Shown piece by piece: positions 1-50,467 of a stretch of 50,467 nt of DNA. This stretch comes from Flavobacteriaceae bacterium (GTDB lineage: Bacteria > Bacteroidota > Bacteroidia > Flavobacteriales > Flavobacteriaceae). How positions within the stretch are numbered: the first letter of the stretch is position 1; the number at the start of each line of letters is the position of its first letter. The DNA lies in NCBI GenBank assembly GCA_029245825.1, contig JAQWON010000006.1, positions 1 to 50,467 on the forward strand, read 5' to 3'. The notes under the pieces were generated by a model that saw only the letters and a list, made by a program, of their open reading frames with translations, was not told the DNA's origin and ran no database searches. A program made the position numbers and the translations under genes.

Positions 1-817
1 ATCTATATCTCCCAGCTCGGTCAATCCAATCACCATATCCTCCAAACGCCCCTTTTTTTCCATTCGGTCTAAATTCAGAGTCCTTAACATGGAAAGCCTT
101 TATAAAGGAATGATAATGATCTATATATTCTAAATAATCTAATTGTTGCAAAACAAAATGACTGGGGTCATACAAAATATTAACTCGCTTATGGTTTTTA
201 GTTTCTTTTAGGAATCTTTCAAAAGTTATACCATCATGTAGATCCTCACCAGGATGAATTTCATAGCAAACATCGACACCATTTTCATCAAATACATTAA
301 GTATGGGGATCCATCTTTTTGCTAATTCTTTAAAACCCATATCTACAAGTCCATCTGGTTGCTGAGGCCAAGGATGCCATGTATGCCAAAGTAAAGAGCC
401 TGAAAAAGTTGCATGTGATTTTAATCCTAGCCTTCGACTAGCAATACCAGCTTTTTTTACTGTATCAATAGCCCATTCGGTTCTTGCTTTTGGATTATTT
501 CTTAACTCCTTGGGAGCAAAATTATCAAACATTAAATCATATGCTGGATGAACTGCTACTAGTTGACCCTGAAGATGTGTTGAAAGTTCAGTAATTTCAA
601 GGCCATAGGAATTTATTTTACCTTTTAATTCATCACAATAAGTTTGACTCTCTGCGGCCTTATTTAAATCTATTAAAAATTCATCGGATGTTGGAATTTG
701 AATGCCTTTATATCCAAGATCAGCAGCCCATTTACATAAACCTTCCAAGGAATTAAATGGAGGGTTTTTATCAATAAATTGGGCTAGGAATATTGCAGGG
801 CCTTTAATTGTTTTCAT
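1..817 (-). CDS. Sugar phosphate isomerase/epimerase, AP-endonuclease-2-like TIM barrel (3' truncated by window edge)
   Basis: Reverse-strand reading frame from CAT at 815-817 runs off the window start: MKTIKGPAIFLAQFIDKNPPFNSLEGLCKWAADLGYKGIQIPTSDEF...; 'HPGEDLHDG', 'YDPSHFVLQQLDYLEYI' typical of the family. Not in the supplied ORF track because it is open at the edge. Confidence 0.85.
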   Translation of the reverse strand, partial: MKTIKGPAIFLAQFIDKNPPFNSLEGLCKWAADLGYKGIQIPTSDEFLIDLNKAAESQTYCDELKGKINSYGLEITELSTHLQGQLVAVHPAYDLMFDNFAPKELRNNPKARTEWAIDTVKKAGIASRRLGLKSHATFSGSLLWHTWHPWPQQPDGLVDMGFKELAKRWIPILNVFDENGVDVCYEIHPGEDLHDGITFERFLKETKNHKRVNILYDPSHFVLQQLDYLEYIDHYHSFIKAFHVKDSEFRPNGKKGAFGGYGDWIDRAGRYR

Positions 818-830
818 ATTATTTTTTTAA

Positions 831-1961
831 TTATAATGACACCCAGGTATTTCCACTTGAATGTGATTCAACAACTTTTTCTATAAAAAGCATACCTCTT
901 GCACCTTCTTCTAGTGTAGGATATTCTCCAGCAATTGGGTTTTTATTTAATATTGCTTTTGCCACTCCTTTATAGATATTTCCCATTGAATCAAAAATTC
1001 CTTCAGGGTGCCCTGGCGGTAATTTTGTTATATCAAGGGAATTTTTACTATTATACAAATGCCCAGGAGTAAGAATTTTTTTTGGTTCATTTTCTAAAAG
1101 CAGAGTAATAAAATTTGGGTTTTCTTGCTGCCATTTAATCGCTCCTTTTGAGCCATAGATCGCAACGGTTATATTGTTCTCTTCACCAGTAGCAATTTGA
1201 CTTGTTCTAATAACACCCTTAATTTTATCTGAAAATCTAATTAGAATTGTTCCATCAACATCCATTGGATTATCATCATAAACATAGTTAAGATCTGACA
1301 ATAGTGATGAAACTTTCATACCTGTGACGTATTCGAGCATGTTAAATGCGTGGGTTCCAATATCTCCCATACAACAACTTATACCAGATTTTTCCGGCTG
1401 CAGACGCCAGGTAGTTGATCTTTTTTCTTTATCGTGTATAACTGGATTTATCCACCCTTGATAGTATTGTATATCCACTTTTTGGATTTCTCCTATTTCT
1501 CTATCAATTATCATTTGTCTCATCTGCCTGACCATTGGATAACCTGTATAGGTGTAGGTCACAGCAAAAACAACTTTCTTTTCTTTTTGAATTTTTTCTA
1601 ATTCTTGAGCTTCTGCATATGTTGTAGTCAAAGGCTTTTCACAGATTACATTGAAGTTGTTTTCTAAGAGTTTTTTCGCCATAGGGAAATGCAAAAAATT
1701 AGGCGTAAGAACAGAAACCGCTTGCATTCTTTCGTCTTTTGATTTTTTATTCTCTTCTTCAATTAGGGCATCAAAATTTTTATAAACACGATCTGTTTTA
1801 AGGCCTATTTCTTTAGCAAAACCTATATTTTCTTCCCAATTTGGATTAAAAACACCACCGACAATTTCATAAGAATCAAACATCTGTGAAGCAATTCGGT
1901 GTAATACTCCAATTAAAGAGTCTCCTCCACCGCCAACTATTCCAAGTCTAATTTTATTCAT
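831..1961 (-). CDS. Gfo/Idh/MocA family oxidoreductase
   Basis: N-terminal Rossmann GIVGGGGDS, 'VICEKPLTTT' (EKP motif), 'GDIGTHAFNMLEYVTG'. Confidence 0.9.
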   Translation of the reverse strand: MNKIRLGIVGGGGDSLIGVLHRIASQMFDSYEIVGGVFNPNWEENIGFAKEIGLKTDRVYKNFDALIEEENKKSKDERMQAVSVLTPNFLHFPMAKKLLENNFNVICEKPLTTTYAEAQELEKIQKEKKVVFAVTYTYTGYPMVRQMRQMIIDREIGEIQKVDIQYYQGWINPVIHDKEKRSTTWRLQPEKSGISCCMGDIGTHAFNMLEYVTGMKVSSLLSDLNYVYDDNPMDVDGTILIRFSDKIKGVIRTSQIATGEENNITVAIYGSKGAIKWQQENPNFITLLLENEPKKILTPGHLYNSKNSLDITKLPPGHPEGIFDSMGNIYKGVAKAILNKNPIAGEYPTLEEGARGMLFIEKVVESHSSGNTWVSL

Positions 1962-1972
1962 GAGTTCTATTT

Positions 1973-3247
1973 TTATTGTTTAAGTTCTATTTTTTCATTT
2001 TTAAATGTTAGGACAAAAAATATTAGTACTAAAACTGCAAATCCAGAGGGAATCATCCAGATTTGTGTCCAATCATGACCTCCAACAACATATTCCACCA
2101 TAACCTCCATTTTGTATTTAACATATTGATCCGTTATGTATCCAGCTGATCTAAAACCAACAAGCATACCCAAACCATAGGTAGCCAGAGTAATTAATCC
2201 CTGAGCTGAACTTTTAAATTGTTCACCTGCTTTGCTGTCAGTATATATTTGACCTGAAACAAAGAAAAAATCATAACAAATTCCATGCAGTATTACTCCA
2301 AAAATCAGCATCCATAATCCTTCACCAACATCACCATATGCAAAGAGAATATATCTAACAATCCATGCAAGCATTCCAACAATTAAAGTCATTTTTATTC
2401 CATAGCGTTTTAAAAAAATTGGAAGCAGCAATATAAAAAGAGCCTCGGATATTTGACCTAAAGTCATTACGGCTGCCGGTCCAATAATTTTATCACTTAT
2501 ATATGGAAAATTAACTTTAATTGAGAGCTCAATTTCATTTAAGAATTGATTGGTATGCTGATAATAAAATGCTAATGGGATGCATATTAATATTGATGAT
2601 ATAAAAAAGATTAAATAATTTTTATCTTTTAAAAGTGAAAGGGCATCAAGACCTAAAATCTTTTTTATGCTATAATCTCCTTTATCAGCAGTAGGAGGAG
2701 TACTTGGCAATGTAAAACTAAACACACCCAAAATAGCTGATGCAGATGCTGTTAAATAAAATGTATAGGCTAGTAAATTTTGTGATTCCCAATTTAAAAA
2801 TCCAATAACTAATCCAGCAACTATCCATCCAACTGTACCAAAAACTCTAATTGGAGGAAATTCTTTTGAAGGATCACTCATTTGTCTAAAAGCAACAGAA
2901 TTAACAAGTGCGAGTGTTGGCATATAGAGAATCATGTACAAAAGAACAAATGGATAGAAGGAAGAGAAATCATTGGAACTTCCAGCCATATAAAGCAGAA
3001 ATGCTCCAGATAGATGTAAAAAACCAAGAATTTTTTGGGCCGAAAAATAACGATCGGCAATTAAACCTATGATAAATGGGGCAATAATAGCTCCAATAGA
3101 TTGGGTTTCATATGCATTCGCTAGTTGTAAGCCAGATGCATTAAATGATTGTGAAAGGAATGTTCCCATAGTCACAAACCATCCTCCCCAAATAAAAAAT
3201 TCAAGGAACATCATCAAAGAGAGCTTAGTTCTTATTAAAATATTCAA
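1973..3247 (-). CDS. MFS nucleoside/sugar permease (NupG/XapB-like)
   Basis: 12-TM-like hydrophobic protein; N-term 'LSLMMFLEFFIWGGWFVTMGTFL' resembles nucleoside:H+ symporter family members of Bacteroidota. Confidence 0.8.
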   Translation of the reverse strand: MNILIRTKLSLMMFLEFFIWGGWFVTMGTFLSQSFNASGLQLANAYETQSIGAIIAPFIIGLIADRYFSAQKILGFLHLSGAFLLYMAGSSNDFSSFYPFVLLYMILYMPTLALVNSVAFRQMSDPSKEFPPIRVFGTVGWIVAGLVIGFLNWESQNLLAYTFYLTASASAILGVFSFTLPSTPPTADKGDYSIKKILGLDALSLLKDKNYLIFFISSILICIPLAFYYQHTNQFLNEIELSIKVNFPYISDKIIGPAAVMTLGQISEALFILLLPIFLKRYGIKMTLIVGMLAWIVRYILFAYGDVGEGLWMLIFGVILHGICYDFFFVSGQIYTDSKAGEQFKSSAQGLITLATYGLGMLVGFRSAGYITDQYVKYKMEVMVEYVVGGHDWTQIWMIPSGFAVLVLIFFVLTFKNEKIELKQ

Positions 3248-3253
3248 TTTGAT

Positions 3254-4204
3254 CTAAATTTCACTTGCGGCTTTCAAAAGTAAATTTTTTGTTGCAATTA
3301 TTCCATCTTCTTCCGAAAGAGATATTTTTTCATATTCAACACCTATGTATCCATTGTAACCAGCCTCTTTAACAATTGAGAGCATTTTTTTGTAATCTAT
3401 TTCTTTTTCATCTCCATTTTCATCAAACACATGAGATTTTGCACTAACGGAAAATGCTTTAGCCATAAGTTTTTTAACTCCTTCGTACTTATCAAATTCA
3501 TTTTCACATCCATCATCACCATACCCCCATTTTCTTGAAATGCAAAAATTACCAAAGTCAGGTAGGGTTCCACAGTTCTTTTTATTAACTAAACTCATTA
3601 CTTCCATCAGAAGATCAGCATCAGAAGAAAGTCCCCCGTGATTTTCAACAATAATATTAACGTTATAATCAGATGCATAATCTGATAGTTTACTTAGACT
3701 TTCACTTGAAGTAGCTTTCCATTTTTCAGCATCAGTAGTTCCATGAAGGTTTACTCTTATGGAGTGACATCCCATTTCACTTGCAGCTTCAACCCAAATC
3801 TTATGATTTTCAATTGCTTTGAGTCTTCTTTTTTCGTTTAAGGTTGATAAATCACCCTCATCATCAATCATTATTAAAACATTTTTTAAATCAAGATTAT
3901 TTACAATCTGATTATTTTTTTTGATAAATGATTTAATAGTCTTTGACTTTTCTTTACTTTCCATTACATCTTTGTAAAGCGTATTAACATATTCTAATCC
4001 TTCAAATCCATGTTTTTTTGCAAATTTTCCAAAATCATATGGAGACATTTTACCTCCTCTAATAGTATTATGAAGGGACCACTGCGCTAGAGATAATTTA
4101 AAAAACGGAGAATCTTTAAAAATATACTTGTCAGATGCAAAAGCACCAATGGAAGTTCCTAGGCTTGCCATCCCAAGAATTGACAGGAAGTTTTTTCTTT
4201 TCAT
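3254..4204 (-). CDS. Exported sugar phosphate isomerase/epimerase-like TIM-barrel protein
   Basis: Signal-like N-term MKRKNFLSILGMASLGTSIGAFAS; 'NIIVENHGGLSSDADLLMEVM', 'GTLPDFGNF', 'GYNGYIGVEYE'. Confidence 0.8.
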   Translation of the reverse strand: MKRKNFLSILGMASLGTSIGAFASDKYIFKDSPFFKLSLAQWSLHNTIRGGKMSPYDFGKFAKKHGFEGLEYVNTLYKDVMESKEKSKTIKSFIKKNNQIVNNLDLKNVLIMIDDEGDLSTLNEKRRLKAIENHKIWVEAASEMGCHSIRVNLHGTTDAEKWKATSSESLSKLSDYASDYNVNIIVENHGGLSSDADLLMEVMSLVNKKNCGTLPDFGNFCISRKWGYGDDGCENEFDKYEGVKKLMAKAFSVSAKSHVFDENGDEKEIDYKKMLSIVKEAGYNGYIGVEYEKISLSEEDGIIATKNLLLKAASEI

Positions 4205-4404
4205 CTATTTTTATTTTTATGTTAAAATACACTAAAATTTTAAATAATTATGAATTTAATAAAACCTTGATATTTTTATATAGTTATACTTGTTTTTAGT
4301 TCCTATTATGTAATAATGGAAATATTTTTTTGGTTCTAAATATTTTTAGAGCTAATTTCGAATCACTTTAATATTCCTATATTTAGGAGATAAACAAACC
4401 TAAA

Positions 4405-6099
4405 ATGAAAACTAAGTATGACGCGATAGTTGTTGGAACTGGTATTAGTGGTGGATGGGCAGCTAAGGAACTCTCTGAAAAAGGCCTAAAAACATTGGTT
4501 TTAGAGAGAGGACAGATGCTAAAGCATATCGAAGACTACAAGACAATGAATGATGATCATTGGGACTATGAAGTAGGAGATCGAATTACGCAACAAATAA
4601 GAAAACGTCAACCAAAACAAAGTCGAACTGGATATGTTAACTCAGAGGCTACCAAGCATTTATTTGTAGATGATCTTAAACATCCATATAATGAAATTAA
4701 ACAGTTCGATTGGATACGTGGTTATCATGTTGGAAGAAGATCTTTAACCTGGGGGAGACAAGTTTATCGATGGAGTGATTTTGATTTTGAAGCAAATGGG
4801 AAAGAAGGAATTGCAGTAGACTGGCCTATTCGATATAAAGATATATCTCCTTGGTATGATTATGTTGAAAAATACATAGGCGTTAGTGGAGAAAAACTTC
4901 GACTACCTCAACTCCCTGACGGACAGTTTTTAAAGCCAATGGAACTAAACTGTGTTGAGGATAAATTGAAAAAATCAATTAGTAAGAATTATACCGACAG
5001 GTTACTTACAATTGGAAGAGTAGCTCACATAACTGAGGGTACAAAACCAGGAATGGGTAGGGTTAGCTGTCAGTATCGTAATAGATGTCGTAGAGGATGC
5101 CCTTTTGGATCATATTTTAGCAGTAATTCATCTACTTTACCTGCTGCAGAAGATACTGGTAATATGACTTTGAGACCAAATTCAATTGTCCATCAAGTTC
5201 TTTATGATAAAGATAAAGGACTAGCAACTGGTGTAAGTGTAATAGATTCAGAGACTAAAGAAGTTATTGAGTTTAAAGCTAAGGTTGTGTTTCTTTGTGC
5301 TTCGGCGATACCTTCCACCTCAATATTAATGCAATCAAAATCAGAGAGATTTCCTAATGGCATGGGTAATGATTGTGGAGAATTAGGACACAACATAATG
5401 GATCATCATTTTAAAGTTGGCGCAAGAGCATCATTTGATGGATTTAAAGACCGGTACTATTCAGGCAGGCGTCCAAATGGAATTTATGTTCCAAGGTTTA
5501 GAAACATTGGCGGGAATACTAATCAGAAAGATTTTGTTAGAGGATATGGATATCAAGGAGGTGGCGGAAGATCCGGATGGTCAGATATAGTTAAGGAGGA
5601 GACAGCTTACGGGAAAGATTTTAAAAAGGCAATACTTGAACCTGGTGATTGGAGTATAGGGTTAAATGGTTTTGGTGAAATCTTACCATATCATGAAAAT
5701 AAAATGTTTTTGGATTATGAAAAAAAGGATCAATGGGGACTTCCCACCATTACATTTGATGCTGAAATAAAAGAAAATGAGCTAAACATGAGAAAAGATA
5801 TGAAACAACAGGCCTATGATATGCTAGAGTCAGCAGGATTTAAAAATATAACAGCTACAGAGAGAGAATATGGTTTTGGAATTGGCATTCATGAGATGGG
5901 TACGGCAAGAATGGGGAGAGATCCTAAAACATCTGTTTTAGATGGCAACAATAGGTTACATCATGTCAAAAACGTTTATGTTACTGATGGGGCATGTATG
6001 ACTTCTGCTGCAAATCAAAACCCTTCAATTACCTATATGGCTTTGACTGCAAGAGCTGCAAATCATGCGGTTGAAGAGTTAAAAAAGATGAATATTTAA
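4405..6099 (+). CDS. GMC family FAD-dependent oxidoreductase
   Basis: N-term FAD motif 'DAIVVGTGISGGWAAKELSEKG..VLERG'; Cys-rich 'CQYRNRCRRGCPFG'; C-term 'HEMGTARMG...NVYVTDGACMTSAANQNPSITYMALTARAA'. Confidence 0.92.
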   Translation: MKTKYDAIVVGTGISGGWAAKELSEKGLKTLVLERGQMLKHIEDYKTMNDDHWDYEVGDRITQQIRKRQPKQSRTGYVNSEATKHLFVDDLKHPYNEIKQFDWIRGYHVGRRSLTWGRQVYRWSDFDFEANGKEGIAVDWPIRYKDISPWYDYVEKYIGVSGEKLRLPQLPDGQFLKPMELNCVEDKLKKSISKNYTDRLLTIGRVAHITEGTKPGMGRVSCQYRNRCRRGCPFGSYFSSNSSTLPAAEDTGNMTLRPNSIVHQVLYDKDKGLATGVSVIDSETKEVIEFKAKVVFLCASAIPSTSILMQSKSERFPNGMGNDCGELGHNIMDHHFKVGARASFDGFKDRYYSGRRPNGIYVPRFRNIGGNTNQKDFVRGYGYQGGGGRSGWSDIVKEETAYGKDFKKAILEPGDWSIGLNGFGEILPYHENKMFLDYEKKDQWGLPTITFDAEIKENELNMRKDMKQQAYDMLESAGFKNITATEREYGFGIGIHEMGTARMGRDPKTSVLDGNNRLHHVKNVYVTDGACMTSAANQNPSITYMALTARAANHAVEELKKMNI

Positions 6100-6109
6100 A
6101 AATTTTTAT

Positions 6110-6757
6110 ATGAAGAGACGAGAGGTTATAAAAAAAATTGGTTTTTCTTTTGGAGCTGTTACGCTTACACCTTCACTTTTAAGTGTTCTTAATGGATGTG
6201 ATTTTAAACAGGAAGGGTGGCAACCAAAATTTCTTTCATTGCAAGAGTATGATATGACTGAAAAAATAACTGATATTTTTATTCCCATGACTGAAATTCC
6301 AGGAGCAAAAGAATTAAACCTAACAAGATTTATTGATGCTCATTATCAATTAATGTTAGGATCAACGGAACAGAAAAACATAAAATTTTTGATGAAGGAA
6401 TTTTCTGAAATGCTTCTTGAAAAAACTACCCAAAAAGATTTAAAAAAAACCACCACTTCTGACTATGAAAATCAACTTTCAAGACTTTTAAAGACTGATA
6501 AAAAAGAAAGACAAAAGTGGCAGAAATCTTATAATGATTATACTAAAAAGTTAAACAAAGGAGAAGCTGCCAAACCTTTATCAAAAGATATAAATTCATA
6601 TATTTTTTTAGATGGTCTTCGTCAACTATCTATATGGGGATTTAGAAACAGTGAATATATAGGAGAAAAAGTATTAGCTTATGATCCCGTTCCTGGACAA
6701 CAGAAAGGATGTGTTGATTTGATAGAAGCTACTGGAGGAAAATCTTGGTCTATTTAA
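6110..6757 (+). CDS. Gluconate 2-dehydrogenase subunit 3 family protein with Tat/lipoprotein-like signal
   Basis: Directly downstream of the GMC gene; 'MKRREVIKKIGFSFGAVTLTPSLLSVLNGC' twin-arginine plus lipobox-like; 'ITDIFIPMTEIPGAKELNLTRFID' typical of the family. Confidence 0.85.
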   Translation: MKRREVIKKIGFSFGAVTLTPSLLSVLNGCDFKQEGWQPKFLSLQEYDMTEKITDIFIPMTEIPGAKELNLTRFIDAHYQLMLGSTEQKNIKFLMKEFSEMLLEKTTQKDLKKTTTSDYENQLSRLLKTDKKERQKWQKSYNDYTKKLNKGEAAKPLSKDINSYIFLDGLRQLSIWGFRNSEYIGEKVLAYDPVPGQQKGCVDLIEATGGKSWSI

Positions 6758-7241
6758 CAACAAGTTTACCTTTCATTAAACCCCAATGCCCAGGGAAAGT
6801 ACACAAATAAGTATAGTAACCTTTTTCAGGCGCATCAAAAGTTATTGTGTCGCTTTCGCCTCCGCCAAGAAGTTTTGTGTAAACTATTACTTCGTCACCT
6901 TCTGGTATGTATTCATTGTTTTTTGCTAAAACAGCTTTTTCAGCAAATGCTATTACATCAACATCTTTTTTTAATAAGACAAAATTGTGACCCATTATCG
7001 ATTTATCCATTTTCCCAATGTGATTGAGGGTTAACGTAATTTTTTGACCAGACTGAACTAATAAAATATTTTTATCAAATCTCATTAAATCATCAGAATT
7101 TAAAATAATATTTATTTCTTTTTCTAAGGTTATTTGCTCCTTAGCTGATAATTTCATTTCAGGTTCTTTTTTTTCATTTGTGTTTTGACAGCTAAAAAAA
7201 AGTAATGGTAAAATGAAAATAAATGGATATAAAAATTTCAT
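6750..7241 (-). CDS. Azurin (type-1 copper protein), predicted lipoprotein
   Basis: Lipobox-like 'LLFFSC'; 'MGHNFVLLKK' and 'YYTYLCTFPGHWGLMKGKLVVK' supply His...Cys-His-Met copper ligands. Confidence 0.93.
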   Translation of the reverse strand: MKFLYPFIFILPLLFFSCQNTNEKKEPEMKLSAKEQITLEKEINIILNSDDLMRFDKNILLVQSGQKITLTLNHIGKMDKSIMGHNFVLLKKDVDVIAFAEKAVLAKNNEYIPEGDEVIVYTKLLGGGESDTITFDAPEKGYYTYLCTFPGHWGLMKGKLVVK

Positions 7242-7296
7242 GTTTTAGATTTGATGCAAATTTAATATATTGAGTTGTAATTTTAGCTTATTAAAA

Positions 7297-8580
7297 ATGA
7301 AATATATTATCTACTTAATTCTTTTTTCTTTTTCATTTTCTTTTTGTCAAGAGAATGAGATTGAAAAGAAATATTTTAAAGAAATAAAAGCAGTTCTAAA
7401 AAACAAAAAGGTTAAAAAGTCATTTGAATATATTATACAGCAAGAACCTTTTACATATGAAAATCTGATAAAATTAACTGAGATAGAAGCGCCTCCTTTT
7501 AAAGAGCAAAATAGGGCTATTACATTTAAAAATATGATTGAAGAAATAGGAATTGATTCTGTTTGGATTGATTTAGAGGGTAATGTGAACGGGCTTTTAA
7601 AGGGTCAAGAAGGAACTAGAACAGTTGGAATTGATGCTCATTTGGATACGGTTTTTCCTGAGGGCACAGATGTTAAGGTCAGAATTAAAAATGACACTCT
7701 TTATGCTCCAGGGATCGCAGATGATTCAAGGGGGTTAAGTATGTTACTTACAATTCTTAAAACTATCAGAAATAATGATATAGCTCTTAGGGATAACTTA
7801 TTATTTATTGGATCGGTAGGAGAAGAAGGATTAGGAGATTTAAGGGGCGTAAAGCACCTTTTTAGAAAGGGAGCATCTAAGATTGATTCTTGGATTTCAA
7901 TAGATGGCGGCAGTATTGGTAGGGTTAACAATAAAGGACTTGGATCTTATCGTTACAGAGTTACCTTTATGGGACCTGGAGGACATTCTTGGGGCTCATT
8001 CGGTCTAGTTAATCCACATCATGCTTTGGGAAAAGCAATTCAATTATTTGTTAATTCAGCTGACAACTATACCTCTATAGGTCCAAAAACTAGTTACAAT
8101 ATTGGAATCATAAAAGGAGGGACCTCAATTAATTCTATTCCTTTTGAATCAATTATGGAAGTTGATATAAGATCTGTAGATCCAAACAGACTTGATGAGA
8201 TGGAGAAAATTCTTGAAAATTCTGTTAAAGAAGCTTTAGATGATCAAAATAGTAGAAAGAGAATGGGGGGTAATTTAACTTATGTTATAGATAAAATTGG
8301 TAATCGCCCTTCTGGAGAATTATCTCCCTCTTTACCATTAGTTCAAAGAGCAATGGCTGTGACCAAGCATTTTGGAGTAACTCCTAGACTGACTCGTGGA
8401 TCAACCAATTCAAATATTCCTATCTCTCTTGGCATACCTTCTGTAACAATTGGGAGAGGTGGCAAAGGAGGAAATGTTCATTCATTAGCTGAGTGGTGGT
8501 ATAATGATAGGGGATATAGATCAATTCAACTTTCACTTCTGTTAGTTTTGATGGAAGCAGGGTTTTTAGAAACTAAATAA
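7297..8580 (+). CDS. M20 family metallopeptidase
   Basis: 'GIDAHLDTVFPEGT', 'GIADDSRGLSMLL', 'GSVGEEGLGDLRG'; signal peptide MKYIIYLILFSFSFSFCQ. Start taken at the internal ATG (ORF track starts at 7270). Confidence 0.88.
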   Translation: MKYIIYLILFSFSFSFCQENEIEKKYFKEIKAVLKNKKVKKSFEYIIQQEPFTYENLIKLTEIEAPPFKEQNRAITFKNMIEEIGIDSVWIDLEGNVNGLLKGQEGTRTVGIDAHLDTVFPEGTDVKVRIKNDTLYAPGIADDSRGLSMLLTILKTIRNNDIALRDNLLFIGSVGEEGLGDLRGVKHLFRKGASKIDSWISIDGGSIGRVNNKGLGSYRYRVTFMGPGGHSWGSFGLVNPHHALGKAIQLFVNSADNYTSIGPKTSYNIGIIKGGTSINSIPFESIMEVDIRSVDPNRLDEMEKILENSVKEALDDQNSRKRMGGNLTYVIDKIGNRPSGELSPSLPLVQRAMAVTKHFGVTPRLTRGSTNSNIPISLGIPSVTIGRGGKGGNVHSLAEWWYNDRGYRSIQLSLLLVLMEAGFLETK

Positions 8581-9437
8581 ACTCCTAACAAAATCATCAA
8601 ACAACCTCCTAATTTTACCACATCAAGATTATCATTACCGGTTAAAACTGCATATGAAATTGTAATTAATGGTTGCAAGTAGATAAATGCTCCAACGGTA
8701 GCAGCTGGTAGATTTTTCAGAGCATAAATATTTAATAAATAGGTCATGAAAGTTGTTCCTATAATTACAAAAAGTATTCTCCAAATTATATTTGGAGTTA
8801 ATGAAATCCAGCTTATATCATTGAATTGTTTTATTGTTATTGGAAGAGATAAAACAAATCCAATAATGAACAGCCATTTTAATAAGGTAATTGGATGATA
8901 TTTATTTGTTATGGGCTTTATAACAATAATATAACCAGCATAACTTGTAGAGTTTATAAGAAAAAGAATGTTACCTAATGTTATGTTTGGTGCATTAGGC
9001 ATGCTTTTAACCCCAAAAACTATTAATAAAATAGCACCGCTAAAACCAAGTGTAATTCCAAGAATTTTAAGTGTATTTATTTTTTCTCTTAAAAAAATTG
9101 AAGAAAGAATTAAGATTAATATTGGGGAAAGTGTTATAATGATTCCACTATTAATAGGGGTAGATAGTTCTAATCCCTTGAAGAATGCATTCATATTAAT
9201 ACACATTCCTAAAATAGAAGCAAAAAACATTCTAAGGAAATCTTCTTTTGCAATTTTCTCTCTTGGTAAAAAAATACTGATAAACCATAAAAAAATTGTT
9301 GCACTAGCTAATCTTAGAAAGATAAAGCCAAATGCGCCAACGTAATCTGGCATCACTTCTTTCGCAACTGTATGATTTATTCCATAAATCAATGTTGCTC
9401 CAAAAGCAGCCAATAAGGCTAAAAATCTAGTATTCAT
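8526..9437 (-). CDS. EamA/DMT family transporter
   Basis: Two EamA-like repeats; 'FIFLRLASATIFLWFIS', 'GAFIYLQPLITISYAVLTG'. Start taken at MNTRF; ORF track extends to 9458. Confidence 0.87.
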   Translation of the reverse strand: MNTRFLALLAAFGATLIYGINHTVAKEVMPDYVGAFGFIFLRLASATIFLWFISIFLPREKIAKEDFLRMFFASILGMCINMNAFFKGLELSTPINSGIIITLSPILILILSSIFLREKINTLKILGITLGFSGAILLIVFGVKSMPNAPNITLGNILFLINSTSYAGYIIVIKPITNKYHPITLLKWLFIIGFVLSLPITIKQFNDISWISLTPNIIWRILFVIIGTTFMTYLLNIYALKNLPAATVGAFIYLQPLITISYAVLTGNDNLDVVKLGGCLMILLGVYLVSKNPASIKTNRSES

Positions 9438-9531
9438 CTTAATAAAATGATCCCGCAAATAAAATGATTTTTATTTAAATAAATATCAAATGTTATAAAA
9501 TCCAATACATTTGTATATTCAGAGTTCATAG

Positions 9532-10683
9532 GTGAAAAAAAAATTAAGGTTTAACAGTTCTGTAATTCATGGAGGCCAAAGTCCTGATCCTGCATTTGGA
9601 GCCGTTATGCCTCCAATTTATCAAACTTCTACCTATGCTCAAAAATCTCCAGGAGATCACAAAGGTTATGAGTATAGTAGAACTCATAATCCAACAAGAA
9701 CAGCCCTAGAAAAATCTTTGGCTGAAATAGAGCAAGGGAATTTTGGATTTGCATTTTCTTCTGGTCTATCAGCAATTGATGCTGTGATGAAACTCTTTAA
9801 TCCTGGGGATGAAATTATATCTACAAATGACCTATATGGAGGATCTTATAGACTGTTTGATAAAATATTTAAAAATTTAGGATTGAAATTTCATTTTGTT
9901 GACATGAAAAATGCAGAAAATATTTTTGATTTAGTGAATGAAAAAACTAAACTTATCTGGATTGAATCCCCAACCAATCCTATGATGAATATAGTTGATA
10001 TTAAATCGGTTGTAAGCTATGCAAGAGACAGAGAAATTTTGGTTGCTGTTGATAATACTTTTTCGAGTCCCTTTCTTCAACAGCCATTAGTTTTGGGTGC
10101 TGATATAGTAATGCACTCGGCAACAAAATATCTTTCCGGTCATAGCGATGTTATTTTAGGGGCTTTGGTTGTAAATGACTCTGATCTTTCAGAAAAGCTT
10201 GCTTTTATTCAAAATGCTAGCGGTGCTGTCCCAGGTCCAATGGATAGTTATTTGACCTTGAGAGGAATCAAAACTCTGCATGTTCGTATGCAAAGGCATT
10301 GCGAAAATGCTAAAGGAATAGCTGAATTTTTATCATCTCATTCAGCAATAAAGAGAGTTTATTGGCCTGGCTTTAAAAGTCATCCAAATCATGAAATAGC
10401 AAAGTCTCAAATGAAAGATTTCGGAGCAATGATTTCTTTTATTCCTAAAGATTCAAGTTATAAAACTGCTCTGAAAATTATCAAAAAATTAAAAATTTTT
10501 ACTCTTGCTGAGTCATTAGGCGGAGTTGAAAGTTTAGTTGGGCATCCTGCATCTATGACTCATGCATCTATTCCCAAAAAAGATAGAGAAATTTCTGGAG
10601 TTATTGATTCCTTAATAAGATTTAGTGTTGGTATAGAGGATATTGAAGATTTAATAGAAGATATTGATCAGGCATTAAAATAA
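9532..10683 (+). CDS. metB: Cys/Met metabolism PLP-dependent enzyme, cystathionine gamma-synthase-like
   Basis: GTG start; 'YEYSRTHNPTRTALEKSLAEIE', PLP lysine motif 'HSATKYLSGHSDVILGA', 'SLGGVESLVGHPASMTHASIP'. Confidence 0.85.
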   Translation: MKKKLRFNSSVIHGGQSPDPAFGAVMPPIYQTSTYAQKSPGDHKGYEYSRTHNPTRTALEKSLAEIEQGNFGFAFSSGLSAIDAVMKLFNPGDEIISTNDLYGGSYRLFDKIFKNLGLKFHFVDMKNAENIFDLVNEKTKLIWIESPTNPMMNIVDIKSVVSYARDREILVAVDNTFSSPFLQQPLVLGADIVMHSATKYLSGHSDVILGALVVNDSDLSEKLAFIQNASGAVPGPMDSYLTLRGIKTLHVRMQRHCENAKGIAEFLSSHSAIKRVYWPGFKSHPNHEIAKSQMKDFGAMISFIPKDSSYKTALKIIKKLKIFTLAESLGGVESLVGHPASMTHASIPKKDREISGVIDSLIRFSVGIEDIEDLIEDIDQALK

Positions 10684-10703
10684 TTTTTTTTCAATATTAA
10701 AAG

Positions 10704-11471
10704 ATGAAACTTCAGAATAAAAAAAAGATATACTTTGCGTCAGATAATCATTTGGGAGCTCCATCTAATGATATTAGTAGAGTAAGAGAAAAAAAGTTTG
10801 TTAATTGGCTTGATTTCATAAAGAAAGATGCTTCTTCAATATTTCTTCTTGGTGATCTTTTTGATTTTTGGTTTGAATATAAAGCGGTTGTTCCAAAGGG
10901 ATTCACAAGAGTCTTAGGCAAATTAGCTGAAATATCTGATTCGGGGATAAAAATAAATTTTTTTGTAGGCAATCATGATCTTTGGATGAGAGATTATTTT
11001 CAAAAAGAACTTGGAATAGAAGTTCACCATAAACCTTATAGAATACAAATTAATGAAAGTAAGTTTTTTTTAGCACATGGTGATGGACTCGGTCCAGGAG
11101 ATCATGGATATAAACTAATGAAAAAAGTTTTTATTAACCCTCTTTCAAAGTGGATTTTTAGTTGGATTCATCCTGATATTGGTATGAGTTTAGGTAAATA
11201 TCTTTCACAAAAAAACAAATTAATTTCTGGAGATAAAAATGTTGAGTTTTTAGGAGAGGAAAAAGAGCCCTTAGTGGTTTTTAGTAAAGTTAAATTAAAA
11301 GAGGAACATTTTGATTACTTGATTTTTGGGCATAGACATATTCCTATTGAAATTCCCTTAAATGAAAAAGCAAACTATATTAATCTAGGAGATTGGTTTA
11401 AAAGTTATACTTATGGTGTTTTTGACGGAAAAAAATTTGAATTAAAAGTCTGGAATAATTTAAATGATTGA
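10704..11471 (+). CDS. lpxH: UDP-2,3-diacylglucosamine diphosphatase-like metallophosphoesterase
   Basis: 'ASDNHLGAP', 'LLGDLFDFWFEY', 'FVGNHDLWM', 'FLAHGDGLGPGDHGYKL', 'FGHRHIP'. Confidence 0.85.
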   Translation: MKLQNKKKIYFASDNHLGAPSNDISRVREKKFVNWLDFIKKDASSIFLLGDLFDFWFEYKAVVPKGFTRVLGKLAEISDSGIKINFFVGNHDLWMRDYFQKELGIEVHHKPYRIQINESKFFLAHGDGLGPGDHGYKLMKKVFINPLSKWIFSWIHPDIGMSLGKYLSQKNKLISGDKNVEFLGEEKEPLVVFSKVKLKEEHFDYLIFGHRHIPIEIPLNEKANYINLGDWFKSYTYGVFDGKKFELKVWNNLND

Positions 11472-12639
11472 AAAAAAGGCTTTAGATGTAGAAAAGGCCG
11501 TTTTGATAGGCGTAATTACAAAAATTCAAGACGAAGATAAATTAAGGGAATATCTAGAGGAGCTCTCCTTTCTTGTATATACTGCGGGTGGAAATGTTGT
11601 AAAATCTTTTATTCAAAAGGTTTCTTTTCCCAATCCAAAAACATTTGTCGGGCCAGGCAAAATGAAACAAATCGAGAATTATGTTTTCAATAATGATGTT
11701 GCAACTGTTATTTTTGATGATGAATTAACTCCAGGGCAACAGACAAACATAGAAAAAATTTTAAAATGCAAAATACTTGATCGGACAGGCTTAATCCTTG
11801 ATATTTTTGCACAGCGTGCTAAAACAAGTTATGCAAGAAATCAAGTTCAGCTTGCACAATATCAATATCTTTTACCAAGATTGAAAGGGCTATGGACTCA
11901 CTTGGAAAGACAACGAGGTGGCATTGGGATGAGAGGACCTGGCGAAAGAGAAATTGAAACTGATAGAAGAATTGTTAGAGATAAAATTTCACTACTTAAA
12001 AAAAAATTAGCCACTATAGATAAACAAATGAATACTCAGAGAAGTAATCGAAAGGGAATTCCAAGAGCGGCCTTAGTTGGTTACACAAATGTTGGAAAAT
12101 CAACATTGATGAATGTTCTTTCAAAAAGCGATGTTTTTTCTGAGGATAAGTTATTTGCAACGCTAGATACCACAGTAAGAAAAGTTGTAATCAATAATTT
12201 TCCATTTTTACTTTCCGATACTGTTGGGTTTATTAGAAAGTTACCTACACAGCTAGTGGAATCATTTAAAAGCACATTAGATGAGATCAGAGAATCTGAT
12301 CTACTTATTCATATTGTAGATATTTCACATCCCAATTTTGAAGAACAAATGGATTCAGTTAATAAAATTTTAAAAGAAATAAATAGTATTAAAAAGCCTA
12401 TAATTATTGTTTTTAATAAAATTGATGCTTATCAACCTGAACCATGGGATGAGACTGAATTAATAGAATCTAGATCTAAAAAAAATTACTCTATATCAGA
12501 ATGGGAACAAACTTGGATGAATTCAAAAAATAAAGGAGCTATTTTTATTTCTGCAAAAATGAACAAAAATATAGAGAGGTTAAAAACTAAAATTTTTAAT
12601 AAGATTAAAAAATTTTCTAAAACTTATAAAAACCTATAA
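11464..12639 (+). CDS. hflX: GTPase HflX
   Basis: 'RGGIGMRGPGEREIETDRR', 'ALVGYTNVGKSTLMN', 'LLSDTVGFIRKLPTQLVESFKSTLDEI'. Confidence 0.95.
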   Translation: MIEKKALDVEKAVLIGVITKIQDEDKLREYLEELSFLVYTAGGNVVKSFIQKVSFPNPKTFVGPGKMKQIENYVFNNDVATVIFDDELTPGQQTNIEKILKCKILDRTGLILDIFAQRAKTSYARNQVQLAQYQYLLPRLKGLWTHLERQRGGIGMRGPGEREIETDRRIVRDKISLLKKKLATIDKQMNTQRSNRKGIPRAALVGYTNVGKSTLMNVLSKSDVFSEDKLFATLDTTVRKVVINNFPFLLSDTVGFIRKLPTQLVESFKSTLDEIRESDLLIHIVDISHPNFEEQMDSVNKILKEINSIKKPIIIVFNKIDAYQPEPWDETELIESRSKKNYSISEWEQTWMNSKNKGAIFISAKMNKNIERLKTKIFNKIKKFSKTYKNL

Positions 12640-13386
12640 TTTTCTGTTAAACACATAGGTATTAGCTTCAGAACTAGGAAGAATTTCAAGATCAGAAATA
12701 TTTACATGATCAGGGACATTAGCCATGTAAAAAATTGTATTTGCAACATCCTCTGCAGAAAGAACTTTTAATCCTTCATAAACTTTTTCAGCCCTAGGGG
12801 AGTCACCTTTAAACCTAACATTTGAAAATTCCGTTTTGACTTTACCAGGATTAATAATTCCAACTTTAATACCTGTTTTGTTTAGATCTATTCTTAAGCC
12901 AGTGTTGAAAGCATTTACACCAAATTTACTAGCACAATATACATTTCCTTTAGGATAAACTTCCTTTCCTGCAATTGAGCCAACATTTATTATGTGACCC
13001 TCTCCCCTTGATATCATTAGAGGTAAAACCGCTTTGGTAACATACATAAGGCCTTTTAAGTTAGTATCTATCATTAGATCCCAATCATCAAGGCTAGCTT
13101 CAGTAGAATTATCAAGGCCGTGGGCATTACCGGCATTATTAATTAAAATATCAATTTTTGAAAATTGATTAGGGATTGACTGAATTTCTTTCACAACATT
13201 TTTTCTATTTCTAACATCAAACACAAGGATGTGAGAGGGATTTGAAATTTCTTTTTGAAGATCAAGGAGTTTATTTTTCCTTCTTCCGCATAAAATTACT
13301 TTAGCGCCAGAATTTGAAAATATTTTAGCCGTTTCCCAACCAATTCCACTACTTGCGCCTGTTATTAAAACAGTTTTATTTTTCAT
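12634..13386 (-). CDS. SDR family NAD(P)-dependent oxidoreductase (YdfG-like)
   Basis: 'TVLITGASSGIGWETAKIF', 'ILINNAGNAHG', 'YCASKFGVNAF'. Start set at MKNKTVLITG; ORF track extends to 13428 into the upstream gene. Confidence 0.9.
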   Translation of the reverse strand: MKNKTVLITGASSGIGWETAKIFSNSGAKVILCGRRKNKLLDLQKEISNPSHILVFDVRNRKNVVKEIQSIPNQFSKIDILINNAGNAHGLDNSTEASLDDWDLMIDTNLKGLMYVTKAVLPLMISRGEGHIINVGSIAGKEVYPKGNVYCASKFGVNAFNTGLRIDLNKTGIKVGIINPGKVKTEFSNVRFKGDSPRAEKVYEGLKVLSAEDVANTIFYMANVPDHVNISDLEILPSSEANTYVFNRKL

Positions 13387-13399
13387 GACAAATTTTATT

Positions 13400-14275
13400 T
13401 TAGGGAACTTTATGTCCTTGGCTTGCAACTAATAGTGAAAACCAATCTGATTTTTCCATATTTATATTTAAAGACTCAATAGCAGCTTTAATTCGTTCTT
13501 TATTTGTTGTACCAATAACTGGGGATATTTTTAAGGGATGATTCATTATCCAAGATAATAACAACTGATCTTCTGAAGCGTCGTATTTTTCCATAAGTGG
13601 CTTAAGTACGTTCTTTATTCTCTTTGATTTCTCATCCTTTGATTTAAAATAGGTTCCAAGCGGTGACCATGCCATTGCTTTTATTTTATTTGTTAACAAA
13701 TAATCAAATAATCCATTAAAGGCAGATTTATTATTTGTTAGTGAAAACTCAATTTGGTTCAATTCAATTTCACAATTACTTTTTAACAGTTCAATTTGCG
13801 AAAATTCAAAATTTGATACTCCAAAAGCTTTTATTTTACCTTGATTTTTTAGATGATCTATTGCTGAAGCAATTTCATTTACATTCATCAATGGACTCGG
13901 TCTGTGAAGTAATATCAGATCTAGATAGCCTGCATTTAAATATTTTATAGAAGTTTCTACAGATTTGATAATATATTCTTTTGAATAATCATAATACTTT
14001 AGAGCAAGTTTTCTTTTTTCACTTGGATATTGTATTCCACATTTTGAGATAAAAAAAACATCACTTCTATTTATTCCTGAGTTTAAAAAGGCTTTACCAA
14101 AATCGCCTTCAGTTGTATATCCTCCATATATGTCTGCATGATCAAATGTATTTATTCCTAATTCGTAACACGTTTTAATTAAGTTTTCCATTTCCTTAAG
14201 ATTAAGGTTATGACCCCATGAACCCCATCCCATTGTCCCTGAAATTATATTTGAAATCTTTGGCATACTATTCAA
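13400..14275 (-). CDS. Aldo/keto reductase
   Basis: 'GINTFDHADIYGGYTTEGDFGKAF', 'YLDLILLHRPSPLMN', 'IKAFGVSNFEFSQIELL', 'PVIGTTNKERI'. Confidence 0.9.
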   Translation of the reverse strand: MNSMPKISNIISGTMGWGSWGHNLNLKEMENLIKTCYELGINTFDHADIYGGYTTEGDFGKAFLNSGINRSDVFFISKCGIQYPSEKRKLALKYYDYSKEYIIKSVETSIKYLNAGYLDLILLHRPSPLMNVNEIASAIDHLKNQGKIKAFGVSNFEFSQIELLKSNCEIELNQIEFSLTNNKSAFNGLFDYLLTNKIKAMAWSPLGTYFKSKDEKSKRIKNVLKPLMEKYDASEDQLLLSWIMNHPLKISPVIGTTNKERIKAAIESLNINMEKSDWFSLLVASQGHKVP

Positions 14276-14411
14276 AATTAACTCTTAAATTAGAAATTAT
14301 TAAAAAAACTAAAGATTAATTCCGTTATTTTTTAACCAAATCTTAACAGAAGGGAATAAAAATATTTTTCAATTTTGCTTTCCTTTTTAACAAGAAGCTA
14401 ATAAAATTAAA

Positions 14412-15407
14412 ATGACAAAAAAAGCAAACATTGATTCTATAAATAAAAAAATAGAAAAAGAGAGTTCATTTATAGACTTATTGACGATGGAAATCAGCAA
14501 AGTAATTATTGGACAAAAGGGAATGATAGATAGATTACTAATTGGCCTGTTAGGGAAAGGGCATATTTTATTAGAAGGGGTTCCTGGATTAGCGAAAACA
14601 TTGGCAATAAACACTCTTAGTCAATCTGTGAAAGGTAGTTTTAGCAGAATTCAATTTACTCCTGACTTGCTTCCTGCAGACGTTGTTGGAACCATGATTT
14701 ATAATATAAAAGAGAATGATTTTTCAATTAAAAAGGGCCCTGTTTTTGCAAATTTTATTCTTGCTGATGAAATTAACAGAGCTCCAGCTAAAGTTCAATC
14801 AGCATTACTTGAAGCTATGCAAGAAAAACAAGTTACCATAGGAGATAATACTTTCAATCTTCCTTCACCATTTTTGGTTATGGCAACTCAAAATCCTGTA
14901 GAACAAGAAGGGACCTATCCATTGCCAGAGGCTCAGATAGATAGATTTATGCTAAAAGTTGTAATTGATTATCCTAAAATTGATGAGGAACAGTTAATTA
15001 TAAAATCAAATTTGACTAATTCTAAGGAAAAAGTGAAAAGTATTGTTAGTACTAAGCAAATTGCAACAGCACAAAATCTTATTAGCGAAATTTATATGGA
15101 TGAAAAAATAGAGAAGTACATTTTAGATCTTGTTTTTGCTACTAGATTCCCTGAAAACTATTCTTTGGACAGTATAAAACCACTGATAAGTTTTGGAGCT
15201 TCTCCAAGGGGCAGTATAAACCTTGCTATTGCTTCAAAGTGTTATGCTTTTCTTCAACATAGGGGATATGTTATTCCTGAGGATGTTAGATCAGTTATTT
15301 ATGATGTCTTAAGGCATCGGATAGGTCTTACATATGAAGCTGAAGCTGAAAATGTTTCTACTGAGGATCTTTTAAGTAAGATAATAAATCAAGTTGAAGT
15401 ACCATAA
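14412..15407 (+). CDS. MoxR family AAA+ ATPase (first gene of Bat operon)
   Basis: 'GHILLEGVPGLAKTLAINTL', 'FANFILADEINRAPAKVQSALLEAMQEKQVTIG', 'MATQNPVEQEGTYPLPEAQIDRFM'. Confidence 0.95.
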   Translation: MTKKANIDSINKKIEKESSFIDLLTMEISKVIIGQKGMIDRLLIGLLGKGHILLEGVPGLAKTLAINTLSQSVKGSFSRIQFTPDLLPADVVGTMIYNIKENDFSIKKGPVFANFILADEINRAPAKVQSALLEAMQEKQVTIGDNTFNLPSPFLVMATQNPVEQEGTYPLPEAQIDRFMLKVVIDYPKIDEEQLIIKSNLTNSKEKVKSIVSTKQIATAQNLISEIYMDEKIEKYILDLVFATRFPENYSLDSIKPLISFGASPRGSINLAIASKCYAFLQHRGYVIPEDVRSVIYDVLRHRIGLTYEAEAENVSTEDLLSKIINQVEVP

Positions 15408-15446
15408 GGGTTAATCTAAATACTCTTTTTAATCATAGTTTAAAAT

Positions 15447-16316
15447 ATGGAAACAAAAGAGCTTTTAAAAAAAGTTCGAAAAATGGAGATAAAAACTCGA
15501 CGTCTCAGTGATAATATTTTTGGAGGCGAATATCATAGCGCTTTTAAAGGTAGAGGAATGACTTTTAGTGAGGTCAGGCAGTATCAATATGGAGATGATA
15601 TAAGAAATATTGATTGGAATGTTACTGCACGTTATAATGAACCTTTTATAAAAGTTTTTGAAGAAGAAAGAGAACTTACTTTAATGCTATTGATTGATAT
15701 TAGTGGATCAGAATTTTTTGGGACCCAAAATCAGTTCAAGAGAGAAATTTTAACTGAAATCGCTGCAACACTTTCATTTTCAGCTTTGAAAAATAATGAT
15801 AAGGTTGGTCTAATTTTATTCACAGATGAAATAGAATTATACATTCCTCCTAAAAAAGGGAGATTTCATATTCTAAGGATTATTAGGGAACTTTTAGAAT
15901 TTAAACCTAGAAGTAAAAAAACTAATATTAATAAAGCACTTGAATTTTTTTCTGGAGTACTAAAGAAAAAAGCAATAGCATTTTTGATGTCAGATTTTAT
16001 ATCCTCTGATTATGAAAAAACTCTAAAAATAGCAGCAAAGAAACATGATTTAACTGGTATTAGGGTTTTTGATAGAAGAGAAGAGCAAATACCAAATCTT
16101 GGTTTTGTTCCTATGCTTGATAGTGAATCAGGTAGAGTAAATTGGATTAATACACAAATTTCAAAAGTAAGGGAATCGTATTCTTTATATTATCAGGAAT
16201 ATACAAATCTATTTGAGGAGCTATTTAAAAAAAATGGAGCAGGGGCATTAAGCTGTCGTTTGGATGAAAGTTATGTGAAAAAACTCTTAAGTTATTTTAA
16301 ATCTAGAGGGAAGTGA
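15447..16316 (+). CDS. DUF58 domain-containing protein
   Basis: 'GRGMTFSEVRQYQYGDDIRNIDWNVTARYNEPFIKVFEEERELTLMLLIDISGS'. Confidence 0.95.
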   Translation: METKELLKKVRKMEIKTRRLSDNIFGGEYHSAFKGRGMTFSEVRQYQYGDDIRNIDWNVTARYNEPFIKVFEEERELTLMLLIDISGSEFFGTQNQFKREILTEIAATLSFSALKNNDKVGLILFTDEIELYIPPKKGRFHILRIIRELLEFKPRSKKTNINKALEFFSGVLKKKAIAFLMSDFISSDYEKTLKIAAKKHDLTGIRVFDRREEQIPNLGFVPMLDSESGRVNWINTQISKVRESYSLYYQEYTNLFEELFKKNGAGALSCRLDESYVKKLLSYFKSRGK

Positions 16317-17956
16317 TAAAAAAACAAATTACGTTATTAATTGCCTTATTTTTTTCTTCAATTCACTTATATAGCCAGAATGATGAAACTATAGAGGTGT
16401 TTATAGATTCAACTAGCATAATGATTGGTGAAAAAATTGATTATTACATAAAAATTAAATCTGATACCCTTGTTGATATAAAATTTTCAGAAAAACCATT
16501 TTTCCTCCCATTTGAAATATTAGAAGAGTATCCTTTAGATACAATGGAAAGTAAATTGGATTATCTTTTCACTAAAAAATATTCACTTATTCATTTTGAC
16601 TCTGGTAATTATTGGTTGCCAAATCAAAAACTTTTTTTAAATGGTACATTAAAAATTTTGGATTCAATATTAATTAAGGTTAAAAATGTATCAGTTGACA
16701 CTTTAAAGCAACCTTTGTATGATATTAAACCAATCGAAGAGGTTAAAAAGAATTATTTTGATTTAATTAAATGGACCTTAATTATAATTTTAATAAGTGT
16801 TTTTTTAATCGGTCTAATTTATTTCTTGTTTTTTAAAAATAAAATGGAAGCTAATTCTTTGAATAGTGCCCCCCCATTTGAAAGAGCAATTAAAGAATTG
16901 AAAGAGTTAGAATCTTTTGTGTTGCAAAAAGATCAAGATTATAAAGAATATTATTCTTCTTTAACAGGAATAGTTAGAAGGTATTTAGAGGAGGATGCCA
17001 AGGTTTCTGCTCTTGAAAGCACTTCAGATCAATTACTGCTAAAGTTAGAAATATTAAAAACTCAAGGAGTTTTAGATTTAAAAACACAAACCTTAAATAA
17101 TTTAAAGAATGTTCTTAAAACAGCAGATCTTGTAAAATTTGCAAAGTCTATTCCCGAGAAAAACCTTTTATATAGAGATAGATCTTTTGCTGAGGAGTTA
17201 GTTATTGAGACAAATGAAGTCCTGCCTGAGCTATCAGAAGAGGAATTAAGAGAACAAGAAAAATATAAATTGTTACAAATAAAAAAGAGGAGAAAAAAAA
17301 ATATATATATAGGAGTTTTATCTTTTATAAGTTTAATAGTATTCTCATTTTTTTTAGCAGTTAGTATTTATGGGTTTTATCCTGTTATTGATACAATTAT
17401 AGGAAATCCTACTATCAAATTAAAAAATGCTGTATGGGTTACAAGTCAGTATGGTAATCCTCCAGTAAAATTAGTTACTCCAGATGTACTCAAGAGAATA
17501 AAAAGAAGTGATGATCAAATTCAAAGCTTTTCTTTTGGCAATTTCGATATACCCTTTTACATAGATTTAATTTTTAAAAATAAAAAATCAGAAATCAACA
17601 ATAAAGATGATCAATCATCTAATAATAAATCTCAAGTTGATGAGGGTGAAAAAGAAATTCAGGAATTAATTCAATTAATTATAGATGAATTTAATCTTAG
17701 AGGAGCTGCCAATATTTTCTCAAAAAAAGAAGAGGTTAAAACTTTTTCAGGAATTCCTGCAATAAAGTTTTTTGGCACATTAGATTACCCTCTTGACGAT
17801 CAAGGTGAAAAGGGTAGGTTTAATTATAGTTCATATGTATTTGATTTTAAATCTAAATCTATTATTCTATCTATACTTTATGCAAAAGATGATCGCTATG
17901 CTATAGAAATTGAGAACAGGATAGTTAATAACCTCGAACTGATTAAAGAACTTTAA
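16313..17956 (+). CDS. Bat-operon membrane protein (third-position gene; BatD-like/DUF4381-like N-terminal half plus extra C-terminal periplasmic domain)
   Basis: GTG start overlapping DUF58 stop; signal peptide, TM at about aa 150-175, cytoplasmic 'YYSSLTGIVRRYLEEDAKVSALESTSDQLL', second TM, then a novel C-terminal region. Genomic context. Confidence 0.75.
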   Translation: MIKKQITLLIALFFSSIHLYSQNDETIEVFIDSTSIMIGEKIDYYIKIKSDTLVDIKFSEKPFFLPFEILEEYPLDTMESKLDYLFTKKYSLIHFDSGNYWLPNQKLFLNGTLKILDSILIKVKNVSVDTLKQPLYDIKPIEEVKKNYFDLIKWTLIIILISVFLIGLIYFLFFKNKMEANSLNSAPPFERAIKELKELESFVLQKDQDYKEYYSSLTGIVRRYLEEDAKVSALESTSDQLLLKLEILKTQGVLDLKTQTLNNLKNVLKTADLVKFAKSIPEKNLLYRDRSFAEELVIETNEVLPELSEEELREQEKYKLLQIKKRRKKNIYIGVLSFISLIVFSFFLAVSIYGFYPVIDTIIGNPTIKLKNAVWVTSQYGNPPVKLVTPDVLKRIKRSDDQIQSFSFGNFDIPFYIDLIFKNKKSEINNKDDQSSNNKSQVDEGEKEIQELIQLIIDEFNLRGAANIFSKKEEVKTFSGIPAIKFFGTLDYPLDDQGEKGRFNYSSYVFDFKSKSIILSILYAKDDRYAIEIENRIVNNLELIKEL

Positions 17957-17957
17957 A

Positions 17958-18965
17958 ATGACAGAAGATATATTTTTTAAAGACCCAATTTTTCTATGGC
18001 TATTATTATTTTTTCCAATAATAATTATTTGGTATTTTTTTACTTCTAATAAATCTCAAGCCCTACTTAAAATTTCTTCTACCAAAGGGTTTAAGGGTAA
18101 ATCAAACTTATTTTTAAAAAATTTAAGATTTTTACCTTCTGTATTTAGAGTTTTAGCTCTTATTCTTATTGTCTTAGCTATTGCAAGACCGCAATCAGTT
18201 GATGTTTCAACAAGGACAAAAACAAATAAGGGGATAGATATAGTAATGGCTATTGATATTTCTTCGAGCATGTTGGCACAAGATCTAAAACCAAACAGGT
18301 TAAGTTCCCTAAAAAGAGTTGCATCTGCTTTTATTGATGATAGAATTAGTGATCGAATAGGTTTAGTTGTTTATGCTGGTGAAAGCTATACAAAAACTCC
18401 TATTACTAGTGACAGAGGGATTGTGAAAAAATCATTAGGAGAAATAACTTATCAAAAAATTATTGATGATGGAACTGCTATAGGCATGGGACTTGCCACT
18501 TCTGTAAATAGATTAAAAGATAGTCCAGCAAAGAGTAAAGTCATTATTTTACTAACAGATGGAGTTAATAATTCAGGATTTATTGATCCTAAAATTGCAA
18601 CTGAATTAGCTGTCGAATATGGAATTAAGACTTATACCATTGGCTTAGGGAGTAATGGAAATGCCAGGGCTCCAGTTGGTATTTTACCCAATGGTAAATT
18701 TAAATATGGAATCACAAAGGTTGAAATTGATGAGGAATTACTGAAAACTATTGCTAATAGTACAGGAGGACTTTATTTTAGGGCAACGGACAATAAAAAG
18801 TTACAAGAGATTTATCAAGAAATAAACAAGTTGGAAAAAACGAAAATTCAAGAGTTTAAGTACTATAATTATGATGAAAAATATAGAAAATTAATTTTTT
18901 TAGCTATTGGGTTTATATTTCTAGAATGGTTTCTTAAAAGTACTTTTCTTAAAAGTTTTGTATAG
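17958..18965 (+). CDS. batA: BatA, VWA domain protein
   Basis: MIDAS 'DIVMAIDISSSMLAQDLKPNRL', 'VIILLTDGVNNSG', N- and C-terminal TMs. Confidence 0.93.
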   Translation: MTEDIFFKDPIFLWLLLFFPIIIIWYFFTSNKSQALLKISSTKGFKGKSNLFLKNLRFLPSVFRVLALILIVLAIARPQSVDVSTRTKTNKGIDIVMAIDISSSMLAQDLKPNRLSSLKRVASAFIDDRISDRIGLVVYAGESYTKTPITSDRGIVKKSLGEITYQKIIDDGTAIGMGLATSVNRLKDSPAKSKVIILLTDGVNNSGFIDPKIATELAVEYGIKTYTIGLGSNGNARAPVGILPNGKFKYGITKVEIDEELLKTIANSTGGLYFRATDNKKLQEIYQEINKLEKTKIQEFKYYNYDEKYRKLIFLAIGFIFLEWFLKSTFLKSFV

Positions 18966-18967
18966 CT

Positions 18968-20002
18968 ATGTATCAAATAGACGAGCCAATTTATTTTTAT
19001 TTCCTTACACTTTTACCAATAATTTGGTTAGGTTATCTATTAGTTTATAGATGGAAAATAAAAACACAGTCAATTTTTGCTGATAAAACACTAATGGAAA
19101 GACTTAGCCCAAATAGGTCCTTTTTTAAATCTTTTCTTAAGCTCTTAATTTTAACCTTATGTATTTTGTTTTTAATTTTTGGTCTTGTAAACCCTAAGAT
19201 TGGAACTGAATTAGAAACAGTTAAAAGAGAGGGGGTTGATATTGTTTTTGTAGTTGATGTATCAAAAAGTATGCTAGCAGAAGATATTGCTCCAAATCGT
19301 TTAGAAAAATCAAAACGTTTGGTTTCAGCTATAATTAATCAGCTTGTTAGCGATAGAGTTGGTATAATAGCCTATGCTGCTCAAGCTATTCCGCAACTTC
19401 CTATCACTACTGATTATGGAGCAGCAAAAATGTTTTTACAATCCCTTAACACCGATATGTTATCTTCTCAGGGGACTGCTGTGGATTCAGCTTTGGATCT
19501 TTCCAGAACTTATTTTAACGATCAAGATCAAACTAATCGAGTTGTTTTTTTAATTTCTGATGGAGAAGATCATTCAGATGAGGCAGAAAAAGCTGCTATG
19601 AGAGCAAATGAATTTGGAGTAAAGATTTTCACCTTTGGTGTTGGTACAGAATCAGGAGCTCCCATACCAATTAAAAGAAATGGAATAGTTGAAACTTATA
19701 AAAAAGATCTAGAAGGGAATGTGGTTATAACAAAAAAGAATCCAGATATTCTTAAAGTTATATCAGAGGTTAGTAATGGGGCTTATTATGATGGGAATGA
19801 CACTGATTTAGTTTTAGATTTTGTTGAGCAGACTTTAAAAGAAATGGATAAAAAAGAATTTGAGGCGAAAAAATTTGTTAGTTATAAGGACCAATTTCAG
19901 ATTTTTCTTTTGATTGCATTCGTTTTACTTTTACTAGAGGTTTTTATCTTTGAAACAAAAACTAGATGGGTTCAAAAAATTAACCTATTTAATGAAAAAT
20001 AA
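18968..20002 (+). CDS. batB: BatB, VWA domain protein
   Basis: 'DIVFVVDVSKSMLAEDIAPNRLEKSKR', 'VVFLISDGEDHSDEAEKAA'. Confidence 0.93.
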   Translation: MYQIDEPIYFYFLTLLPIIWLGYLLVYRWKIKTQSIFADKTLMERLSPNRSFFKSFLKLLILTLCILFLIFGLVNPKIGTELETVKREGVDIVFVVDVSKSMLAEDIAPNRLEKSKRLVSAIINQLVSDRVGIIAYAAQAIPQLPITTDYGAAKMFLQSLNTDMLSSQGTAVDSALDLSRTYFNDQDQTNRVVFLISDGEDHSDEAEKAAMRANEFGVKIFTFGVGTESGAPIPIKRNGIVETYKKDLEGNVVITKKNPDILKVISEVSNGAYYDGNDTDLVLDFVEQTLKEMDKKEFEAKKFVSYKDQFQIFLLIAFVLLLLEVFIFETKTRWVQKINLFNEK

Positions 20003-20007
20003 TACAG

Positions 20008-20799
20008 ATGTTTAGAAATTATACTTGTCTATTTTTTATTCTTTTTTTAACTCAGGTTATATCTCAGGAAAGAGATTCTAATAACTATACTTATAATGGG
20101 AATAAGTTTTCTAAAAAGAAAGTTTTTGATGAAGCAGAAATGTCATACAGAAAAGCAATTTCATCAGAGCCTAATAATTTAAAAGCACTTTATAACTTAG
20201 GCAATACACATTATAAAGAAAAAGATTTTGATGAAGCAGCTCAGAGATTTTTTCAGACACAAAAGGAAACAGACAATAAATTTCAAAAGCATAAAGCATT
20301 TCACAATATGGGTAATGTGTATATGCAGCAGAAAGAATATGTCAAGGCAATTGAGGCTTATAAAAACGCATTAAGGAATGATTCTACTGATGATAAAACA
20401 AGATATAATTACGCATTAGCTAAGGAATTATTAGAAAAAGAAAAGCAAAAGCAGAAAGATAACGAGAGTAAAGAAGATCAAAAAAAAGAAGAGGAAAAGA
20501 AAAACGATCAAGAAAATGATGACAAAAAAGATGATGGGGATTCTGAAAATCAAGATAAGGAGAAAAAGGATGATAAAAAGTCAAAAAATGAGGGTGATGA
20601 TAATAAAAAAGATAAAAACCCTAAAAAAAATCAAGATTCTGATTCAAACAAAGATTCTCCAAAATCAAAAGGCGGATTATCAAATCAACAAATGAAGAAT
20701 TTATTAGAAGCAATGAATAATCAAGAAAAGAAAGTTCAGGACAAGGTTAATGCAAAAAAAATAAAAGGTATTCCAGTAAGAGGTAAGAAAGATTGGTGA
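20008..20799 (+). CDS. batC: BatC, TPR protein with Lys/Asp/Glu/Asn-rich C-terminal region
   Basis: TPR repeats 'AEMSYRKAISSEPNNLKALYNLGNTHYKEKDFDEAAQRF'; low-complexity charged tract; operon position. Confidence 0.9.
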   Translation: MFRNYTCLFFILFLTQVISQERDSNNYTYNGNKFSKKKVFDEAEMSYRKAISSEPNNLKALYNLGNTHYKEKDFDEAAQRFFQTQKETDNKFQKHKAFHNMGNVYMQQKEYVKAIEAYKNALRNDSTDDKTRYNYALAKELLEKEKQKQKDNESKEDQKKEEEKKNDQENDDKKDDGDSENQDKEKKDDKKSKNEGDDNKKDKNPKKNQDSDSNKDSPKSKGGLSNQQMKNLLEAMNNQEKKVQDKVNAKKIKGIPVRGKKDW

Positions 20800-20816
20800 T
20801 TAATTTTAATGGGTAT

Positions 20817-22586
20817 ATGAAATATTTAATAATTCATTTTTTCATTTTTTTATTTTTCCCTACTGTAGGTTACTCGCAAGATATTTCTTTTGAGGCTAAA
20901 GCTAGTAAAAACAGTTTAGGAATAAATGAACGATTAAGAATCGATTTTACAATGAATAGAAATGGTGATAATTTTACCCCACCAGATTTTTCAAATTTCA
21001 TAGTTATTGGAGGGCCGAATCAATCAGTAAGTACCTCATGGGTCAATGGAAAGAAAACTTTTTCAAAAACCTTCACGTATTTTTTATCGCCCCAAAAAAG
21101 AGGTCTTTTGAAAATAGATCAAGCCTCAGTTGAAATAGATGGTGAAATATATAAGACAATACCAATAGAAATAAATGTTTCTGAAGCCGTTGATGAACCG
21201 AGGGATCCAAATAGCCCTGAGTATTTGATTGACGAAAATTTACATTTAGTCACCGAAATTTCAAATAATCAACCGTATTTGAATCAAGGGATTACAGTTT
21301 TATACAAATTGTATTTTAGATCTCCACTTCAAATTTCTGATGCACGCGAAAGTGAAAGCCCAAAATTTAAGGACTTTTGGAGTCACCAAATAAAAATCCC
21401 ACAACTAAAGGTTGATAGAGGTAATTACAAAGGTATTGACTACAATGTTGTGGTATGGAGGAAAACTGTTTTATATCCACAAAAAACAGGTGAGTTAATT
21501 TTAGATCCATTAACTTTAAATTTGATGATAGATATACCATCTAAAAGGACTGATTTCTTTGGTAATAGGGTATATGAACAAGCTTCAAGGTCAATCTCCT
21601 CAGGAAAAAAAGTCATTAGAGTAAAAAATCTACCGGATTTAGGGAAACCAGCCAGTTTTTCTGGAGCTGTAGGAAAATTTGATTTTAATGTCTCTGTTAA
21701 TAAAGATGCTCTTAAAGCATCAGAATCCTTTCAAATTAAAGTTAAGGTTTCAGGTCTTGGCAATCTAAAACTTTTCAATTTACCAAAAATCGTTGTCCCA
21801 AATACTCTGGAGGTATATGAACCTGAGCGAGATGAAAAAATAAAAATCATTCTTAAAGGCATGCAAGGATCAACGGAGGATAATTATACTATCGTTCCTA
21901 AATTTAAAGGGAAATATCCTTTATCACCAATATCCTTCTCTTATTTTGATCCAGAATTAGAAAGATATTTTGATTTAAAATCGCAACCGCTCAGTGTTGA
22001 TGTTTATGAAGGACCTGTTTCTTCATCAAACTCTGCTATTACTAGTCAAAAAGCTATTTCTCAAAAAAATATTTTGAATAAAGATGAAACTTTTAGATTT
22101 ATAAAATTAAAACCCAAGTTAGAATTAATATCTAAAAAATCTTTTTGGGGTAGTAAAGTTTTTTTCCTTTTAATAGCTGCTCCCTTTCTCATATTACTAT
22201 CAATATTTCTGATATGGAGAAATAGTATAAAAAAATCAAGCAACTTAGAAAATTTAAGACAGCGTGAAGCAAATAAATTGAGCAGAAAATTTTTGGGAGA
22301 AGCAAATAAGAAATTAGGAGATAAGAATAATTTTTACGACTCTTTGGAATTAGCTCTTTATAATTATTTAAAAGCAAGATTAAAAATTAAAAATTTAGAT
22401 TATACTAAAGAAAAAATCAAAGAAGTTTTAATGGGTAAAAAGATTTCAGAGAAGGAAATAGATATATTTATGCAGGTGATTAAAAACTGTGAAATAGCTA
22501 GATTTTCCCCAACTACAGACGTTAAAATGAAAAGCGATTTCGACAAGGCATTAACTATAATGGCTACTATTGATAAAAAGTTATGA
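20817..22586 (+). CDS. batD: BatD family protein
   Basis: Signal peptide, 'ISFEAKASKNSLGINERLRIDFTMN', C-terminal TM; operon position. Start set at MKYLIIHFFIF (ORF track begins 20793). Confidence 0.9.
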   Translation: MKYLIIHFFIFLFFPTVGYSQDISFEAKASKNSLGINERLRIDFTMNRNGDNFTPPDFSNFIVIGGPNQSVSTSWVNGKKTFSKTFTYFLSPQKRGLLKIDQASVEIDGEIYKTIPIEINVSEAVDEPRDPNSPEYLIDENLHLVTEISNNQPYLNQGITVLYKLYFRSPLQISDARESESPKFKDFWSHQIKIPQLKVDRGNYKGIDYNVVVWRKTVLYPQKTGELILDPLTLNLMIDIPSKRTDFFGNRVYEQASRSISSGKKVIRVKNLPDLGKPASFSGAVGKFDFNVSVNKDALKASESFQIKVKVSGLGNLKLFNLPKIVVPNTLEVYEPERDEKIKIILKGMQGSTEDNYTIVPKFKGKYPLSPISFSYFDPELERYFDLKSQPLSVDVYEGPVSSSNSAITSQKAISQKNILNKDETFRFIKLKPKLELISKKSFWGSKVFFLLIAAPFLILLSIFLIWRNSIKKSSNLENLRQREANKLSRKFLGEANKKLGDKNNFYDSLELALYNYLKARLKIKNLDYTKEKIKEVLMGKKISEKEIDIFMQVIKNCEIARFSPTTDVKMKSDFDKALTIMATIDKKL

Positions 22587-23335
22587 GGTATATTTTTATT
22601 TTATTAATTTATTGTTCGTCAACCTTATCTTCTCAAGATATTAACAGAATATTTCAACAAGCAAATGATGCCTACAATAATGGTTCGTATGAAGAAGCAA
22701 TTACATTATATAATAAAATAATTTTGGGAGGTCAACATGATTCTTCTCTTTATTTTAACCTTGGAAATTCTCATTATAAGTTAAATAATGTTGCTGAAAG
22801 TATTTACTATTTTGAAAAAGCAAAGTCATTTAATTTAAAAGACGAGGATATAGAAATTAATCTTGCTTTTGCCAACAATATGACTATAGATTCAATTGAT
22901 CCATTACCTAAAAGCGATTTATTAAAATTCAGAGAATTTTTATTTGGCTTATTTTCACTAAATCAATATGGTTTTATTATAATTTTATTTTCATGGCTTA
23001 CTGCAATTTTCTTTGGATTATATCTTTTTAATTCAAAACCTTCTAACAAAAGGTTTTATTTTTCTTTCACCATATTATCTATACTATTTCTAATTTTATC
23101 GTTTTCAATATCATCTTTAAAATCATCAATTGAAAAAGAAGAAATTTTCGGTATTATTTTTGACAGAAAGATTGAGGTTTGGGCTGAACCTAATTTTAGA
23201 TCTGAAAATTTGTTTTCACTTCATGAGGGAACAAGAGTTCAATTAATGGATAGTTTGCAGGAATGGAAAAAAATAAAAATTGCTAATGGAGCAGAGGGAT
23301 GGACCAAAGAAGTAATTATAAAAAATCTAAATTGA
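22583..23335 (+). CDS. batE: BatE, TPR + TM + SH3-like protein
   Basis: 'ANDAYNNGSYEEAITLYNKII...YFNLGNSHYKLNNVAESIYYFEKA', C-term SH3-like 'VWAEPNFRSENLFSLHEGTRVQLMDSLQEWKKIKIANGAEGWTKEVII'. Confidence 0.9.
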   Translation: MRYIFILLIYCSSTLSSQDINRIFQQANDAYNNGSYEEAITLYNKIILGGQHDSSLYFNLGNSHYKLNNVAESIYYFEKAKSFNLKDEDIEINLAFANNMTIDSIDPLPKSDLLKFREFLFGLFSLNQYGFIIILFSWLTAIFFGLYLFNSKPSNKRFYFSFTILSILFLILSFSISSLKSSIEKEEIFGIIFDRKIEVWAEPNFRSENLFSLHEGTRVQLMDSLQEWKKIKIANGAEGWTKEVIIKNLN

Positions 23336-23869
23336 TTCTAGAATTTTTTCACTTGAATAATTAGAAGGTATCCCAGTTCCAAAAGAATAAATTTTTTCCC
23401 CAAATTCAAATAATGGCACATAAAGAGTTGAATTATTTAGATATTCTTCAGGAACAGTAGCGATGTATTCAATAATAAAATTTCCAAATAAAAATATTAA
23501 AAAACCTAAAATTACCGCTCCTTTAAACGCTCCAAATAAAGCACCTAAAATTCTATTAATGAAGCCTAGAAGGGCTATCTTTAGTGCTTTTGTAATAATT
23601 TTTGCAGCTAAAGTTGTAATGCGAATACAAACTATAAAAACGATAATAAATGCAATAATTTTAGTAACTGTAGGATTCCAAGAAAAAAAGGAATTAATAA
23701 TATCACTAGCAAATTGGGAGAATTTAATTCCACCTATAATTCCAATAAAAAAAGACAAAAGGGATGCAACCTCAATTACGATACCTTTTCTGAATCCGTT
23801 GATAGAAAAAATAAAAAGCAATGATAATAAAATTAAATCTACCAGGTTCATATTGCTAAAATAATTCAT
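23327..23869 (-). CDS. CvpA family protein
   Basis: 'VDLILLSLLFIFSINGFRKGIVIEVASLLSFFIGIIGGIKFSQFASD', four hydrophobic segments. Confidence 0.88.
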   Translation of the reverse strand: MNYFSNMNLVDLILLSLLFIFSINGFRKGIVIEVASLLSFFIGIIGGIKFSQFASDIINSFFSWNPTVTKIIAFIIVFIVCIRITTLAAKIITKALKIALLGFINRILGALFGAFKGAVILGFLIFLFGNFIIEYIATVPEEYLNNSTLYVPLFEFGEKIYSFGTGIPSNYSSEKILESI

Positions 23870-23907
23870 TTTTTGAAAAGCACATTTATTGATTTATATA
23901 AAGAATG

Positions 23908-23915
23908 TATCTTTG
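23908..23915 (+). promoter_or_regulatory. Candidate Bacteroidota -7 element TAnnTTTG (TATCTTTG) upstream of pheS
   Basis: Exact match to the Bacteroidota -7 consensus, 42 bp before the pheS ATG; an imperfect -33 TTG lies at 23889-23891 (16-nt spacing, slightly short). Confidence 0.4.
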
Positions 23916-23957
23916 TTTTTGAAATTAAGAAATATCCGTAGGATATTAATTTAGCTT

Positions 23958-24974
23958 ATGATTAGTGATTTAGATAAGTATCGGGAAGAAGTTTCATCAT
24001 TTAAGGAAACATCAGCTGATAAAATAGAAAGTTTTAGAATAAAATACCTTGGAAAAAAAGGAATTCTAAATGATCTTTTCACCAAATTTAAATCAGTTCC
24101 TGATAAGGAAAAGAGGGAATTTGGTCGGTCATTGAATATCTTGAAGGACATGGTTTTGAAAAAAGTTAAATTGTTAAAGTCACAAAATTTTCAAGTTGAA
24201 CAAATTAAAATTTCAGAGGACTTATCTAGAACAGGATATCCTATTTATTCTGGATCTCGTCATCCAATATCAATTGTAACTGCAAAAATAATTGACATTT
24301 TTTCTCAAATTGGATTTAATATTTCTGAAGGACCAGAAATTGAGGATGATTGGCATAATTTCACAGCCCTTAATTTAGAAGAAAATCATCCTGCCCGTGA
24401 CATGCAAGATACCTTTTTTATTCAGTCCAGTCCTGATATTTTACTTAGAACTCATACTTCTTCTGTACAAGTTCGCTATATGGAGAAAAACATTCCTCCA
24501 ATAAGAACAATTTCCCCTGGAAGAGTTTATAGAAATGAAGCAATATCTTCCCGGTCACACTGTATTTTTCACCAAGTGGAAGGACTCTATATTGATGATC
24601 AAGTTTCTTTTTCTAGTTTAAAGCAAATCATACTATATTTTACAAAGGCTCTTTTCGGGAAGTCTAAAATTAGATTTCGACCATCATATTTTCCCTTTAC
24701 AGAACCTAGTGCAGAGGTAGACATTTTTTGGGGACTTGAGTCCGAAACAGATTATAGGATTACCAAAGGAACAGGATGGCTTGAAATTATGGGATGTGGT
24801 ATGGTTGACCCAAATGTTCTATCAAATTGTAATATAGATCCTGAAAAATTTTCTGGTTATGCTTTTGGAATAGGAATAGAACGTATAGCTATGCTGCTTT
24901 ATCAAATAGATGATATCAGACTCTTTTTTGAAAATGACATTCGTTTTTTAGAACAGTTCAAAGGGAAATTTTAG
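23958..24974 (+). CDS. pheS: Phenylalanine--tRNA ligase alpha subunit
   Basis: '[21 protein letters not shown]', '[14 protein letters not shown]', '[26 protein letters not shown]', '[19 protein letters not shown]'. Confidence 0.97.
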
Positions 24975-24984
24975 ATTAGATGAT

Positions 24985-26541
24985 CTACAAATCAAACTTG
25001 ATTCCTTGGGCTAATGGTAGTTCCCCAGAAAAATTTAAGGTGTTAGTTTGACGTCTCATATAAATTTTCCAAGAGTCAGATCCGCTTTCTCTCCCCCCTC
25101 CAGTATCTTTTTCTCCTCCAAAAGCTCCACCTATTTCTGCCCCTGATGTGCCAATATTAACATTTGCAATACCACAATCACTTCCCCAATGAGAAAGAAA
25201 AATTTGTGCTTCTCTAAAATTTTCTGTCATGATAGAGGAAGATAGACCTTGAGAAACTTCATTTTGAATTTCTATTGCATTTTGTATTGATTCAGAATAT
25301 TTAGTAAGATAAAGTATTGGAGCAAAAGTTTCTTTTTGAACAATAGGAGCCCTATGATCAATTTCAGCAATACAAGGTTTCACATATAAACCATTTTTAT
25401 ATTCCCCTTCTTTTAGTAAACCGCCTTTAATTAACCATTTACCTCCTTGATTTTCAATTTCAGATAATGTTTCCAGATAATTTTTTACAGCTTCTTTATC
25501 AATTAGAGGACCCATGTGGTTTTTTGAATCTAAGGGATTACCTATCCTTATTTGTGAATATGAATTTTTTAAAGCCTTTTTGACTTCATTATATATTTTT
25601 TCATGAACTATAACTCTTCTTGTAGACGTACATCTTTGTCCACAAGTTCCTACAGCACCAAAAGCAATAGCAATAGTTGATAGTTTTATATCTGCATCAG
25701 GAGTAACTATTATTGCATTATTACCACCAAGCTCAAGAAGAGACTTACCTAACCTGGAGCCAACCATTTTTGCAACTTCTCTACCCATTTTAGTTGAACC
25801 TGTTGCAGACACTAAAGGAATTCGGATATCTCTTGAAATAAGCGTTCCAATTTTTTTATCTCCATTGACAAGGCATGAAACTCCTTCTGGCATTTTATTT
25901 TTTTGTAAAACTTCAGAGACTATTTTTTGACAAGCAATACCGCAAAGAGGAGTCTTTTCACTGGGTTTCCATATGCACACATTGCCACAAATCCAAGCAA
26001 GAGCAACATTCCAACTCCAAACTGCTACAGGAAAATTAAAAGCAGAAATAATTCCGATTATTCCAAGCGGATGATATTGTTCATACATTCTGTGTTCAGG
26101 ACGCTCTGAATGTAAGGTAGCTCCTTCAAGTTGTCTTGAAAGACCAACAGCGAAATCAAAAATATCTATCATTTCCTGAACTTCACCCATGCCTTCCTGA
26201 AAAGATTTTCCCATTTCAAGCGAAACTAATTTCGCCAAAGATTCTTTTTTTTCTCTAAAAGCATTACCTATTTGACGAACTAAATCACCTCTTTTTGGAG
26301 CAGGGATCTTTCTAAAATTAATAAATGCTTTTTTTGCAACCAAAATAATTTTTTCATAATCCTTTTGATTAGTTTCGGTCACACTTCCAATTTTAGAACT
26401 ATTTATTGGAGAGGTAGAATTTATAAGTGAACTTGAGCTAAACCAGTTTTTACCTGTTGATGATCCAGGATTTTGTTTTTCAAGGTTAAGCTCATAAAGT
26501 ATTTTCGAATTATTTATTTTCATGATTTTAGTTATACTCAA
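24985..26541 (-). CDS. amaB: Aldehyde dehydrogenase family 7-type (L-piperidine-6-carboxylate / aminoadipate-semialdehyde dehydrogenase-like)
   Basis: 'LLELGGNNAIIVTPDADI', catalytic 'GTCGQRCTSTRRVIVHE', 'NVNIGTSGAEIGGAFGGEKDTGGGRESGSDSWKIYMRRQTNTLN'. Confidence 0.9.
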   Translation of the reverse strand: MSITKIMKINNSKILYELNLEKQNPGSSTGKNWFSSSSLINSTSPINSSKIGSVTETNQKDYEKIILVAKKAFINFRKIPAPKRGDLVRQIGNAFREKKESLAKLVSLEMGKSFQEGMGEVQEMIDIFDFAVGLSRQLEGATLHSERPEHRMYEQYHPLGIIGIISAFNFPVAVWSWNVALAWICGNVCIWKPSEKTPLCGIACQKIVSEVLQKNKMPEGVSCLVNGDKKIGTLISRDIRIPLVSATGSTKMGREVAKMVGSRLGKSLLELGGNNAIIVTPDADIKLSTIAIAFGAVGTCGQRCTSTRRVIVHEKIYNEVKKALKNSYSQIRIGNPLDSKNHMGPLIDKEAVKNYLETLSEIENQGGKWLIKGGLLKEGEYKNGLYVKPCIAEIDHRAPIVQKETFAPILYLTKYSESIQNAIEIQNEVSQGLSSSIMTENFREAQIFLSHWGSDCGIANVNIGTSGAEIGGAFGGEKDTGGGRESGSDSWKIYMRRQTNTLNFSGELPLAQGIKFDL

Positions 26542-26661
26542 ATATATGAAAATGGAGAAATCCCAATTGAAAGGTTAAAAAATAAATTATTTAAACTTTA
26601 TTATAAATATTTTAATTTTAAGTGATAATCTTTATATCTTAAATAAGATTTGAATTAAAAA

Positions 26662-27690
26662 ATGATTAACAAACTTATTTGCTTCTTTACATTAATTTTT
26701 TTCAGTTGTACAGAATCCGTTCCTCTTAACTCAAAAAAAGACTTGAATTATGGAATTGTCATACATGGGGGTGCTGGGACAATGAACAGAAAGGACATGA
26801 CACCTGAAAAGGAAAAGCAATATCGGGAGGCATTAGAGGAATCAGTTACTTTAGGATATAAAATTCTTAAAGAGGGAGGGACAAGTCAGGAAGCAGTAGA
26901 GCATAGTATTAGAGTTATGGAAAATTCCCCGCTTTTTAATGCAGGTAAAGGAGCTGTTTTAACGGCAGAAAAAACAATTGAATTAGACGCAGCTTTTATG
27001 AATGGAAAAGATCTTAATGCGGGTGCAGTTGCCTCAGTTAAAACTATTAAAAACCCGATAACTGCTGCAATTAAAGTAATGGAGGAGTCTCCACATGTCT
27101 TATTATCTGCGAGAGGAGCAGAAAAATTTGCAAAAGAAAAAGATCTTGAAATAGTTGACCCAAGTTATTTCTTCACTGAAAGAAGAGTAAACGATTTAGA
27201 TAAAATTAAAAATATAGAATCCTCTGCAAATAGAAGCACAAGACAGGCAGATAAAGAATTTATTAGTATGCAAAGATATGGAACTGTTGGAGCTGTAGCC
27301 CTTGATAAGCATGGAGATCTTTCAGCAGGAACCTCAACAGGTGGTATGGCAAACAAGAAATGGAATAGGATAGGAGATGTTCCAATTATTGGAGCAGGCA
27401 CATATGCAAATAATTCAACATGTGCAATATCTGCTACTGGATGGGGTGAATTTTTTATTAGAAATGTAGTTGGTCATGACATTTCTGCTTTAATGGAATA
27501 CAAGAATTATTCTATTGAAGAGGCTGCGAGAATAGTAATACATGACAAGGTTGCTAAGTTAGGTGGAGATGGAGGAGTTATTGGTATTGATAGGGAGGGA
27601 AATGTAGTAATGGAAATGAATACTTCTGGCATGTATAGAGCACATATTAATTCTGAAGGAGAATTATCTATTGAAATTTATAAGAATTAA
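26662..27690 (+). CDS. Isoaspartyl peptidase/L-asparaginase (Ntn hydrolase), predicted lipoprotein
   Basis: 'GIVIHGGAGTM', 'SPLFNAGKGAVLTAEKTIELDAAFMNG', autoprocessing Thr in 'RYGTVGAVALDKHGDLSAGTSTGG'; lipobox-like 'FFSC'. Confidence 0.94.
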   Translation: MINKLICFFTLIFFSCTESVPLNSKKDLNYGIVIHGGAGTMNRKDMTPEKEKQYREALEESVTLGYKILKEGGTSQEAVEHSIRVMENSPLFNAGKGAVLTAEKTIELDAAFMNGKDLNAGAVASVKTIKNPITAAIKVMEESPHVLLSARGAEKFAKEKDLEIVDPSYFFTERRVNDLDKIKNIESSANRSTRQADKEFISMQRYGTVGAVALDKHGDLSAGTSTGGMANKKWNRIGDVPIIGAGTYANNSTCAISATGWGEFFIRNVVGHDISALMEYKNYSIEEAARIVIHDKVAKLGGDGGVIGIDREGNVVMEMNTSGMYRAHINSEGELSIEIYKN

Positions 27691-27709
27691 CAAAACTTTT
27701 ATTTCGTTT

Positions 27710-28165
27710 TCACATCATTGAGTTATAAAACTTTTTGATTCCTGTAACCTCTTTACCAAGCCAATCTGGCTTATCAAAAGACTGGTCTTTTGAAATTAAT
27801 TCAATTTCAGCTAAAACCAATCCTTTATTATGGCCTAAAAATTCATCAACCTCTATTGTTATATTATTATTTAATGGAATTTTATACCTTATTTTTGTTA
27901 TTGGTTTAGGCAAGCACATTCTCAGTAATTTTTTTGCAGTTTTAAATGGTATTTCACTTTCCCATTCTATTCTTGAAACCCCTTTTTTATCTGATTCTCC
28001 TTTAATGGTTATCCAGCCTTTTTTATCATTAATTCTTATTCGCACACATCTTTTAGGATCTTTACTTAAGTATGCCTGTGTTATTTTTTCTTTGCTGTTA
28101 TATTTTTTTTTATAACTGCTATTAGAAACTAAAAATTTTCTTTCTATTTCAATTTTAATTGACAT
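27710..28165 (-). CDS. CYTH domain-containing protein
   Basis: 'IEIERKFLV', 'QAYLSKDPKRCVRIRINDKKGWITIKG', 'EVDEFLGHNKGLVLAEIEL'. Confidence 0.93.
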   Translation of the reverse strand: MSIKIEIERKFLVSNSSYKKKYNSKEKITQAYLSKDPKRCVRIRINDKKGWITIKGESDKKGVSRIEWESEIPFKTAKKLLRMCLPKPITKIRYKIPLNNNITIEVDEFLGHNKGLVLAEIELISKDQSFDKPDWLGKEVTGIKKFYNSMM

Positions 28166-28245
28166 TTTATAGAATTAAATCTTGAATAAATTTAATACAA
28201 TGAATAAAATTAAAATTAGATGATTGTTTTTTATTTTTAAACTTT

Positions 28246-29337
28246 ATGAATGATAATCATCAAGATATTGTTTTAAGAAAAATAATCCATATAGATATGG
28301 ATGCTTTTTATGCATCGATAGAGCAAAAAGACAATCCTTTGTTAAGAGGTAAACCAATTGCTGTAGGAGGAGGTCAAGCTAGAGGAGTAGTTGCAGCTGC
28401 CAGTTATGAGGCCCGTAAGTTTGGAGTAAGAAGTGCTATGAGTGGATCTTTAGCAAAAAAAATGTGTCCAGATTTAATTTTTATTTCTCCCAGATTTGAA
28501 AGATATAGAGAAATATCAATGAAAATAAGATCTGTTTTTTATAAGCACACAGAATTAGTTGAGCCTGTATCCTTGGATGAAGCGTACTTAGATGTCACAA
28601 AAAAATCAAAAAAAGGATCAGCTACTCAAATCGCTTCTGCAATAAGAAGAGAAATAAAAAAAATAACAGGGTTAAATGCATCTGCTGGTATTTCGTCAAA
28701 CAAATTCCTTGCCAAAATTGCAAGTGATTGGAATAAACCAAATGGTCAAAAGACAATTTCTATTAATGAAACAGAAGAATTTCTTAATAAGTTAGATATA
28801 AAAAAATTTCATGGAATTGGTAAAAAGACTTCCTCAAAAATGTATAATATGGGAATTTTCTTGGGATCAGATTTAAAGAAAAAAAATCTTGATTTTTTGA
28901 CTGATAATTTTGGTAAGGCTGGTAAGTATTTTTTTAATGTGGTGAGAGGGATCCATAACGATCCAGTTAAACCTTATCATACACCGAAGTCATTAGGTGC
29001 TGAAAGAACTTTTAGCAAGAATTTAACAAGTGAAATATATCTTGAGGAAAAATTAAAACTAATAGCCCTTAAACTTGAAAATCGATTGAAGAAGTATAAT
29101 TGTGGAGGTAGAACAATTACTATAAAGTTAAAGTTCAGCGATTTTTCAACTCATACAAGGAGTAAAACTTTGTTAAATTATATAAACGATAAGGAAACAA
29201 TCATAAAATATTCTAAAGAATTGTTATATAAAGATATCCTTATTGATTCTGTGAGATTAATAGGCATATCACTCTCAAATCTGAATTTGAAACAAAAAAA
29301 AGAAACTTTTAATGCCCAACTTAAACTAGAATTTTAA
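28246..29337 (+). CDS. dinB: DNA polymerase IV (Y-family)
   Basis: 'IIHIDMDAFYASIEQKDNPLLRGKPIAVGG', 'PVSLDEAYLDVT', 'ASAGISSNKFLAKIASDWNKPNGQ'. Confidence 0.96.
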   Translation: MNDNHQDIVLRKIIHIDMDAFYASIEQKDNPLLRGKPIAVGGGQARGVVAAASYEARKFGVRSAMSGSLAKKMCPDLIFISPRFERYREISMKIRSVFYKHTELVEPVSLDEAYLDVTKKSKKGSATQIASAIRREIKKITGLNASAGISSNKFLAKIASDWNKPNGQKTISINETEEFLNKLDIKKFHGIGKKTSSKMYNMGIFLGSDLKKKNLDFLTDNFGKAGKYFFNVVRGIHNDPVKPYHTPKSLGAERTFSKNLTSEIYLEEKLKLIALKLENRLKKYNCGGRTITIKLKFSDFSTHTRSKTLLNYINDKETIIKYSKELLYKDILIDSVRLIGISLSNLNLKQKKETFNAQLKLEF

Positions 29338-29341
29338 AAAG

Positions 29342-30775
29342 TTAGCTTTTAATTGATGAAATTCTAAGAGTATTAACTTTCCCTTTATCAGATATAGGCA
29401 TTGCTGTAAGATTAATTAATATATCTCCTTTATTAACATAGCCTTTATCAGAAGCAATTTTATTTATTTGTTCGACAGTTTTATCTGTACTTTCAAAGCT
29501 ATCATAGAAAAATGCTTTCACCCCCCATAAAAGATTAAGTTGATTTAAAATCCTTCTATTTGAGGTAAAGACAAGTACATTAGATTTAGGTCTCCATGCA
29601 GAAATTTGAAATGCCGTATAACCGCTATTTGTAAGAGTGCAGATAGCTTTTGCTTCAACATCATTTGCTAAATGTGCAGCGTGAAAGCAAACAGATTTGG
29701 TTACGAATCTTTCATCTCTTCTTTTTGGAGGCTTTTGAGGGACAATTATCAATTCAGAATTTTCAACACTTTTGATTATAGAGCTCATTGTCCTTATAAC
29801 TTCAACGGGATAACTACCAACAGAGGTTTCAGCAGACAGCATAACAGCATCAGCACCATCCATTACAGAATTTGCCACATCATTTACCTCAGCCCTTGTA
29901 GCAGAAAGATTATCAATCATGTTTTCCATCATTTGAGTAGCAATAATAACGGGTTTCCTTGCTTTTTTTGAAATTAACACTATTTCTTTTTGAACCAATG
30001 GCACTTCAGCAGGGGGAATTTCGACGCCAAGGTCACCTCTAGCAACCATTAGACCATCACAAGATGAAATAATTTCATTTATATTTTTTATTGCTTCAGG
30101 TTTTTCAATTTTTGCAATTATCGGGATTTTGTGATTAGATTTTTTTTCTATGAGAGATCTTAATTCATCAAGATCATTACTATTTCTTACAAATGAGAGC
30201 GCAATCCAATCAAAATTATTTTGAATAGAAAATTTAGCATCATCAATATCTTTTTCTGTAAGTGCGGGTAGTGAAATCTTTGTATTAGGCAAATTTATTC
30301 CCTTTCTTGATTTTAACTTACCGCCTTGAATAGTTTTAACTTTTACCTCAGTTTTATTATCAGTATCAAGGACTTCAAAAATAATTTTTCCATCATCGAC
30401 CAAAATATTTTCACCTATTTTAACATCCCTAGCAAAATTTTTGTAATTAACATATATTTTTTTTGAATTACTCTCAAATAGAGATTTACAACACAAAATA
30501 AGATGATCTCCTTCTTTTATAATAGAATTTTTAGCAACTTCACCTATTCTCAACTTAGGACCTTGAAGATCTCCTAATATAGATGTGTTTACTCCCAATT
30601 TTTCACTAATCGAACGAATACTATCTATTTGACTTGAAATTTTATTGTAATTGGAATGAGAAAAATTAATTCTAAAAACATCAACTCCCTCAAGAATCAT
30701 TTTTTCAATAATTTCTTTTTCCTCCGTAGAAGGCCCTAACGTGGCAATAATTTTAGTTTTTTTAATTTGGTTCAT
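29342..30775 (-). CDS. pyk: Pyruvate kinase
   Basis: 'KTKIIATLGPST', 'DVFRINFSH', 'IIAKIEKPEAIKNI', 'DGLMVARGDLGVEIP', 'VIIATQMMENM', 'DAVMLSAETSVG'. Confidence 0.97.
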   Translation of the reverse strand: MNQIKKTKIIATLGPSTEEKEIIEKMILEGVDVFRINFSHSNYNKISSQIDSIRSISEKLGVNTSILGDLQGPKLRIGEVAKNSIIKEGDHLILCCKSLFESNSKKIYVNYKNFARDVKIGENILVDDGKIIFEVLDTDNKTEVKVKTIQGGKLKSRKGINLPNTKISLPALTEKDIDDAKFSIQNNFDWIALSFVRNSNDLDELRSLIEKKSNHKIPIIAKIEKPEAIKNINEIISSCDGLMVARGDLGVEIPPAEVPLVQKEIVLISKKARKPVIIATQMMENMIDNLSATRAEVNDVANSVMDGADAVMLSAETSVGSYPVEVIRTMSSIIKSVENSELIIVPQKPPKRRDERFVTKSVCFHAAHLANDVEAKAICTLTNSGYTAFQISAWRPKSNVLVFTSNRRILNQLNLLWGVKAFFYDSFESTDKTVEQINKIASDKGYVNKGDILINLTAMPISDKGKVNTLRISSIKS

Positions 30776-31239
30776 TAGTTAAAGTTTAATGAGAAACCAC
30801 TTAATCTCTCAACACTAATTTCATAGAAAAGAGAAACCTCGTCAATTTTACTTATTTCTTTCAAGAAAAACTCTTTTGAAACACCTGAATTAATTTTAAT
30901 AAAATAATCAACTTTCTTGAAATTTCTTATCAAATATACCTCTTTTGTTTCAGGAAGATTAAATAGTTCTTTGACTTTAGTCTCATCATCTTCTAATTTT
31001 ATAAACTTATTTGAAAAGAGATCACATGAAATACCCTTTTTTTTCTCTTCCCATTCAAAATGATTGAAAAAAGCATTTTGGTTTGGGAAATCAATATAAC
31101 CTCTGGCTTTTACAAATTTTGATCCACATTTGGAATTTAATAAAAAAGCAATTTTGTAGTCATCTATGTTAGAATGAATTGCAAAAAGCTTAAATTTTTC
31201 CTCTTCAAATTTTTCTAATTTGTAAATTTTTTTCCCCAC
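30775..31239 (-). CDS. IPExxxVDY family protein
   Basis: Conserved position immediately upstream of pyk in Flavobacteriia; start overlaps pyk in TAATG; length and N-terminal pattern consistent. Confidence 0.7.
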   Translation of the reverse strand: MGKKIYKLEKFEEEKFKLFAIHSNIDDYKIAFLLNSKCGSKFVKARGYIDFPNQNAFFNHFEWEEKKKGISCDLFSNKFIKLEDDETKVKELFNLPETKEVYLIRNFKKVDYFIKINSGVSKEFFLKEISKIDEVSLFYEISVERLSGFSLNFN

Positions 31240-31258
31240 GGGAGATATCCTAAAAAGA

Positions 31259-32509
31259 TTAATCTAATTTACTAAAAACTATACAAGCATTATGACCACC
31301 AAATCCAAATGTGTTAGATAGAGCAATATTTACATTTCTTTTTTGAGCTTTTCCGAATGTAAAATTAATTTTTGAGTCAATGTTGTCATCATAGACCGAA
31401 TGATTTATGGTTGGAGGCACAATGTTATGATTTATTGCTAGGATTGAACAGATAGCCTCAACTGCACCAGCAGCCCCAAGTAAATGACCAGTCATTGATT
31501 TAGTAGAGTTAATATTCATCTTGTATGCGTGTTCTCCAAAAACATCAAGAACTGCATTTACCTCTGCAATATCTCCAAGAGGGGTAGATGTTCCATGCAT
31601 ATTTATATAATCAATTTGATCTGGTCTTATTCTGGAATTCTTGATAGAATTTTCCATGACTTTTTTAGCACCAATTCCATCTGGGTGTGGAGCAGTCATA
31701 TGATAAGCATCAGCAGAAAGTCCTCCACCAATTAATTCTGCATATATTTTGCAACCTCTAGATTTTGCATGTTCATATTCTTCAAGAATTATAGATCCAG
31801 CACCTTCCCCCAAAACGAAACCATCTCTGTTTTTATCAAAAGGTCGAGAAGCAGATTTAGGATTATCATTCTTGGTTGATAGTGCATGCATTGAATTAAA
31901 GCCACCAATTCCTGCTATTGTTATAGCAGCTTCAGATCCTCCAGAAACTATAATATCAGCATATCCCATTCTTATATAATTTAATGAGTCTATAATAGCA
32001 TTAGAAGCAGATGCACATGCAGAAACTGTAGAAAAATTTGGCCCTCTGAATCCATATTTTATAGAAATAAGGCCAGGAGCAATATCAGAAATCATTTTTG
32101 GAATAAAAAATGGATTAAATCTTGGAGTACCATCACCTGAAGCAAAGTTTAAAACTTCATTTTGAAAAGTCTCTAGACCCCCAATTCCAGCTCCCCATAT
32201 TACCCCGATCCTGTCTTTATCAATTTTTTCAAGATTTAATTTAGAATCTTCTATTGCCTCCTTAGTTGACACTAAAGCATATTGGGCAAATCGGTCATAT
32301 TTTCTTGCTTCTTTACGATCAAAATGATCAAGAGGATCAAAGTGTTTTAATTCACAAGCAAATTGAGTTTTAAACTTTGATACATCAAAATAAGTGATTG
32401 GAGCTGCTCCGCTTCTACCCTTTATAAGACCCTCCCAAAAAGATGGAATGTTTTTACCTATTGGAGTTAATGCCCCCAATCCGGTAACTACTACTCGTCT
32501 TGGTTTCAT
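31259..32509 (-). CDS. fabF: Beta-ketoacyl-ACP synthase II
   Basis: 'RRVVVTGLGALTPIG', 'TVSACASASNAI', 'INMHGTSTPLGDIAE', 'STKSMTGHLLGAAGAVEAI', 'SNTFGFGGHNA'. Confidence 0.97.
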   Translation of the reverse strand: MKPRRVVVTGLGALTPIGKNIPSFWEGLIKGRSGAAPITYFDVSKFKTQFACELKHFDPLDHFDRKEARKYDRFAQYALVSTKEAIEDSKLNLEKIDKDRIGVIWGAGIGGLETFQNEVLNFASGDGTPRFNPFFIPKMISDIAPGLISIKYGFRGPNFSTVSACASASNAIIDSLNYIRMGYADIIVSGGSEAAITIAGIGGFNSMHALSTKNDNPKSASRPFDKNRDGFVLGEGAGSIILEEYEHAKSRGCKIYAELIGGGLSADAYHMTAPHPDGIGAKKVMENSIKNSRIRPDQIDYINMHGTSTPLGDIAEVNAVLDVFGEHAYKMNINSTKSMTGHLLGAAGAVEAICSILAINHNIVPPTINHSVYDDNIDSKINFTFGKAQKRNVNIALSNTFGFGGHNACIVFSKLD

Positions 32510-32520
32510 CAAACTTAACT

Positions 32521-32757
32521 TTAACTTAATTGCTCTTCAATATATTGAATTGCTTGTCCTACTGTAGAAATATTTTCAGCTTGGTCATCAGGGATTTGGA
32601 TATCAAATTCTTTCTCAAATTCCATAATAAGTTCAACTGTATCTAAAGAATCAGCACCTAAATCATTTGTGAAGTTAGCATCAGTTACCACTTCGTTTTC
32701 GTCAACACCTAATTTGTCAACAATAATCGCTTTTACTCTTGATGAAGTATCAGACAT
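32521..32757 (-). CDS. acpP: Acyl carrier protein
   Basis: '[45 protein letters not shown]' with DSL phosphopantetheine site. Confidence 0.98.
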
Positions 32758-32903
32758 AAGTAATTTTTTTAAGGTTCTGTTGACAAAAATATAAAACTTT
32801 GTAGTAAAACACTATTAACAAAAAGAAATATAACTTTTCTTTGTGATTACATTTTATTTTAAATCTTGGTAAAGTTTATTTTAAAAGGGCTAATTAGGTT
32901 TTG

Positions 32904-33488
32904 ATGAGTGAAAAAAAAAACAAAAAAATTATAATTTTTTCCTCTGGTAATGGTACTAATGCAGAGGAAATTATAAAATATTTTGAAAATAAAAAAGAGA
33001 TAAATATTCACCTTGTTTTGACTAATAATTCTAATGCAGGTGTTTTAGAAAGAGCAAAAAAACATAAAATCCCTGCAATTTTTTATAATAATGAGGCATT
33101 TGAAAAAAAAATAGTTTTTGAAATTTTAAATTTTTTAAACCCAGATTTAATTGTTTTGGCAGGATTTCTTAGGAAAATACCAGACATAATTATTTCCAAA
33201 TTTCCCAATAAAATCATCAATATACATCCAGCTCTTCTGCCTAGTCATGGCGGGAAGGGAATGTATGGTAATAAAGTTCATAAAAGCGTAATTAGATCTA
33301 ATGACTCAAAAACAGGTATAACAATTCACTTTGTAAATGGTGATTACGATAAGGGGGAAATAATTTTACAAAAATCTATAAATGTTGAGTCTAAAGATTC
33401 ACCGGAAAGTCTTTTAAAACGAGTTCAAAAATTAGAGCACAAATTTTACCCTTTAATTATTGAAAAGCTTCTAGATGAACAAAGCTGA
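32904..33488 (+). CDS. purN: Phosphoribosylglycinamide formyltransferase
   Basis: '[15 protein letters not shown]', '[11 protein letters not shown]', '[19 protein letters not shown]', '[16 protein letters not shown]'. Confidence 0.96.
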
Positions 33489-33963
33489 TAAGGAAATATT
33501 GTTATTTACTGATGGATCATCAATTGGGAATCCTGGTCCCGGAGGATATGGAATAGTTATGGAATTAAAAGACACAACTTACAAAAAAGAATTTTCAAAA
33601 GGGTTTAGATACACGACTAATAATAGGATGGAATTAATGGCTATAATAGTTGGATTGGAATCAATAAAAAAAGAATCTTCTAAAGTAAAAGTTTACTAAG
33701 ATTCAAAATATGTCATTGATTCTATTAATAATAAATGGATTTTTGATTGGCAGAAAAAAGGATTCAAAGGAAAAAAAAATCCTGATTTATGGGAAAGGTT
33801 TATTAAAGTTTATAAAAAAAACAATTTGGATTTTAAATGGATCAAGGGACACAATTCCCATCCGCAAAATGAGCGCTGTGATTTTTTAGCTAATACCGCT
33901 GCTAAGAAAAATGACCTGATTAAAGATGAATATTATGAAAATATTTCAAAATATAATGATTAA
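33475..33963 (+). pseudogene. rnhA: Ribonuclease HI interrupted by an in-frame TAA at 33697-33699
   Basis: First 74 codons '[22 protein letters not shown]...[16 protein letters not shown]', then TAA, then same-frame 'DSKYVIDSINNKWIFDWQKKGFKGKKNPDLWERF...WIKGHNSHPQNERCDFLANTAAKK' to TAA at 33961-33963. Both halves are clearly RNase HI. Confidence 0.9.
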
Positions 33964-34016
33964 AACTAAATCTTGCATAAGTTATTCTATGATTAGAAGT
34001 TTTTTAATTTTGTCAA

Positions 34017-34940
34017 ATGAATAGTAAATTATTAGTTGTGGGTACTATCGCTTATGATACTATTCAAACTCCATATGCCAAAGTTGATAAAATTTTTGGT
34101 GGATCAGCAACTCACATTGCTTTAGCCTCATCAAAATTCAACCTAGATTGTTCAATAATATCAATTGTCGGGAATGATTTTGAAAAGAAATATTTAGATC
34201 TTTTGAGAGAAAAAGGCATTAACACTTCTGGGATTAGCATATCAAAAAAAGGCAAAACATTTCAATGGAGTGGGCAATATTTTTCTGATATGAAAACTAG
34301 AAAAACAATTGATACTCAACTTAATGTTTTAGAGGAATTTGAACCTAAAGTAATAACAGAATTATCAAATCCTGATATTTTAGTTCTGGCAAATTTACAC
34401 CCAGAAATACAGATTGACACCCTAAATCAGATTAGAAAAAAACCTAAACTAATTGTTTTGGATACTATGAATTTTTGGATCGAAAACTTCCGATCGCCTT
34501 TAAATAAGATAATCTCAATGGTTGATGTAATTTCAATAAATGATGAAGAGGCTTTAATGTTAACAGGAGAAAATTCAATTACCAAAGCAGTTAAGGAAAT
34601 AATTAATATGGGGCCTGAATTTGTCATAGTTAAAGAAGGGCATAAGGGGGCTTCACTTTTTTATAATGAAAAAAGCTTTTTTATCCCTTCTTTTCCAGTT
34701 AAAGAAGTTATTGATCCCACTGGTGCTGGAGACAGTTTTATTGGGGGGTTTGTTGGTTATCTGGCCGAACAAGATCAAATTTCAATTGAATCAATTAAAA
34801 AAGCTTTAATATATGCTTGTGCAATGGGTTCATTCATTGTAGAAAAATTTGGATCTGAAAATTTAATTAATTTACCTGCTGAATCAATTAAATTAAGAGT
34901 TAATGCGATTAGAGAAATGACTAAATTTGAAAACCAATAA
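34017..34940 (+). CDS. PfkB family carbohydrate kinase
   Basis: 'FGGSATHIALASSKF', 'VIVKEGHKGASLFYN', 'VIDPTGAGDSFIGGFVGYLA'. Confidence 0.93.
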   Translation: MNSKLLVVGTIAYDTIQTPYAKVDKIFGGSATHIALASSKFNLDCSIISIVGNDFEKKYLDLLREKGINTSGISISKKGKTFQWSGQYFSDMKTRKTIDTQLNVLEEFEPKVITELSNPDILVLANLHPEIQIDTLNQIRKKPKLIVLDTMNFWIENFRSPLNKIISMVDVISINDEEALMLTGENSITKAVKEIINMGPEFVIVKEGHKGASLFYNEKSFFIPSFPVKEVIDPTGAGDSFIGGFVGYLAEQDQISIESIKKALIYACAMGSFIVEKFGSENLINLPAESIKLRVNAIREMTKFENQ

Positions 34941-34963
34941 TATGGAGAATTAAATATTTTGAC

Positions 34964-36862
34964 ATGAGTGATTTTATAAAACACGAATGTGGTATTGCTT
35001 TAATTCATTTAAAAAAACCTCTTTCATATTTTAAAGAAAAATATGGGACTGTTTTGTTTGGAATAGATAAAATGTTTTTGATGTTACAAAAGCAGCATAA
35101 CAGAGGTCAAGATGGTGCTGGTTTTGCAACAATCAAACTGGAAATGAATCCTGGCGAAAGATATATCAGTAGGATAAGATCAAATGGAGATCAACCTATT
35201 CAAGAAATCTTTCGAAAGATTAACAAAAAAATTAATCTAATTAAAAAGGATGAACCTAAAATATTGGATGATATTAAATTGTTTAAAAGAAAAATTCCTT
35301 GTTCTGGTGAATTATTATTGGGCCATGTTAGATATGGAACATATGGTAAAAACAGTATTGAAAATGTTCAACCTTTACTTAGGCAAAATAATTGGATGCA
35401 CCGAAATTTAATTCTTGCTGGGAATTTTAATTTAACAAATGTAAATGAACTTTTTTCTGAACTTGTAGAATATGGACAACATCCAAAGGAGCGTTCAGAT
35501 ACAATTACAATTATGGAAAAAATTGGACACTTCCTTGATTCCTCTGTGGCAAAAATATATAGGACACTTAAATCGGAGGGTTATACAAAATCTGATGCAT
35601 CTCCTCAAATTGCTGAACGATTCAATATGAAAAAAGTACTTTATAAGGCATCTAAAAATTGGGATGGAGGATATGTTATTGCTGGTCTTCTGGGGCATGG
35701 CGATTCATTTGTTTTAAGAGATCCTTCAGGAATTAGACCAGCTTTTTATCATGAAAATGATGAATTATTAGTTGTTGCATCTGAGAGACCTGTTATACAA
35801 ACTGTTTTCAATGTTTCTTTAAAATCAATAGGGGAGCTTGAACCTGGACATGCAATTTTAACAAAAAAATCTGGCGCTGTCTCTGTAGAATTGATACAAA
35901 AGCCACTAATAAAAAAGCAATGTTCTTTTGAAAGAATATATTTTTCTAGAGGTAGTGACGCATCAATTTATAAAGAGAGAAAAAAATTAGGGAATAATCT
36001 ATTCCCTCAAATAATGAAGTCAATTAATAATGATATTAAAAACACTGTATTTTCTTTTATTCCAAACACTGCTGAAACCTCATTTTACGGTTTGATTGAA
36101 TCGGTTCAAAATTATATAGTTGATCAACTAAACAAAAAGATTAAAGAAGATGAGATTAAAAAAAATAGTGAATTAAATAAACTATTATCTCTTCGTCCTA
36201 GAGTTGAAAAAATTGCAATTAAAGATGCAAAACTTAGAACATTTATAACTGAGGATACTCAAAGAGAGGATCTGGTTGGTCATGTTTATGATGTCACCTA
36301 TGGGGTTATAAAGCCAAAAGATAATTTAGTTATTATAGATGACAGTATAGTTAGAGGCACTACTCTTCAAAAAAGTATTTTAAAAATTTTGGATAGACTA
36401 AATCCAAAAAAAATTATTATCGTTTCTAGTGCTCCACAAATAAGGTATATTGATTGTTATGGAATTGATATGGCAAGATTAGATAAATTAATTGCTTTTA
36501 GAGCGGCTCTATCTCTTCATAAAGATATTGGAACATATGATAAAATTTTGAAACAGACTTATAAGAACTGTAAGTCCAGCTTAAAGAATCCAGCAAAACA
36601 AGTAACTAATTTTGTAAAAGCAATTTATGAACCTTTTTCAGCAGAAGAAATCTCTAAAAAAATAGCTGAATTACTTAAAAATAATTCAATAAAATCTGAT
36701 TTAGAAATAATTTATCAGTCAATTGAGGGTTTACACAGTGCCTGCCCAGATCATCTGGGGGACTGGTATTTTTCTGGAAATTATCCAACTCCTGGCGGCA
36801 ATAAAGTAGTAAATAAATCTTTCATTAATTTTTATGAAGGAAAATCAATAAGAGCTTATTAA
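34964..36862 (+). CDS. purF: Amidophosphoribosyltransferase, long Bacteroidota-type
   Basis: 'HECGIALIHL', 'QKQHNRGQDGAGFATIKL', 'RYGTYGKNSIENVQPL', 'LVIIDDSIVRGTTLQKSILKIL', 'SSAPQIRYIDCYGIDMA'. Confidence 0.95.
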   Translation: MSDFIKHECGIALIHLKKPLSYFKEKYGTVLFGIDKMFLMLQKQHNRGQDGAGFATIKLEMNPGERYISRIRSNGDQPIQEIFRKINKKINLIKKDEPKILDDIKLFKRKIPCSGELLLGHVRYGTYGKNSIENVQPLLRQNNWMHRNLILAGNFNLTNVNELFSELVEYGQHPKERSDTITIMEKIGHFLDSSVAKIYRTLKSEGYTKSDASPQIAERFNMKKVLYKASKNWDGGYVIAGLLGHGDSFVLRDPSGIRPAFYHENDELLVVASERPVIQTVFNVSLKSIGELEPGHAILTKKSGAVSVELIQKPLIKKQCSFERIYFSRGSDASIYKERKKLGNNLFPQIMKSINNDIKNTVFSFIPNTAETSFYGLIESVQNYIVDQLNKKIKEDEIKKNSELNKLLSLRPRVEKIAIKDAKLRTFITEDTQREDLVGHVYDVTYGVIKPKDNLVIIDDSIVRGTTLQKSILKILDRLNPKKIIIVSSAPQIRYIDCYGIDMARLDKLIAFRAALSLHKDIGTYDKILKQTYKNCKSSLKNPAKQVTNFVKAIYEPFSAEEISKKIAELLKNNSIKSDLEIIYQSIEGLHSACPDHLGDWYFSGNYPTPGGNKVVNKSFINFYEGKSIRAY

Positions 36863-36875
36863 CTTTTTTAAGTTA
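36860..36875. terminator. Candidate short bidirectional hairpin TAACTT-TTTT-AAGTTA between convergent purF and sod
   Basis: 6-bp inverted repeat spanning both stop codons; weak AT stem. Confidence 0.25.
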
Positions 36876-37481
36876 CTTGTTAGCTATGTATTTATCATTT
36901 ACTTTTTTCCAATTGATAAGATTAAAAAAAGCATCTATATAATCAGGTCTTCTATTTTGATAGTTCAAATAATAAGCATGTTCCCAGACATCAATACCCA
37001 AAATTGGCGATCCTCCACAACCAATTCCAGGCATAATAGGAACATCTTGGTTTGCAGTAGAACATATCTCTAATTTACCATTTTCATGGACACATAGCCA
37101 TGCCCATCCAGATCCAAATCGAGTTGCAGCAGCTTTAGAAAACAAATTTTTAAAGTTTTCAAATGAATCAAAATTATCAGTAATAGAATTTAAAAGATCT
37201 CCTGATGGAGTTCCTCCGCAATTGGGGCCTATTATTTCCCAAAACAAACAGTGATTGAAAAATCCACCACTATTGTTTCTCAATGCAGAATTACTCATAT
37301 CAAGATTTTCAAGAATTTGATTTATTGAATAATTTTCCATTTCAGTTCCTTGAATTGCATTATTTAGATTGGAGGTATATCCAGCATGATGTTTACCATA
37401 ATGAATTTCCATTGTTTTTGAGTCAATATAGGGTTCTAATGCATCGTAAGAATAATTTAAATCAGGTAGTTTAAAAGCCAT
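36873..37481 (-). CDS. Superoxide dismutase (Fe/Mn)
   Basis: 'FKLPDLNYSYDALEPYIDSKTMEIHYGKHHAGYTSNLN', 'GSGWAWLCV', 'GIDVWEHAYYLNYQNRRPDYI'. Confidence 0.97.
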   Translation of the reverse strand: MAFKLPDLNYSYDALEPYIDSKTMEIHYGKHHAGYTSNLNNAIQGTEMENYSINQILENLDMSNSALRNNSGGFFNHCLFWEIIGPNCGGTPSGDLLNSITDNFDSFENFKNLFSKAAATRFGSGWAWLCVHENGKLEICSTANQDVPIMPGIGCGGSPILGIDVWEHAYYLNYQNRRPDYIDAFFNLINWKKVNDKYIANK

Positions 37482-37570
37482 AGTTATAAAATTTTATTTA
37501 AGTAAAAATAAAATTTTTAAATTCATTATAAAGCAAAACAAAACGATTAATTTTAATAATAAATCTAATC

Positions 37571-40500
37571 TTGAATAGTTCCTCTTTTAAAATCATTAAT
37601 GCTTCTGCAGGTTCTGGAAAAACAACCTCATTAGTTTACCATTTTTTGTTACGTCTATTTCTTGAATCTGATGATTTTGGATATAGAAACATGTTGGCGT
37701 TAACCTTCACAAATAAGGCAGTAAATGAAATGAAAAAAAGGATTTTAGAAGGGTTGTATAATCTTGGATACAAAGATCAATCAAATCAAACAAAAAGATT
37801 AAAAAAAAATCTTTTGGATAATCTAAGCATAAATTCAAATGAATTAACAGATCGTTCTCAGAGAATTTTGAAAAACATTTTACACGAGTATGCAGCATTT
37901 GAAGTGATAACTCTAGATAGTTTTACAAATAAGATCATCAGAAATTTTTCTAGGGAGTTAAATTTACCTTCATCTTATGAACTTATAATTGAAAGCAAAC
38001 AGACTTTTCAAGATATTACTAATAGAATACTTGAAAAAGTTGGAACGGATAAAAGTTTAACTAAGCTTTTAGTTTCTTTTAGTCTTTCTAAAGTTGAAAA
38101 CTTTAAAAGTTGGGATATAGCTTTTGACATTAATGAGTTTTCAAAAATTTTACTAAATGAAAATAATAGAATGGCTATTTCAGATTTAAGAGGAAAAGAT
38201 TTAGAAAAATTTTTAAAAACCAGAAAAAATTTTCTTAGAAAAAGAAAGTTGATCAAAGAAAAAATATCTAAAACAGCAAAAGAAGTTTTAAAAATATTTG
38301 CTGAAGGAGATCTTGAAAAGGAAAATTTTATAAGAGGAACTATTTATAATTATTTTAAGGAGTATTCTAATATTGATTTAAATAAAAACATTCAAAATTC
38401 TTTCAATTTTGACAATAGACTTTTAAAAGTTTTTGAAAATGGCGATAAATTATATCCTCAATCCACTCCAACTGAAAAGAAAGATTTCATTGATAATATT
38501 GAATTATTTTTAAAGGGAAAATATATGGAATTGAGAATGGATGTTGGACAGGTTTCTCTTTTAGAAAATTTATTGAGTCAATGGACAACTCTTTCTCTTT
38601 TGGGACAAATTGAATATGAGTTAGAAGATGTTCAAAATGAAAGAGGAGAAATATTGCTTGAAAGATTTAATGAAATTATTGACAAGGTTATTTTAGAACA
38701 ACCAGTTATTCCGTTTATATACGAAAAATTGGGAGTTAGATATAGGCACTATTTTATTGATGAATTTCAAGATACTTCTAAATTACAATGGAGTAATTTG
38801 ATTCCATTAATATCGCATTCTTTAGAGGGTTTAGATGATAAACAAAAAAAAGGGTCATTAATTCTTGTTGGAGATCCCAAGCAAGCTATTTATGGTTGGA
38901 GAGGAGGAGATAATATCCAATTTTTAAAATTATTAGACAATCAGTCAAGTTTTCAGGTAGAGTCTGAAATTATCACTCCTAAAATAAATCACAGAAGTTT
39001 AAATTGTATTGTTGATTTTAACGAAGATTTTTTTCAATTTATTAATCATAAGATCAATACCATTAGATCAAATAAAACATTCAATTTTAATCAAACAAGT
39101 AAAAAAACTGGTGGATATGTAGAAATAAAAGTCGTTGAGAAATTAAAAAATAAAGAACAGAAAAACATCTCATTTGTTAATCAAGCGATTAAAACAGTAA
39201 TAGAAATAAAGAATTCAGGTTTTAATTGGGGAGAAATAGCAATATTAACCAGAACTAGAAAAGAAGTTGTTTTAATTGCTAATGCTTTGAGCAAGGAAAA
39301 CATACCTTTTGTGTCTTCAGAATCATTATCTGTTTCTGAATCAAAATCAGTTAATTTTTTAATTACACTTATCCGGTCGATTATAGATCCCGGCGATATG
39401 TTTCAACGCAAAGAAGTTTTGGAATTTTTGTGGCAAATCAATTTTGAAAAAGAAGATTACCAGGCTTTAATGTTTGAAAATTTAGATAAAGACCAAAGTC
39501 AAAGTGCTTTTTTTAAAGAGGTCAATAATATCTATGGATATTCATTCAGTCCAGAGATTTTCAGTAAAGCTTCTCTATACGAGTCAATTGAATACGCAAT
39601 AGAATCATTTAGGTTGAAGAGTGAAATAGATGCATATTTAATTGCTTTTTTAGATGATGTTTTTGAATTTTCAACTAACCAAAATCAAAATTTTGCCGCT
39701 TATATATCCTATTGGGAAGAAAGAGGATCAGAAATAATAATTCCTATGCCTGAGGGTAAGAATTGCGTAATTATAAATACCATTCATAAATCAAAGGGAC
39801 TTGAATTTTCTAATGTAATTGTACCTTTTCTAGAAGATCCATTAATCTCTTTAAAGAACTATCATAAGGTTTGGTACCCTATCAATAATGGTTCAGACAA
39901 TAATTTTAATTGGGGCTGGGTTAACTTTTCTGAGAGGTTGAAGCTATTAGGAGATAAGGGTGATAATTTTTATCAAGAAAAAATTTTAAAGAGTCAATTA
40001 GAGTCTCTTAATGTTTTGTATGTTTCACTGACAAGAGCCATCAACAATTTATTTTTAATCTGCCCAAAGGAAATTGATTTAAGTGATCCATTGAAAAGTT
40101 ATTCGACTCTAATAAATCAGTTTTTAATTGAAGAAAACAAAACCTCAGAAGATGACAATTCTTATGTTTGGGGCAAGTTTTTTAAACCCAGTAAAATAAA
40201 AGATGAAGAAGAGAATAGTATTGAAAAAATTCCCTTTGAAATTTCAACTAATTGGTACGAAAAACTTCACAAAAAAAATCTCTCAAAAGATTTAAATCCT
40301 CAATACATTAAATCAGATAAGGGGATTATAATTCATGAGCTTCTTAGTAGCCTAAAATATGATAATGATCTTAATCAGATCATAAACTTTGGAATTGAAA
40401 CAAATAAAATTAAAATTCAGGAAAAAAAATATTATCATGAATTAATAACTAAAATAATCAAGCATCCAGAGTTAAAAGATTATTATAGTCAATCTTGTTA

Positions 40501-40750
40501 CGTTCTTAACGAGCAAGACATTTTAATTCCCAAAAAATCTTTTGTTCGTCCAGACAGAATAGTTAAAACTTCAAAAGGATGGGTGATAATTGATTACAAA
40601 ACAGGTGCTTATAAACTTGATTATGAAACTCAGCTTTTTGTTTATGAAAAAATATTGACTGAAATGGGATTGAATGTTTACAGGAAGTATCTTGTTTATA
40701 TCGGAGAAAATATTGAAGTAAGATCTATAAAACGTAGTCTTAAATTTTGA
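37571..40750 (+). CDS. UvrD-family helicase/nuclease, AddA/RecB-like
   Basis: TTG start; Walker A 'NASAGSGKTTSLVY', 'ALTFTNKAVNEMKKRI', 'YFIDEFQDTSKLQW', 'LVGDPKQAIYGWRGGD', C-terminal nuclease 'RPDRIVKTSKGWVIIDYKTG'. Confidence 0.93.
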   Translation: MNSSSFKIINASAGSGKTTSLVYHFLLRLFLESDDFGYRNMLALTFTNKAVNEMKKRILEGLYNLGYKDQSNQTKRLKKNLLDNLSINSNELTDRSQRILKNILHEYAAFEVITLDSFTNKIIRNFSRELNLPSSYELIIESKQTFQDITNRILEKVGTDKSLTKLLVSFSLSKVENFKSWDIAFDINEFSKILLNENNRMAISDLRGKDLEKFLKTRKNFLRKRKLIKEKISKTAKEVLKIFAEGDLEKENFIRGTIYNYFKEYSNIDLNKNIQNSFNFDNRLLKVFENGDKLYPQSTPTEKKDFIDNIELFLKGKYMELRMDVGQVSLLENLLSQWTTLSLLGQIEYELEDVQNERGEILLERFNEIIDKVILEQPVIPFIYEKLGVRYRHYFIDEFQDTSKLQWSNLIPLISHSLEGLDDKQKKGSLILVGDPKQAIYGWRGGDNIQFLKLLDNQSSFQVESEIITPKINHRSLNCIVDFNEDFFQFINHKINTIRSNKTFNFNQTSKKTGGYVEIKVVEKLKNKEQKNISFVNQAIKTVIEIKNSGFNWGEIAILTRTRKEVVLIANALSKENIPFVSSESLSVSESKSVNFLITLIRSIIDPGDMFQRKEVLEFLWQINFEKEDYQALMFENLDKDQSQSAFFKEVNNIYGYSFSPEIFSKASLYESIEYAIESFRLKSEIDAYLIAFLDDVFEFSTNQNQNFAAYISYWEERGSEIIIPMPEGKNCVIINTIHKSKGLEFSNVIVPFLEDPLISLKNYHKVWYPINNGSDNNFNWGWVNFSERLKLLGDKGDNFYQEKILKSQLESLNVLYVSLTRAINNLFLICPKEIDLSDPLKSYSTLINQFLIEENKTSEDDNSYVWGKFFKPSKIKDEEENSIEKIPFEISTNWYEKLHKKNLSKDLNPQYIKSDKGIIIHELLSSLKYDNDLNQIINFGIETNKIKIQEKKYYHELITKIIKHPELKDYYSQSCYVLNEQDILIPKKSFVRPDRIVKTSKGWVIIDYKTGAYKLDYETQLFVYEKILTEMGLNVYRKYLVYIGENIEVRSIKRSLKF

Positions 40751-43482
40751 AAACTTTTTTAGACGAAATATCGAAAAAAATCATCTCTTTAAATTATCAG
40801 TTTAAAGATGTAAAAATTGTTGTTCCAAATAAAAGAGCAATATCATTTTTTAAAAAATCTCTATCAAATAATCTGTCAAAGCCTGAATTTTCTCCGGAGA
40901 TAATAAGTATTGAAGATTTTATGGGAGAAATGTCAGGGCTAAAAAAAATTCAGAGAATAGACCTCTTGTTTCAGTTCTATGAAATTTACAAGACAGATAA
41001 TATTGGTCATAAAATTGATGATTTTAATGAATTTTTGAGGTGGGCAAATACAGCATTGGATGATTTTGATGAAATAGATTTTCATTTATTAAACGCAGAT
41101 GATTTTTTTGAATATGAAAGTTCTTTAGCAAGAATTGAAGAGTGGGCTAAAGGAAATTCATCGAACGATTTAGTGAAAAATCATTCTAGCTTTTTTAATT
41201 CTCTTAAAATATATTATGAAAAAATTTATAAAAATTTAATACATGAAAATAAGGGTAGTCTTGGAATAATTTTTAGAGAAGCTGTTGGGAATCTGGAAAT
41301 ATATCTTCAAAACACAAATAAGTTTCATTTTTTTATCGGTTTTAATGCTCTTAATAAATGTGAAAGTCAAGTTTTTCAAGAATTTTTATCATTAAAAAAA
41401 GGAGAAATAATATGGGATATTGATAAATTTTTGTACGATGATGAATCAAATTCAGCAGGTAAATTCATTAGAAAATATTTTAATGAATGGAATTATTTAA
41501 GGCAAAAAAAAGAATCTTTTACTGAGAAAAACTTTGAATTAGAAAAGAAGATATCTCTTGTTGGGATACCAAAAAATGTGGGTCAATCTAAATATGCTGC
41601 TGAAATTTCTGAAAAATTTCACAACCAGTCAAAGAAAGAAAAAACTGTAATTGTTTTAGGTAAAGAAACTTTATTAACTCCTTTATTATCTGGGTTTTCA
41701 AAAAATGAAACAAAATGGAATGTAACTATGGGACATCCAATTTCTCAAACCCCTTCATCAGATTTTTTCGATTTATTTTTTAAAATGCATATAAATATTT
41801 CTTCAAATGGATTTTATTACAAAAACATTCATGAGATTTTAACGGCCAGTTGGGTTAAAGAAATGTTCCAGTTCAATAAAATAAATATCATGTCTGATAT
41901 AGAAAAATTGGTAAAGGCTAATCAATCATTAATTGATCCTTTATTTTTTATTGATCAAAATAATCAAAACAATCTGAAGACACTTTTTTTTAAAAAATTT
42001 AAAGATTCCAAAGATTTTATAAATCGACTTATAAATATATCTGATTTTTTTATTTCTTTTTTTGGGTCAATTGGTTCAGAAACAATCTTTTTAGAGTTGA
42101 ATCATTTTAAAAGAATTAAGGAAATTTTTTTGCAATTATTAGGTAAAAACAAAATAGATTTACTTGGCAATGATATTAGCTCAATTTATAAAACATTTAA
42201 GTTTTTAATCAGGTCAGAGAAAGTAAACTTTTCAACTGATTCCTCTGAAGGAATCCAAATTATGGGACTTTTAGAAACAAGACTTTTGGATTTTGAAAAT
42301 GTAATTATAACAAATGTTAATGAAGGAGTTTTACCTCCTGGAAAGAAAAATCATTCATTTATTTCATTTGAATCTAGAAAAAAATTTGGAATGTTTACTT
42401 TTCTTGACAAAGATGCAATATATACCTATCACTTTTACAGATTGATTCAAAGGGCTAAAAATATTTTTCTAATATATAATATAAAAAGTGAAGGTCTTAA
42501 TTCTGGAGAGAAAAGCAGGTTTATATATCAGTTAAAATTTAACAATCTTAAAAATCATGATTTAAAAGAAATAAATTTAGGATATGATTTTCAGAAACAA
42601 TATTCTAAAATTGATTTGATTAAAAAAACAGAGCAAGTAGAAAAAAGATTAGCGGAAATTTCTTCTAAAGGATTCTCTCCCTCTTCCTTAATTGAATATT
42701 TAACAGATCCAATCGGATTTTATTACAAAAGAATATTAAAAATCAAAGAAACTGAAAAAGTTGAATCTACAATAAGTTATAAAGATAGAGGGACTATTGT
42801 TCATAAGGTTTTAGAAGATTTGTATAAACCCTATTTAAATAAAATCTTAAGAATAGAAGATTTTAATTTGATGGAAAAGAATATAGAAGATTTAATAAAT
42901 GAAAAGTATGAACTTATTTATGGGAGAAGTCATAAAAAAATAGGATTAAACTACATAATCCATGAGGTTTTAAAGAAACATATCAAAGATTTTATTTTAA
43001 AAGAAAAAAATCTAGTTAAAGATGGCAGGACTTTAGAGATAATATATTTAGAAAAGGATTTAGAAAAAAACATTTCTATTCCTAGTCTTTCATCCCCAGT
43101 AAAATTAATTGGTCAAGTTGATCGAATTGATAAATTAGATGGAGTCACTAGGATAATTGATTATAAAACAGGCAAAATATTACCTTCTAATTTAAAACTT
43201 TCTAAAATTGAAAACTTATTTTCCGAGACTCAATTTGCTTCATCATTTCAGCTTTTAAACTACTTTTATTTGTACTCAAGTTATTTAGAAAGTGATGATG
43301 CAGTTCAAGCAGGTATAATTTCATTTAAAAATTTAGATCAATATTTTATGCCACTTTCACTTTCAGGCTCTCAAAAAAATAATTTTATTGATTTCTCTAT
43401 ACTTTCTTTATTTGAAAAGTCTTTAATTGATCTTATTATTGAGATTTTTAATAGGGAAATTCCGTTCAGGCGTATGGAATAA
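40747..43482 (+). CDS. PD-(D/E)XK nuclease family protein, AddB-like
   Basis: TTG start overlapping the upstream TGA (TTGA); 'VIITNVNEGVLPPGK', 'YKDRGTIVHKVLEDLY', nuclease 'GQVDRIDKLDGVTRIIDYKTG'. Confidence 0.88.
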   Translation: MKTFLDEISKKIISLNYQFKDVKIVVPNKRAISFFKKSLSNNLSKPEFSPEIISIEDFMGEMSGLKKIQRIDLLFQFYEIYKTDNIGHKIDDFNEFLRWANTALDDFDEIDFHLLNADDFFEYESSLARIEEWAKGNSSNDLVKNHSSFFNSLKIYYEKIYKNLIHENKGSLGIIFREAVGNLEIYLQNTNKFHFFIGFNALNKCESQVFQEFLSLKKGEIIWDIDKFLYDDESNSAGKFIRKYFNEWNYLRQKKESFTEKNFELEKKISLVGIPKNVGQSKYAAEISEKFHNQSKKEKTVIVLGKETLLTPLLSGFSKNETKWNVTMGHPISQTPSSDFFDLFFKMHINISSNGFYYKNIHEILTASWVKEMFQFNKINIMSDIEKLVKANQSLIDPLFFIDQNNQNNLKTLFFKKFKDSKDFINRLINISDFFISFFGSIGSETIFLELNHFKRIKEIFLQLLGKNKIDLLGNDISSIYKTFKFLIRSEKVNFSTDSSEGIQIMGLLETRLLDFENVIITNVNEGVLPPGKKNHSFISFESRKKFGMFTFLDKDAIYTYHFYRLIQRAKNIFLIYNIKSEGLNSGEKSRFIYQLKFNNLKNHDLKEINLGYDFQKQYSKIDLIKKTEQVEKRLAEISSKGFSPSSLIEYLTDPIGFYYKRILKIKETEKVESTISYKDRGTIVHKVLEDLYKPYLNKILRIEDFNLMEKNIEDLINEKYELIYGRSHKKIGLNYIIHEVLKKHIKDFILKEKNLVKDGRTLEIIYLEKDLEKNISIPSLSSPVKLIGQVDRIDKLDGVTRIIDYKTGKILPSNLKLSKIENLFSETQFASSFQLLNYFYLYSSYLESDDAVQAGIISFKNLDQYFMPLSLSGSQKNNFIDFSILSLFEKSLIDLIIEIFNREIPFRRME

Positions 43483-43517
43483 TATTTATTATATTTAGAC
43501 ATAATTTTAATAAAATT

Positions 43518-44414
43518 ATGAATAAGAAAAAGAAAGGCTTTATAACTCCCGAAGAAAAAGGAATTAAAAAAGAGAAGCTAAATTGGTTTTTAAGAATCAT
43601 TACTCTTGGAGATAGATTTTCTTATCAAGATTTTTTTGATCGTTTAAAAAAGGGTATAGTTGATTTTTTAATTGTCTTTTTTGGTGTATTGGTATCTTTT
43701 GGAGTTGAACAAAAAGGACAGTCTTTTGATGATAGAGGCAGAAACATAGACAATCTAATTAACCTTCGAGACGAGATGATTAGTATGAAGGATTATACTC
43801 AAATATATATACAGCAAAATGAGTGGGTTACTGACATGTATCAAAGATTATATGATCAATGGGAGGTTGATAACGACAGTGTTTTTCTTTTATATGATGA
43901 GGAGGTTACCGAGGATGAAGGATATTATTCTCCTTTAACTTATTACCCAAATTTAGATCCGTTTAACCCTCCAAGAGTAGTTTATGAGGCAATTAAACTT
44001 GATGGAACCTTTAGATTTTTAGGGCCTCAAATAGGAAGAATAATCAACGAGACATACGATGGAACTGATCTTAAATATTTGATGATAAATACTGATAGGG
44101 AAGAAAGAATTTTTGTCAACCAATTCAATGACAGGCTAGCTCATAGATGGGTTTATGAGGTAGAGGACGATATTAACTTATACAATAATTATTGGTGGGT
44201 AAAAAACAGAAAATATATTCAAAAGGATAGGTTCTTGAGATATAATTTATATAATAGAATTGAATTATGGGAACAAATTGCAACTCAATTGATCGATTAT
44301 GATGGATTTTTGGAGAGAAATATTAAAACAATTGACTCTTTAGTAAAACTTAAAGAATCTGAAGTCACCTTAGTTTATTGGTGTCTAGTCAATTGCGGAG
44401 AAGAGTTTAATTGA
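43518..44414 (+). CDS. Uncharacterised single-TM protein (possibly DUF6090-like)
   Basis: Full-length 298-aa ORF; one TM 'GIVDFLIVFFGVLVSFGVEQ' followed by an acidic/aromatic-rich domain; family assignment tentative. Confidence 0.65.
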   Translation: MNKKKKGFITPEEKGIKKEKLNWFLRIITLGDRFSYQDFFDRLKKGIVDFLIVFFGVLVSFGVEQKGQSFDDRGRNIDNLINLRDEMISMKDYTQIYIQQNEWVTDMYQRLYDQWEVDNDSVFLLYDEEVTEDEGYYSPLTYYPNLDPFNPPRVVYEAIKLDGTFRFLGPQIGRIINETYDGTDLKYLMINTDREERIFVNQFNDRLAHRWVYEVEDDINLYNNYWWVKNRKYIQKDRFLRYNLYNRIELWEQIATQLIDYDGFLERNIKTIDSLVKLKESEVTLVYWCLVNCGEEFN

Positions 44415-44422
44415 TTTTATAG

Positions 44423-45889
44423 TTATTCACTTGTTCTTTTTATCAACTCCGCAGATAATTTTCCAGAAATAAGAGCAGGGGGCACTCCGGGTCCAGGAAC
44501 AGTTAATTGGCCTGAGAAATAAAGATTTTTTATTTTTTTACTTTTTAGCTTTGGCCTTAGAAAAGCTGTTTGCATTAGTGTGTTAGATAGCCCATAAGCA
44601 TTCCCTTTATAAGAATTATAATCATTAATAAAATCTTTTATGCAATATGATCTATGAAATAAAATATCATTTTTTAATGATTGTCCGGTCAGTTTTTCAA
44701 TTCTTTTAATTATCAATTCAAAGTATGATTTTCTTAATTCTTTTGTGTCCTCTATACCAGGGGCTATTGGGATGAGAACAGTACAAGCTTCTTTATCTTT
44801 TGGAGCCATAGATTTGTCAGTAATTGAAGGAAAATTAGTATATATCAATGGATCAATTGGCCAAGATGGCTCGTCATAAATACTTTTAGCATGTTTATCA
44901 AAATCTGTATCAAAGAAAAGAGTGTGATGAGAGACATTTTTAATTTTTTTATTAAATCCAATAAAAAATAAAAGTGCAGATGGAGCAAAAATTTTTTTCT
45001 TCCAATATGTCTTACTATAGACTCTATCTTTAAATTCCAGGAGTGATTCAGAGTGGGCGTAGTCCGCACCACTTAGAACAATATCGGAGAAAAAGTCTTT
45101 TTCATTAACTCTAACCCCCAAAGCCTTATTTTGTTTTGTTAATATTTTTTGAACTTCACTATTTAAATGAAATTTAACTCCCAATTCTTTTGCTAATTTC
45201 TCAATTCCAATAACTACACTGTACATTCCGTTTTTAGGATGCCATGTTCCTAATCCAAAATCTGCATAACTCATAAAATTATAAAATGCTGGAGTAGCAG
45301 AGGGCTTTGCTCCTAGAAACAAAACAGGGAACTGTAGAATTTGTCTTAAATAAGGATTTTTAAACTTTTTAATCACTTCCTTTTTAATACTTGTAAAAAA
45401 GTATTTAACTTTTCTTATTGTATTAATGGTGATTAATTCAAAAAAAGAGTTACCATACATTTTATAAATTACTTCTCCAATTGCTATTTTGTAATTTGTT
45501 TTTGCTTCAGAGATAAATGTCTCTAATTTTTTTTTACCTCCTTTTTCTATAGCTTCAAATTGGTCACATCTCTTTTCAAAAGAATCTTCAAGTTTTATTG
45601 AATCTTTTTTGCCAAAATATACTTCATAACTTGGATCTAATCTTTCTAGAGAATAAAAATCTTGAGGTGTTTTTGAAAAATCTGAAAAAAATTTTTCAAA
45701 TATATCAGGCATCCAATACCAAGTTGGACCTATATCAAAAGTGAACCCCTTTATTTTTAATCTTGCAGCTCTTCCTCCAACCATTGAGTTTTTTTCAAAA
45801 ACATGAACTTCAAAACCAAATTTTGACAAATAACATGCAGCTGCCAATGCAGAGAATCCAGAACCAATTATTGAAACCTTTTTTTTCAT
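44423..45889 (-). CDS. crtI: Phytoene desaturase (CrtI-type FAD-dependent carotenoid desaturase)
   Basis: 'SIIGSGFSALAAACYLSKFGFEVHVFEKNSMVGGRAARLKIKGFTFDIGPTWYWMPD', C-term 'NLYFSGQLTVPGPGVPPALISGKLSAELI'. Confidence 0.92.
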   Translation of the reverse strand: MKKKVSIIGSGFSALAAACYLSKFGFEVHVFEKNSMVGGRAARLKIKGFTFDIGPTWYWMPDIFEKFFSDFSKTPQDFYSLERLDPSYEVYFGKKDSIKLEDSFEKRCDQFEAIEKGGKKKLETFISEAKTNYKIAIGEVIYKMYGNSFFELITINTIRKVKYFFTSIKKEVIKKFKNPYLRQILQFPVLFLGAKPSATPAFYNFMSYADFGLGTWHPKNGMYSVVIGIEKLAKELGVKFHLNSEVQKILTKQNKALGVRVNEKDFFSDIVLSGADYAHSESLLEFKDRVYSKTYWKKKIFAPSALLFFIGFNKKIKNVSHHTLFFDTDFDKHAKSIYDEPSWPIDPLIYTNFPSITDKSMAPKDKEACTVLIPIAPGIEDTKELRKSYFELIIKRIEKLTGQSLKNDILFHRSYCIKDFINDYNSYKGNAYGLSNTLMQTAFLRPKLKSKKIKNLYFSGQLTVPGPGVPPALISGKLSAELIKRTSE

Positions 45890-45984
45890 ACCGAAACAAA
45901 TATACCTTAATAATATTGTAAATTTTTAAGTATAAAAAAATCTAATGGGTAATTATCTTTTTAAATAGAAATTATTAATCAATT

Positions 45985-46698
45985 TTATTTTAGAGGGTGT
46001 TTTTTCTTTCTGTTTTGAGCAATTATTTCCTCTACAAAAGAGGCGCTAATTATTCCAGTTGGAATTGCTACTACACCAATTCCAACTAATGAAATTATTG
46101 AGGCAAAAATTTTACCACCTACAGTTATGGGATAAACATCACCATAGCCAACTGTAGCCAGTGATACCGTTGCCCACCATATTGATTCGGTAATACTGGA
46201 AAACTTCTCGGGTTGAGCGTCATTTTCAAGGTAGTATATAGCAGAAGCAGAAAATAGAATGGTTAATACTGATAAAAAAAGTGTAAATTTTAATTCTCCT
46301 TTAACTGCAGATAATGCTTTTACAAATAACTTTAAAGATTTACTTTCCCGACCAAGTTTAAAGATCCTTGTCAATCTAAATAACCTAAGAATTCTTAGGA
46401 AACGACCATCAACTTTAACGAATTGATTTAGATAAAAAGGAAGAATGGAGAAAAGGTCAATTAAACCAAAAAAACTGAAAATATAATTTATAGCACCTTT
46501 GATTTTTTCCTCTTTATAGGCTGAATATACCCTAAACAAATATTCAAAAGAAAAAATAATTATCGAAACAAATTCGAATTGATAAAATAAATTCCCATAA
46601 GCTTCGTGAATATTTTGATGGGAGTCTAAAATCATTGCAATAACATTTGCTATGATTAACAGATAAATAAACTTATCAAATGAATTTAGAGACTTCAT
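45985..46698 (-). CDS. Voltage-gated-type potassium channel (6TM ion transporter)
   Basis: S4-like 'GRFLRILRLFRLTRIFKLGRE', selectivity filter 'SLATVGYGDVYP'. Confidence 0.93.
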   Translation of the reverse strand: MKSLNSFDKFIYLLIIANVIAMILDSHQNIHEAYGNLFYQFEFVSIIIFSFEYLFRVYSAYKEEKIKGAINYIFSFFGLIDLFSILPFYLNQFVKVDGRFLRILRLFRLTRIFKLGRESKSLKLFVKALSAVKGELKFTLFLSVLTILFSASAIYYLENDAQPEKFSSITESIWWATVSLATVGYGDVYPITVGGKIFASIISLVGIGVVAIPTGIISASFVEEIIAQNRKKKHPLK

Positions 46699-46702
46699 AA
46701 GG

Positions 46703-46789
46703 CTACTTTTTTAGCATGTCCTTAAAAATAGCAAATAAGACAATTACAGTAGTTACTATAACAACTCCGACTACAAAACCTTCTGACAT
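46703..46789 (-). CDS. Predicted 28-aa single-TM microprotein
   Basis: ATG (CAT at 46787-46789) to TAG: MSEGFVVGVVIVTTVIVLFAIFKDMLKK; ends 4 nt before the channel start, same strand. Below ORF-track length cutoff. Confidence 0.45.
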   Translation of the reverse strand: MSEGFVVGVVIVTTVIVLFAIFKDMLKK

Positions 46790-46849
46790 TATTATTAATT
46801 AATATGATCAAATATAAATATTTTTGAGCAAAGTTTTTATTTTTGGACA

Positions 46850-47368
46850 ATGGCTAGACGCATATTTGTTTTTTGCTTATTTGTTTTTGTTTTTTCATGT
46901 GATCTTTCTAAAAAAGAGAATAAGGTTGAAAATCTAAATAATAATGAATCAGAATTAATCACAAAACTTCCAAAAGTTGATTTTTCAAAAGATTTTTCTA
47001 TTGAGTTCATTGAAAATAACGATATAGATCAGTGGACTAAATTCATTTCCTTTAAGGAATCTATTGAAAGCATTTCAAATTTAGATCCTCAAGGGATTAC
47101 ATTTTATCTTGATGAACTTGAAAAAAAGATTGAGGAATTATTATCTTCATCAATACCTAAAAAATTTAATTCCCCTTCTATAATAAGTAGGATCAAATTA
47201 ATTCAAATGCAAGTGATGAAGTGTAGGTTTTATTCAGAAAATCAACAAAACAATAAATTGGAGCCAGCATTAAGTGAAATGTATAAATACTATAATTCTT
47301 TGATTAAAAGAATAATTTCATTCGTGGAGGAGGAAAATGCGCTACCGGAAGTGAATGAAAATCAGTGA
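46850..47368 (+). CDS. Hypothetical lipoprotein
   Basis: Lipobox-like 'FVFVFSCDLSKKE'; divergent from the channel genes. Confidence 0.65.
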   Translation: MARRIFVFCLFVFVFSCDLSKKENKVENLNNNESELITKLPKVDFSKDFSIEFIENNDIDQWTKFISFKESIESISNLDPQGITFYLDELEKKIEELLSSSIPKKFNSPSIISRIKLIQMQVMKCRFYSENQQNNKLEPALSEMYKYYNSLIKRIISFVEEENALPEVNENQ

Positions 47369-47802
47369 TGAAATACTAGTTCTTTATCCTTAATTTTATC
47401 CTTATTAATTTTTATACAATAAAGAATCTTATCAAGATGGTCACTTAAAATTTCTGAAACTTCATACTTCTCAATTATTTCTTCATATAATTCAACAAGT
47501 TTGAGATCTAGATTTACAATTATCACTGAAGGATTTTCTTTTAAGTTTTTATTTGGATTGGCAATTATTTTTTTATAATCAATTTTGTTTAAAACTAGAT
47601 TTTCGGATGAACTATAATAAATTCTATAAACAGCCATTAAATCTTGATAGAATCTATTTCTAGTTGTTGCAGTTTTATTTAAAAAACGTTTGTATTCTGG
47701 ATAAGGACTTTTATCAGCAGCTTTTATATATTCTAGTCTAGAATTGTTTAGCGCATTTAAAATTTTTTCTAAAAGAATAAAAACTTTGAATTCTTTTTTC
47801 AC
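47362..47802 (-). CDS. Hypothetical protein, possible PA2169/DUF2383-like four-helix protein
   Basis: 'LEKILNALNNSRLEYIKAADKSPYPEYKRFLNKTATTRNRFYQDLMAVY' resembles the helix pair of PA2169-family proteins; tentative. Confidence 0.55.
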   Translation of the reverse strand: MKKEFKVFILLEKILNALNNSRLEYIKAADKSPYPEYKRFLNKTATTRNRFYQDLMAVYRIYYSSSENLVLNKIDYKKIIANPNKNLKENPSVIIVNLDLKLVELYEEIIEKYEVSEILSDHLDKILYCIKINKDKIKDKELVFHH

Positions 47803-47953
47803 CTTTTTTGTCTATCGAACAAATCTAGCCATTTATTGAAGTGTTTTATATTAGCTGTAAATCTTCTATTAACAATTTATTCACACTGTGTTTAAAACAA
47901 AGGACATACGATTAATTAAAAAAATGCTATATTTAAGCAAAGCTGAATTAAAA

Positions 47954-48418
47954 ATGGGCATAAAAAGTTTTCAAGGACAGCAAATAAAACAATCAAGAAA
48001 GATTGATAAAAATATTACAGTTGGTGATATTATGTCTCGTGATTTGGTAACATTTTCTCCTGATGATTCCATTCACCATGTAATGTCATATTTTATCAAA
48101 TACAAGATCTCTGGAGGCCCTATTGTTGATAAAACAGGAAGACTTGTTGGCATTATTTCTGAGGCAGATTGTATGAGAGAAATATCAGACAGCAGATATT
48201 TTAATATGCCAATTTTAGATAAATCAGTTAAAAGTTTTATGAGTTTCCCAGTAGAAACGATCCAAGCTTCAACAAATATTTTTGACGCAGCTTCAAAGTT
48301 CTTTAAGACAAGTAAACGAAGATTCCCCGTAATGGATAAAGGCCGTTTAGTCGGTCAAATTAGCAGGAAAGATATTGTAATTTGTGCTCTAAAGATGAAG
48401 AGCCAAACTTGGAGATAG
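47954..48418 (+). CDS. CBS domain-containing protein
   Basis: Two CBS repeats: 'VGDIMSRDLVTFSPDDSIHHVMSYFIKYKISGGPIVDKTGRLVGIISEADC' and 'VKSFMSFPVETIQASTNIFDAASKFFKTSKRRFPVMDKGRLVGQISRKDI'. Likely start MGIKSFQG; ORF track begins 47888. Confidence 0.9.
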   Translation: MGIKSFQGQQIKQSRKIDKNITVGDIMSRDLVTFSPDDSIHHVMSYFIKYKISGGPIVDKTGRLVGIISEADCMREISDSRYFNMPILDKSVKSFMSFPVETIQASTNIFDAASKFFKTSKRRFPVMDKGRLVGQISRKDIVICALKMKSQTWR

Positions 48419-48423
48419 ATTGT

Positions 48424-48774
48424 TTAATGAATTTTAGATCCAATTTCGGCCTCTTGATTATCAGGAAAAATAAAAGAAGAATTCCCATTTTTATCTTTTG
48501 CTAAAAGAATAACCCCTTCTGAATAGAGCCCATCTATTTTAAATGGTTTAATATTAACTAGTACTACTGCTTTTTGCCCCAAAACACTTTTCAGGTCCAT
48601 TTTATAATTTCCCCTAGAAATAATATTTAATATTTGATGTTTTACATCAACTTTCACTGATAGTGAATTTTTATTCTCGTTCTTTTTTACGGAAATAATT
48701 TTCCCAATTAAAAAATCTAGGCTTTTAAAATTTTCAAATGAAACATCTTCTTTTAGCGAGTTATTTTTTCTCAC
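48424..48774 (-). CDS. metG: MetRS C-terminal tRNA-binding (EMAPII/Trbp111-like) domain as a separate ORF
   Basis: 'FENFKSLDFLIGKIISVKKNENKNSLSVKVDV...VVLVNIKPFKIDGLYSEGVILLAKDKNG...EAEIGSKIH'; GTG start overlaps the upstream TGA (GTGA), -1 frame relative to the catalytic ORF. Confidence 0.75.
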   Translation of the reverse strand: MRKNNSLKEDVSFENFKSLDFLIGKIISVKKNENKNSLSVKVDVKHQILNIISRGNYKMDLKSVLGQKAVVLVNIKPFKIDGLYSEGVILLAKDKNGNSSFIFPDNQEAEIGSKIH

Positions 48775-50450
48775 TTTTTCAACTTTTTTAGTTGTTGAAT
48801 AATCTTTTCATCTTCAATTTTTTCAAACAATAATTCGGGTTGATTTATTTCATGTCCACTTTCAATAATAATAGAATTTATACTTATTTTATCCCAATCA
48901 GAATTTAGATTTAATATTTTTTTCATTTTAACTGAAGTAAAAGGTAAAAGAGGTTCAGATAAGATTGCAAGCCCAGCTGAAATTTGGACCGCAGTGAAGA
49001 TTATTTCCTTTACTCTTTCAGGATTATCTTTTATTAGCTTCCAGGGCTCTTGTTTTGCAAGATATTTATTCCCAAGCCTAGCAAGGTTCATTAATAGGGC
49101 ACTAAATTCTCTGAAACTATACTTTTCTATTGCCGCCTCAAGTTTAGATGGATAAAGTTTAAGTTCATTTAATAAAGTATTGTCTTCTTTTTTAAGATTC
49201 TTTGCAAAGGGTATTTTTCCAGAGTAGTATTTATGAGTTAGAACTAAAATTCTGTTAAAAAAGTTTCCAAAAATAGAGACAAGTTCATTATTGTTTCTAG
49301 ATTGATATTCTCTCCATGTGAAATCATTATCTTTATTTTCAGGAGTGTTAGAAGCCAGAGCGTAACGTAATTCATCTTGTTTATTAGGGAATTCTTCAAG
49401 GTATTCATGTAGCCATATTGCCCAGTTTTTTGAAGTTGATATTTTAGATCCTTCTAAATTTAAAAACTCATTTGCTGGAACATTTTCCGGGAGAATATAT
49501 TCGCTAGAGCTATGCAGCATAATTGGAAAAATGATACAATGAAATACAATGTTATCTTTCCCTATAAAATGAACCAATTTTGTTTCTTTTGATTTCCAGT
49601 ATGGCTCCCAATCAACATTTTTATTTTCCGCCCACTCCTTTGTAGATGATATGTATCCTATTGGTGCTTCAAACCATACATAAAGAACTTTTTTATTCTT
49701 ATCTTTTGTATCAAGAGGTATGCCCCAATCTAGGTCTCTAGTTACAGCCCTTGGTTTTAATCCATGATCAATCCATGATTTAACTTGACCATAAACGTTG
49801 GGTTTCCAATCATTTTTATGATCTTTTAAAACCCATTTTTTGATAAAATCTTCATACTCATTAAGGGGTATATACCAGTGCTTTGTTTTCCTTTTCACTG
49901 GCTTACTTCCCGACAGAGTAGATTTGGGATTTATCAGTTCTTCAGGGCTCAATGAAGTGCCGCATGATTCACATTGATCCCCATAAGCATCTTTTTCATT
50001 GCATATAGGACAGGTTCCTGTAACAAAACGATCAGCTAAAAACTGAGATTCTTCAACATCAAAAAGCTGATTAGATTCTTTTTCAAAAAATTTATTTTTT
50101 GACTTTAATAGATCAAAAAAATCTTTTGCTGTTTTATGATGAATAGGGAGAGATGTTCTTGAATAATTATCAAAAGAAATACCAAAATTTTTAAATGAAT
50201 TACGAATTAATTTATCGTAATGGTCAACAATTTCCTGTGGAGATTTATTTTCTTTTTTTGCTTTTATTGAAATAGCCACTCCATGCTCATCACTTCCACA
50301 GATAAATATTACGTCTCTTTTTTTGCATCTTAAAAAACGACAATAAATATCAGCAGGGATGTAAACCCCAGCCAAATGTCCGATATGTATAGGCCCATTA
50401 GTATATGGAAGAGCAGCAGTTACAGTATATCTTTTGGGTAGTTTTTTCAT
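48771..50450 (-). CDS. metG: Methionine--tRNA ligase catalytic and anticodon-binding part
   Basis: 'YTVTAALPYTNGPIHIGHLAGVYIPADIYCRFLR', Zn site 'CPICNEKDAYGDQCESCG', 'GSKISTSKNWAIWLHEYL'. Confidence 0.97.
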   Translation of the reverse strand: MKKLPKRYTVTAALPYTNGPIHIGHLAGVYIPADIYCRFLRCKKRDVIFICGSDEHGVAISIKAKKENKSPQEIVDHYDKLIRNSFKNFGISFDNYSRTSLPIHHKTAKDFFDLLKSKNKFFEKESNQLFDVEESQFLADRFVTGTCPICNEKDAYGDQCESCGTSLSPEELINPKSTLSGSKPVKRKTKHWYIPLNEYEDFIKKWVLKDHKNDWKPNVYGQVKSWIDHGLKPRAVTRDLDWGIPLDTKDKNKKVLYVWFEAPIGYISSTKEWAENKNVDWEPYWKSKETKLVHFIGKDNIVFHCIIFPIMLHSSSEYILPENVPANEFLNLEGSKISTSKNWAIWLHEYLEEFPNKQDELRYALASNTPENKDNDFTWREYQSRNNNELVSIFGNFFNRILVLTHKYYSGKIPFAKNLKKEDNTLLNELKLYPSKLEAAIEKYSFREFSALLMNLARLGNKYLAKQEPWKLIKDNPERVKEIIFTAVQISAGLAILSEPLLPFTSVKMKKILNLNSDWDKISINSIIIESGHEINQPELLFEKIEDEKIIQQLKKLKK

Positions 50451-50467
50451 TTTTAATTTATGCTAAA

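Follow-up and report, generated by a model that had tools for sequence, protein, structure and literature searches.

A single in-frame TAA in rnhA of a flavobacterial draft genome is most likely an assembly error or a recent private mutation

The gene for ribonuclease HI (rnhA) in a fragmented flavobacterial draft genome carries a stop codon inside an otherwise normal reading frame, which raises the question of whether the enzyme has been lost, the codon is read through, or the assembled base is wrong. The window, namely, the whole stretch of 50,467 nucleotides analysed here, holds rnhA at 33475-33963 on the forward strand, with an ATG at 33475, a terminal TAA at 33961-33963 and a sole inner stop at codon 75 (TAA, 33697..33699). 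Codons 1-74 (33475..33696) encode the catalytic residues Asp13 and Glu53, and codons 76-162 with the terminal TAA (33700..33963) encode the DSKYV (Asp76), WIKGH and NERCD motifs. Translated through the stop as though it were a residue, the product matched the Pfam RNase_H domain (PF00075) over residues 6-143 (E 3.1e-38; 131.6 bits against a cut-off of 25.8), scored 127.7 bits against the same family in the genome-wide search, and could be aligned to RNase HI structures of the E. coli type over most of the protein. Asp13, Glu53, Asp76 and the Asp of NERCD lie in one frame and aligned to RNase HI chains, and the last two are encoded beyond the TAA. The domain and the D-E-D-D residues of RNase HI are thus present, and the uninterrupted open reading frame is not.

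Sequence and translation agree with the preliminary description, which reported a full-length RNase HI frame with one TAA at codon 75 and no other lesion; the alignment to the gene of the congener was gapless, which excludes a frameshift or indel, and the frame is otherwise open. The same description placed the stop before the "third catalytic aspartate". The TAA lies immediately 5′ of Asp76, which in the D-E-D-D set comes third among the catalytic residues but second among the aspartates. If the stop is real, translation would end after 74 residues, and the fragment would lack Asp76, the conserved His and the last Asp, as had been noted for the last two catalytic acidic residues. Re-initiation past the stop was rejected, because no ATG, GTG or TTG follows in frame before codon 118, where the first such codon is a TTG (33826). 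The earlier statement that no start follows closely therefore holds for these three codons; ATT is present at codons 81, 84 and 89.

A formyltransferase-domain gene upstream (32901..33488, forward strand; PF00551, E 1.5e-41), probably purN-like, has no in-frame stop in comparison with the congener, and its 3′ end overlaps the start of rnhA. A PfkB-family kinase gene downstream (34017..34940, forward strand; PF00294, E 5.3e-38) is likewise intact in the congener comparison. The Rfam scan of the whole window returned no match, and codon 75 lies far inside the window, away from its edge. Here, rnhA is an ordinary chromosomal gene of a small-genome bacterium related to flavobacterial metagenome-assembled genomes.

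The stop was then compared with codon 75 in relatives. The congener (G001) is the one other genome in the genus, and the closest comparison is thus made at genus level; its rnhA is collinear and gapless with 88% protein identity, an intact frame and TCT (Ser) at codon 75. The residue at this position was Ser or Thr in 47/47 relatives with the codon read, in accordance with the expected [T/S]DSxYV motif, and a stop was found in none of them. Among the genomes read, this assembly alone thus carries the stop. The preliminary description regarded intact frames in sister genomes as a mark of error, and this is what the congener has at genus level. A single C-to-A change from TCA had also been proposed; this is possible, TCA being a common codon at the site among relatives; with TCT in the congener, however, TCA would be a presumed immediate ancestor. 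A census over 400 family genomes gave a list of about 100 full-length homologs, nearly all of them free of inner stops. The census flagged an inner TAA in seven other genomes (G005, G212, G141, G325, G382, G077 and G069). Translation of five of these (G005, G212, G141, G382 and G077) showed the flagged TAA to be the normal end of the gene; in the other two, G325 and G069, a motif scan gave Thr at codon 75 and no interruption of the frame at this site. The motif scan of six fetched flagged genes showed an open frame through the codon-75 site in all. Same-species copies were looked for and not found: the genus comprises just the one other genome, and a pattern scan of viral contigs gave no match.

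A separate observation from the family concerns the kind of RNase H present. An RNase HI of 155-170 residues matched the query in small genomes of the family, and many of the larger genomes gave only a weak match, to a protein of about 205-245 residues, which suggests that two RNase H types are split among the genera of the family.

The age of the stop was judged from substitutions against the congener. Codons 1-74 of rnhA gave a dN/dS of 0.080 and codons 76-162 one of 0.058, with 23.0 synonymous and 11.0 nonsynonymous differences in the latter part; values were low throughout the window (median 0.096, n=43 genes). Codons on the far side of the stop show as much constraint as those preceding it and are still under purifying selection. 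On these rates, the post-stop part has been under selection for nearly all the time since the split from the congener species. Equal constraint on both sides implies that the stop is very recent or not real; an old pseudogene is thereby ruled out, and what remains is an error or a variant, or else a mutation of very recent origin. A decaying pseudogene whose stop became fixed in the past, in a lineage on the way to losing RNase HI, is accordingly scarcely credible: it would account for the codon-75 stop and for some other broken genes in the assembly, but it is contradicted by the retained constraint, the low dN/dS of the window genes and the absence of any second lesion in rnhA.

Constraint past the TAA would also follow if ribosomes decoded the codon as Ser or Thr, by readthrough or recoding, and thus made a full-length RNase HI. 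It is the sole positive support for this reading, and other readings account for it equally well. Against recoding, the terminal stops of the 43 window genes comprise 23 TAA, 13 TGA and 7 TAG. The residues expected at the in-frame stops of the assembly are Ser/Thr, Tyr, Glu, Lys and Arg, which a single reassignment cannot fit, and the tRNAs typed in this genome and in the congener, both of which are incomplete drafts, include none with the anticodon UUA or UCA. The differing residues, the use of TAA to end 23 of 43 genes and the tRNA set, together with the lack of a codon-75 stop in any of the 47 relatives, make recoding or suppression very unlikely, and it was rejected. The preliminary description had likewise rated readthrough as the less likely course, and no sign of recoding or suppression was found.

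The quality of the assembly bears directly on the remaining readings. The genome comprises 1,425,100 bases in 129 contigs and is 67.87% complete. Within the window, rnhA is the only gene with an inner stop among the 43 compared. A survey of breaks covered about 658 kb of this genome and about 1.10 Mb of the congener, stretch by stretch, and found 6/258 broken orthologs in this genome and 0/245 in the congener (Fisher's exact p = 0.03; p = 0.12 when just the four genes with stops are counted). This excess is suggestive rather than overwhelming. Besides rnhA itself, the six include an otherwise intact gene of the malate/lactate dehydrogenase family (mdh; L122:4756-5682, contig C11, reverse strand), in which a TGA at codon 82 stands opposite an Arg of the congener in a conserved VPRKPGM motif. 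Near a contig end, rimM (L180:206-733, contig C29, forward strand) has TAA at codons 74 and 78 with the remaining frame open, and a PD40-repeat gene (L210:2211-3290, contig C59, forward strand) is interrupted by TAA at codon 320 of 360, a Tyr position in the congener. Two further genes on the reverse strand are broken in frame, one by small deletions (L188:10421-11091) and one by an extra base within a T run (L120:7307-7988); both congener copies are intact. A flagged deaminase gene was left out of the count because its stop precedes the start codon that is probably the true one. Neither of the two candidates in the congener was a break; one lay in an upstream start extension and the other in an antisense frame. 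Treating all five stops as errors would imply an error rate of about 3.4e-4 per base, an estimate that uses 5.6% of single substitutions in these genes as creating a stop; this is rather high for a well-covered assembly.

The codon-75 TAA is probably a wrong consensus base in a fragmented and incomplete draft, or else a minority strain variant. Either would put TAA at codon 75 in the consensus, and the real rnhA of the population would then be intact and would yield a normal RNase HI. This explanation is supported by the privacy of the stop, the constraint past it, the other breaks, and the 129 contigs and incompleteness of the assembly; the high implied error rate, the position of the site deep in the window and a conceivably viable null stand against it. 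The main competitor, a possible but clearly less probable one, is a genuine and very recent nonsense mutation, which would leave an inactive 74-residue fragment, abolish RNase HI and place the burden on RNase HII. One codon differs and the remaining rnhA looks constrained, as a young allele would before any decay, and an intact rnhB (RNase HII; a 199-aa frame without a stop) is present in the same genome. A single rnhA-specific event does not explain the isolated stops in mdh and rimM, and a second RNase HI (PF00075 protein) was not found in a search of the assembled part of the genome. Survival of an rnhA null may be possible and is not assured, because rnhA is dispensable in E. coli, where deletion strains are workable (PMC7045392), but removal of both type I RNase H enzymes is lethal in M. 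smegmatis (PMC4429107).

If the stop is real, RNase H activity would depend on the intact RNase HII, and if it is also fixed, the genome would be a natural example of a bacterium that has lost RNase HI and kept RNase HII. It is doubtful that a strain lives on RNase HII alone after a fresh nonsense allele, perhaps tolerating R-loop-driven replication, or, less likely still, that low-level UAA readthrough suffices. An error or a very recent private mutation is most likely, and more likely than new biology, because similar isolated breaks sit in other core genes. This agrees with the preliminary description, which had named three candidates, namely an error, a population variant and a nonsense mutation of recent origin: the stop is absent in relatives and the codons past it are constrained. 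Before a lone stop in a conserved gene is taken for gene loss or recoding in an incomplete draft, it should be weighed against how often similar lesions occur in that assembly.

In comparison with known systems, the gene resembles RNase HI of the E. coli type (rnhA, PF00075) in full-length similarity, in the D-E-D-D positions and in the WIKGH and NERCD motifs, and differs from it in this assembly by one in-frame TAA at codon 75. A literature search on stop errors in draft genomes returned nothing. The lesion itself resembles the spurious pseudogenes and single-base consensus errors of draft genomes, in being isolated, in a constrained gene and absent in relatives, and unrelated core genes of the same draft show similar lesions; we infer that it belongs to this class.
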